A model generated the notes under the pieces. That model saw only the letters and a program-made list of their open reading frames with translations, ran no database searches and was not told the DNA's origin. A DNA stretch of 45,139 nucleotides from Marinobacterium iners DSM 11526 (lineage in GTDB: Bacteria > Pseudomonadota > Gammaproteobacteria > Pseudomonadales > Balneatricaceae). Made by a program: the position numbers and the translations under genes. The DNA lies in NCBI RefSeq assembly GCF_900107855.1, contig NZ_FNRJ01000022.1:1-45139 (forward strand). Reading direction: 5' to 3'. Positions 1-45,139 of the stretch are shown here, one piece after another. Every line of letters starts with the position of its first letter. Position 1 is the first letter of the stretch.

Positions 1-328
1 CAACCGCACCGTTCGGTGCAACCTGTTGTCTCAAGCGAGGCGCGTATTCTACCGCAACCCGTTTCAGTGTCAACCGTTTTTTCGTTTTCTGTTTCAGTGC
101 TGAGCACTCAAACAACGATTCGGCAGTCACTCAAGAAGCGTAATAATGAACCAAAAAACCACTTAATTCAACATCTTACCACTTGCTCAATCGATCTGCC
201 CTGAACCGTTTCCGGTGGGCGTCTCAAGCGAGGAGGCGAATTCTACAGACACCACTGAGGGAGTCAACACCTGCGTGTAAAAAAGTTTCAGAAAGATGAA
301 AACCGGCATTGCCCGACCCCAAAACAAC
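1..328. other. Intergenic stretch at left edge, no gene seen
   Basis: No convincing gene is seen; short open frames here lack a ribosome site and any family resemblance. It holds a small perfect hairpin (GCACCG/CGGTGC, 6-19). It also holds two copies of a short motif, at 28-52 and 221-246, sharing GTCTCAAGCGAGG followed by ATTCTAC. What lies to the left of the window cannot be seen. Confidence 0.5.
28..246. repeat. Pair of short direct repeats (28-52 and 221-246)
   Basis: Both copies begin GTCTCAAGCGAGG and end ATTCTAC, with a 5-6 nt variable middle; the copies are about 190 bp apart. The function is unknown. They could be remnants of a repeated 3'-flank of a gene to the left or a regulatory half-site. 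Confidence 0.5.
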
Positions 329-350
329 AACAGGCGCCAGGGCGCCTGTT
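329..350 (-). terminator. Rho-independent terminator of the oxidase/Yip1 operon
   Basis: A perfect 10-bp stem (AACAGGCGCC / GGCGCCTGTT) with a 2-nt loop is followed on the minus strand by a T-rich tract (TTGTTGTTTT). It lies 21 bp after the stop of the Yip1-family gene and probably ends the whole minus-strand cta operon. Confidence 0.85.
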
Positions 351-370
351 GCTCATGTACTGGAAGCGTC

Positions 371-976
371 CTAACCGGCGGTATAGGTAAGTGGCACAAA
401 CGTGCCCCATAGAATGGCGGTTGCCGCGAGCAACCCAACCAACACACAGATTCCAACCGTTAGAATTGAAGTGGCAAAGAAAAATGCGCGCTCTTCCGGA
501 ATTTGCATGATTTCCGGTACGCCCGTGTATAACAGATAGATTGTATAGGCTAATGCCATCATGCCAACAATCACGTTGAACCAAAGCATCGGGTAGAGGC
601 CTGCAAGACCCGACAGAAAAAGTGGTGTCGCGGTGAAGGTTGTCAGCACCAAGCATTCTTCATAGCTTACATTCCCACCATAGGTTTTCTCCATCCAGTG
701 AATGGACCAGGCAATGAAACCGACAGCCACCCACATTGCCACATAAAATGCGAGTGCTGCCGGTAACGCGCTGGCCACACTCAATTTGACAAACTCTGAC
801 CCTCCCAGACTCCAGCCAACTTGAGTGGTACCAATGAAAAGTGACACGGCGGGTATTGCTGCCAGTACACTTATTTGGGCAAGAAATACATGCATCGCCG
901 AGTAATGCTCTTTGCGTATCGAGCGCCACTCCTGCTTCGGGTGATAGAACACCCCCATCATGTGCTGCAGGAACAT
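371..976 (-). CDS. Yip1 family (DUF1282-type) inner-membrane protein
   Basis: This 201-aa protein has about five hydrophobic segments starting near residues 30, 65, 110, 130 and 170. The N-terminal cytosolic stretch carries the GVFYHPKQEW motif typical of bacterial Yip1/DUF1282 proteins. The family is integral membrane and its role in bacteria is not established. A strong ribosome site (GAGGAGG, 7 nt upstream) fixes the ATG at 976. It is the last gene of the minus-strand heme/oxidase cluster and is followed by a terminator at 329-350. A 96-bp gap separates it from cyoE, so it may also have its own promoter. Confidence 0.8.
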   Translation of the reverse strand: MFLQHMMGVFYHPKQEWRSIRKEHYSAMHVFLAQISVLAAIPAVSLFIGTTQVGWSLGGSEFVKLSVASALPAALAFYVAMWVAVGFIAWSIHWMEKTYGGNVSYEECLVLTTFTATPLFLSGLAGLYPMLWFNVIVGMMALAYTIYLLYTGVPEIMQIPEERAFFFATSILTVGICVLVGLLAATAILWGTFVPLTYTAG

Positions 977-1072
977 ATCACTATCCTCCTCGCAGTCCGG
1001 GTTGGCCCCGGGCTACAATTTTTATTGTATTGATTCAGCCCGAATCCGTTCGCGTTACTTTCTCCACAACCG

Positions 1073-1978
1073 TTATACGAATAGCTGCCAATAATGGTCT
1101 ACAAGCAGTATGGCAAACAGCCACATGATGTACACAATGCTGTAACGAAACATTTTCATCGGATCGCCCGGATTACGTGAAATATTCAATCGTACAGCCC
1201 AGGCAATGAAGCGGTAGTTGATGATACTGACCCCTGCCAGATAGATAAGTCCGCTCATACCATTAATAAACGGCAGCAATGTCACCACTGCTGTGAGTAT
1301 TGTGTACAGCAGAATTTGCAGCCGTGTATAGGACTCACCATGGGTATTGGGGAGCATCGGCACTCCGGCACGGGCATAGTCATCCTTTCTAGCAATACAC
1401 AGCGCCCAGAAATGAGGTGGTGTCCAGGCAAAAATAATCAGCATCAACAATAATGCCTGCGAGTCCAGCGAGCCTGTTACGGCCGTCCAACCCAGCAACG
1501 GTGGAGCCGCACCCGCAACGCCACCAATCACAATATTCTGCGGTGTGGCTCGTTTCAGAACAGCTGTATATACAATGGCATAGCCGATAAGTGATGCCAG
1601 TGTCAGACCCGCCGTAAGCGGGTTCACCAATGTGGCCAGCAGTAACAGCCCGATGCAGCCAATAACCGCAGCGAACAGCAGTGCATTACCCGGACTGACT
1701 CGCCCCTGCGGTAGCGGTCGTCGCGCGGTCCTTGCCATACAACGATCGATATTGTGATCCAGAACATGGTTGACCGCCGCTGCCGAGGCTGCAGCTAGCC
1801 CGACTCCCATGCTGGTTATCAGCAGCAATGGCAGCGATGGCATTCCGGGTTCAGCCAGACAGAAACCAACCACCAATGTCAGCAACATTACGGCGACAAC
1901 TTTCAGCTTGCATAGCGCCAGATAGTCTCTCCAGCCAGCATCTGAAACGGTATTACCCGCAAACGACACGATACTCAT
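1073..1978 (-). CDS. cyoE: Protoheme IX farnesyltransferase (heme O synthase)
   Basis: It adds a farnesyl group from farnesyl diphosphate to the vinyl group of heme b, making heme O, the precursor of heme A for cytochrome c oxidase. The 301-aa length and about nine membrane segments fit the UbiA prenyltransferase family. The Mg-prenyl-diphosphate motif N-x3-D-x3-D is at residues 70-78 (NHVLDHNID), and a second acidic site follows in ARKDDYARAG. The start overlaps the end of ctaA by 26 bp, indicating translational coupling. Heme O made here would feed directly into CtaA. Confidence 0.96.
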   Translation of the reverse strand: MSIVSFAGNTVSDAGWRDYLALCKLKVVAVMLLTLVVGFCLAEPGMPSLPLLLITSMGVGLAAASAAAVNHVLDHNIDRCMARTARRPLPQGRVSPGNALLFAAVIGCIGLLLLATLVNPLTAGLTLASLIGYAIVYTAVLKRATPQNIVIGGVAGAAPPLLGWTAVTGSLDSQALLLMLIIFAWTPPHFWALCIARKDDYARAGVPMLPNTHGESYTRLQILLYTILTAVVTLLPFINGMSGLIYLAGVSIINYRFIAWAVRLNISRNPGDPMKMFRYSIVYIMWLFAILLVDHYWQLFV

Positions 1979-2957
1979 GATTTGCCTCCATTACCGGACT
2001 TCTCGCCCGGTCGTGCAGATTCAGCGCCAACAACAACAGCAACACGGCTACCGCGTGATGTGCAACTGCCAGCCCGAGTGGCAACATCCATACAATATTG
2101 GCAATACCCAGCAGCGCCTGCACACCCAGCGCAGCCAGAAACAACGTGATATGAAAGCGCAGATACCTCCTTCGCCAAAGCGACAGCGCAACCCAACACG
2201 ACACCACTATAAGCAGTAACGCCCCCAAGCGATGTGAAACCTGAATGGCCGCTCTTGCCGGAGCATCCAGCAGCCCACCTTCGTAGTTGGGCCCTATGGC
2301 CATGAAAGGATTAAGCCCGGTTGAAAAGTCGTATCCAACTGTTTCATCTGAATTGCACAACAACCAATCGCTGCAGGCCCAGCCGGCATAATTGGTACTG
2401 GTCCAGCCACCTAACAGCAGCTGCAGGAACAGGCAGAACAGCAGTATGCGTGTTCCCATATGACCCCCTGTTGGTTGAGCTTGTGGGTTGTAAAAATGAC
2501 TCAATCGCTGTTCCAGCAGTACCAGCAGCGTCAATGTCGCAAGACCACCCATCAGGTGCAGCGTCACTATGACCGGTAACAGCTTCAATGTGACGGTCCA
2601 CATTCCAAACAGCCCCTGCAATACTACTAGCCCCAGCAACAGCAGCGACAGCTTCGACGGATACCCTGTCACCGTGCGATTTTTCAGTGCGATGACTGCC
2701 AGCATCAGTACAACGAGTCCCAGACAAGCGGCCGCATACCGATGTATCATTTCGATCCAGCCTTTGCGTAGATCAATCACAACTCCTGGATAGCCCTGAG
2801 CCAGCTCAACATGATCTGATGGCAACACCCACGTTCCATAACATCCCGGCCAGTCGGGACAGCCAAGGCCTGCGTCATTCAGCCGTGTCCAGCCGCCCAG
2901 CAGCACAACAATCAACGCCAGTACTATCGCGCTTCTTACCAGCTTCAGTGCACTCAT
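1953..2957 (-). CDS. ctaA: Heme A synthase (COX15/CtaA)
   Basis: It oxidises the C8 methyl of heme O to a formyl group, giving heme A for CtaD. The 334-aa protein has eight predicted membrane helices in two pseudo-symmetric halves. Conserved histidines lie in EMIHRYAAAC, VTLHLMGG, QVSHRLGA and VAHHAVAV. A cysteine pair occurs in CPDWPGC (residues 33-39) and again in CSDWLLC. The start overlaps the end of the preceding CxxxC protein gene by 4 bp (ATGA). It is part of the caa3 oxidase operon. Confidence 0.96.
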   Translation of the reverse strand: MSALKLVRSAIVLALIVVLLGGWTRLNDAGLGCPDWPGCYGTWVLPSDHVELAQGYPGVVIDLRKGWIEMIHRYAAACLGLVVLMLAVIALKNRTVTGYPSKLSLLLLGLVVLQGLFGMWTVTLKLLPVIVTLHLMGGLATLTLLVLLEQRLSHFYNPQAQPTGGHMGTRILLFCLFLQLLLGGWTSTNYAGWACSDWLLCNSDETVGYDFSTGLNPFMAIGPNYEGGLLDAPARAAIQVSHRLGALLLIVVSCWVALSLWRRRYLRFHITLFLAALGVQALLGIANIVWMLPLGLAVAHHAVAVLLLLLALNLHDRARSPVMEANHEYRVVCG

Positions 2958-3400
2958 CCCAGCCTCGATGCTTTCAGCAGTCGTCGCAAATCAGTCAGCA
3001 CTGCCTTGCCCTCATAGGCTTGTCCGTAATGCAGTACCAGATTGCCCAACGGATCAACAACCCAAACACCTGGCGCCAATGCGTCTGAAGCCTCCATTCT
3101 TACCCGAAAGCGATCAGCATCCCGACCCAAAGCATCATGTATACGTTTAAGCCTTTCCTCCTGCCGCAAGCATCCATGGTCACACCCACCCCGGTGCACC
3201 AGCAGCAACGACCAATGACGCGTAAAGCGGTCAGCCTGCCCGCCCCATTGCTGCAGCGGCACTGCCGGCTGCAACAACCTGCCAGTATTCACCTGTTCAT
3301 TCGGTATACCGACGCCTGTGGTATATACCGCCACGGCCAGCAACACTGGCAACATGCCCAATGCCCAGATAGCCCAGAAAGTGCACCTATTACTTGCCAT
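2954..3400 (-). CDS. Membrane-anchored thioredoxin-fold/SCO-like oxidase assembly protein
   Basis: This 148-aa protein has one N-terminal membrane helix (about residues 8-30) and a periplasmic domain with a CDHGC motif. That CxxxC spacing is shared with SCO-type copper chaperones. The GVWVVDPLGNLVLHYG stretch resembles the C-terminal beta strands of peroxiredoxin/SCO folds. The ATG at 3400 was chosen because the longer open frame upstream lies inside SURF1; the chosen start overlaps SURF1 by 11 bp. Homologues of this small protein are commonly encoded between SURF1 and ctaA in pseudomonads and relatives. A copper-delivery role is inference. Confidence 0.75.
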   Translation of the reverse strand: MASNRCTFWAIWALGMLPVLLAVAVYTTGVGIPNEQVNTGRLLQPAVPLQQWGGQADRFTRHWSLLLVHRGGCDHGCLRQEERLKRIHDALGRDADRFRVRMEASDALAPGVWVVDPLGNLVLHYGQAYEGKAVLTDLRRLLKASRLG

Positions 3401-4124
3401 CGCCCTGCCTCCTGCCATGTCGAGCCGCCCAGAACAGCCAGAGCAGCAATGTGATGGCCAGCGCAAACCACTGCACTGCATAGCCCTGATGCCGCTGTGG
3501 ACTGACTCCTTGATGAATAGCGTTCCTTGGCGTGATTTGATCACTCACTGGCGTCTTGAGGTGCAGCATGACCGCCTCAACTTCCATCTCCAAAGCCTGC
3601 CTGATCTGCTCCAGATCGACGGATTGAATTCGTCGTGGCCAGCCTACTTCAGCGGGCAGGTCTGCCAGCGTCATCGACCCGGTTGGATGAGCCAGCACCC
3701 CATCGACCTGTATGCGTTGTTGTTCAAGTTGCAAGGCAGGCAACCGGTCTCGATGGGATGGCGCTTCAACCCACCCCAAACTGGCCAGCCACAAGGAGCC
3801 CTCATCGACGCGCATCGGAACGATCACTTCGTAGCCCACACGCCCATTAAGGGTACGGTTATCCAGCAGAAAAATACGATATGGCAACAGCTCAACCTCC
3901 AGTCGTACCGGCACCCACGCCTGGCGTTCAAGCTGCCTGAGCGCAGTGGCTGCACGCGTCATCGGCTCAACGGCCTGCTGATCGAGCCAAATCTGCTTTT
4001 GTTCGGCACGCTGCAGCTGCCAGTAGCCCAGACCAAACAGCAACGGAACACCGAGCAGCGCCAACAGCCAGCGCAGATATTTGAATGCAGCGGGGCTATC
4101 CGCTTTACTTGGTTGATCAGACAT
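3390..4124 (-). CDS. SURF1 family cytochrome c oxidase assembly protein
   Basis: SURF1 proteins (Shy1 in yeast) help insert heme A into oxidase subunit I. The 244-aa product shows the family layout: an N-terminal membrane helix (LLALLGVPLLFGLGYWQLQRAEQK), a periplasmic domain with NGRVGYEVIVP, and a C-terminal helix (WFALAITLLLWLFW). The ATG at 4124 is preferred over one seven codons upstream because family members start just before the basic residues and first helix. The gene lies between ctaE and ctaA on the minus strand, with the plus-strand DUF2909 gene starting 12 bp from its start codon (divergent). Confidence 0.92.
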   Translation of the reverse strand: MSDQPSKADSPAAFKYLRWLLALLGVPLLFGLGYWQLQRAEQKQIWLDQQAVEPMTRAATALRQLERQAWVPVRLEVELLPYRIFLLDNRTLNGRVGYEVIVPMRVDEGSLWLASLGWVEAPSHRDRLPALQLEQQRIQVDGVLAHPTGSMTLADLPAEVGWPRRIQSVDLEQIRQALEMEVEAVMLHLKTPVSDQITPRNAIHQGVSPQRHQGYAVQWFALAITLLLWLFWAARHGRRQGDGK

Positions 4125-4136
4125 AAGGAAATTTCC

Positions 4137-4439
4137 ATGTTGCATCTTCTGATCGTCCTGCTGTTTATTGCCATATTGATCGCACTGTTCAGCAGTCTTT
4201 GGTCTCTGCTTCGACGACCTTCAGCCGATGGCACCACGGCCAATCGCCTGCTTTGGCGTGTCATTTTCAGCGTATTGCTGATACTGCTTCTGGTCTACGG
4301 TTTCAGCAGCGGCCGTCTTCGCTCACATGCTCCCTGGCAGAGCTCAGAGCACATACACAAACAGGAACAGCCCAATCCAGACCACATCCACAAAATGCCA
4401 GTACCAGGCCACCGCTTCAAAACCGAAGTGCTGGCGTGA
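4137..4439 (+). CDS. DUF2909 twin-transmembrane protein, antisense within the oxidase operon
   Basis: The ATG at 4137 is preceded by AAGGAA at good spacing. The product has two membrane helices (residues 2-25 and 40-60) and the family-typical end SGRLRSHAPW. The remaining about 33 residues are not seen in usual members of about 65-70 aa. They arise because the reading frame continues over the 3' end of ctaE on the opposite strand (overlap 4344-4439). The gene runs opposite to the minus-strand oxidase genes on both sides. A role in oxidase assembly is inferred from location only. The extended tail is low complexity in function terms and may not be conserved. Confidence 0.72.
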   Translation: MLHLLIVLLFIAILIALFSSLWSLLRRPSADGTTANRLLWRVIFSVLLILLLVYGFSSGRLRSHAPWQSSEHIHKQEQPNPDHIHKMPVPGHRFKTEVLA

Positions 4440-5228
4440 GCTGAAATGACCCAATACCACGCGCCCCAGAATGATCATCAACATCAGCGTACCCAAGGTG
4501 ACATGCAGACCGTGGAAGCCGGTCAGAATAAAGAAGGTGGCACCGTAAACACCGGACTGCAGCGTCAGTCCCAACTCCTGATACGCATGCACATATTCAT
4601 AAGCCTGGAAGCCGATAAAAATCAGACCCAACAGAATTGTCAGTGTCATCCAGCGGCGCACCATAATCAGCTCGTCTCGCAACAGGGCCTTGTGTGCCAG
4701 TGTCAGAGTAAAGCTGGACGTCACCAGCAGGCAGGTGTTGAGCAGCGGTATGTGCCAGGGGCTGATGACAGCTTCAGGTCCGGGATAACGCGCACTGTCG
4801 GGCGGGTTGAGCAGGGGCCATTCTGCCACAAACCCGGGCCAGAGCAGCTCGGTTACCCCCTTGTCACCTTCACCTCCCAACCAGGGAAGCGCCAGCACAC
4901 GCACGTAGAAAAGAGCGCCAAAAAACGCGGCAAAGAACATCACTTCCGAGAAGATGAACCAGCTCATACCCCAGCGAAAGGAACGGTCCATCTGCTCGGA
5001 ATACAGCCCGCTGCGGCTTTCATGAATCACATTGCCGAACCATCCCACCAGAATCAGCCCCATCATCAACGCCCCCGCCAACAACAGCGCGACGCCAAGC
5101 CCACCTCCCTGCTGCGCACTCAACGCATTCATCAGGGTACCGGCACCATAGGCCAACAGGAAAAGTGCAATGGATGCCAAAATCGGCCAGCGACTTTGCT
5201 CAGGCACGTAATAGGTTGAACTGCTCAT
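4344..5228 (-). CDS. ctaE: Cytochrome c oxidase subunit III
   Basis: This is subunit III of the aa3/caa3-type heme-copper oxidase, an integral inner-membrane subunit without redox centres that stabilises subunit I. The 294-aa length, seven membrane helices and motifs RWGMSWFIFSEVMFFAAFF and ILTGFHGLHVTLGT are diagnostic. The start overlaps the end of ctaG by 4 bp (ATGA), so the two are coupled. Its last 96 bp overlap a convergent plus-strand DUF2909 gene, an unusual arrangement that would let the two transcripts pair. Confidence 0.96.
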   Translation of the reverse strand: MSSSTYYVPEQSRWPILASIALFLLAYGAGTLMNALSAQQGGGLGVALLLAGALMMGLILVGWFGNVIHESRSGLYSEQMDRSFRWGMSWFIFSEVMFFAAFFGALFYVRVLALPWLGGEGDKGVTELLWPGFVAEWPLLNPPDSARYPGPEAVISPWHIPLLNTCLLVTSSFTLTLAHKALLRDELIMVRRWMTLTILLGLIFIGFQAYEYVHAYQELGLTLQSGVYGATFFILTGFHGLHVTLGTLMLMIILGRVVLGHFSSRQHFGFEAVAWYWHFVDVVWIGLFLFVYVL

Positions 5229-5788
5229 AACGATTGCTCCTTTTCAACCTGCTCTGTTGATGAAATCGCCGGCGAGATATCAAACAGGGTGTAGGACAAG
5301 GTCAGCGAGCGAATATGCTCCGGCAGGTTCTTGTCGACCACAAACAGCAGCGGCATTTCGACCGATTCACCAGACTGAAGGACCTGCTGCTCAAAACAGA
5401 AGCAGTTCACCTTATGCAGATAGCGCGCAGCCTCTGCAGGAGCAACCGACGGGATAGCTTGCGCCACCATACGCCGGCCGGTCGGGTTGGTTGCCATAAA
5501 GGCTGTCTGCTTCATCTCTCCCGGGTGGGTGAGAATCAGATTCTGCTGCGGCCCGAATTTCCAGGGCATTGCCTCGTTATGAACCGCAATCAATCTCACC
5601 CTGATCTCTCGACTGGTATCCGCTTCCGATGCCGCAACCGGGCCGGTATTGGTAATCTTTCCGTTTAGCCCCGTCACTTCACAAAACACGTCATACAAAG
5701 GGACCAGCGCAAAGCCAAAACCGAACATCAGCACACAACCCAATACCAGCCGCCTTACCAGCCTGCGATTGGCTGCTTGCGGGCTCAT
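5225..5788 (-). CDS. ctaG: Cytochrome c oxidase assembly protein CtaG/Cox11
   Basis: Cox11-type CtaG delivers copper to the CuB site of subunit I. This 187-aa form starts at 5788, where the ATG overlaps the ctaD stop by 4 bp. It has one N-terminal membrane anchor ([22 protein letters not shown]) and a periplasmic beta domain. The copper ligands lie in the family motif NCFCFEQQ. A longer frame would begin inside ctaD and was rejected. The gene is tightly coupled to ctaD and ctaE. Confidence 0.94.
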
Positions 5789-7386
5789 CGCAGCGACTCC
5801 GGCAGTTTCGGCGGCTCGGCAAAGGTATGGTAAGGCGCCGGTGATGGCACTTCCCACTCCAGCCCTTCGGCACCTTCCCAGGCTCTGGCTTCAGCCTTGC
5901 GGCCACCGCGTACACAGGCGATCACGTTCCAGACAAAGATCAACTGTGACAGGCCAAACAGAAAGGCACCCACCGAGGCCACCATATTGAAGTCGGCAAA
6001 CTGCAGTGCGTAATCCGGTATGCGGCGTGGCATGCCGGCCAGCCCGATGAAGTGCATGGGAAAGAAGGTGATATTGACGCCAATGAAGCTCAGCCAGAAG
6101 TGAAACCGACCCATGCGCTCATCCAGCATGTGACCAGTCCACTTCGGCAACCAGTAGTAGACACCTGCCATAATGGCAAAAACGGCCCCCGGTACCAGCA
6201 CATAATGGAAGTGAGCCACCACAAAGTAGGTATCGTGGTACTGGAAATCCACCGGTGCGATCGCCAGCATCAACCCCGAAAAACCGCCGATGGTAAACAG
6301 CACTACAAATGCCAGCGCGAACAGCATTGGCGTTTCGAAGGTCATCGAGCCGCGGAACATGGTAGCCACCCAATTAAACACCTTCACCCCGGTAGGCACT
6401 GCGATCAACATGGTGGCATACATGAAGAACAGTTCACCGGCCAGCGGAATACCGACCGTGAACATGTGGTGCGCCCAAACCAGAAACGACAGTATCGCGA
6501 TCGAAGCGGTGGCATATACCATGGAGGCGTAGCCAAACAGACGCTTGCGAGCAAAGGCGGGAATGATCTGGCTGATAATGCCGAAGGCCGGCAAAATCAT
6601 GATGTAGACCTCGGGATGACCGAAGAACCAGAACACATGCTGAAACAGCACCGGATCCCCACCGCCACCAGCATCAAAGAAACTGGTGCCAAAATGGATA
6701 TCCATCAACATCATGGTTACCACCCCCGCCAGCACCGGCATGACCGCAATCAGCAGGAAAGCGGTGATCAACCAGGTCCAACAGAACAGTGGCAGTTTCA
6801 TCATCGCCATGCCCGGCGCCCGCATGTTGAGAATCGTCGCAATGATGTTAATCGCGCCCATGATCGAACTGATTCCCATCATGTGAATGGCGAAGATGAA
6901 GTAGGTCACGCTCGGCGGGGCATAGGTCGTCGACAGTGGTGCATAGAAGGTCCAGCCGAAGTTTGGCGCGCCTCCCGTCATAAACAGGGTCGAGATCAGC
7001 ATGGCGAACGCAAATGGCAGGATCCAGAAGCTCCAGTTATTCATTCGCGGCAGCGCCATGTCCGGGGCACCGATCATCATCGGTATCATCCAGTTGGCCA
7101 GCCCCACAAACGCCGGCATCACCGCCCCAAACACCATGATCAGCCCGTGCATGGTGGTCATCTGATTGAAGAAGCCCGGTTCCACCAGTTGCAGCCCCGG
7201 CTGGAACAGTTCGGCGCGGATCATCAGCGCCATGGAGCCACCCACCAGAAACATCAAGAGGCTGAACCAGAGGTACATGGAGCCGATATCTTTATGGTTG
7301 GTGGTAAACAACCAGCGCCCGAGACCACTGGCAGGGCCATGATGCTCATCTGAATGCGTTTCCAGAGTGGTATCAAGCGTACTCAT
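5785..7386 (-). CDS. ctaD: Cytochrome c oxidase subunit I
   Basis: This is the catalytic subunit: it binds heme a and the heme a3-CuB centre, reduces O2 to water and pumps protons. It has 533 aa and twelve helices. H80 and H394 fit the heme a ligands and H392 fits the heme a3 ligand. CuB ligands are H257 in GHPEVY (256-261) and H306/H307 in AHHMFTVG. E259 of the GHPEVY motif and Y261 place it in the A-type class. [14 protein letters not shown] (384-397) is intact. It starts with a 4-bp ATGA overlap on ctaC. Confidence 0.98.
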
Positions 7387-8531
7387 TGCTCCCCCTCCCC
7401 ATCGGCCGACTGCAACAAGCGCGAGATCTGAGCCGGTGATACCGCCTCACCCAAGCTGTTGCCCCAGGCATTACGCTCATAGGTGATCACAGCGGCCAGT
7501 TGAACGGTGCTGAGCTGATCACGAAACGCCTGCATGGCGGTACCCGCCTTGCCGTTCAGCACGATATCGATATGTGCAGACACATCACCCAATGCGACTG
7601 GACTGCCCTTCAGGGCAGGGAATGCACCCGGCACCCCCTCACCGCTCGGCAGGTGACAGGCCGCGCAGGCCTGCAGATACACCTGCTCGCCCTGCTGCAT
7701 CAACTCATCCAGTGTCCAGCTGCGCTCAGCAGCCTGAACCTGAGCCTCTTTTTCTGCCCGAGCCGCCATCAGCCAGACATCAAAGTCTTCTTTGCTGACC
7801 GCTTCGACCACTATTGGCATGAAGCCATGATCCTGCCCACAAAGCTCGGCACACTGCCCCCGGTAGATACCCGGCTCATCAATGATGGTCCAGGCCTCAT
7901 TGATAAAACCGGGAATGGCATCCTTCTTGACGGCCAACGCAGGCACCCACCAGCTGTGGATAACATCGTTGGCGGTCAGCAGAAATCGGATCTTGGTGTC
8001 CACCGGCAACACCAGATGTCGGTCAACCTCAAGCAGATAGTTTTCCTGCTTTTCAGCGACATTGGTGATCTGTTCACGCGGGGTCGACATGTTGCTGAAG
8101 AAGCTCAGCTCATGATCCAGATAGTCGTAACGCCACTTCCACTGATAGCCGGTAATCTGCACATCCAGTTCAGCTTCGGACGGATCGTACATTTTGATCA
8201 GGGTGGCAGTTGCAGGAACAGCCATACCAACCAGTATCAGTACCGGTATCAACGTCCAGATTACTTCAACCAGTGTATTTTCATGAAAGTGGTGGGCCTT
8301 GGCCCCTCGCGACTTGCGGTGATGAAAGATCGACCAGAACATGACACCAAACACCACCAGTGCTATGGCGACACAGATCCAGAAGATTGTCATGTGAAGG
8401 TCATATACCGAACGGCTGACATCCGTGACACCGGGTGTAAGATTGAGCCCCCATTCCGCACGCAAAGATGCAGGTGCCAGCAGCGCCAATCCAACCCCTG
8501 AGCCGATGGTTTTTATTATTCTAAGTCCCAT
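7383..8531 (-). CDS. ctaC: Cytochrome c oxidase subunit II with fused cytochrome c domain
   Basis: Subunit II takes electrons from cytochrome c through its CuA centre. The 382-aa product has a signal/anchor, two helices (45-68 and 88-112), and the cupredoxin domain with CuA ligands H192, C227, C231, H235 and M238. A C-terminal cytochrome c domain carries CAACH (289-293). The fused heme makes this a caa3-type oxidase. The ATG at 8531 is chosen because GGAGG lies just upstream; the longer frame would pass through the promoter. It is the first oxidase structural gene after the promoter at 8601-8627. Confidence 0.96.
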
Positions 8532-8600
8532 CTCCAGGCCTCCCCGTCTTGGCCTGCGGCCAGGCTCATCATGCTGCCCGACAGGCGATCCGGTAACTGG

Positions 8601-8627
8601 AGTATAGCAGCCCTGAAAAAATCGCAA
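8601..8627 (-). promoter_or_regulatory. Extended -10 promoter for the oxidase operon
   Basis: On the minus strand TGCTATACT (8601-8609) is an extended -10. A weak -35 (TTGCGA, 8622-8627) lies 15 nt away; CTTGCG at 16 nt is an alternative. It lies about 70 nt upstream of the ctaC start, in the gap after the DUF2970 gene. Confidence 0.55.
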
Positions 8628-8642
8628 GCGCAATGATCTGAG

Positions 8643-8846
8643 TCAAACACCCGCCAGACTGAGCACCCACCACACCAGCAGGATCACACCCAGCACAAAC
8701 ACCAGCGCCAAGAGCAGGCCCGCCAGGACATAATGCAGCGGGCGCCCCTGGCTGAAATCATGCTCACGATTACGTTCAGACTGCACACCAAAGAAGGCTG
8801 CCAGCACGCTCAGCAACGCCTGCAGCCAATCAGGCTTGTTTGCCAT
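8643..8846 (-). CDS. DUF2970 family small membrane protein
   Basis: This 67-aa protein begins MANKPDWLQALLSVLAAFFG, followed by GVQSERNREHDF and one C-terminal membrane helix, which is the DUF2970 pattern. The start at 8846 follows from the family start. A longer frame reaching 8918 would run into the pssA terminator. The gene precedes ctaC in the same orientation with a 111-bp gap that contains a promoter. Its function is unknown. Association with the oxidase locus is often seen but unproven here. Confidence 0.78.
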   Translation of the reverse strand: MANKPDWLQALLSVLAAFFGVQSERNREHDFSQGRPLHYVLAGLLLALVFVLGVILLVWWVLSLAGV

Positions 8847-8917
8847 GGTAATCACCTCAATTGAGGTATAGCTGACAAATACACCAAACGGCCAGTGATG
8901 GTGAAGAGCAGATGGCA

Positions 8918-8939
8918 AAAACGGGCCGAAGCCCGTTTT
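8918..8939 (-). terminator. Terminator of pssA
   Basis: A perfect 9-bp stem (AAAACGGGC / GCCCGTTTT) with a four-base TTCG loop is followed on the minus strand by T residues. It lies 5 bp after the pssA stop and separates pssA from the oxidase cluster. Confidence 0.88.
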
Positions 8940-8944
8940 AAGAA

Positions 8945-9709
8945 TCAGTGGCGATGTTTAAAGCGGCGCCAGCACCACAGCAGTGGTCCAGAAAGGGCAT
9001 ACAGCAGGAACAGCAACCAGAGGAAAGTAGAAGTACTGATCGAAATGACCCCCAGAACCAGCGCGATCACCGCCAGAATCCAGAACGGTACCTTGCCCTT
9101 GAAGTCAATATCCTTGAAGCTGTAATACAGCACGTTACTGACCATCAATACACCGCACAGCGCCACATAGAACGCCACCAGATAGGCGGTACCACTCATG
9201 TCGAGCTCGTATTCAGCACACGTCCAGACAAGCCCAGCCACGACCGCTGCCGCAGCAGGACTTGGCAAACCGATGAAATAGCGCTTGTCGACCGAACCGA
9301 TCTGAGTATTGAAACGCGCCAGCCGCAATGCACCACCCGCCGCAAATACGAACGCGGCAAAAAAGCCCAGTTTGCCAAGATCGAACAGCAACCAGTTATA
9401 CGCTACCAGCGCCGGCGCCACTCCAAAGGAGACCATGTCGGCCAGCGAGTCATATTCGGCACCGAATGCGCTTTGAGTATTGGTCATGCGAGCCACTCGC
9501 CCATCCAGCCCATCAAGCAGCATGGAAACAAATATGGCAATGGAAGCAGGTATGAACTGTCCGTTCATCCCAGCAACGATGGCATAAAAACCCGAAAACA
9601 GGGCGCCGGTGGTAAACAGGTTTGGCAACAGGTAAACACCACGGTGACGCTGGGCACTGTTGTCTTGATGCTCACTCTCATCTCTCGGCGATTGTTGCTG
9701 ATCACTCAT
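8945..9709 (-). CDS. pssA: CDP-diacylglycerol-serine O-phosphatidyltransferase
   Basis: It transfers a phosphatidyl group from CDP-diacylglycerol to L-serine, the first step to phosphatidylethanolamine. The 254-aa product carries the complete CDP-alcohol phosphotransferase motif D-G-x2-A-R-x8-G-x3-D-x3-D at residues 69-91 and six to eight membrane helices, as in the integral-membrane (Bacillus-type) PssA. A hydrophilic Gln/Asp-rich N-terminus of about 25 residues precedes the first helix. It is transcribed alone, with its own terminator. In Pseudomonas relatives pssA also lies close to ilvC. Confidence 0.94.
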   Translation of the reverse strand: MSDQQQSPRDESEHQDNSAQRHRGVYLLPNLFTTGALFSGFYAIVAGMNGQFIPASIAIFVSMLLDGLDGRVARMTNTQSAFGAEYDSLADMVSFGVAPALVAYNWLLFDLGKLGFFAAFVFAAGGALRLARFNTQIGSVDKRYFIGLPSPAAAAVVAGLVWTCAEYELDMSGTAYLVAFYVALCGVLMVSNVLYYSFKDIDFKGKVPFWILAVIALVLGVISISTSTFLWLLFLLYALSGPLLWCWRRFKHRH

Positions 9710-9786
9710 TCAAGGCTGCCTCTTTGGTGTAACCGGAAGCCTCATTCTACCCGACAGCAAGGGCCAAACCCAACGCCCCGAGAAGA

Positions 9787-10371
9787 TCAGACCATCCCAG
9801 CCCCACCATCATCCTTGTAGGCATTGGCAAGATTATTAAACAACGCCCGGCTGATACCGGTAATCGCCATGAATTTATCCAATTCCTGTGCCAGCAAGGA
9901 GCTCTGATAGGACTCCTGCATGATGATCAGGCAGAACCCCGTTACACCGTTAACCGCTTTCATCATCAACCCCATACGCAGGGCATCACCGGCATAAACC
10001 TGTGTCAGGATCGGTACCAGATGTTTCTTAATCAGCAGGGTACCACTGGCCATGAACTCGACCGGTAACTTGACCTGGACATGTACCTCCCCCACTTTGT
10101 GCATACTGGCGGCAAAATTCGCATCGTAGGGACCACTGAAAATGGTTTGCAGCCAAGCCAAGTGAGTCGCTTTAAGCCCTTCGACGCGACCTTCAAGATA
10201 AGGCACTGCCGCCGGTATCTGCTGCAATTCGTCATAGAATTTTTCGGTCACCTCCGCCAAGTAGGGAAGCAGCCGGCCTCCCTCCTGAATCAGCAGCTTT
10301 TCGTCTTCAGAATCAAACCCGGAATTCAGCTTCCCACGCTGGCACAGGGTGGCAAAATCTGTCTGGCTCAT
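9787..10371 (-). CDS. Protoglobin-type single-domain globin, paralogue 1
   Basis: This 194-aa protein fits the protoglobin/globin-sensor fold (PF11563). It has FYDELQQIPA near the start, the W73 region (HLAWLQTIFSGPYD) and the proximal heme histidine H97 in VGEVHVQVKL. No output domain follows; the protein ends in a conserved tail ITGISRALFNNLANAY. The start at 10371 was chosen because AAGGA lies 8 nt upstream and the N-terminus aligns with both neighbours. It is the last of three tandem minus-strand paralogues, each with its own gap of 150 bp or more. Heme-based O2/NO/redox sensing is likely; the partner is unknown. Confidence 0.8.
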   Translation of the reverse strand: MSQTDFATLCQRGKLNSGFDSEDEKLLIQEGGRLLPYLAEVTEKFYDELQQIPAAVPYLEGRVEGLKATHLAWLQTIFSGPYDANFAASMHKVGEVHVQVKLPVEFMASGTLLIKKHLVPILTQVYAGDALRMGLMMKAVNGVTGFCLIIMQESYQSSLLAQELDKFMAITGISRALFNNLANAYKDDGGAGMV

Positions 10372-10533
10372 CAGGTACGTCCTTGCATGTGTTGGCTCAG
10401 GGTCACTCCCGGCGACCCTCGAAAGGGGCGCTATTTTCTCACGCCAACCACAAATATCAAGGTTTGCTAAACTAATACAGGCCACTGTTATTTAAAGAAA
10501 ACAATCAATGCCTCACTTGCATGTCGCTTTGAC

Positions 10534-11106
10534 TCAGTCTGACGACACACCTGTTTTCTTGCGATAAGCTGCCGACAAGTTGGCATAGAGCGCTTCGCTG
10601 ATCCCGGTCACATCCATAAACCGTTCCAGTTCGTGTTCGCGATAGGAAACCTGCATGATGATCAGGCAGTACACCGTAACACCGTTCACGGCTTTCATCA
10701 GCGTACCCAAGCGTTCCGGGTCATCACGGAACTGCTGTGCCAATACAGGAATAAGGTGTTTGCTGATCAATCCAATGCCACTGGCCATAAAGCGCTCAGG
10801 CAGGCGCACCTGTACATGAACAACACCCACCTTATGCATGTACGCGGCAAATTCATCGTCATAGGGACCAGTAAATATCTTTTCAAGCCACTTCCGATGA
10901 GTCGCTTTCAGCGCATCCAGTCGCCCTTCAAGGAAGGGCATTGCTTCGGGGATCCCGGCCAGTTCCGCATAAAAGGCATCCGTCACGAAGTCCAGCTCTG
11001 CCATCAACTGAGGCAGAGCACGTGATAATTCATGCTCATCCTGAGCATCAAAGCCGGCAAACAGCTTAGCCTGTTGATTCAGGTGGGAAAAATCGATTTG
11101 TCGCAT
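10534..11106 (-). CDS. Protoglobin-type single-domain globin, paralogue 2
   Basis: This 190-aa globin starts MRQIDFSHLNQQ. The ATG at 11106 has AAGGA 8 nt upstream, the same layout as the sister genes, so it is preferred over the ATG at 11115. The proximal histidine is H97 in VGVVHVQVRL, W73 is present, and the SGIGLISKHLIPVL helix is nearly identical to paralogue 3. The tail VTGISEALYANLSAAY is conserved. It has no kinase, GGDEF or MCP domain. Divergence is mostly in the first helices, suggesting different ligands or partners rather than simple dosage. Confidence 0.8.
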   Translation of the reverse strand: MRQIDFSHLNQQAKLFAGFDAQDEHELSRALPQLMAELDFVTDAFYAELAGIPEAMPFLEGRLDALKATHRKWLEKIFTGPYDDEFAAYMHKVGVVHVQVRLPERFMASGIGLISKHLIPVLAQQFRDDPERLGTLMKAVNGVTVYCLIIMQVSYREHELERFMDVTGISEALYANLSAAYRKKTGVSSD

Positions 11107-11268
11107 TAAACACATCCTTGCAATGGACCCGGCACACAGTGGCAGAGTCCTTTCCAGAAAAGGCTGATTTTGACTTGTTATGGTTCGAAACGTCTATCAC
11201 TTAAGGATCACCCAGCGGTGGATGAATACAGGCGCCGGGTGACGGATACAGGGGGAGTTCGATTCAAC

Positions 11269-11838
11269 TCAGGCCGCATGGCCATGATGGCTGCGATAGG
11301 CGGCCGCCAAATTATTGTAGAGCACTCGACTGATGCCGGTTACCTCCATGAAACGCTCCAGTTCATGACCGCGGTATGATTCCAGCATGATCAACAGGCA
11401 AAAACTGGTAGCGGCGTTGAGCGCCTTGAGTACCTGACCGATTTTACCCACATCATTGGCATAGATTTCAGGCAACAACGGAATGAGGTGTTTGCTGATC
11501 AGTCCGATACCACTGGTCATGAACTTCTCAGGCAGCTTCACCTGCACATGCACCACGCCAACATGGTGCATATAGGCAGCAAAATCGGCATCGTAAGGGC
11601 CGGTAAAAACCTTGCTGAGCCATGCAGTATGGGTGGTTTTCAAAGTATCGACACGCCCCTCCAGAAATGGCAGGGCTTCTGGAATGGTTTGCAACTCGGC
11701 GTAAAAGGCATCGGTGATGGCGGAGAAGTGTGGCTGTAGCCTGGAGGCCTCCTGAACCAGGATCAGTTCATCTTGCGGCTCAAACCCGGCATAGGCCTTC
11801 GCCTGCTCACACAGAACGGAAAAATCGACATTACTCAT
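11269..11838 (-). CDS. Protoglobin-type single-domain globin, paralogue 3
   Basis: This 189-aa globin starts MSNVDFSVLCEQ; the ATG at 11838 has AAGGA about 10 nt upstream. The proximal histidine is H97 in VGVVHVQVKL and W73 is in TAWLSKVFTGPYD. The tail VTGISRVLYNNLAAAY is conserved. It is the first of the three tandem genes. The upstream 400-bp region has mutually exclusive hairpins (12026-12086). It differs from larger globin-coupled sensors in lacking any output domain. Confidence 0.8.
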   Translation of the reverse strand: MSNVDFSVLCEQAKAYAGFEPQDELILVQEASRLQPHFSAITDAFYAELQTIPEALPFLEGRVDTLKTTHTAWLSKVFTGPYDADFAAYMHHVGVVHVQVKLPEKFMTSGIGLISKHLIPLLPEIYANDVGKIGQVLKALNAATSFCLLIMLESYRGHELERFMEVTGISRVLYNNLAAAYRSHHGHAA

Positions 11839-12233
11839 GATGGACGCATCCTTGACTGTTGGTAGCACAAGCACATCCGGTTACAGCCTAAGGGCCGGGG
11901 CGCACTACCAAGCGTTTTATTTTTATTAGTGAAGCCATTCATAGCACGCCCATACCGGAGTTCAAGTTTCCGGAATCCACTTCACGACCTGGATCAAGAA
12001 AAGTGGTTCTTCCTCTAATACTTTGGCGTAATACGAACAAAGCCCAAGCAAGGCTGGGCCTGTCACTTTATTACGCATGGGTGACACAAGCAGATGCCGT
12101 GCCAAAACCCTGCGGGAATTATGGTTATCAAGGATGACAGGGATATTGCAGCAGAAAGAAGAGAAGGCAGTTCAGCTTTTGCGTCAAACCGGTGCAAGCA
12201 GCACCGTTGGTGAGCACCGCAGCGCCGAAACAA
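11839..12233. other. Gene-free region between globin 3 and the ilvC terminator
   Basis: No gene is supported in this roughly 400-bp stretch; the short frames have neither ribosome sites nor recognisable families. It must contain the promoter of globin 3 (minus strand). An inverted-repeat cluster lies at 12026-12086 and is listed separately. Confidence 0.5.
12026..12086. promoter_or_regulatory. Nested, mutually exclusive hairpins
   Basis: GCGTAATA (12026-12033) pairs perfectly with TATTACGC (12069-12076) and encloses GCCCA/TGGGC (12042-12046/12055-12059). TGTCAC (12061-12066) can instead pair with GTGACA (12081-12086), which would break the first stem. Such alternatives are typical of switch-like leaders. 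Strand and function are not determined by sequence alone. Confidence 0.4.
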
Positions 12234-12258
12234 AACTGCCGGGCAAAGCCCGGCAGTT
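12234..12258 (-). terminator. Terminator of ilvC
   Basis: A perfect 11-bp stem (AACTGCCGGGC / GCCCGGCAGTT) with a 3-nt loop is followed on the minus strand by TTTGTTT. It lies 27 bp after the ilvC stop. Confidence 0.9.
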
Positions 12259-12285
12259 GATCTAATCACACAACCAAATGCGGGA

Positions 12286-13442
<1,157 letters not shown>

Positions 13443-14327
13443 ATGGATACCCGTACCCTGCGCCTGTTTCTGAGCCTGGCCGACACCCTGCACTTCGGTC
13501 GCAGCAGTGAAGCCTGCCATGTCAGCCCCTCAACCCTGAGTCGCGCCATCAAGCAGCTGGAAGACTCGCTGGGGGTTGAACTCTTCCTGCGTGACAACCG
13601 CAGCGTCCAGCTCACGCCCGAGGGTATGCGCTTTGCCCAGTACGCCCGCGAAGCGCTGCAGCAGTGGGAACAGGTACGTCATTCACTGCTGGAAAGCGCC
13701 AGCGAACTGCAGGGCGAGATCAGCGTATACTGCTCGGTCACTGCCAGTTACAGCTTTTTGTATTCACTGTTGAGCCGGTTTCGCCAGCTGTACCCACGTG
13801 TCGAGATCAAGCTGCATACCGGCGACCCCGAACATGCCATCGCCCGGGTGCAGAGCGGTCGTGAGGAGATTTCCATCGCCGCCCGCCCCGCTCACCTGCC
13901 GGCTGGGGTGGCCTTTCGGCCCATCGACCGCACCCCGCTGTTGTTCATCGCCCCTGCCAGCGAGCCGAGCGATACCCTCGGCAATGAAGCACAGTGGAGC
14001 CGCCAACCGATGATCCTGCCGGAAAGCGGTATCTCACGTGATCGCGTCAACCAGTGGTTCAGCCGCCGCCATATTCAGCCACGCATTTATGCCCAGGTCG
14101 CCGGCAACGAAGCGATCGTCAGCATGGTCAGCCTGGGTTTCGGCATCGGCGTTGTACCCCAGATAGTGCTGGACAACAGCCCTCTGGCAGATCGGGTACG
14201 GGTGTTGCCGGTATCACCGGCACTGGAGCCCTACGAAATCGGCCTGTTTGCACTGGAGCGCAAACTGCGCTCACCGTTGATCCGGGCGTTCTGGTCACTG
14301 CTGGATAATGGCTCTGTCACGGATTAA
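13443..14327 (+). CDS. ilvY: LysR-type regulator IlvY
   Basis: This 294-aa LysR-family regulator has a winged helix-turn-helix at residues 1-60 (SLADTLHFGRSSEACHVSPS then LSRAIKQLE). Its ligand-binding domain begins near residue 90. HTH sequence, length and divergent placement next to ilvC all match IlvY. It would sense the KARI substrates and activate ilvC while repressing itself. The start ATG follows an AT-rich control region directly. It is followed 42 bp later by an SLC13 permease on the same strand. Confidence 0.92.
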   Translation: MDTRTLRLFLSLADTLHFGRSSEACHVSPSTLSRAIKQLEDSLGVELFLRDNRSVQLTPEGMRFAQYAREALQQWEQVRHSLLESASELQGEISVYCSVTASYSFLYSLLSRFRQLYPRVEIKLHTGDPEHAIARVQSGREEISIAARPAHLPAGVAFRPIDRTPLLFIAPASEPSDTLGNEAQWSRQPMILPESGISRDRVNQWFSRRHIQPRIYAQVAGNEAIVSMVSLGFGIGVVPQIVLDNSPLADRVRVLPVSPALEPYEIGLFALERKLRSPLIRAFWSLLDNGSVTD

Positions 14328-14369
14328 CCCCTACACTGCCGGCTGAACTTTCAAAGAGGCCCCCGCTCC

Positions 14370-16202
14370 ATGACACCCGACATGCTGTTTGTGTTTGCCA
14401 CCCTCGGCATTACCATCGCCCTGTTTGTCAGCGATCGTATCCGCATGGATCTGGTTGCACTTATGGTTGTGGTTGCGCTGGCACTCTCCGGCATCATCAC
14501 TCCGGCGGAAGCAGTAGCCGGCTTCGGTGAGCCGGTGGTGATCATGATCGCCGCCCTGTTTGTGGTCGGTGAAGCGCTGTTTCGCACCGGCATCGCCGCT
14601 GCCGCAGGCAACTGGCTACTGCGCATGGGCGGCAGCAGCGAAACCCGGCTTCTGCTGTTTCTGTTACCCGTGGTGGCGCTGCTGTCCGCATTCATTAGTT
14701 CCACTGGTGCCGTTGCACTGTTGATTCCTGTGGTGCTGAGCATGGCACGCCGCTCCGGCATGCAACCCTCACAGTTACTGATGCCGCTGGCCTTCGCCGC
14801 CCTTATCGGCGGCATGCTGACGCTGATCGGTACACCGCCCAATATTATCGTCAGTAGCCAGATGCGCAGTGCAGGCCTTGAGCCGTTTGGCTTCTTTGAC
14901 TTTACTCCATTGGGGCTGGCGATTCTGATTGCAGGCATGGGCTATCTGATTCTGGTGGCCCGCAAGCTGCTGCCCGAACGAGCACAGCAACTGGCGGAAA
15001 ACACCGCACCGGGCGTCGCCGCCATCAGTGGCCGTTATGCCCTGAGTCGTCAGCTACACAAGCTGATGATCACGCCAGGCAGCCCATTGGCGCAGAAAAC
15101 ACCGGCCGAAGCGGCACTGCGCACCGAATATGATGTCACCGTGATCGCCATTTCCCGCAGTGGCGGGCTACTCTCCAGTTTAGTGCCGGTACTGAGCAAC
15201 ACCCGCATGCAGTATCAGGATCAGGATCAGGATCAGTTGATCGTATATGCCGACGAAGCACGGCTGGAACACCTGTGCGAAACACTGAAGTTGAAGCGGA
15301 TGGGCTTTCCGGCGCGGGAGATCAGTCAACTGGAACGTCGGTTCGGTATGGCCGAAGTACTGCTGCCCCCTGAGTCACCGCTGTGTGATCGTTCAATAAA
15401 GGAAGGACATTTTCGCGAGCGCTATGGACTGAGCGTGCTGGGTATCCGCCGAGACCAGGCCGCCATGGATACAAGTTTTACCGAAACTCGGCTTACACCC
15501 GGCGACACCCTGCTGCTGGCCGGCAGCTGGGAACAGATCCGCAGCCTGCAGGGTTCGCGCGAGCTGGTGGTATTGCAGACACCCGCCGAGCTGGAAGAGA
15601 TTCCCACCCACGGCAGCCGTGGGCCGGTTGCTCTGATTATTCTGCTGGCAATGCTGGTGTGCATGACCACGGGCTGGCTGGACAACCTGTCCGCCATTCT
15701 GCTGGCAGCGCTGGCGATGATTCTCACCGGTTGCGTATCACTGCAGGAGTCTTACCGCTCTCTCAACGCCACCAGTCTGATTTTGATCGCTGGCATGCTG
15801 CCGCTGGCACTGGCGATGGAGCGCAGCGGCGCCCTAGCCTGGGTAGTTGAACACCTCGTCAGCCTGGTCGGCGACAGCAGTCCGCTGGTTCTCTGTGCCA
15901 GCCTTTTCATGCTGACCTCCTTGCTGAGTCAGTTCATCTCTAATACTGCCACTACGGTCCTGCTGGCACCTATCGCTATCACTACCGCCCAGCTGACCGG
16001 CGTCAACCCGGAACCGGTGATGATGGCCGTGGCTATTGCAGCCTCGACCGCATTCGCCACCCCCATCGCGTCACCGGTCAACACCCTGGTACTGGCCCCG
16101 GGCAACTACCGCTTTGCCGACTTCGCTCGGGTGGGTATTCCGTTGCAGCTGTTGGCACTGGCGCTCACGTTGATACTGACGCCTCTGCTGTTTCCGTTCT
16201 AA
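14370..16202 (+). CDS. SLC13/DASS-type anion permease with TrkA-C domains
   Basis: This 610-aa permease has the split layout of the SLC13/CitMHS family: membrane helices 1-6 (residues 5-195), a cytosolic pair of TrkA_C/RCK_C-like domains (about 210-390), then helices 390-605. Two family-defining re-entrant motifs are seen, STGAVALLIPV and SNTATTVLLAPI. GTPPNIIVSSQMR is the other signature. Similar proteins carry sulfate, dicarboxylates or other anions; the substrate cannot be told from sequence. A CAGGAT tandem at 15217-15237 encodes a short QDQDQDQ run in the soluble region. Confidence 0.85.
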   Translation: MTPDMLFVFATLGITIALFVSDRIRMDLVALMVVVALALSGIITPAEAVAGFGEPVVIMIAALFVVGEALFRTGIAAAAGNWLLRMGGSSETRLLLFLLPVVALLSAFISSTGAVALLIPVVLSMARRSGMQPSQLLMPLAFAALIGGMLTLIGTPPNIIVSSQMRSAGLEPFGFFDFTPLGLAILIAGMGYLILVARKLLPERAQQLAENTAPGVAAISGRYALSRQLHKLMITPGSPLAQKTPAEAALRTEYDVTVIAISRSGGLLSSLVPVLSNTRMQYQDQDQDQLIVYADEARLEHLCETLKLKRMGFPAREISQLERRFGMAEVLLPPESPLCDRSIKEGHFRERYGLSVLGIRRDQAAMDTSFTETRLTPGDTLLLAGSWEQIRSLQGSRELVVLQTPAELEEIPTHGSRGPVALIILLAMLVCMTTGWLDNLSAILLAALAMILTGCVSLQESYRSLNATSLILIAGMLPLALAMERSGALAWVVEHLVSLVGDSSPLVLCASLFMLTSLLSQFISNTATTVLLAPIAITTAQLTGVNPEPVMMAVAIAASTAFATPIASPVNTLVLAPGNYRFADFARVGIPLQLLALALTLILTPLLFPF

Positions 16203-16209
16203 TAGCAGC

Positions 16210-17040
16210 TTAACCAAGCTGTCGATACAGGAAACTGACCGAACGCGTCCATGCCAAGGCTGCATCATCGGCGTCATAACGGGCGCCGGTGGGGTTGGCG
16301 AAGGCATGGTCCGCCACATACCAGTAAACGTTCAGCCTATCGGCTTTGCCTGCTTCGGCCATGGCCCGCTCAAAGCCGCCCACCATCGCTTCGTCGATAC
16401 TCTTGTCCAGCGTTCCGAAATGACCCAGCACCGGCCCTCGCAGGCGTGACAGCTGTTTTGGGGTACGGGTGACATTGCCGTAATAGATGATGGTCGCGTC
16501 GACCGGGGTTTCCATGGACGCATTGAGCGACCAGCCGCCGCCAAAACACCATCCCATGGTAGCGACCTTGCCATTACAGCGCTGGTGCCGCCGCAGCCAG
16601 TCAATCCAGCCGGTCAGTGTGTCTGTTGCCTCTTCTTCATTGACCGCCTGCATCAGTGCCATTGCATCCTCACGGGTATCAGCCACACCGCCTTTATAAA
16701 GATCCACCGCCAGCGCCATAAAGCCTAAATTGGCAAGCTCAGCCGCCACCGCTTTGATTTGGTCATTCAGCCCCCACCATTCGTGAATCAGCACCACCGC
16801 AGGAAAAGGCCCATCACCCTCGGGCATGGCCAAGTGTGCCTGCACCTTGTCGCCGCCTCCCAGTGCCAGCTGCACTGACCGAGTTCGGTTGCCCGCTGCT
16901 TGCGCAAGCAACGGATCCGCCAGCACCACTGCCAGTGGCAGTGCCAGCATCCCCTTCAGGAAACTGCGTCGCTCTTCACCGGTTGCCCGTGGAAGAGGCT
17001 GGCTCGACTGCGTGTTGCCACACCCCTTGATATCACACAT
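16210..17040 (-). CDS. Tat-exported dienelactone hydrolase family protein
   Basis: This 276-aa alpha/beta-hydrolase has a twin-arginine signal (RRSFLKG, residues 24-30, then a hydrophobic stretch and AQA). The DLH triad is present: C165 in GWCFGGG, D212 in GTLD and H245 in ADHAF. The cysteine nucleophile and VVLIHEWWGLN are family hallmarks. Periplasmic export distinguishes it from the cytosolic clc-pathway enzymes, so the substrate is probably not a catechol-derived lactone. The ATG at 17040 places the arginine pair at the usual depth. It converges with the SLC13 gene with only 7 bp between stops. Confidence 0.85.
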   Translation of the reverse strand: MCDIKGCGNTQSSQPLPRATGEERRSFLKGMLALPLAVVLADPLLAQAAGNRTRSVQLALGGGDKVQAHLAMPEGDGPFPAVVLIHEWWGLNDQIKAVAAELANLGFMALAVDLYKGGVADTREDAMALMQAVNEEEATDTLTGWIDWLRRHQRCNGKVATMGWCFGGGWSLNASMETPVDATIIYYGNVTRTPKQLSRLRGPVLGHFGTLDKSIDEAMVGGFERAMAEAGKADRLNVYWYVADHAFANPTGARYDADDAALAWTRSVSFLYRQLG

Positions 17041-17061
17041 GCCCGTTCTCCTTGTCGTCCT

Positions 17062-17089
17062 GTGGTGTGTCTCACTATAGACCACACAC
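17062..17089. promoter_or_regulatory. Imperfect operator-like palindrome upstream of the DLH gene
   Basis: GTGTGTCT and AGACCACAC arms face each other across CACTAT, 25-45 bp upstream of the DLH start. The minus-strand TATAGT inside is a possible -10. It could be an operator. Confidence 0.35.
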
Positions 17090-17157
17090 TGCTTCAGTCA
17101 GCTGTACGCGATCAACTCATAAAACTGATCAGGCTCAACCGCCCTGTTTAACCGCAG

Positions 17158-17182
17158 TTGCAAAAAAAAACTTTTTTTTGCC
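17158..17182. repeat. Homopolymer palindrome A9-C-T8
   Basis: TTGC, nine A, one C, eight T and GCC form an almost pure A:T hairpin. It lies about 110 bp upstream of the polyamine-binding-protein gene. It could act as a bent DNA or UP-like element or a bidirectional terminator. Its function is not known. Confidence 0.5.
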
Positions 17183-17289
17183 AGTCTTTTGTTCCATATT
17201 CACGCTTTGAATCCGTCCGCTGCATTCGCTGCCGGACACACCGTGAGGCACTCTTGAGCCTCCACCATTCACAGCGTTGCCGGAGACCC

Positions 17290-18390
17290 ATGGCGATGAA
17301 AAAAGTGTTCAAGCAACTCGGAAAACTGCTCCCTGGCATGTTGCTGGCGGGAGCCGCATCAGCGCAGGAACTCAACGTATACAACTGGTCTGACTATATC
17401 GCTGAAGACACACTGGCGCGGTTCGAACAGGAGACCGGAATCAAGGTCGTCTATGACGTTTATGATTCCAACGAGGTGCTTGAAGCCAAACTGCTGGCCG
17501 GTCGCAGCGGCTATGATCTGGCGTTCCCAACAGCACGCCCTTTTGCCGACCGTCACCTCAAGGCAGGCCTTTATCAAAAACTGGACAAAGATAAGCTGAC
17601 CAATCTGGATAACCTTGATCCGGTCATCATGAAGTCACTGGCCGACATCGACCCGGACAACCAACATCTGGTGCCTTATATGTGGGGCACCACCGGCATT
17701 GGCTACAACGTAAAGAAGGTGCGTGAGATTCTGGGCGATGAGATGCCACTGGATACATGGCGCCTGGTGTTTGATCCGGAAATCGTAGCCAAACTGGCCG
17801 GCTGTGGCGTGACGCTGATGGACGATCCGACCGAAGTATTTGTCGCGGCACGTGCCTATCTGAGCGAGGATACCACCGACTTCAGCAAGGCTGCACTGGA
17901 AAAGGCGGCTGCAACCGTCATGGTCGTACGTCCGAATATTCGTTACTTCCACAGCTCGCAGTACATCAACGATCTGGCAAATGGCGATATCTGTGTAGCC
18001 CACGGCTACTCCGGTGACATTTTGCAGGCCCGTGACCGTGCGGCCGAAGCCGGCAACGGGGTTGAAGTGGCCTATGCTGTACCCTCCGAAGGTGCCGTGG
18101 TCTGGACCGATGTAATGGTGATTCCGGCAGATGCACCGCACCCGGATACCGCGCACCAGTTCATCAACTTCCTGCTGCAGCCGGACGTCATCACACCGAT
18201 CACCAACTATGTGGCCTACGCCAACGCCAATGCGGCGGCTACCGAGTTGATCGACGAAGAGATCCGCAACGACGCCGGCATCTATCCGCCGCAGGAAACG
18301 CGTGAAAAGCTGATCGTGCTGAAAACGCCGACAGAACGTCAGATTCGCGACATGAACCGCAGCTGGACCCGAGTCAAAACCGGCCGCTGA
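17290..18390 (+). CDS. potF: Polyamine ABC transporter substrate-binding protein (PotF/SpuD-like)
   Basis: This periplasmic binding protein for putrescine or spermidine has a signal peptide (KKVFKQLGKLLPGMLLAGAASAQ) and a mature 340-aa type-II binding domain. It opens with LNVYNWSDYIAEDT, the SBP signature of the PotD/PotF family. The long upstream frame is spurious. GGAG at 17282 precedes ATGs at 17290 and 17296, and either may be used. A strong terminator after the stop (18415) separates it from the ATPase and permease genes, which would give excess binding protein. Substrate preference is inferred. Confidence 0.92.
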   Translation: MAMKKVFKQLGKLLPGMLLAGAASAQELNVYNWSDYIAEDTLARFEQETGIKVVYDVYDSNEVLEAKLLAGRSGYDLAFPTARPFADRHLKAGLYQKLDKDKLTNLDNLDPVIMKSLADIDPDNQHLVPYMWGTTGIGYNVKKVREILGDEMPLDTWRLVFDPEIVAKLAGCGVTLMDDPTEVFVAARAYLSEDTTDFSKAALEKAAATVMVVRPNIRYFHSSQYINDLANGDICVAHGYSGDILQARDRAAEAGNGVEVAYAVPSEGAVVWTDVMVIPADAPHPDTAHQFINFLLQPDVITPITNYVAYANANAAATELIDEEIRNDAGIYPPQETREKLIVLKTPTERQIRDMNRSWTRVKTGR

Positions 18391-18414
18391 ATCCAGTCGA
18401 TCACCTGAACCTGA

Positions 18415-18444
18415 GATGCCCCTGAAATCAGGGGCATCTTTTTT
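18415..18444 (+). terminator. Intra-operon terminator between SBP and ABC genes
   Basis: A 10-bp perfect stem (GATGCCCCTG / CAGGGGCATC), loop AAAT, then six T. It sits inside the polyamine operon, 20 bp before the ATPase gene, so it probably attenuates read-through rather than ending the operon. Confidence 0.85.
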
Positions 18445-18464
18445 ATCGGGAGTACCCACCACTG

Positions 18465-19604
18465 ATGGCAACACTGCGCCAGTTCAAACCCGAAGAGCCC
18501 TGGCAGGCCCCCGAAGGGGAGCCTCTGGTTCGAATCGAAAACCTCACTAAACGCTTCGGCTCATTCTATGCGGTCGACGATGTCAGCCTGCACATTCATC
18601 AGGGTGAGTTCTTTTCTCTGCTTGGCCCCTCAGGCTGCGGCAAAACCACCCTGCTGCGCATGCTGGCCGGTTTCGAGACCCCGACCAGTGGTCGCATTTT
18701 TATCGACGGCCAGGATGTCACCGATGTGCCACCCTATGAGCGCCCGGTAAACATGATGTTCCAGTCCTACGCCCTGTTTCCGCATATGACCGTAGCAGAC
18801 AACATCGCTTTCGGCCTGAAGCAGGAAGGCATGCCCAAGGCCGAGCGTCAGGCACGCGTCGCCGAAATGCTGGCACTTGTTCAGATCGAGAAGCTGGCTC
18901 AACGCAAACCGCATCAGCTCTCCGGCGGACAGCGTCAGCGTGTGGCACTGGCCCGCGCATTGGCCAAACACCCGAAGATTCTGCTGCTGGACGAGCCGCT
19001 GGGGGCGCTGGACAAGAAACTGCGTGAGCAAACCCAGTTTGAGTTGGTCAACATTCAGGAACGCCTCGGCATCACCTTTATCGTGGTGACCCACGATCAG
19101 GAAGAGGCGATGACCATGTCCTCGCGCATCGCGCTGTTGCATGAAGGACGCACAGAACAGGTCGACCCGCCTCGACGTCTGTATGAGTTTCCGTCCACCC
19201 GTTATGTCGCCAGCTTTATCGGGTCGGTCAATCTGTTTGACGGTTACGTGGTGCAACAGGACGACGATCAGGTGATTGTGCAGTGTGACGAGGCCGACTC
19301 TCAGCTGCTGGTACGCCACAGTCAGCCACTGGTACCAGGAATGGCCGTGACGGTCGCGCTGCGTCCTGAAAAAGTTCGGGTACTGAGTCAATTGGATGCC
19401 GATGCGCCCAACCAGCTGCGTGGAGTCATCAAAGAGATCGCCTATCTGGGCGACGTATCGATCTACCATGTGGAGCTGGCCGGCGGTAAGCGAGTGCAGT
19501 TCACCCAGTCCAACGTGCAGGCACTGGCCGAGCAGCCACTGACCTGGGACGAAGAGGTACTGCTGGGCTGGTCGGCCAACAGCTGCGGGGTGCTGACGGA
19601 ATGA
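18465..19604 (+). CDS. potG: Polyamine ABC transporter ATP-binding protein (PotA/PotG-like)
   Basis: This is the ATPase subunit of the uptake system. Walker A (GPSGCGKTT, 54-62), the ABC signature LSGGQRQRVALARAL (152-166), Walker B (LLLDEPLGALD from 173) and the H-loop (VVTHDQEEA) are all present. A C-terminal TOBE-like domain begins near residue 285. The stop overlaps the start of the permease gene by 4 bp. Length 379 aa fits PotG/SpuF. Confidence 0.93.
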   Translation: MATLRQFKPEEPWQAPEGEPLVRIENLTKRFGSFYAVDDVSLHIHQGEFFSLLGPSGCGKTTLLRMLAGFETPTSGRIFIDGQDVTDVPPYERPVNMMFQSYALFPHMTVADNIAFGLKQEGMPKAERQARVAEMLALVQIEKLAQRKPHQLSGGQRQRVALARALAKHPKILLLDEPLGALDKKLREQTQFELVNIQERLGITFIVVTHDQEEAMTMSSRIALLHEGRTEQVDPPRRLYEFPSTRYVASFIGSVNLFDGYVVQQDDDQVIVQCDEADSQLLVRHSQPLVPGMAVTVALRPEKVRVLSQLDADAPNQLRGVIKEIAYLGDVSIYHVELAGGKRVQFTQSNVQALAEQPLTWDEEVLLGWSANSCGVLTE

Positions 19605-20506
19605 AGCTGAAACAGCACCTGCCACCGGCGCGCAACCTGATCATCGCCATCCCCTGGTTCTGGCTGGCGCTGTTCTTCCTGTTGCCGTTCCTGTTCGTAC
19701 TCAAGATCAGCCTGTCCGAGCCGGTATTGGCACAGCCTCCCTATCTGGACCTGATCCGCGAAATCGAAGACGGGCTGGTGACCATCATGGTCAACTTCGG
19801 CAACTATCAGCTGCTGCTGGAAGATTCACTCTATCTGAGCGCCCTGCTGGGCTCGCTCAAAATAGCCGCAATCTCCACTGTCTGCTGCCTGTTGATCGGC
19901 TATCCCATGGCCTATGCCATCGCGCGTTCGCCGGCACATTGGCGTCTGCCGCTGTTGATGCTGATCATTCTGCCGTTCTGGACCTCGTTCCTGATTCGCA
20001 TCTATGCCTGGATCGGTATCCTCAAGGGCAACGGGCTGCTCAATAACTTCCTGCTCTGGACCGGCCTGATCGACACCCCGCTTGAGATCATGCACACACC
20101 GTTCGCGGTCTATATCGGCGTGGTCTACAACTATCTGCCGTTTGTGGTGTTGCCGCTCTATGCCACCCTGATCCGACTGGACCTGACCCTGCTCGAAGCG
20201 GCCGCCGACCTGGGCTGCCGCCCCTGGAAGCAGTTTCTGCTGATCACCCTGCCACTGTCACTGCCGGGCGTACTGGCCGGTGCCATGCTGGTGTTTATTC
20301 CGGTGATGGGCGAGTTCGTGATTCCCGACCTGCTGGGCGGGCCGGACACCCTGATGCTGGGCAAGCTGATGTGGACCGAATTTTTCAACAACAAGGACTG
20401 GCCACTGGCGTCTTCGCTGGCGGCACTGCTGCTGGTGGCGTTGATTGTGCCCTTTGTGCTGCTGCGCCACTTTGAGCGCAGAGCCGCCGAGGAGGGTGCC
20501 ACATGA
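19601..20506 (+). CDS. potH: Polyamine ABC transporter permease (PotH-like)
   Basis: This inner-membrane permease of 301 aa has six helices. The EAA loop reads EAAADLGCRPWKQFLLITLPLS, which docks on the ATPase. It overlaps the neighbouring genes by 4 bp at both ends. It pairs with the following permease to form the heterodimeric pore. Confidence 0.93.
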   Translation: MKLKQHLPPARNLIIAIPWFWLALFFLLPFLFVLKISLSEPVLAQPPYLDLIREIEDGLVTIMVNFGNYQLLLEDSLYLSALLGSLKIAAISTVCCLLIGYPMAYAIARSPAHWRLPLLMLIILPFWTSFLIRIYAWIGILKGNGLLNNFLLWTGLIDTPLEIMHTPFAVYIGVVYNYLPFVVLPLYATLIRLDLTLLEAAADLGCRPWKQFLLITLPLSLPGVLAGAMLVFIPVMGEFVIPDLLGGPDTLMLGKLMWTEFFNNKDWPLASSLAALLLVALIVPFVLLRHFERRAAEEGAT

Positions 20507-21321
20507 AACAACGCATGCCACTGCTGATTACCATTCTGCTGCTGGGCTATGCCTTTCTGTACGGCCCGATCATCAGCCTGATCGTGTATTCATTCAATGA
20601 AAGTCGGCTGGTCACGGTATGGGGCGGCTTCAGCACCAAATGGTACGGCGAACTGCTGCAGAATACCCAGCTGCTCAGCGCCGCCTGGCTCAGTGTCCGT
20701 ATTGCTGCCCTGACCGCCACAATAGCAGTAGTGCTGGGCACACTGGCGGCATTGGCACTGGTGCGATTCCGTCGCTTTCGCGGCAGGGGCTCGCTGGAGG
20801 TGATGGTAACCGCGCCACTGGTGATGCCAGAGGTGATTATCGGCCTTTCGCTGCTGTTGCTGTTCGTGGCGATGGAAAGCGTGATCGGCTGGCCGGCCGG
20901 ACGCGGCATGACCACCATCGTGATCGCCCACACCACCTTCGCGATGGCCTATGTCACCGTGGTGGTGCAAAGCCGACTGGCACATATGGACCTGTCGCTG
21001 GAAGAAGCGGCGCTGGATCTGGGGGCCCGCCCGCTGAAGGTCTTTTTCAGCATCACCCTGCCGATCATCGCTCCCTCGCTGATCGCTGGCTGGCTACTGG
21101 CCTTCACGCTGTCTTTGGATGACCTGGTGGTGGCCAGCTTCGTTTCTGGTCCCGGTGCCACCACCCTGCCGATGGTGGTCTACTCCAGCGTACGCCTTGG
21201 AGTCAGTCCTGAAATCAATGCGCTGGCAACGATCATTGTTGGGCTGGTCAGCATCGCGGTGTTGATTACCGGCGTGTTGCTGTGGCGGCAGGACCGACGC
21301 AACCGCCTCGACGCCCACTGA
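20503..21321 (+). CDS. potI: Polyamine ABC transporter permease (PotI-like)
   Basis: This second permease has 272 aa and six helices. Its EAA loop is EEAALDLGARPLKVFFSITLPI and it carries LDDLVVASFVSGPG, typical of PotI/SpuH. It closes the polyamine operon and is followed by a terminator shared with ilvH from the other side. Confidence 0.93.
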   Translation: MKQRMPLLITILLLGYAFLYGPIISLIVYSFNESRLVTVWGGFSTKWYGELLQNTQLLSAAWLSVRIAALTATIAVVLGTLAALALVRFRRFRGRGSLEVMVTAPLVMPEVIIGLSLLLLFVAMESVIGWPAGRGMTTIVIAHTTFAMAYVTVVVQSRLAHMDLSLEEAALDLGARPLKVFFSITLPIIAPSLIAGWLLAFTLSLDDLVVASFVSGPGATTLPMVVYSSVRLGVSPEINALATIIVGLVSIAVLITGVLLWRQDRRNRLDAH

Positions 21322-21345
21322 TCAATGGTGGGATTCAGGCAACAA

Positions 21346-21379
21346 AAAACCGCTGGTCGTCTGCACGGCCAGCGGTTTT
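21346..21379. terminator. Bidirectional terminator between potI and ilvH
   Basis: An 11-bp stem (AAAACCGCTGG / CCAGCGGTTTT) encloses a 12-nt loop with extra pairing. It has T residues on the plus side and a matching A-run on the other, so it can serve both convergent operons. Confidence 0.88.
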
Positions 21380-21398
21380 TTTGTGACGCCGATAGCTT

Positions 21399-21890
21399 TT
21401 AAAGGCTCAGGACTTTCTCGCCACGCGCAATACCACACACACCCGAGCGCACCACTTCCATGATGGAAGCGCTGCCCAGCGCATTGATGAAGGCATCCAG
21501 TTTGTCGGATGCCCCCACCAGCTGCACGGTGTAGGTCGTCGGGGTCACATCGATGATCTGACCACGGAAGATGTCGCAGGTCCGTTTGATCTCGGCGCGC
21601 ATCTGGCCGCTGGCCTTGAGTTTGATCATCATCACTTCGCGCTCGATGTGATCACCCTCGGACAGATCCACCACCTTGACCACGTCAATCAGCTTGTTCA
21701 GCTGTTTGGTGATCTGCTCCACCACACGATCGTTGCCGATGGTGGTCACGGTCAGACGTGACAGGGTGGAGTCTTCGGTCGGTGCGACCGTCAGCGACTC
21801 GATGTTGTAGTTACGCTGGGAGAACAGCCCTACCACGCGCGACAGGGCGCCCGGCTCGTTTTCCATCAGGACTGAAATGATATGGCGCAT
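21399..21890 (-). CDS. ilvH: Acetolactate synthase small (regulatory) subunit
   Basis: It carries the valine-binding ACT domain that confers feedback inhibition on IlvI. The start at 21890 (MRHIISVLMENEPGALSRV) is the family start, 2 bp after ilvI. Motif GLFSQRNYNIESLTVAPTED is the ACT fold, and the 163-aa length matches. The longer frame begins inside ilvI and was rejected. Confidence 0.96.
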   Translation of the reverse strand: MRHIISVLMENEPGALSRVVGLFSQRNYNIESLTVAPTEDSTLSRLTVTTIGNDRVVEQITKQLNKLIDVVKVVDLSEGDHIEREVMMIKLKASGQMRAEIKRTCDIFRGQIIDVTPTTYTVQLVGASDKLDAFINALGSASIMEVVRSGVCGIARGEKVLSL

Positions 21891-21892
21891 GC

Positions 21893-23614
21893 TCAGGTCC
21901 TCTCTGTCTTGGTCAGCCACATGTCACGCATGGAACCGCGCGGTACCTGCATCGGATATACGTGTTCGAACGGATCGACCGCGATATCCATGAAGACCAG
22001 ACGATCCTTCAGCGCGAAGGCTTCGCGCATGGCGCCTTCCAGGTCAGAGTATTTCTCGACCTTCATGCCCACATGACCATAGGCCTCCACCAGCTTGACG
22101 AAGTCAGGCAGCGACTGCATGTAGGACTGGGAGTGACGGGACTCATAGTTCATGTCCTGCCACTGGCGCACCATGCCCAGCGACTGATTGTTGAGGCACA
22201 GAATCTTCACCGGCAGATCATACTGGTTGCAGGTGGAGAGCTCCTGAATGTTCATCTGGATGCTGCCTTCGCCGGTGACGCATACAACGTCGTCATCCGG
22301 GAAGTTCATCTTCACACCCATGGCCGCCGGCAAACCGAAGCCCATGGTGCCGAGGCCACCGGAGTTGATCCAGCGGTTTGGCTTGTTGAACTTGTAGTAC
22401 TGCGCCGCAAACATCTGGTGCTGGCCCACGTCAGAAGTTACAAAGGCGTTGCCATTGGTCACCTGGCTCAGCATTTCGATAACCTGTTGCGGTTTCATCA
22501 ATGCGGAGTCATCAGTGCGGTAACGGCCACCGTGACGCTGACGCCACTCGTCGATCTGCTGCCACCAGGCGTGCAGTGCATCCTGATCCGGCTGTTTCTT
22601 GCTGCCCTTGACCAGCTGCACCATCTCTTCCAGTACCACTTTGGCCGGACCCACAATGGGGACATCCGCCTGGATGGTTTTGGAAATGGAGGCCGGATCA
22701 ATATCGATATGCACGATCTTGGCAGTCGGACAGAACTTGTCACAGGCGTTGGTTACGCGGTCATCAAAGCGAGCGCCCACAGCCAGAATCAGGTCAGCAT
22801 GGTGCATCGCCATGTTGGCTTCGTAGCTGCCGTGCATCCCCAGCATACCGATGAACTGACGATCGGTACCCGGATAACCGCCCAGCCCCATCAGGGTGTT
22901 GGTTACCGGGAAGTTCAGCAGTTTGGCCAGCTCGGTCAGCTCGGTACTGGCGTCACCCATGATGACACCACCGCCGGTATAGATCACCGGACGCTTGGCC
23001 GCCAGCAGCATGTCGGTTGCCTTCTTGATCTGACCGCTGTGACCACGGGTGATCGGGCTGTACGAACGCATCTTGACGTGTTTCGGAAACTCGTACGGGT
23101 AGCGCTCGGTCGGTGTGGTCATGTCTTTCGGCAGGTCAATTACCACCGGACCGGGACGGCCGCTCTCGGCAATATGGAACGCCTTGCGCACAATCGCCGG
23201 GATGTCTTCCGGACGCTGGACGCTGAAGTTGTGTTTCACGATGGGACGGGAGATACCGAGCATGTCGGTCTCCTGGAAGGCGTCTTCACCGATCAGATGA
23301 CTCATCACCTGGCCGGTGATCACCACCATCGGGATGGAGTCCATGAACGCGGTCGCGATACCGGTCACGGCATTGGTTGCACCCGGACCGGATGTCACCA
23401 GCGCGACACCGGCCTTACCGGTTGCACGCGCATAAGCATCCGCCATGTGAGTTGCAGCCTGCTCATGGCGCACCAGAATGTGCTGTACATCTTCCTGCTG
23501 GAACAGAGCGTCGTACACATGCAGCAACGACCCGCCCGGATAACCATAGATGTACTGAACACCCTCGTCTTTGAGGGCGCGTACCACCATTTCTGCGCCT
23601 GAAAGTAATTCCAC
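21893..23614 (-). CDS. ilvI: Acetolactate synthase large subunit
   Basis: This ThDP-dependent enzyme condenses two pyruvates, or pyruvate with 2-oxobutyrate, in branched-chain amino acid synthesis. The 573-aa product has the N-terminal ThDP glutamate region ([20 protein letters not shown]), a central FAD domain and the ThDP motif ([11 protein letters not shown], then [14 protein letters not shown]). The start is a GTG at 23614 with AGAGGG 7 nt upstream. Together with ilvH it forms the catalytic complex. Confidence 0.97.
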
Positions 23615-24021
23615 TGTTGTACCCTCTACTCAGCGCCGGCCACCTGCCGGCGAACTAACAGTTTCAGCGTTTCTGCAACGAGAACATAACCCGGCCGCGG
23701 AGCAATCGTATCGCCGGCCGCGCCCTGCCCGCAGGCATCATTGGATCATGTTCGGTGCTGGTCAGATGAGGATCTCTTATCTGACAGACCTGTTCTGAGA
23801 CTTAAGCCGGGTTCGCTTAATAACCCCTTGTGACGTCGGGATTTCCTGCATGCCACAAGTCAAGAAAATAGCCTGACATTCTCGCACCTTGACAAGCTGC
23901 GATCAACCGCCTACGACCATTGAACGACGCCGATACTGTACAGGACAGCCCTCTGGGCGTTGTCGGGCATTAGCGTTATAGTAGGCGCATGTCCACGTTC
24001 TACATGCCGGAGAGCAAAACA
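23615..24021 (-). promoter_or_regulatory. ilvIH leader region without an obvious attenuator
   Basis: This gap of about 400 bp holds two minus-strand hairpins: GTCAGATAAG/CTCATCTGAC (23761-23785, one G-T pair) and GCCGGC/GCCGGC (23635-23651) next to the ribosome site. Two short minus-strand reading frames exist but are not rich in Leu, Val or Ile, and neither hairpin is followed by a T-run. Classical leader-peptide attenuation is therefore not supported. The promoter of the divergent 24022 gene must also be here. Confidence 0.4.
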
Positions 24022-24288
24022 ATGAGCATTGCCGAGATCAAAAACAAGGAGCGCGTGATCAACGAGCTGCTGCGTTTTATCCGCAAGGTGCTGGTCGAGC
24101 CTGATATCAGCGAGAAAGCGCTGGAGATCGCTCGCAAGCATTTCAATGACAAGAACGCCGGCGTGTTGATCGCCGAAGAGCTGTCATCCACCACCAACGT
24201 CAAGATTCCGTTGGAACAGAGCGATGCCGACCGCCTGTTTCTGGAGCTGCTGATCGACGTGGTGCGTGACGAGAAAGCGCTGTACTGA
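24022..24288 (+). CDS. Small conserved-looking helical protein, function unknown
   Basis: This is an 88-aa, largely helical, charged protein (MSIAEIKNKERVINELLRF at the start). GGAGAG lies 8-13 nt upstream of the ATG at 24022, so this start is preferred over one 33 bp upstream. It has no signal peptide or membrane segment and no family I can name. It lies divergent from ilvIH and converges on rlmJ with 3 bp between stops. Confidence 0.6.
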   Translation: MSIAEIKNKERVINELLRFIRKVLVEPDISEKALEIARKHFNDKNAGVLIAEELSSTTNVKIPLEQSDADRLFLELLIDVVRDEKALY

Positions 24289-24291
24289 GCC

Positions 24292-25125
24292 TCACTCAGG
24301 CACCAGCCATTCCACGCGCCAGCGCCCTTCCCCCTGCTGCAGCGTTGCCTGCAGCCAGGGTGAAACCTGCCCAAGTGTGGCATCCAGCTGCCAGGGCGGG
24401 TTGATCACCAGCATACCGCTGCCATACATGCCCCGTTCGCCTTCTGCTGCCGCCATTTCAAGCTCGGAACAGAGAATGTTGCGAATCCCGCTCGCCGCCA
24501 GTTCTGACTTCATCTTTTGCCATAGCCCTGCCGGCAGTAACGGATACCAGATGGCAAAGCAGCCATTGGGCCAACGCTTGATCGCCTTGCTGACAAAACG
24601 CACCAGCTGCTGGTATTCCTGCTTCACCTCGTAGGCAGGGTCGATCAACACCACCCCACGGTTGGGTTTTGGCGGCAACAGCGACAGCACCCCTTCATAG
24701 CCGTCACGATGATGTACCGCCACTCGGCCATCCTGACGGAATACCTGCTTCAGCGCTTCAGCCTCGGCCGGGTGCAGCTCCATTACACTGATCTGATCGG
24801 CATCACGCGCCATCTGGGCCGCGATCAGCGGAGAGCCGGGGTAATGTTGCAACGCCTTCCCGTTTACGGCTTCGACCTGTTCAAGGTAGGGCTGCACCGC
24901 TTCGGGAACCGACTGACGCCACAGGCGGGCAATACCCTGCTGGAATTCGCCGGTCTTGGCCGCCTGATCACCGTGCAGATCATACTGCGCACGCCCGCCA
25001 TGGGTTTCCAGATAACTCCAGGGTTTGGCCTTGCGGTTCAACGCCTGCAACAGCAGAACCAGCGTCAGGTGTTTGTGAACATCGGCAAAATTGCCGGCAT
25101 GAAAGCCGTGCTGATAGCTGAGCAT
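24292..25125 (-). CDS. rlmJ: 23S rRNA (adenine(2030)-N6)-methyltransferase
   Basis: It methylates A2030 of 23S rRNA using S-adenosylmethionine. The 277-aa protein begins MLSYQHGFHAGNFADVHKH, the RlmJ hallmark. It has the N6-adenine catalytic motif as DPAYE in VVLIDPAYEVK. ELHPAEAEAL is a likely SAM-acid loop. It follows a lipoprotein gene with a 19-bp gap, in an apparent operon with a response regulator. Confidence 0.93.
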   Translation of the reverse strand: MLSYQHGFHAGNFADVHKHLTLVLLLQALNRKAKPWSYLETHGGRAQYDLHGDQAAKTGEFQQGIARLWRQSVPEAVQPYLEQVEAVNGKALQHYPGSPLIAAQMARDADQISVMELHPAEAEALKQVFRQDGRVAVHHRDGYEGVLSLLPPKPNRGVVLIDPAYEVKQEYQQLVRFVSKAIKRWPNGCFAIWYPLLPAGLWQKMKSELAASGIRNILCSELEMAAAEGERGMYGSGMLVINPPWQLDATLGQVSPWLQATLQQGEGRWRVEWLVPE

Positions 25126-25144
25126 GGTGTGTCCTGAAATGGGA

Positions 25145-25831
25145 TCAAAGCGGGTCGGGCCGGATCTGCGGAACCCGAAGATGACGGAACTGGTGCTTCA
25201 ACAGACTGGCGATTTGCTGCAGCGACTCGCGGTCGCGACTGTACAGCACGGTATCACCAGACTCGGCATAGGGCCCCAGCGCACCGGGCAGGCCGGAGCC
25301 AAGCTGAAACAGGGAGCCGTTGGTTTGGCCACTGCACTCGAACTGCCCCGGTTGTGATGCATACACCCAGCTGCGCCCCTGCCAGCGTGGCGGCTGGTCG
25401 GCGCCGGTGTTGAAGCAGATCCGCGCCCGCTTCAGTACCAGTGCATAACCGGTTTCGTTACGATGCTGCAGCTCGAACAGGTTCATTACACTGCCCTGCG
25501 CTACACTCACGGCCACAAAACCCCAATGCCCCTGCGGGTGACTGAACAGCGCCAGCATCCGTTGCGGGTCAGAGGTGTCAGCGGCATAACGGGCCTGATA
25601 CTGCTGCGACAGCAGCAGTGGAGCCGAAATGCGGTAATAGGGGCCGCTCAGATAGTGCTGCACCAGCGCCTGCCCCAGCTGTACCTCGGCACGGCTGTCA
25701 TACACGGGCACGATCGATAGTGGCAATGGGGAGACACCCAGCTCCTGTTGCCTTGGCTCAGACATCGGGGGTGGCGGGGCGGCACAACCGCCCAGCAACA
25801 GGGTCAACAGGAATGCAACTCGCAGTTTCAT
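25145..25831 (-). CDS. Lipoprotein of unknown function
   Basis: This 228-aa product has a lipobox LLGGC at residues 12-16 after a short basic and hydrophobic signal; the +2 residue is Ala, so outer-membrane sorting is expected. The body is beta-rich and I do not recognise a family. It lies between the response regulator (3-bp gap) and rlmJ, so co-transcription is likely. A link to the regulator is inference only. Confidence 0.65.
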   Translation of the reverse strand: MKLRVAFLLTLLLGGCAAPPPPMSEPRQQELGVSPLPLSIVPVYDSRAEVQLGQALVQHYLSGPYYRISAPLLLSQQYQARYAADTSDPQRMLALFSHPQGHWGFVAVSVAQGSVMNLFELQHRNETGYALVLKRARICFNTGADQPPRWQGRSWVYASQPGQFECSGQTNGSLFQLGSGLPGALGPYAESGDTVLYSRDRESLQQIASLLKHQFRHLRVPQIRPDPL

Positions 25832-25834
25832 GAC

Positions 25835-26626
25835 TTAACGCACACTGGCAATGTATTTGGACAGATGCGCCAGTTTGTCCGGGTCATCGTCCATAAAAAA
25901 TACGTTCACGTCCACATAGGCCGCATCCAGCTTCTGTTCCGTGGCCTGTATCGAGGTGATGAAGCCATTGATACGCGCTACGCTGTCGCCTGACAGCTGT
26001 TCGATATCCACGACCACCTGTTCCAGCACCTGCGGAAACGCACCTTCATTCTTGATCACAACCTTCACTTCACGCAGGTTGAGATCCTTGATGGCGCAGC
26101 GGAAGGTCTGTTCGCTGTTGCGCAGCTGCGCCAGCCCCTTGGGCTTGGAGCGCATCTTGGCAGGCGCCGAAGCCTCGGCAGGTGTAGCCTTTTTATCTGC
26201 CTCAAGCATGGCCGCCGCACGCGCCTGCTGCTCAGGGCTCAGCTGCTGACGCTTATCCAGCGCCTTGACCATCTTCTGCACCAGCTGCTCACGGGTAAAG
26301 GGCTTGCCCAGATAGTCGTTCACGCCTGCCTGAATGGCCTTGAGCACATATTCACGCTCGCCACGGCTGGTCACCATCAAAAACGGCGTCTGTTTGTAAT
26401 CGTCCTGCGACCGGGTCCACTGCAGCACCTCAAGCCCGCTCATCTCGGGCATTTCCCAGTCACACAAAATCAGATCAAAACGTTTCTGCTGCATGGCCCG
26501 AGTGGCTTCGGTACCGTTTTCCACTGCCATTACGCTGAAGTCGGGAAAGGCTTCCCGCACCATGGAGGTCACGCGCTCGCGGATGAAGCGAGCATCATCG
26601 ACCACCAGAATATTGAGTTTGCTCAT
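25835..26626 (-). CDS. Response regulator with unassigned C-terminal domain
   Basis: This 263-aa protein starts MSKLNILVVDDARF. Its receiver domain is intact: acidic D10/D11, phospho-acceptor D56 in CDWEMPEMSG, T in MVTSRG and K in YLGKPF. A Pro/Ala-rich linker (about 140-165) leads to a C-terminal domain of about 90 residues with no DNA-binding motif. That domain could be a divergent PilZ-like fold, but the RxxxR signature is not evident. The start at 26626 was chosen over two upstream ATGs because the receiver fold begins there. No histidine kinase lies beside it. Confidence 0.8.
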   Translation of the reverse strand: MSKLNILVVDDARFIRERVTSMVREAFPDFSVMAVENGTEATRAMQQKRFDLILCDWEMPEMSGLEVLQWTRSQDDYKQTPFLMVTSRGEREYVLKAIQAGVNDYLGKPFTREQLVQKMVKALDKRQQLSPEQQARAAAMLEADKKATPAEASAPAKMRSKPKGLAQLRNSEQTFRCAIKDLNLREVKVVIKNEGAFPQVLEQVVVDIEQLSGDSVARINGFITSIQATEQKLDAAYVDVNVFFMDDDPDKLAHLSKYIASVR

Positions 26627-26735
26627 CGAACGCTGTGTTTCCATCAATGCTGCTGTCAGCCGACACTGTCCCACAAAGCGGCCCGGGACTGAAGCCCCGG
26701 ACGCCGGGCTGGATCAAAAACAGCTGTTTAAAGAC

Positions 26736-27455
26736 TTAATCGGACAAGTAATACTCGACCGTGGACACCACTCGTACCTGCTTGATGTGCGGATTGTTTC
26801 GGTCACGCTCACTGATGCTGAACTGGCCCTGAGAGGCACGTCGGATCTTGCCCAGCCGGCTTTGTGAGTCGGCCGCGAACTTCTGCGCCACTTCACGTGC
26901 ATTACGGGTCGCCTCTTCGATCATCTCCGGCTTGACCTCATTGAGGCGTGTGAAGATGTACTCGGTCTGTGACTGATAATCACCCCCGGTCAATACGATG
27001 CCGCGCTTGCCCAGCTCGGGCAGCTCATTCATCACAGCCCGCACCCCTTCGATATTCTCCGAATAGACCGTAACCATGCGGCTGGCCACATAGCGGAACT
27101 CGGCACGGTTGTCGCCGCCATACTGCTGCGCCGAACGGTCGGTAATCACCGGCGGCGCATAGCTGATCTCGTCCGGCTGGATGCCATTTTCTGTCAGGAA
27201 ATCACGAATCTGTGCCGCATTCACCTCCAGATCGGTGTACAGCGAGTCCAGATCATTACTGGCCACGGCAAAGGGGATCGGCCAGATTACGATATCGGCC
27301 TGATATTCTCGCTCCGACAGCCCTTTTACCGTCACCGTGCGATCAAGCTGTTTATGATCCAGCGCCGCCTTGCCCAGCAGGCCACCCAGCGCTGAAAGCC
27401 CAAGCAGAAGAAACACGCCCAGAATCAACGCCGATGAACGATTTGTTGTCAGCAT
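26736..27455 (-). CDS. SIMPL (DUF541) domain protein
   Basis: This 239-aa protein has an N-terminal membrane anchor (SALILGVFLLLGLSALGGLL) and a SIMPL domain marked by VTVKGLSEREYQADIVIWPI and ARNAREVAQKFAADSQSRLGKI. SIMPL proteins are periplasmic and their role is poorly known; links to oxidative stress and interleukin-receptor-kinase ligands have been proposed in the family. It follows the YcaO gene by 37 bp on the minus strand. Confidence 0.86.
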   Translation of the reverse strand: MLTTNRSSALILGVFLLLGLSALGGLLGKAALDHKQLDRTVTVKGLSEREYQADIVIWPIPFAVASNDLDSLYTDLEVNAAQIRDFLTENGIQPDEISYAPPVITDRSAQQYGGDNRAEFRYVASRMVTVYSENIEGVRAVMNELPELGKRGIVLTGGDYQSQTEYIFTRLNEVKPEMIEEATRNAREVAQKFAADSQSRLGKIRRASQGQFSISERDRNNPHIKQVRVVSTVEYYLSD

Positions 27456-27492
27456 TCCTTACCTCCACAGATCTGATGAAACCGACCGCCCC

Positions 27493-29682
27493 TCAAGACA
27501 AACCGGCCTTTGCTGCACGCGCGGCGTGCAATTTCCTGTAACTGTCGATCAGACGCAGGTGTCTGTCCAGTCCTTCCAGTTTCATACTGGTGGGCGTCAG
27601 GCCATGGAAACGTACCTCGCCCATGACAGAGCCGACCACGGCCTGCATCCGTTCTGCGCCGAACATGCGGGACAGGTTGGGCAGAAAATGGGCCAGCTCC
27701 AGTTCATCATCCAGTACCACTTCCAGCACCGCCTGCACGGCACGGTAGAACAGGCCACGTTCAACGGTATTGTCGTTGTACTGCAGGAACTGCTCCACCA
27801 GCTCCAGTGCCTCTTCATGGCGTTCAAGCGCCAGCATGATCAGCAGTCGCAGCTCCAAAATGGTGAGCTGACCCCAGACGGTATTTTCGTCAAACTCCAC
27901 CCCGATCAAGGTCCGAATGTCGGTGTAGACGTCGAGCTGGCTCTCGTCCAGCCTCTCGGCCAGATCCGCCAGTTCATCATCACTCAAGCGGTGCAGGTTG
28001 AGAATCTCTTCACGGTAGTCCAGCGCCTTGTTGGTGTTATCCCACACCAGATCGTCCACCGGATAGACCTCGGAGTAGCCCGGCACCAGAATGCGGCAGA
28101 CCGGCGCGCCCAGGTCTTCATACACCGCCATGTACACTTCCCTTCCCATCTCGGCCAGAATGCCGAACAGAGTATCGGCTTCGTCCTGGTTACTGCCAGA
28201 GAAGTTCCAGTGGCTGAAGTCATAGTCCGACTTCGCACTGAAAAAGCGCCAGGAGATTACGCCAGAAGAGTCGATGAAGTGCTCGACAAAGTTGTTCGGC
28301 TCAGTCACGGCCAGGCTGTTAAAAGTGGGCGGCTGGAAGTCATTCAAGCCTTCGAAGCTGCGGCCCTGCAGCAGCTCGGTCAGGCTGCGCTCCAGTGCCA
28401 CATGGAAACTGGGGTGGGCACCAAACGAGGCAAACACGCCACCGGTGCGCGGGTTCATCAAGGTCACGCACATCACCGGGAACTGGCCGCCGAGGGAGGC
28501 ATCCTTCACCAGCACCGGGAAACCCTGCTCTTCCAGTGCACGAATGCCTTCCAGAATGTCGGGGTATTGCTCAAGCACTTCAAGCGGTACATCCGGCAGC
28601 GCCAGCTCCTGCTCGATGATCTCTCGCTTCACCGCACGCTCGAAAATCTCTGACAAGCACTGCACCTGTGCCTCCACCAGCGTATTGCCGGCGCTCATGC
28701 CATTGCTGAGGTAGAGGTTTTCGATCAGATTGGAGGGGAAGTACACCGTTTCGCCATCAGACTGACGCACAAACGGCAGCGCACAGATGCCACGGTCTAC
28801 ACGGCCTGAGTTGGTATCGATCAGGTTGGAGCCGAACAGCTCGCCATCCGGGTTGTAAATATCCAGACAGTAATCGTCCAGAATGCCCTCGGGCAATGCG
28901 TCATCCGGCCCGGGCTGGAACCAGCGCTCGTTGGGGTAGTGCACAAACGCGCTATCGGCGATCTCTTCGCCAAAGAACTGGTCGTTATAGAAGAAGTTGC
29001 AGTTGAGTCGCTCAATGAACTCACCCAGCGCCGATGCCAGCGCGCTCTCCTTGGTGGCACCCTTGCCGTTGGTGAAGCACATGGGGGACGCCGCATCACG
29101 AATATGCAGCGACCAGACATGGGGCACGATATTGCGCCAGGAGGCGATCTCGATCTTCATGCCCAGATCCGCCAGAATCTGCGTCATGTTGGCGATGGTC
29201 TGCTCCAGCGGCAGATCCTTGCCCTCGATCCAGGTGGCACCTTCGCCTTCCGGCTTGGCCAGCAGTAACGCCTGCGCGTCTTCATCCAGGTTATCCACAA
29301 CCTCGATTTCAAACGTGGGGCCGGTCTGCACCACCTTCTTCACGGTGCAACGGTCGATGGAGCGCAGAATGCCCTGCCGGTCCTTGTCGGAAATATCCTC
29401 CGGCAGCTCCACCTGAATCTTGAAGATCTGGTTGTAGCGGTCTTCAGGATCAACAATGTTGTTCTGTGACAGGCGGATATTCTCGGTGGAAATATCACGC
29501 GCGTTGCAGTACACCTTGACGAAATAGGCCGCACACAGCGCCGAGGATGCCAGGAAATAGTCAAACGGACCGGGCGCCGAGCCATCCCCCTTGTAACGGA
29601 TCGGCTGATCGGCGATCACCGTGAAGTCGTCGAATTTGGCTTCAAGCCGGAGATTGTCGAGATAGTTGACCTTGATTTCCAT
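27493..29682 (-). CDS. ycaO: OsmC-YcaO fusion protein
   Basis: This 729-aa protein has an N-terminal OsmC-like domain (about 1-140, with SSALCAAYFVKVYCNAR containing the peroxidatic-type cysteines) joined to a YcaO domain (about 190-590). The ATP-binding acid residues of YcaO lie in the ALGEFIERLNCNFFYND and EAQVQCLSEIFERAVKREIIEQ regions. A C-terminal TPR-like segment of about 130 aa resembles that of E. coli YcaO. Stand-alone YcaO proteins of this type assist RimO-type beta-methylthiolation of ribosomal protein S12; no azoline-peptide precursor or dehydrogenase is nearby. The fusion suggests a thiol-redox role. Confidence 0.88.
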   Translation of the reverse strand: MEIKVNYLDNLRLEAKFDDFTVIADQPIRYKGDGSAPGPFDYFLASSALCAAYFVKVYCNARDISTENIRLSQNNIVDPEDRYNQIFKIQVELPEDISDKDRQGILRSIDRCTVKKVVQTGPTFEIEVVDNLDEDAQALLLAKPEGEGATWIEGKDLPLEQTIANMTQILADLGMKIEIASWRNIVPHVWSLHIRDAASPMCFTNGKGATKESALASALGEFIERLNCNFFYNDQFFGEEIADSAFVHYPNERWFQPGPDDALPEGILDDYCLDIYNPDGELFGSNLIDTNSGRVDRGICALPFVRQSDGETVYFPSNLIENLYLSNGMSAGNTLVEAQVQCLSEIFERAVKREIIEQELALPDVPLEVLEQYPDILEGIRALEEQGFPVLVKDASLGGQFPVMCVTLMNPRTGGVFASFGAHPSFHVALERSLTELLQGRSFEGLNDFQPPTFNSLAVTEPNNFVEHFIDSSGVISWRFFSAKSDYDFSHWNFSGSNQDEADTLFGILAEMGREVYMAVYEDLGAPVCRILVPGYSEVYPVDDLVWDNTNKALDYREEILNLHRLSDDELADLAERLDESQLDVYTDIRTLIGVEFDENTVWGQLTILELRLLIMLALERHEEALELVEQFLQYNDNTVERGLFYRAVQAVLEVVLDDELELAHFLPNLSRMFGAERMQAVVGSVMGEVRFHGLTPTSMKLEGLDRHLRLIDSYRKLHAARAAKAGLS

Positions 29683-29754
29683 GAGCGAGGTACCGGATGG
29701 GTGAATGCTTAACTTGAGCCGTATTATCCGGTTTTAGGCCACGATAGTCAGGTT

Positions 29755-30120
29755 TTATGTTTTGAATGTTGCCGCAGGCTGCTGGATCAGCACCTGTAAC
29801 GTCAGCCCTTGCGCATCGGCGTAGGCACACAGATCCGTCATCAGTTGAACCCACACCGCCAGCTCCGGCTCATTCACTTTGGTGTCACGACCAATTGAAA
29901 ACCGCCACACGGTTTCAGCCTCCAATTGGTCGACATGATCCAGCAGCACATCATAGGCGGCATCCCAGTTCTCACCGAAGTAATCCGGAAACTGAAACGC
30001 GGCTTTGAGGCGGCGCAGGATTGAAGCCTTGTTCAGGCAACCATTTTCATCCAACGGGATAGCCTGCGGGTCGGGCTGGGCATTGTGTTGCCAGATGATG
30101 GGAGCAGGCTTTTCAGTCAT
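29755..30120 (-). CDS. Barstar-family ribonuclease inhibitor
   Basis: This 121-aa barstar-like protein contains FPDYFGENWDAAYDVLLDHV (about 43-62), the helix-2/loop region by which barstar plugs the barnase active site. Barstar is 89 aa; this one has extra N- and C-terminal residues. It overlaps the 3' end of the secreted RNase gene by 8 bp, so the two are coupled and likely form a toxin-immunity pair. Confidence 0.88.
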   Translation of the reverse strand: MTEKPAPIIWQHNAQPDPQAIPLDENGCLNKASILRRLKAAFQFPDYFGENWDAAYDVLLDHVDQLEAETVWRFSIGRDTKVNEPELAVWVQLMTDLCAYADAQGLTLQVLIQQPAATFKT

Positions 30121-30499
30121 TCTGGTACCCCTGAATACGCCGGAAGGAACGATAGTGATCTTCCGTGTAATAGAACACTTCAGGAGGGTTTCCGCCTGTT
30201 ACCACACGGCGTGGCCCACGGTGTGACAGCCCGGGTGTATCGACGGTGAATTCCCGGTAATAGCCCCTTGGCTTGATCGGCAATAATCGTTCGCGGTTCT
30301 CGAAGGTAATACCGTCACGCTGATAGGGATAAGGGCCGTTCTGGCGAATCCGCTCAAGCGTGTTGTACAGCTCCTGCTCTTGCGCAGAAAGATGGGACTG
30401 TCCTGTCGCGGGGGCACTGCCCAGCAGTCCATCAAGGTGACCACCCTGTAACTGGAACAGGCCAAATACGACAACCAGTGCGAGCAGGATTTTTTTCAT
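30113..30499 (-). CDS. Secreted guanyl-specific ribonuclease (RNase Sa/barnase family)
   Basis: The 128-aa product has a signal peptide or anchor (MKKILLALVVVFGLFQL) and a microbial ribonuclease domain. Catalytic residues are seen as E83 in YYREFTVDTPG, R94 and R97/R98 in HRGPRRVVTGG, and H115 in YTEDHYRSF, matching the Glu-Arg-His triad. The ATG at 30499 follows GGGAG. It is paired with a barstar inhibitor overlapping its end. Export plus immunity suggests a role in competition or nutrient scavenging. Confidence 0.88.
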   Translation of the reverse strand: MKKILLALVVVFGLFQLQGGHLDGLLGSAPATGQSHLSAQEQELYNTLERIRQNGPYPYQRDGITFENRERLLPIKPRGYYREFTVDTPGLSHRGPRRVVTGGNPPEVFYYTEDHYRSFRRIQGYQND

Positions 30500-30552
30500 G
30501 GCATTACTCCCTGAGCCCACTACCACTGGTCGCGGGCCTGCTAATCTGTCCG

Positions 30553-32037
30553 TTAACGTCCCTTGCCACCCAACAGTCCGCCCAACAGACCGCGCAGGAT
30601 CTTGCGGCCCAACTGACTCCCGACCGTACGTGCCGCCTGCTTGGCCATGGTTTCGACCAGTCCCTGACGCCGCTTGCTGCCCCAGAGGAGGTCGCTGACC
30701 ACCCCCTTGGACTCAGATGCTTCATCCTGTTCCGGCTTGGCTGTCTCCTTAACCGCTGAGCTTTCAGCCGCACGCTGGGCCAGAATTTCATAGGCCGACT
30801 CACGATTGACCGGCGTGTCATATTTATGCGCGACCGGACTGCGTGCCAGTACGGCTGCATGTTCTTCCGCGGTGAGGGCGCCCATGCGACAGCGCGGTGG
30901 ACAGATGAGTGTGCGCTCGACCGGTATGGGCACACCACCCTCTTGTAAGGTGGAAACAAGCGCTTCGCCTACGGCCAGCTGTGAAATTACCTCCGCCACG
31001 TTCAGCCCAGGGTTGGCCACAAAGGTTTCGGCAGCGGTTTTCACCGCTTTCTGATCACGCGGTGTGTAGGCACGCAGCGCATGCTGAATGCGGTTACCCA
31101 GCTGCCCCAGAATTTCGTTCGGTATGTCATCGGGCGATTGTGAGCAGAAATAGATGCCGACGCCCTTGGAGCGAATCATCCGCACCACCTGTTCCACCTT
31201 CTGCCGCAGCGCGGCCGGCGCGTCATCAAACAGCAGGTGGGACTCATCAAAGAAGAACACCATCTTGGGCCGCTCCAGATCCCCCACCTCGGGCAGGTTT
31301 TCGAACAGCTCTGACAGCAGCCACAACAGGAAGGTGGAATACAGACGCGGCTTCAACATGAGACGGTTCGCCATAAGGATGCTGATCACGCCGCGGCCGC
31401 TCATATCCGTGCGCATCAGGTCCATGATCTCAAGCGCCGGTTCACCCAGGAAGGCGGTACCGCCCTCGCGTTCCAGTGACAGCAGGCTGCGCTGGATGGC
31501 GGCAATGGACTGGGCACTGACCAGCCCGTATTGAGCTGAAATATCCTTGCGGTTTTCCGCCACAAAGCTCAGCAGGGCGCGCAGATCGTCAAGGTCGAGC
31601 AGCAACAGGCCCTGATCATCGGCCAGCTTGAAGGCCACCTCAAGGATACCGGTCTGGGTATCATTCAGCTCAAGGATGCGGCTCAGCAGTGTGGGCCCGA
31701 TCTCGCTGATGGTGGTGCGTACCGGGTGCCCGGCCTGGCCGTACAGATCCCAGAACAGCACCGGGCTCGCCTCGGTGGAAAACCCTTCCATGCCGATTTT
31801 GGCGGCACGTTGCATCAGCCTGTCGCTGGACTGACCGGCCATGGCAAGGCCCGACACATCACCTTTCACATCCGCCATGAACACCGGCACGCCCATGCGT
31901 GAAAAGCCTTCGGCCAGCACCATCAGCGATACTGTTTTGCCGGTACCAGTGGCCCCCGCAATCAAGCCATGTCGGTTGCCGTACTGGCCTAGCAACCGTA
32001 CCGGTTGCTCACCCTTGCCGATCAGTATGGTGTTCAT
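30553..32037 (-). CDS. HerA-like ATPase (DUF853)
   Basis: This 494-aa P-loop ATPase of the HerA/FtsK superfamily has Walker A GATGTGKT (28-35), Walker B KMVFFFDESHLLF (about residue 240) and an arginine-containing helicase tail (RSKGVGIYFCSQ). The C-terminal about 90 aa are a low-complexity basic linker typical of DUF853. It may act on DNA ends, but partners such as NurA are not seen nearby. It is probably co-transcribed with VF530 and the diguanylate cyclase upstream. Confidence 0.88.
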   Translation of the reverse strand: MNTILIGKGEQPVRLLGQYGNRHGLIAGATGTGKTVSLMVLAEGFSRMGVPVFMADVKGDVSGLAMAGQSSDRLMQRAAKIGMEGFSTEASPVLFWDLYGQAGHPVRTTISEIGPTLLSRILELNDTQTGILEVAFKLADDQGLLLLDLDDLRALLSFVAENRKDISAQYGLVSAQSIAAIQRSLLSLEREGGTAFLGEPALEIMDLMRTDMSGRGVISILMANRLMLKPRLYSTFLLWLLSELFENLPEVGDLERPKMVFFFDESHLLFDDAPAALRQKVEQVVRMIRSKGVGIYFCSQSPDDIPNEILGQLGNRIQHALRAYTPRDQKAVKTAAETFVANPGLNVAEVISQLAVGEALVSTLQEGGVPIPVERTLICPPRCRMGALTAEEHAAVLARSPVAHKYDTPVNRESAYEILAQRAAESSAVKETAKPEQDEASESKGVVSDLLWGSKRRQGLVETMAKQAARTVGSQLGRKILRGLLGGLLGGKGR

Positions 32038-32050
32038 GCGATATCCGCCT

Positions 32051-32269
32051 TCAGCAGAACGTATTGATATACAAGGCTTCCACCTTGTCCCGTGCCCATT
32101 GCGTGCGACGCAGAAACTTGAGCGACGACTTGATGGACGGCTCGTTACAGAAGCAATTCACCCGAACCTCGTCATACAACCCTTCCCAGCCATAATGCTC
32201 GACCAGGCGCGTCAGGATCTTTTCAAGGGTCAGGCCGTGCAGTGGATTGTTGGGCTGTGTTTGGCTCAT
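32051..32269 (-). CDS. VF530 family small DNA-binding protein (DUF2132)
   Basis: This 72-aa protein matches the VF530 family: [25 protein letters not shown], then [25 protein letters not shown]. The fold is a small helical bundle that binds DNA in family members. It sits between the diguanylate cyclase and the HerA-like gene with 7- and 13-bp gaps. Confidence 0.88.
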
Positions 32270-32276
32270 CTGTGGA

Positions 32277-33569
32277 TCATCCTCTCACGTATACAAAACC
32301 ATTCTTGCCGCTTTTCTTCACCCGGTACATGGCGCCATCCGCGGCCTTCAGCAATGACTCCAGATCTTTCCCGTCATCCGGGAAGCGCGCGATGCCGATA
32401 CTGGCGCTGATATGGGCCTCATGGCCGAGCGCATGGATCGGCTGCGTCAGCGTATCGAGCATGCGTTGGGCAATGGAGGAGGCATCCGCTTCGGTGTTGT
32501 CGTGGGCAAAGAGCACCACAAACTCGTCACCACCGATTCGCGCCAGCAGGTCTTCTTCCCTGATCACCGCCTGCAGGCGACGCGCCGCTTCACGCAAAAC
32601 CTCATCACCGGTGTTGTGGCCAAAATTGTCGTTAATCGACTTGAAGCCATCCAGGTCAATGAACATCAGCCAGAGCACCTGCTGATGACGGTCCGCATGG
32701 GCTAGTTCGGCCTTGGCCGCTTCCTGCATGTAATGCAGGCTGTGCACACCGGTCAGCCTGTCCTTCATCGCAATATCATGCAGCTCAGCACGGGCGGATT
32801 CGACAGCCTCCAGCGCTTCGTACAGTTCGGTGAAGTCATACTCCACCATCAGAAAGAGAAAGTCGCCGTTGAGCGGATGGCGGGTACGGCGTATATCCAC
32901 ACTGTGCCGCCGCGGCCCCTCGACAGTCTGCATGATGAAGTCCCAGCGTCCCTCCTCACCCGCCTGCACCCGCTGGAGACAGGCGTGCCCCTGAGCTGGA
33001 TCGGCAAAGCGGGCAACAAAGGCACACATGCCCTCGTCCAGCGGTTGGTTGTACAGGTAATTGTAGGCGTCTGTTGCGGCGGGGTTTTCCACCACCGGAT
33101 CGCCATCCAGCGTAAAGGTGGTGGCCGGCACACGGGTATAGCGCATCGCCTCCATCAACAGCAGGTTCTCGGGCTGCTCGCCCATGTTCACCTGCTCGTT
33201 GATATACGCAATGATGCCGCGATGCCGCTCCGGCCCCAGCAACACCGCCCGATGCATCATCAGCAGTGTCTTGGGCTTGCCATTCGGGTAGGTCGTCCAG
33301 GGATCAACCGTCAGGCCATCACGCACGGCCAATTCAAAGGTCTGAAGCGTCCGGTCGCGCGCACCCTGAGTATCACCGGACAGGTCCTTGTCGATCAGCG
33401 CTTGCAACGAACCCAGTCCCCAGAACTCTACCGCCGCCGAGTTGCCCCACCACCAGCCGTGCTTGTCGATATCAAACACCCACACCACGTTGGGAATCAG
33501 CTCATAGAGCCGCAATTCCTCATGGGTTGCGATATGAACCAGATGGCCATACTGGCTTGAATGCGTCAC
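32277..33569 (-). CDS. PAS-GGDEF diguanylate cyclase
   Basis: This 430-aa protein has a first PAS-like domain (about 20-125) and a second sensory PAS-like domain (about 140-250). The GGDEF domain runs from about 265 with IGGDEF at 345-350. The inhibitory I-site REED (337-340) is intact, 5 residues upstream, so product feedback by c-di-GMP is expected. It has no membrane segment, so a cytosolic sensor is likely. It is the first gene of a minus-strand operon with VF530 and the HerA-like ATPase. Confidence 0.9.
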
Positions 33570-33659
33570 GGCTGAACATCGACCTCTGTGGTATTGAACA
33601 GGGTGCCACTATATTAGCTCAGGCCGGCCAGCTCCACAGGCACAAGACCAAGTGCGTCT

Positions 33660-33776
33660 TTGTGTGTACTCAAGGCCTCTGAGCACTGGACGAACCCCGT
33701 GCAGAACTGGAACTTGACCCTGTCACAGGTGGCCACCCACTTCCCAGGGCGACTGGAACATCACATCAGCCTATAA
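33660..33776 (+). pseudogene. IS256-family transposase C-terminal remnant (copy 1)
   Basis: The plus-strand reading HWTNPVQNWNLTLSQ, ending at a stop at 33774-33776, matches the C-terminal end of IS256/mutator transposases (W-x2-P-x2-NW-x6-QL). No catalytic DDE region remains. It is followed at once by the 28-bp repeat (33778-33805) that also occurs at 35597. The upstream half is lost. I call it a decayed insertion sequence tail. Confidence 0.6.
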
Positions 33777-33777
33777 A

Positions 33778-33805
33778 GCTGGTTGGCTGACACAGAGTTT
33801 TGAAC
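33778..33805 (+). repeat. 28-bp direct repeat, copy 1 (IS256 right end)
   Basis: The segment contains GACACAGAGTTTTGAAC and is identical to 35597-35624. It follows the transposase stop directly, as an IS256-type terminal repeat does, and lies about 100 bp upstream of the LamG gene. Confidence 0.75.
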
Positions 33806-33847
33806 ACCTTCCACGTTGTTCAAGCTACCACCAATACTCACTGTTGG

Positions 33848-33901
33848 TATACTCTGTGGGAAAAATATTACTGCTGGTTTGTCTTATTTAGGAGAGTTAA
33901 T
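33848..33901 (+). promoter_or_regulatory. Promoter and ribosome site of the surface-protein gene
   Basis: TATACT (33848-33853) is a good -10; no convincing -35 is seen. AGGAGAG just upstream of the ATG at 33904 is a strong ribosome site. Confidence 0.5.
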
Positions 33902-33903
33902 TA

Positions 33904-35436
33904 ATGAAGTGCGTCCGTCGAAAACTTGAAAAACTCATATCCGCACTGGTTTTGCTGTTTTTCTGTGGCAGTGTATTTGCTACTGATTCAATGGTGAGTG
34001 CAGCAGACTCTATCGTGAAATTCCCGGATTTCACTTTAGGTGCCACAGGCAATCTAGATCCTAGCCAGCCATACACCGCACAGGTGTGGTTCAAACACAC
34101 TGCGGGTACATCGGGCGATTACTATGCATTTGCAGCTGGGGTCACCTCAAGCATGGGTATGGGAGTCGTCTTCGGCGATCAGAGGCCATGGCCGACGATT
34201 AATGGTGGCAGTGGGTCCCCGAGTTCAGTTTTAACGTGTGGATATACACAGGATGCTCAAGCCTGGGTGCACAAGGTGGTTGTATGGACAGGATCCCAGT
34301 ACGACATTTATATAAATGGCACTAAATGCGGAACGCACGAAAAAACAGACGTTATCAACACCGGCAGTTCCGGCCTTTTTCTTGGTGGGCAATCGACCTC
34401 CACAGGTAGCGAACTTGACGGTGAGATAGATGATTTCGCGATTTGGAGCCGGGCACTTTCTGATACTGAAGTAGCTGCACTATACAACGGCGGGTCTGGC
34501 CTACCGGCAGATAGTGATTCCGGTAATTACGGTGGGAGCGGAAGCTTAATCGCACTCTTTACATTCGAGGGGAATTCGATCTGCCCAGTCGTTGGAGACT
34601 TTGGTACAGCACAAATTATTGGCACTCAACCCACTTTTAGTTCAAACGCATTCGCAAACACAACGACCCAGACAACCCAGACATCTGCAAACTGTAGCTC
34701 ACCACAACCTCAGGCAACGCTAACAGTCTCAGCCACTCCGACCTCAATCAATGTCGGAAATACCAGCGCACTATCTACCTCCGGCGGGTCCGGTACCGGC
34801 GCAGTAACTTATTCTGTTGCTTCCGGCCCTTGTACAGTCTCTGGTAGCACTCTAACTGGTACGGGAGCCGGCACTTGTAGCATTACAGCCACCAAAGCCG
34901 CTGACTCAACCTATACCTCAGCAACCTCAGCTGCAATTGATGTAACCGTTAACGCTGTGCTCACATTACCAGAGCCCGGCGGCAGTAACGTTACTATCCC
35001 TGCTGGCAATGGATCGCTTATCTCCTACAGCAAGATTACAGACCCAACGCCTCCAAGTGGCGTTTTGGTTGGCGATCAGATTGGCACTTACAGCTTTACC
35101 GCGACCGGGGTCTCGGGTTCTTTAACAATCACGATTGATGTTGGTGCTCCGATCGCAGCTGGCACTAAGATTTATAAGGTCAACGGCTCAACTTGGACAG
35201 AGATCACCACAGCCACATTTGGGGAAACCACCGTTACGTATACTGTGACCGATAACGACCCTGTCTTGGATCTAGATCCCACTGCAGGGAGGATTCAAGA
35301 CCCTGTTGCGCTGATCAGTCCTGTCTTATCCTCTGGGTCTGTCACGCCAGTGCCAGTGTTGCCCCTTGGCGCACTCTTGCTGCTCGGCGGTCTAGCAGGC
35401 CTTCTGGGAATGCGTCAGCTGCGCAAAGCTGACTGA
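33904..35436 (+). CDS. Cell-surface protein with LamG, Ig-like and choice-of-anchor-U domains
   Basis: This 510-aa protein has a signal peptide (about 1-26, ending VFA), a LamG/concanavalin-type lectin domain (about 35-200, with SELDGEIDDFAIWSRALSDTE), and an Ig-like repeat rich in Ser/Thr/Gly (about 275-350). A choice-of-anchor-U-like domain follows (KIYKVNGSTWTEI, near 420). It ends in a C-terminal sorting signal: proline-containing PVLPLG, a hydrophobic helix and basic RQLRK. Such ends resemble IPTL/PEP-CTERM signals read by exosortase-type sorting. Composition differs from its neighbours, and it is bracketed by IS256 remnants, so transfer is likely. Confidence 0.8.
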   Translation: MKCVRRKLEKLISALVLLFFCGSVFATDSMVSAADSIVKFPDFTLGATGNLDPSQPYTAQVWFKHTAGTSGDYYAFAAGVTSSMGMGVVFGDQRPWPTINGGSGSPSSVLTCGYTQDAQAWVHKVVVWTGSQYDIYINGTKCGTHEKTDVINTGSSGLFLGGQSTSTGSELDGEIDDFAIWSRALSDTEVAALYNGGSGLPADSDSGNYGGSGSLIALFTFEGNSICPVVGDFGTAQIIGTQPTFSSNAFANTTTQTTQTSANCSSPQPQATLTVSATPTSINVGNTSALSTSGGSGTGAVTYSVASGPCTVSGSTLTGTGAGTCSITATKAADSTYTSATSAAIDVTVNAVLTLPEPGGSNVTIPAGNGSLISYSKITDPTPPSGVLVGDQIGTYSFTATGVSGSLTITIDVGAPIAAGTKIYKVNGSTWTEITTATFGETTVTYTVTDNDPVLDLDPTAGRIQDPVALISPVLSSGSVTPVPVLPLGALLLLGGLAGLLGMRQLRKAD

Positions 35437-35461
35437 TCAATTCCTCAAGCAGCCAACAGAA

Positions 35462-35484
35462 GCCTCGCCTAGTGCGGGGCTTTT
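35462..35484 (+). terminator. Terminator after the surface-protein gene
   Basis: GCCTCGC pairs with GCGGGGC (one G-T pair) across a CTAGT loop and is followed by TTTT. It lies 26 bp after the stop. Confidence 0.75.
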
Positions 35485-35499
35485 ATCGCTGCGCCGTGA

Positions 35500-35596
35500 T
35501 TCTCTGATCAACCGGCAATACCTCGGTTACTTGCGCAAGGCGATTTACAGCACCAAGACGGTGAAAGCCGTACATCGCCAGTTCTGCAAGCTCTCC
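35500..35596 (+). pseudogene. IS256-family transposase internal remnant (copy 2)
   Basis: The plus-strand reading LGYLRKAIYSTKTVKAVHRQF matches the conserved RKAIYTTNAIE-x-HRQ-RK block of IS256 transposases. The frame then runs directly into the 28-bp repeat at 35597, so the transposase C-terminus (the part kept in copy 1) has been deleted. It is decayed and not functional. Confidence 0.6.
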
Positions 35597-35624
35597 GCTG
35601 GTTGGCTGACACAGAGTTTTGAAC
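35597..35624 (+). repeat. 28-bp direct repeat, copy 2
   Basis: It is identical over 28 bp to 33778-33805. Together the copies bracket a segment of about 1.8 kb holding the surface-protein gene. Confidence 0.75.
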
Positions 35625-35664
35625 CTCCTCCCATGTCAGCCAGGGTTATGCAGCATAATGCTGC

Positions 35665-36588
35665 TTAAATTTCTTTGAGCTTGACGTAAATTTCCATCTC
35701 TATGTAGCCATCCACTCTTGCATCGTTAATATATCGTTCCATTAATGGAAAATTATCGGGCTCAAATCCGCTATCAGGCAACCAGTCGGAGTAGATACTT
35801 AATTGAGCTCGAAGCGTTTCCTCTGGAGTGCCCTTGAAATAGAGCACCGCATACTTTCCACTTGGTATTTCAGACTGTGAAAATGGCGGCTTAATCTGCA
35901 TATCCGCGCCAACCACTATCGCAGCCGTGTAACGGCACTTATCGATGGGTGTAACCGCTGGATTATCAAACGCAAACGCAAATCGCTCCTGCTCTTTGCT
36001 TTCGATTCCATTATTAGAAGCCCACTCTATAAGCTTATCCCATGCTTTATATATATACTCAGGCTCATAGCCTCCCTCTGAAGCTAAAGTACATACTCTT
36101 TTAGCCTCAAGGTCTCTTACTTCAACATTCATTTTCTTCCCCTCAATGTTTAATTCATTCATCACACCATTAGTGATGCGAGCAGGATACAAACATGAAG
36201 GATCAAAATCTTTTCCATACTTGCTATTTATTTTTCCAATCTTGCTATTTTTTATTTTATCTGGATTCCTTATCTCTGATGGACTAAAACCAAAATACAG
36301 TTTTACCGCTTTTGAAAAGTTGGCACCTGATGAAAAGCCACTTTCCAGAGCCACCTGGGTAATAGACAAGTCACGTTTGAAAACCAATAAATTTACTGCT
36401 TTTTCAATTCGCCTCCTGGCAATGTAATCGTTGACGGTTTCACCAACAAGGCCTGTAAAAATTCGGTGAAAGTGGTATACAGAAAAGTTACTTATATCTG
36501 CCAATTCAGCCAGCGATATTGGCTTATATACATTCCCTTCAATGTATTGAACTACTCGGTCTATACGTTTCTTGTATTCTTTTTTCAT
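35665..36588 (-). CDS. AraC family regulator with GyrI-like effector domain
   Basis: This 307-aa protein has an N-terminal AraC double helix-turn-helix (about 1-105: SLAELADISNFSVYHFHRIF and ITQVALESGFSSGANFSKAV). A C-terminal AraC_E_bind/GyrI-like domain follows (about 150-305). The order (HTH first) matches Rob/SoxS-like GyrI-fusion regulators. The region is AT-richer than the core genes. A small hairpin (GCAGCATAATGCTGC, 35649-35663) just past the stop could be a weak terminator. No attC follows it, so it is not counted as a cassette. Confidence 0.85.
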   Translation of the reverse strand: MKKEYKKRIDRVVQYIEGNVYKPISLAELADISNFSVYHFHRIFTGLVGETVNDYIARRRIEKAVNLLVFKRDLSITQVALESGFSSGANFSKAVKLYFGFSPSEIRNPDKIKNSKIGKINSKYGKDFDPSCLYPARITNGVMNELNIEGKKMNVEVRDLEAKRVCTLASEGGYEPEYIYKAWDKLIEWASNNGIESKEQERFAFAFDNPAVTPIDKCRYTAAIVVGADMQIKPPFSQSEIPSGKYAVLYFKGTPEETLRAQLSIYSDWLPDSGFEPDNFPLMERYINDARVDGYIEMEIYVKLKEI

Positions 36589-36884
36589 AAGCGCCTGACT
36601 TTTCGATACAGGTCATGAGCCCCGTACTCCAACGAAACCATGTTATCTAACCATTTCTGACAATATTCGTCAGTCTTTTCTTGTGAGCTGGCGGTGTCAC
36701 CTGCTGCTTACGGAGGCTTGCTCGACAACTAAGACTCGAATATGAAACGTAGTTCGGGCATTCTTTGATACCGAGCTGGACAAGCTCTAACCCACACGCA
36801 CCCGGTCAGAGGCGCAGCGTTCTGGCCGGCACTTACACCGATACCACCGGAGTGCAACACACTCACGGGACACGAGGATATAAA
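36589..36884. other. Intergenic region between AraC regulator and YidB-like gene
   Basis: No gene is seen. It contains an inverted repeat CTGAC-N7-GTCAG (36657-36673), about 70 bp upstream of the AraC gene start, a possible operator. GAGG precedes the YidB-like ATG at 36885. Confidence 0.4.
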
Positions 36885-37307
36885 ATGAGCCTAATCAACA
36901 TGGCAGCACAACTATTCATCAGCAAACTGGGCAGCAACGGTGACCAACTCAATCTGGGCAGTGTCGTCACGGCCCTGCAGAACCTGCTGCCGACCCAGAA
37001 TGGCGAACTGGACCTAAGTGCCCTGATCGCACAATTTACCAACGGCAACGAAGGGCTCGCCAACCTGGCCTCTTCCTGGCTGAGTGGAGGTGACAACGCT
37101 GCCCTTTCACCCTCGACCCTGCTGGATGTGCTCGGCAACGACCGCATTGCAAACTTTGCCAACAGCCTGGAACTGGGGCAGGACACCGCCACCAGCGGCC
37201 TGGCGCAGATGCTGCCGGAACTGATCGATAAGAACAGCGAAAACGGCGACCTGTTGGGCAACGCTGTCGGCGGCCTGGCCAAGGGCCTGCTCGGCAAACT
37301 TTTCTAA
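36885..37307 (+). CDS. YidB-like protein (DUF937)
   Basis: This 140-aa protein starts MSLINMAAQLFISKL. LSALIAQFTNG, LANLASSWLSGG and LAQMLPELIDKNSENGDLL match the YidB/DUF937 family, which is alpha-helical with low-complexity Gly/Leu/Ser. The ATG at 36885 has GAGG upstream; the 120-bp longer frame has no support. Its function is unknown. It is the last plus-strand gene before the cassette array. Confidence 0.75.
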   Translation: MSLINMAAQLFISKLGSNGDQLNLGSVVTALQNLLPTQNGELDLSALIAQFTNGNEGLANLASSWLSGGDNAALSPSTLLDVLGNDRIANFANSLELGQDTATSGLAQMLPELIDKNSENGDLLGNAVGGLAKGLLGKLF

Positions 37308-37381
37308 CCTGCGGGATTCGAGCTCCAAGTGTCCACACAACTTGGCCAGGTCAGATGCGTCCCGGTAATCCATAGTTGTGC

Positions 37382-37397
37382 GATATTCATGAATATC
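37382..37397. repeat. Perfect 16-bp palindrome
   Basis: GATATTCATGAATATC is a perfect self-complementary sequence about 20 bp beyond the last attC. It could be a dimeric operator or a recombination-related site. No match to a known box is claimed. Confidence 0.5.
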
Positions 37398-37414
37398 CCT
37401 CAATTATCTTGCGC

Positions 37415-37500
37415 CACATAAGGCCGTGTTAAAGGATCTCAATAGCGAAGCTATTGAGATCCCAGGGAGCGAAGAAACAGACTTTCGGTGCCTTGTTAAA
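37415..37500 (-). other. attC site G (last of the cassette array)
   Basis: Read on the minus strand it begins TTTAACAAGG (R'' box) just after the membrane-protein ORF. It has a perfect 13-bp central hairpin (37434-37446/37450-37462, loop GAA) and ends GGCCTTATG where other sites have GCGTTATG. The altered CTT in place of GTT may make this last site recombination-poor. Confidence 0.72.
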
Positions 37501-37502
37501 AA

Positions 37503-38039
37503 TCACTTCAAACCAGCCTCACGAAATTTTCGTAATAAGGTACTAATTCCTTGCGACCTAAAACAAAGATAAAATCCTATAGCCATTTCAAGAACGGTCA
37601 CTATTTGATCAATAATGTATTCGTTGCCCCTTCCTTGCTGCCACATTCCACTTATTCTGCTATGGGAGGAATACCACCACCAGAGGGCGTTTTGAACGAA
37701 ATCAGGAATAGCCCATGAAAGTATATATACACCAATTACAGTAAATATTGATACTTCAATATCTTTAGCTGTTCCATCAAAAATCACTTCATTTTCTTTT
37801 GTTTTAGGCAATATCCATCTAGATATAAGAGCAGGGTATTTAATCATAGTAATTGAAGCCATGAGCATCAAAACCACCAGTCCGATAGAGACATAGGCAA
37901 AGAGGCTCATATCTTCTTCAGATATTGAACGATACTGAATTACTGCTTGGTATTGATTAGCGCCTAAACGAAAGACATTAACAAACACATAAATACCTAG
38001 CAACCTAATTCCTACTGATAATATTTCGATACTTTTCAT
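37503..38039 (-). CDS. Cassette-encoded four-helix membrane protein
   Basis: This 178-aa protein has hydrophobic segments near residues 8-26, 46-68, 98-118 and 148-165. No family is recognised. It is markedly AT-rich. The stop codon lies 2 bp before its attC (37415-37500), a layout typical of integron cassettes. No ribosome site is clear; translation may depend on upstream cassettes. Confidence 0.7.
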   Translation of the reverse strand: MKSIEILSVGIRLLGIYVFVNVFRLGANQYQAVIQYRSISEEDMSLFAYVSIGLVVLMLMASITMIKYPALISRWILPKTKENEVIFDGTAKDIEVSIFTVIGVYILSWAIPDFVQNALWWWYSSHSRISGMWQQGRGNEYIIDQIVTVLEMAIGFYLCFRSQGISTLLRKFREAGLK

Positions 38040-38052
38040 GACTTCCTTGTAC

Positions 38053-38143
38053 TTTTAACCCGCAACAAGCGGGCGGAAAAGCGTAGTTGTTTGGGCTCAG
38101 TGGAGGACCAAAGGGCCGGAACTAGTTTAATTGCTTTGTTATC
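38053..38143 (-). other. attC site F
   Basis: On the minus strand it starts GATAACAAAG and ends GCGGGTTAAAAG. It shares the TTCCGG-CC-TT-GGTCCT-CAC block with attC site B. It belongs to the first GFA cassette (stop at 38149). Confidence 0.75.
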
Positions 38144-38148
38144 AATTT

Positions 38149-38547
38149 TTAATCATATTCAGTGTATTGAGGCAAATCATCTGTAATCTCAAACCAAGAG
38201 GCCTTGCTGCCTACAAACACATGGCATTTGGCCTGTACACCTGGGTCAGTATCAAGTGTTCCGAGGGGGAAGCCATAAATCTCAGGGTGTGCATCGAATT
38301 TCGTGTAGAGACTGGAGCCACAATTAGAGCAAAAACCTTTGTGCTCCCCCGGAGATGATTCATAAAACTTTATCAACTCTTGGCCCTGTATGGTGTTCCA
38401 ATCCGAGGAATTGACCTTAGCACGGGTTCTGAAGGCAGAGGCATGAAGCTTCCTACACATTGAGCAGTGACAGTGCAGAACATCTGTCAGCGGACCGTTG
38501 ATTTCGTATTGAACACCTCCACAGAGGCAACTTCCTGTTTGTTTCAT
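38149..38547 (-). CDS. Cassette GFA-family zinc protein 1
   Basis: This 132-aa protein of the GFA (glutathione-dependent formaldehyde-activating-like) family has the zinc clusters GSCLCGGVQY, CHCSMCRK and FCSNCGSSL. It is cytosolic. Activity on formaldehyde is not implied, since most GFA members have unknown substrates. It sits in a cassette with attC site F, upstream of the membrane-protein cassette. Confidence 0.88.
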   Translation of the reverse strand: MKQTGSCLCGGVQYEINGPLTDVLHCHCSMCRKLHASAFRTRAKVNSSDWNTIQGQELIKFYESSPGEHKGFCSNCGSSLYTKFDAHPEIYGFPLGTLDTDPGVQAKCHVFVGSKASWFEITDDLPQYTEYD

Positions 38548-38565
38548 GGATTCCTTTCCTTGAGT

Positions 38566-38630
38566 GATAACTCGTAATTTAGAGGCCGGAACTGCGTGGC
38601 AGCGGTGACCCCAGCCCCCCTGTAGGCGAC
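38566..38630 (-). other. attC site E, interrupted
   Basis: The minus strand reads GTTCCGGCCTCTAAATTACGAGTTATC, in segments: GGCCTCTAA arm, then GAGTTATC as the R' end (38566-38573). The arm TTAGAGGC (38579-38586) can pair with GCCTCTAA at 38782-38789, on the far side of the IS110 remnant. That suggests one attC split by the insertion. The R'' side (minus strand, near 38790-38800) is degenerate. Confidence 0.55.
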
Positions 38631-38781
38631 TACTGTCACTTGATACTGATTGAGCCTTCTCCCCAGCTCAGCGGTTCACCCGCTAAGCTGGATGGCGACC
38701 AAGCACAAAAAGGAGAAGACTCATGAACTTCTACCATAGCACTCATCAGTATTATTGCGGTATCGATCTGCATGCTCGCAT
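38600..38781 (+). mobile_element. Decayed IS110-family element (left end plus transposase start)
   Basis: A left-end non-coding region with an 11-bp imperfect hairpin (38664-38674/38680-38690) leads to a ribosome site AGGAGAAG and a transposase start. The element breaks off at about 38781. The left boundary is uncertain. The hairpin could be the remains of a bridge-RNA gene. It lies inside the attC site E. Confidence 0.6.
38723..38781 (+). pseudogene. IS110 transposase N-terminal fragment
   Basis: Nineteen residues, starting MNFYHSTHQYY and continuing CGIDLHAR, match the start of IS110-family DEDD transposases; the first catalytic Asp is in GIDLH. Then the frame continues in unrelated sequence to a stop at about 38875. 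It is not functional. Confidence 0.75.
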
Positions 38782-38836
38782 GCCTCTAAGTATGTATCCT
38801 CGATCAATCAAACGTGACTTGCCCCGCTTAAAGCAA

Positions 38837-41800
38837 TTAGTTCGCTTTTTCTGCTCTTTGAACACCACGTATTAAGACAAGGCCTTGTCTTAACAAACCA
38901 GACGGCGAGCCTGCAGCGTTCGCTCCGAACACATTCGGATCACCAAATACTATAAATGCATCTTTTGCCCGAGAAACGGCAACATTCAACATGTTCGGAC
39001 CAGCATCATAGAATTTGCTGCTATCTTTATTGTTTTCGCCGTATACACTTGAAAACAGTACGATCAAACGCTCGTCGCCTTGCAAGCTATGTACAGTACC
39101 CACGGTAAGCCCTTCAATGCCTACGTTTCTGAGTTCAGTGCGAATTAAGTCGGCCTGTTTGCTAAAAGGCGTGATAATGCCGACAGCGCGACGAAGCACA
39201 CTGGCATCGTCCAAGGTTTTAAACTCTTTATCTTGCTGCCTTGCATAAGCCAGCAGCGCTTGATGTTGCTCTACTAGCCACTGAGCAATCGCTTTTGCCT
39301 CTCCAGCGTTGCCTCGGCTGCCACCAAGCGATTGGGAGGGCGAATAAACAGGCTGTAAAGCCATGGTACCCCAAGGAACCTCATGTTTAGCATTACCACG
39401 AAGAGGCTCAAGTACTCCCTGGTACACCAAGTCATTACAATAGCTCACAATATCGTTAAAACAGCGACGATGTTCAGTGAGATACAAACCACGCTGCAGC
39501 TGTTCAAACTGATGATAATGACATTGTCTTTGCGCCAGTCGCATCACGCTACCACTACTTGCAAGCATGCCACTACCCAGCCATTGTTCATAATCTTGCT
39601 CATCCTCCAATAGATTGAACATAGCCAAGTTAGAGCGATCAACACTGGCGGGGATGCTCCATACCGGTTCGATTTGGTCGGTATCACCCACTATCAAGGC
39701 TCGTTTCGCTAAAGCAAAGCTGGCCGCAGAAATATCTGGAAGGGCCTGGCCTGCTTCATCTACAATAAGCAAATCAATCTCTTCTAGCTGCGGTAAATCG
39801 GCCCAACTCCCATCTTTAAACTCTCCCCCCATGAATGTATTTGGTACCATATAAAAGGTAGAGACAAAGCAAGGCGTTAACTTGGCATAGCGTCGAAGCT
39901 TGCGCAGTAGTTTGAATGGTGATTTTTTGTCCTGATCGTTGCTTTCAACAAAAGCTCTGGTCTCCTTTAGCCAACGTCCTTCAAAGTAGTGTGTCGCCAA
40001 CTTAAACAGGCGGAAACGGTAGTAACGGTCATTCAGCTCCGCTACTTGCTCGGGTACTGTTTTGCTAAAAAGCGCCAGCTTTTCTGCAGGCACAAGCCAA
40101 GTATTAAGATTGTCCTGCTGCAAATGGAAGCTCGATAAACAGCCTTCCGCCCTAGTGAGCTGTTGCTGCAGTTGGCTCATTTTGGTGCGGATTCCCTCTA
40201 TTTGCTGGTTCAGCGCCGCTTCTACCTCATCATCGCTGAAAACTTCGAGTGTCTTGTCCCATTGGTTCAACAATCGTGCTGTCTTACGTGATTCTTGCTT
40301 TCGAATCCCAGGCAACCACATCAATAAAGAGACCCACCATTTGCGCGACTCCCAAAGTTCATAAACCGCATCCAGTAGAACTTTCTCTTGCTTATAGGCC
40401 TGAGAGTGTTCGGTAAAAGCTGCTTTGAACTCAGTTATGCTTGTTTCCAAGGATTCCACTGAACCATACTGCTGTTCAATACTACGCAAAACCAACTGCC
40501 AAGCTTCTAAATAGTCAAAGCCCTGTCTGATCTTATGCTGAGTCGCACACATTTCTTTGTGCAAAGTAGCCAGTGCATCATCAACACTCTTACACTCAAT
40601 TTGCTTCCAGTTTTCGGCTTTGGCGAGGAAATTTTTCTGCGCCTCAATGATAAACGTCTGAGTTTGCCAGCCTTCCATGCAGCCCTCGCCTTTAGGACCA
40701 GCGTAGCGATAGGGATTATATTGGTTAGCTTTTTTCCCCGAGCAGAAATACAAACCATAACTGTCTACCTCTGGCAGCCAGCGCCCCTTCAGGCATTCAT
40801 CCAGCCCTGTTTCGTCAATTCGAGCAAAGCTTTCCAAAATATTTGTTACCGCCTGATTATTGTTTGAGGTGGCGACTATTAATGGTGCCTCACTTTGACT
40901 CAGTGCCGCTTGTGTCCAGAGATTAGCGACAACCGAGCGCAACAAGGTTGTTTTTCCCGTGCCTGGCGGCCCGTTTACTGCCAGAATCTCACCTGACTCT
41001 TGTTCAATAAAGTGATGCAGTACATTGCGCTGTTTCACCGAGAGCGGAAACTCGCCCGACATCTGGCCCACATGCTGTTTTGCTAGTTCTGCATTGTCCT
41101 GTTTGTCAGCGTATGCACTGAGCTTGGAGCTCTTACGATTACTGTATATTTGATAGAGCTTAGGGAAGCACCCTTTATCTACCATAAAGTCCAGTACCTT
41201 TAGCATCTTGGCTTTCGCACCTACAATGGGCGTATTCAACTGCAATAAGCACTGGTCGCTTAATGTATATTCGGGCGATATAGCCAGCTCACTCAGTTGT
41301 GTAGCAGGTAGCTCATCACTGGCTTCACGGTAGGTTTCACCGGTTGCTTTGCATAACAGCCTGGTGCAATAGGCAGTGAGCTGCGACCAGTTTGCTATGC
41401 CTTCAAATGGATGCTGAGTAAAAAATGCATCCAGTAAGCCCATTTCGGTGAAAGGCTGCGTGGCACTTTGGGTTGGACCAATCCAGATACGTGGGATCCA
41501 AGGTGCTTTGTTGGTTGGTTGCAAACTGCCATCGCGCTGTAAACTAACAAACACAACCAAGGGCATCAGTACACGTCGTTTTCTCTGGTCGCGTTCTCCT
41601 GTCTGATAATTAAGGTGATCGATACGGGGAAAAATGACGATTTCCAGCTGTTGTAAAGGCGGCTTATTTTTAGGTTGCCGCTCTTCAATGATTTTCTCTG
41701 CTAAGTCTGGATCGACTCGCCCCTGCTGCCAAAGGGAAGCAGAGAGTGCCATATAATCCGCTCTGGGGTCTTGATTTTTATCCGGACCCAATACCGGAAG

Positions 41801-41887
41801 AATATCCTTATCTTCAGGGCAGAGCCTGTCGGCGTCGATTAATGACTGGCGAAAATAGCGACTAATTCGGTTGAAATACTGGGTCAT
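38837..41887 (-). CDS. Upf1-like SF1 helicase in a cassette position
   Basis: This 1016-aa SF1 helicase has Walker A GPPGTGKTTLL (306-316), motif Ia VATSNNNQAV, motif II DEAG (710-713), motif III VGDTDQIEPV and motif V GTVHSLQGDE (930-939). Motif VI is NVAVSRAKDA (968-977). A helical insertion of about 350 residues separates Ia and II. An N-terminal about 270-aa region has no recognised domain. It resembles Upf1/AAA_12-type nucleic-acid helicases; large single-gene helicases of this class often act in phage defence, but I cannot name a defence family. Its start overlaps the stop of a short upstream frame (TAATG), and it lies between attC sites D and E. Confidence 0.85.
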   Translation of the reverse strand: MTQYFNRISRYFRQSLIDADRLCPEDKDILPVLGPDKNQDPRADYMALSASLWQQGRVDPDLAEKIIEERQPKNKPPLQQLEIVIFPRIDHLNYQTGERDQRKRRVLMPLVVFVSLQRDGSLQPTNKAPWIPRIWIGPTQSATQPFTEMGLLDAFFTQHPFEGIANWSQLTAYCTRLLCKATGETYREASDELPATQLSELAISPEYTLSDQCLLQLNTPIVGAKAKMLKVLDFMVDKGCFPKLYQIYSNRKSSKLSAYADKQDNAELAKQHVGQMSGEFPLSVKQRNVLHHFIEQESGEILAVNGPPGTGKTTLLRSVVANLWTQAALSQSEAPLIVATSNNNQAVTNILESFARIDETGLDECLKGRWLPEVDSYGLYFCSGKKANQYNPYRYAGPKGEGCMEGWQTQTFIIEAQKNFLAKAENWKQIECKSVDDALATLHKEMCATQHKIRQGFDYLEAWQLVLRSIEQQYGSVESLETSITEFKAAFTEHSQAYKQEKVLLDAVYELWESRKWWVSLLMWLPGIRKQESRKTARLLNQWDKTLEVFSDDEVEAALNQQIEGIRTKMSQLQQQLTRAEGCLSSFHLQQDNLNTWLVPAEKLALFSKTVPEQVAELNDRYYRFRLFKLATHYFEGRWLKETRAFVESNDQDKKSPFKLLRKLRRYAKLTPCFVSTFYMVPNTFMGGEFKDGSWADLPQLEEIDLLIVDEAGQALPDISAASFALAKRALIVGDTDQIEPVWSIPASVDRSNLAMFNLLEDEQDYEQWLGSGMLASSGSVMRLAQRQCHYHQFEQLQRGLYLTEHRRCFNDIVSYCNDLVYQGVLEPLRGNAKHEVPWGTMALQPVYSPSQSLGGSRGNAGEAKAIAQWLVEQHQALLAYARQQDKEFKTLDDASVLRRAVGIITPFSKQADLIRTELRNVGIEGLTVGTVHSLQGDERLIVLFSSVYGENNKDSSKFYDAGPNMLNVAVSRAKDAFIVFGDPNVFGANAAGSPSGLLRQGLVLIRGVQRAEKAN

Positions 41888-42007
41888 TACTGGCTCTTAT
41901 TAGGTGGTTTTTTGCCCAAATAATCTAAGGGGCACGCGAATTCAGCTCCCTGATGCATCCAGATGAACAGGCATGCTTTAAATTCAGTCAAGAGCCATAT
42001 GGATACA
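41888..42007 (-). other. Leader between attC D and the helicase, with a short coupled ORF
   Basis: A 23-codon reading frame (MHQGAEFACPLDYLG at its start) ends TAA, overlapping the helicase ATG as TAATG. It may allow translational coupling. It lacks a clear ribosome site and could be a remnant. Nothing else is seen. Confidence 0.35.
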
Positions 42008-42076
42008 CATAACGCTTCAATAATCGGCGCAGCTTTGCTGCGTCCGGCGCCGTAGGCGCGAAGTTGATTGACTTGT
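42008..42076 (-). other. attC site D, left part (split by IS110)
   Basis: On the minus strand the part ends GAAGCGTTATG (R' box, 42008-42018) with arms GCGCCTACGGCGCC and GCAGCAAAGCTGC. The R'' side ends at ACAAGTC (42070-42076). Rejoined with 43280-43284, TTAACAAGTCAATC forms a complete attC whose R''/L'' and L'/R' arms share TAAC and TCAAT. Confidence 0.82.
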
Positions 42077-42097
42077 ATGGATAATTCTCTGCGTTTT

Positions 42098-42290
42098 CCG
42101 GGTGAATTGGGACCCACCCTCAACGGCCATTGAGGGCCTTCATGCAGCAGCTCGGTGTAGCGCCGGCTCCTCTTGCGAGAGACCGATAACAAGTGCGTAG
42201 CGCTGCATGACTCTTTAGCGATAACTCGAACAGTCATCGGCACCCAAAGGGCATCACAGGCCCCGAGCCCGCATAGCAAGGCAGAGTTAG
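42098..42290 (+). ncRNA. Candidate bridge RNA of the IS110 element
   Basis: Hairpin 1 is CCCTCAA/TTGAGGG (42117-42123/42130-42136). A first loop has an outer stem CATGCAGC/GCTGCATG (42141-42148/42202-42209), an apical stem CTCT/AGAG (42170-42181), and TAACAAGTG (42187-42195) in the 3' internal side. That 9-mer is complementary to CACTTGTTA at the right junction (43273-43281). A second loop has ACAGTCA (42230-42236), identical to the right end next to the core (43268-43274), and CATAGCAAG (42272-42280), near-complementary to the left end. This is the IS621-type target/donor loop layout. The ends are estimates. Confidence 0.6.
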
Positions 42291-43250
<960 letters not shown>

Positions 43251-43273
43251 ATATTTAACTAGACACCACAGTC

Positions 43274-43284
43274 ACTTGTTAATG
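43274..43284 (-). other. attC site D, R'' part (right flank of IS110)
   Basis: The minus-strand CATTAACAAGT is the start of the attC split by the insertion. The stop TAA of the flanking cassette gene (43279-43281) is inside it. Confidence 0.75.
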
Positions 43285-43659
43285 TGTATTTGTGTACTCA
43301 AATGCTGTGAAAAACGGCTCTGCTTGCGGCCTATATGAAAACGATTTTTCCATAATTTCTTGGAAGCACTGAGCGAATCTAGATTCACCTTCGCGCCAAG
43401 AATATACTACAGACCCTCGTATATCTATTTGAACCACAACAATGAAGTCGGTGGGATTTGAGCTTGTTCGTTGGACACAAACCGGGAAGGCACGTGATGC
43501 AAGCTCCCCTTGAGCATTTACCAACTTCTGGATATCGGAAGAAGACAAAGCACTTTCCGAAGAGTCTGCCCTAACTTTTGCCTCATTAAATGTCAGAGGA
43601 CCAGCAGCTACCGGAATAGAAAAAGCTAGCGCCGTTAGAAGAAAAAGTCCGTATTTCAT
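43279..43659 (-). CDS. Cassette-encoded secreted protein, function unknown
   Basis: This 126-aa product has a signal peptide (MKYGLFLLTALAFSIPVAAG). The mature part has a beta-strand pattern (IVVVQIDIRGSVVYSWREGES) and two cysteines. It resembles periplasmic TonB-C-like folds only vaguely; no family is claimed. The start at 43659 is set by GGAGG 5 bp upstream, over a nearer upstream ATG. The stop lies in the R'' box of its attC, typical of a cassette. Confidence 0.65.
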   Translation of the reverse strand: MKYGLFLLTALAFSIPVAAGPLTFNEAKVRADSSESALSSSDIQKLVNAQGELASRAFPVCVQRTSSNPTDFIVVVQIDIRGSVVYSWREGESRFAQCFQEIMEKSFSYRPQAEPFFTAFEYTNTH

Positions 43660-43681
43660 TAATGCCTCCATTCTTTTTGCA

Positions 43682-43769
43682 CATTAACCCCTGCCTATGG
43701 GGCCGAACGTAGCGCCAGCAAAGTGGAGGTCCCAGCCGGGATAGCGGCGAACATCAGGCTTTTGTTATG
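43682..43769 (-). other. attC site C
   Basis: On the minus strand it begins CATAACAAAAG and ends CAGGGGTTAATG, with GGCTGGGACCTCCACTTTGC in the middle. It follows the TPR-like cassette gene; the stop TAA at 43765 is inside its R'' box. Confidence 0.75.
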
Positions 43770-44097
43770 TTTTATTCTCATTGTGCTTCCCTTCGCAGAC
43801 TTTTTTATACCAGGAAATCCTTTCAAGCCGATCTACGTCGTCAGCAGAATTCCACTGGCTTGGACATTCTACTGAGTGCCGAATACAATAGTCCATGTGC
43901 GTTATTGATGCTGCGAAATTACCGCGATGATATTCAATAATGCCCAGGTCTTCATGGACTAATGGCAACATGGAGTCTTCAGGACCGGCTTCAAGGATAC
44001 TGATCAGCAGATTATAAGACTGGTCGTACTGTTCCCGAAGAAGTAGCCCATGAGCTTTACCAAAACGGGCACTCAATCTGAAACTCTTAAATATCAT
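43765..44097 (-). CDS. Cassette-encoded TPR-like protein, function unknown
   Basis: This 110-aa helical protein has a helix-turn-helix pair reminiscent of a TPR (LVHEDLGIIEYHRGNFAASI). It has no signal peptide. It is AT-rich. It lies between attC sites B and C, and the first attC-proximal base pairs contain its stop. Partners are unknown. Confidence 0.6.
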   Translation of the reverse strand: MIFKSFRLSARFGKAHGLLLREQYDQSYNLLISILEAGPEDSMLPLVHEDLGIIEYHRGNFAASITHMDYCIRHSVECPSQWNSADDVDRLERISWYKKVCEGKHNENKT

Positions 44098-44110
44098 ACT
44101 GCCTCACAAA

Positions 44111-44206
44111 CATAACGCCAATATTAAGCGGCGCCCGTGTAGCGCAGCGAAATGGGCGTCCGGTGTAGGACCGAAGGCCCGGAACGTACTACAACAATTT
44201 GTTAAG
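44111..44206 (-). other. attC site B
   Basis: On the minus strand it begins CTTAACAAATTG and ends GCGTTATG. It has a CGGGCC/GGTCC-type arm and a TTAATATTGG L' box. It is the clearest attC in the window and carries the stop of the second GFA gene. Confidence 0.85.
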
Positions 44207-44608
44207 TGATTCCAGGCTCTCAGGGCCGCCCTCCAATCGAACGCACTCAGCGAATTCTTGCTCCCATGGCGCGGCGGAGGCTGTGTGGAGGTGAACAGAA
44301 ACCCTTGATACGGCGAGTTCATCGAGCAAACCGGCTGGAACCCAAACCATCTCGGTGCCCCGCAGGCTATTTGGAACCGGACTTCCACAACTTGAGCAAA
44401 AATCGCTCCGGAAACCACTTGGCTTTTGGTACGACCGGATCTCGCTTTGGCCTGAGACCCAACGAAAACTAGAACCTTGCACAAATGTGGCAGCGTTAGC
44501 GGCAGCCCCAGTGGCTTTGCGGCACAGCGAGCAGTGACACTGATAGAGATTCCGTATCTCCCCATCAATTTCGAATTTCACGCTTCCGCAGAGACATTCA
44601 CCTTGCAT
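44189..44608 (-). CDS. Cassette GFA-family zinc protein 2
   Basis: This 139-aa GFA-family protein has clusters ECLCGSVKF, CHCSLCRK and FCSSCGSPV. It is about 30-35% alike to cassette protein 1 by eye, so the two are separate acquisitions rather than a recent duplication. The C-terminus (about 40 residues) is longer and differs. It is the first complete cassette at the right end. Confidence 0.87.
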   Translation of the reverse strand: MQGECLCGSVKFEIDGEIRNLYQCHCSLCRKATGAAANAATFVQGSSFRWVSGQSEIRSYQKPSGFRSDFCSSCGSPVPNSLRGTEMVWVPAGLLDELAVSRVSVHLHTASAAPWEQEFAECVRLEGGPESLESLNKLL

Positions 44609-44623
44609 CGATCAATCCTTTGG

Positions 44624-44672
44624 CACTTAACGCCCGCATTTGCGGCTGGTTTGGAGTGCAGCGGAAAACCAG
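44624..44672 (-). other. attC site A, cut by an IS3 element
   Basis: The minus strand reads GCCGCAAATGCGGGCGTTAAG at the R' end, with CGCTGCACTCCAAACCAG before it. The R'' half is missing because an IS3-family end begins at 44673. Confidence 0.72.
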
Positions 44673-45139
44673 TGATCTTCCCCCGATAAATCGGACACCT
44701 ACGCTGCTCATACCGTCATTACTTCATATTCAACTGGACTTAGGTAATTTAAGCTTGAGTGTAGTCGAACTCGATTATAAAAGTGCTGGATGTATCCGAC
44801 CAGCTTATCTCTCAGATGCATTTCGCCATAAAAGACATTTTCCTTTATCAGCTCACCTTTCAAGGTATGAAAGAACGACTCCATTTCCGCATTGTCTGTA
44901 CACATACCTGGACGGTTGGCACTGGCTAGAATTCCGTGTTGCTTTAGAAGCGACTGGATCTCGTGGGCACGGTATTCAACCCCACGATCCGTATGAAAAA
45001 TCAGACCAGGATCAGGTCGTCGGTTACGCAGCGCCATCTGTAATGAGGCCTTCGTCAGTGATACCGTCTTCTGCTTACCCAAAGACCAACCCACAATACG
45101 ACGGGAATATAGGTCGATTACCGCAGCCAGATACAGCCA
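44673..45139 (-). mobile_element. IS3-family insertion sequence, right part (runs off window)
   Basis: The element ends at 44673 with TGATCTTCCCCCGATAAATC, a TG-start terminal repeat as in IS3 elements; CCGAT-AA-ATCGG is a small palindrome inside it. It contains the 3' part of orfB. It is inserted in the attC of the cassette above GFA 2. Confidence 0.75.
44708..45139 (-). CDS. IS3-family transposase OrfB (partial)
   Basis: This is the C-terminal 143 residues of an rve-domain DDE transposase, extending beyond the right edge. The triad is visible: D in LAAVIDLYSRRI, D in FHTDRGVEY and E in NAEMESFFHTLK, and the tail HSSLNYLSPVEYE is typical. It is intact as far as seen. Confidence 0.9.
   Translation of the reverse strand, partial: WLYLAAVIDLYSRRIVGWSLGKQKTVSLTKASLQMALRNRRPDPGLIFHTDRGVEYRAHEIQSLLKQHGILASANRPGMCTDNAEMESFFHTLKGELIKENVFYGEMHLRDKLVGYIQHFYNRVRLHSSLNYLSPVEYEVMTV

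What the first reader, a model, noticed from the sequence alone, without database searches (positions are those of the whole stretch)
42098..42290. Bridge-RNA-like guide complementary to the conserved attC R'' core
The 9-mer TAACAAGTG (42187-42195) is complementary to the right junction CACTTGTTA (43273-43281). ACAGTCA (42230-42236) equals the right end immediately 5' of the core. CATAGCAAG (42272-42280) nearly complements CTTGTATG at the left end. They lie in two internal-loop stem-loops in the order target then donor, as in IS621. TAACAA is the most conserved part of attC, so one guide could address many cassettes. No clear left-target guide was found.
Basis: partly seen in the sequence, partly recalled or inferred. 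Interest (0 to 1): 0.92.

Follow-up and report, generated by a model that had tools for sequence, protein, structure and literature searches.

The report
Bridge-RNA transposon aimed at integron cassettes
A small marine-bacterial jumping element appears to carry its own guide RNA that steers it into the recombination sites of integron gene cassettes, with one guide arm fixed on the part that such sites share and the other arm varying with the individual site.

Summary
They lie upstream of the transposase gene in a 1,203-bp IS110-group insertion sequence (window 42074-43276), inserted between the R'' and L'' boxes of an integron attC site. Relatives carry the same RNA, and its stem-loops show compensatory changes (97.1% of cells paired, 10 of 34 pairs changed on both sides).

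The guides behave as guides. The right target guide is TAACCAGTG where the site reads TGGTTA or CGGTTA (6 of 6), after 4-5 separate changes. At 31 of 31 loci with a readable junction the occupied attC fits it, although neighbouring empty attCs are of both kinds (54 T, 31 G). It is hypervariable and matches the left flank across 61 insertions (269 of 427 bases against 208.9 shuffled), but fits the window's own flank poorly. Donor and handshake positions covary too.

This is a bridge-RNA element of the IS621 type. attC targeting is documented for the sister IS1111 group; here the IS110 group does it. No RNA or transposition was measured.

The parts
42010..42015 (.). TAACGC: R' end of the interrupted attC site (cassettes read on the minus strand)
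   Evidence: motif position; motif TAACG[CTA] found at 40 of 61 insertions
42065..42071 (.). left target TGATTGA = L'' box of the attC, partly complementary to the bases after TAACGC
   Evidence: L'/L'' complementarity over 40 insertions, 0 of 500 shuffles
42072..42073 (.). left core CT, derived from the target
   Evidence: left core is NT; TTGTATGG was found upstream in all 49 rows picked by the loop pattern, first core base variable
42074..43276 (+). the insertion sequence (1,203 bp, right core included)
   Evidence: ends conserved across relatives: TTGTATGG at left, CACAGTCACT at right in most
42080..42085 (+). GATAAT, -10 hexamer of the promoter formed when the ends are joined
   Evidence: GATAAT in 34 of 43 copies, read at a fixed 17-bp spacing
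42117..42136 (+). 5' stem-loop of the RNA
   Evidence: 6 of 7 pairs with changes on both sides
42142..42208 (+). target-binding stem-loop with internal loop
   Evidence: 4 of 11 outer-stem pairs with changes on both sides, 98.8% of cells paired
   Evidence: mean entropy 1.37 against 0.35 for 162 other columns; matches left flanks, 0 of 20000 shuffles on 48 insertions, 0 of 5000 on 61
42187..42193 (+). right target guide TAACA plus core guide AG
   Evidence: fifth base covaries with the target in 4-5 separate changes; 31 of 31 occupied sites fit
42194..42195 (+). handshake guide TG, complementary to donor bases CA at 43273-43274
   Evidence: first base pairs with the donor in 44 of 47 rows (T-A 38, C-G 6); second base by G-C in 36 of 47
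42210..42287 (+). donor-binding stem-loop
   Evidence: outer stem 92.6% of cells paired, no double changes
42229..42236 (+). left donor guide AACAGTCA
   Evidence: second base of ACAGTCA equals the right end in 47 of 47 rows, last base in 46 of 47
42241..42258 (+). 18-nt insert in the apical loop of the donor stem-loop, in A1 only in this copy and the second copy of the same genome
   Evidence: alignment A1
42272..42280 (+). right donor guide CATAGCAAG, a discontinuous complement of CTTGTATG at the left end
   Evidence: GCAAG invariant in A1, so not tested by covariation; discontinuous pairing is described for IS621 (PMC11208160, passages)
42294..43250 (+). IS110-family DEDD transposase, 318 aa; D16, E60, D102, D105 and an ESGS motif (S240/S242)
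   Evidence: PF01548 and PF02371, NF033542 209.7 bits against cut-off 140, ISCro4 and IS621 in the PDB, alignment shown to ISCro4, positions by motif
43260..43265 (+). TAGACA, -35 hexamer of the joined-end promoter (TTGACA in 25 of 43 copies)
43268..43274 (+). right end ACAGTCA: left side of the donor
43275..43276 (.). right core CT, derived from the donor
   Evidence: CT in 45 of 47 rows, TT 1, CC 1
43277..43281 (.). right target TGTTA, containing the R'' box of attC (TAAC on the cassette strand)
   Evidence: the same bases stand in element-free attC-like sites

Best explanation
The region is the left non-coding end of an IS110-group insertion sequence and encodes a bridge RNA. In the excised circle the two ends abut and form a sigma-70-like promoter that would transcribe it (inferred). 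The RNA has a 5' stem-loop, a target-binding loop and a donor-binding loop. In the target loop the left guide pairs with the cassette-specific L'' box of an attC site. The right guide TAACA pairs with the constant R'' box, across the NT core in the spacer between the boxes. The donor loop reads the abutted ends of the element. The DEDD/Ser transposase would cut after the core T and exchange strands, with the handshake bases TG pairing to the donor (inferred from IS621). Shown here: position, structure, guide-target and guide-donor covariation, and occupation of those neighbouring attCs that fit the guides. Inferred: transcription, binding, catalysis, and loss of the attC's activity.
For: Structure. 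Right guide against target, 43 copies with a readable right junction: 6 of 6 C with GGTTA; 31 of 36 A with TTGTTA, the other 5 of 36 at altered junctions, none at TGGTTA; the 43rd is L011. 4 changes each on the transposase DNA tree, 5 each on a protein tree; the 3 independent pairs on well-supported branches agree in both. Within-locus choice: 31 of 31 occupied sites fit the right guide against 22.2 expected, 0 of 20000; left-guide fit over 40 loci 172 against 145.8, 1 of 20000. Left guide: 0 of 20000 shuffles, 60 of 20000 when shuffled within genus groups; 0 of 5000 on 61 insertions. Donor, handshake and core. Joined-end promoter, read at a fixed 17-bp spacing: TTGACA in 25 and GATAAT in 34 of 43 copies. 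attC context: R' motif at 30 of 47 insertions against 285 of 3272 control windows. The same genome has an integron integrase, 424 bits.
Against: No transcript or transposition data. The window copy's left guide matches its own left target in only 2 of 6 non-core positions. The window RNA folded alone is not more stable than shuffles (z -0.16). The donor stem shows no double changes. Within single groups the left-guide signal is weak (Marinobacterium 698 of 5000, Marinobacter 261, Amphritea 3359, a mixed rest 206), and one copy per guide shuffled within groups gives 20-99 of 5000. 17 of 47 insertions lack the R' motif; some of these look like attC by eye, others (L014, L015, L023, L028, L045) do not, so right guide plus core may suffice. 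Independent pairs are too few for a significant sign test in any single trait; one of four handshake pairs does not differ in the donor. The wider row set was picked with a pattern that requires TAAC[AC]A[AG].
Confidence: 0.92

Rival explanations
1. Protein-only recognition: the transposase itself reads a fixed TTGTTA/attC motif and the upstream region is a leader or regulatory RNA; the matches are coincidental or shared by descent.
For: Most copies share the right target TTGTTA and the same RNA, so constant features cannot tell the two apart; the window RNA is not exceptionally stable.
Against: Guide and target change together 4-5 separate times between close relatives; the left guide is hypervariable inside an otherwise conserved RNA and tracks the flank; occupied sites fit better than neighbouring attCs.
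Confidence: 0.04
2. It is a member of the known IS1111-attC group (ISKpn4, ISPst6, ISPa25, ISPa21), whose downstream RNA does the targeting.
For: Same class of target; seekRNAs of ISKpn4 and ISPst6 match both strands of an attC end (PMC11187229, passages).
Against: The non-coding region is upstream (220 bp) and only 24 bp lie between the stop codon and the right core; no inverted repeat joins the two termini among the 25 longest of 61 pairs; the bottom-strand guide precedes the top-strand guide, the order of IS110-type ISEc21 and not of IS1111; NF033542 IS110 call.
Confidence: 0.03
3. The RNA is real but the left guide has no role: target choice needs only the right guide and core, and left-guide variation is drift.
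For: The window copy and several others match poorly at left; four M. sediminicola copies with identical transposase regions sit next to four different left flanks, all with TTGTTA at right.
Against: Left-guide match exceeds shuffles (0 of 5000) and neighbouring attCs (1 of 20000); 7 of 7 matches in L031, L039, L093 and L102.
Confidence: 0.12

Closest known systems
IS621 (IS110 group) and its bridge RNA (PMC11208160, PMC11208158: passages read)
   Same: upstream non-coding end; 5' stem-loop, target loop, donor loop in that order; left guide equal to the top strand, right guide complementary to it; core whose second base is T, cut after it; handshake bases; discontinuous right donor guide; joined-end promoter; D/E/D/D/S residues
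   Different: transposase only distantly alike (E 5.1e-28); target is integron attC, where IS621-type elements are described in REP and other sites; the right target guide is nearly constant and the left one hypervariable across the lineage
IS1111-attC elements: ISKpn4, ISPst6, ISPa25 (seekRNA, PMC11187229, passages), ISPa21 (PMC11616780, passages)
   Same: RNA-guided DEDD transposase that inserts at one end of attC sites
   Different: non-coding region downstream, longer subterminal repeats, reversed guide order; exact position in attC relative to ours not compared, because the primary papers were not read (one not held)
ISEc21 (IS110 type, PMC11187229, section read)
   Same: upstream seekRNA, bottom-strand match 5' of top-strand match
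   Different: targets a conserved stretch of certain IS3-family elements
ISEc32
   Same: best-matching named element in the 30 rows listed of 2682 plasmid records: 39% identical transposase
   Different: its target was not examined; the copy seen lies among plasmid genes beside an IS1
IS110-family insertions (ISSde13, IS110-like) in Shewanella integrons (PMC9229058, passages)
   Same: IS110-family elements inside cassette arrays
   Different: that paper says it detected no IS interrupting attC sites

Membership tests
IS110 group with bridge RNA | DEDD (RuvC-like) plus C-terminal Tnp domain with catalytic serine | tested here: met
   PF01548, PF02371; NF033542 over cut-off; D16, E60, D102, D105, S240/S242 by motif, alignment to ISCro4
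IS110 group with bridge RNA | long non-coding region upstream of tnp, short one downstream | tested here: met
   220 bp upstream, 24 bp between stop codon and right core
IS110 group with bridge RNA | covarying two-loop RNA in the left end | tested here: met
   the donor stem alone is without double changes
IS110 group with bridge RNA | target guides: bottom-strand match 5' of top-strand match, covarying with target | tested here: met
IS110 group with bridge RNA | donor guides complementary to the abutted ends | tested here: met
   left donor guide: second base 47 of 47, last base 46 of 47; right donor guide GCAAG invariant, so uninformative by covariation
IS110 group with bridge RNA | promoter formed across the circle junction | tested here: met
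   hexamers at 17 bp: TTGACA in 25 and GATAAT in 34 of 43 copies, window TAGACA/GATAAT; circles and transcription not observed
IS110 group with bridge RNA | RNA expressed and bound by transposase | not testable with these tools
   no RNA data
IS1111-attC group | subterminal inverted repeats of 7-17 bp | tested here: not met
   no terminal pair among the 25 longest of 61 inverted repeats; only CCA/TGG flank the donor
IS1111-attC group | non-coding RNA region downstream of tnp | tested here: not met
   24 bp downstream
IS1111-attC group | insertion into attC | tested here: met
IS1111-attC group | transposase in the IS1111 clade | not tested
   no named IS1111 transposase was placed in a tree

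The most novel reading that the evidence does not exclude
A lineage of IS110 bridge-RNA transposons has become a dedicated parasite of integron cassettes by splitting its target guide. The right arm is held on the R'' box that cassettes share, with two interchangeable alleles (TAACAA, TAACCA) for two attC classes. The left arm is rewritten again and again to follow the cassette-specific L'' box. The lineage therefore tracks a host's cassette repertoire, a natural case of repeated bridge-RNA reprogramming.
Probability: 0.62. Interest if true: 0.75.

Novelty: new variant of a known kind. Interest (0 to 1): 0.62.

Why it matters
Bridge RNAs are a new class of programmable recombinase guides. Natural guide-target covariation has been surveyed across IS110 elements at large (PMC11208160, PMC11208158), and two re-targeted pairs are described in PMC11187229. 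This lineage adds a focused natural experiment: 30 distinct left guides among 48 insertions on a conserved RNA, plus repeated one-base switches of the right guide with matching target switches, so that the weight of left guide, right guide, core and handshake can be compared in one system. It also indicates that attC sites, the joints of integrons, are attacked by both branches of the IS110/IS1111 family. Insertion separates R'' from L'', and the R''-L'' half is essential for cassette recombination (PMC2727003, passages).

Tried and rejected
Rfam on window 41880-43400: no bridge-RNA match; one sub-threshold miRNA hit, taken as chance. Viral contigs: no stretch matched the search patterns. Folding the window RNA alone: not more stable than shuffles, so single-sequence folding was not used as evidence. 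Extended right guide (base 5' of TAAC against the base after TTGTTA): no signal, 16 of 50 against 15.8. Hypervariable base 42196 just after the handshake: no pairing with target or RNA found. Empty-site search in the same-species genome G555: nothing rang with either flank, which the tool itself says shows little; no empty allele was seen, and neighbouring element-free attC-like sites served instead. A first attC finder failed on real sites and was replaced by the motif TAACG[CTA]. That motif misses some sites: L029, L035 and L123 look like attC by eye but are counted as missing.

Rows dropped: L011, L014 and L063 were left out of alignment A1. One search gave five rows (L028, L033, L034, L037, L117) a wrong anchor; one search repeats the test with the anchor corrected. 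In one search, 20 of 67 rows were left out (no junction read as TGTTA/GGTTA, or no open frame of 250 aa). That filter removes altered junctions, so the table, where only the 5 of 48 copies without a readable right end are missing, should be read beside it. The junction picker took a wrong downstream string for some rows (L022, L040, L079, L097), which fell to the same filter. The genus groups were typed from record titles, and 'other' is a mixture of genera.

Full report
What is there. The quoted strings are at the stated coordinates. They lie in the 220-bp region upstream of a 318-aa transposase gene (42294-43250). The transposase matches PF01548 and PF02371 and NF033542, "IS110 family RNA-guided transposase", at 209.7 bits against a cut-off of 140. 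Its solved relatives are the ISCro4 and IS621 transposases. By motif, D16, E60, D102, D105 and S240/S242 correspond to the residues D11, E60, D102, D105 and S241 named for IS621 (PMC11208158, passages). A second copy with a 93% identical transposase lies in the same genome. The nearest relatives in genome contigs are in Marinobacterium.

Ends and core. In the 48 distinct insertions with a full left flank the left end reads NT|TGTATGG with N variable. The right end reads CACAGTCACT followed by TTGTTA or TGGTTA in most. This is the IS621 pattern: the left core comes from the target, the right core from the donor, and the exchange falls after the T (PMC11208158, passages). Element-free attC-like sites in the flanks carry both TTGTTA and TGGTTA after the same kind of left arm (82 sites by pattern), so the bases to the right of the element's core belong to the target.

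The target is attC. The R' motif TAACG[CTA] stands 38-110 bases to the left of 30 of 47 insertions, against 285 of 3272 control windows of the same loci. In the wider set it stands beside 40 of 61 (no separate control). In those 40 the left flank is complementary to the bases after the motif: mean longest match 4.7 against 3.7 when shuffled, 0 of 500. The left flank is thus the L'' box, the right flank holds the R'' box, and the element sits in the spacer between them (box names after PMC2727003, passages). The genome has an integron integrase on another contig (424 bits). Of the 17 insertions without the motif some look like attC by eye (L029, L035, L123) and some do not (L014, L015, L023, L028, L045). 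L014, L015 and L045 are copies with identical transposase regions in one M. sediminicola chromosome, and all three keep TTGTTA at right.

The RNA. Thirty-eight left ends align (A1; three of 41 left out). RNAalifold gives a 5' stem-loop and a target stem-loop. With the donor stem added by hand, 97.1% of cells pair, against 93.8% shuffled and 31-47% when slid. 10 of 34 pairs have changes on both sides (0 of 500 shuffles): 6 of 7 in the 5' stem and 4 of 11 in the target stem. The donor stem has none. The left guide lies in the 5' strand of the target loop and the right guide in its 3' strand. The left guide has mean entropy 1.37 bits against 0.35 for 162 other columns. Of the nine columns of TAACAAGTG, six do not vary at all.

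Right guide. 43 of 48 copies have a readable right junction. TAACCAGTG goes with TGGTTA (5) or CGGTTA (1) in 6 of 6. TAACAA copies have TTGTTA in 31 of 36; the other five are two TTATGT, one TTGTAT, one TGTTAT and one TTGCCT, and none is TGGTTA. The 43rd copy is L011, whose guide is deleted and whose junction is TTGTTA. On a tree of the transposase DNA the guide changes 4 times and the target 4 times; on a protein tree of a wider set 5 and 5. The three independent pairs on well-supported branches agree in both trees, which is too few for a significant sign test by itself. The strongest control is within the locus. At the 31 loci with a readable junction that also hold element-free attCs, the occupied site fits the right guide in 31 of 31, while a random attC of the same locus would fit in 22.2 (0 of 20000). 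The neighbouring sites were 54 TTGTTA and 31 TGGTTA.

Left guide. The bases before the apical GG match the left flank: 164 of 336 against 123.7 shuffled, 0 of 20000. Read from that end only one register stands out; the next best, +1, reaches z 1.8-2.0 at 7-8 bases. Shuffled only within genus groups the match is reached in 60 of 20000. With one copy per distinct guide it is 0-2 of 5000, and 20-99 of 5000 within groups. Within Marinobacterium or Marinobacter alone it is not significant or borderline (698 and 261 of 5000). With relatives down to about 50% identity, 61 insertions give 269 of 427 against 208.9, 0 of 5000, letting the register slide over four positions in data and shuffles alike. 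Read from the 5' anchor two adjacent offsets stand out (z 4.6 and 4.4), as expected from guides of 7 and 8 bases, and a third (offset 6) is weaker at 8 of 1000. Four copies match at 7 of 7 (L031, L039, L093, L102). Occupied sites fit better than neighbours: 172 against 145.8, 1 of 20000; 25 loci better, 10 worse, 5 tied. The same guide in M. sediminicola L013 matches AGCGC.

Donor side. In the 47 rows with a readable junction (20 of 67 left out), the second base of the left donor guide equals the right end in 47 and the last base in 46. The first handshake base pairs with the donor in 44 (T-A 38, C-G 6; A-A 2 and C-A 1 do not), the second by G-C in 36. One relative, L159 in Vibrio, has a TT core with AA in the guide. 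Independent pairs on well-supported branches: handshake 3 concordant and 1 without a donor change, left donor guide 2 and 2 (one of these not concordant in every pairing, mean 1.9 of 2). The joined ends, read at a fixed spacing of 17 bp, give TTGACA, TGGACA or TAGACA with GATAAT in 34 of 43 copies. A promoter rebuilt at the joined ends is described for IS621 (PMC11208160, passages).

How it most likely works. The excised circle makes the RNA; the target loop reads L'' on the bottom strand and R'' on the top strand; the donor loop reads the abutted ends; the transposase cuts after the core T. Shown here: anatomy, covariation and site choice. Inferred: transcription, binding, cutting, and inactivation of the attC, because R''-L'' is essential for recombination (PMC2727003, passages).

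Known and new. Bridge RNAs, the handshake, the two-loop layout and guide-target covariation across IS110 elements are known (PMC11208160, PMC11208158: passages). attC targeting by RNA is known for IS1111 elements, with downstream RNA and reversed guide order (PMC11187229: passages, sections 12 and 10). ISPa21 in attC is reported as IS110 family, IS1111 group (PMC11616780, passages). IS110-family insertions are reported in Shewanella integrons, but that study detected none in attC (PMC9229058, passages). The present lineage fails the IS1111 tests that were run (downstream region, terminal repeats, guide order) and meets the IS110 ones; its place in a tree with named IS1111 transposases was not tested. 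I saw no report of an IS110-group lineage that targets attC in the listings, which showed 20 of 37, 20 of 21, 15 of 32, 20 of 24, 10 of 15 and 20 of 90 papers. Most subscription papers are not in that library, and ISfinder was not available. I call it a new variant: same machine, a target class documented for the sister group, and a split guide with one nearly fixed and one variable arm.

Noticed in passing
   Followed up: no
L011/L111 (Marinobacterium marinum): An 11-nt deletion removes the right target guide, yet the element lies beside TTGTTA; probably a broken copy that arrived before the deletion.
   Followed up: no
window 42241-42258 and L002: 18-nt insert in the donor apical loop, among the aligned rows found only in the two copies of this genome.
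   Followed up: no
L016 and L040, right of the element: In two genera the right junction continues as CACTTATGTGGACTCC and not TTGTTA, which suggests that the same second mobile element joined there.
   Followed up: no
   Followed up: partly
window 38149-38547 and 44189-44608: Two cassette-like genes encode GFA-domain proteins (PF04828), near TTGTTA ends at 38136 and 44199.
   Followed up: no
window 44708-45139: IS3-family transposase fragment at the end of the window, which is the end of its contig.
   Followed up: no
G000:C20:130247-130452: Remnant fragments of a diverged IS110-type transposase (56-62% identity).
   Followed up: no
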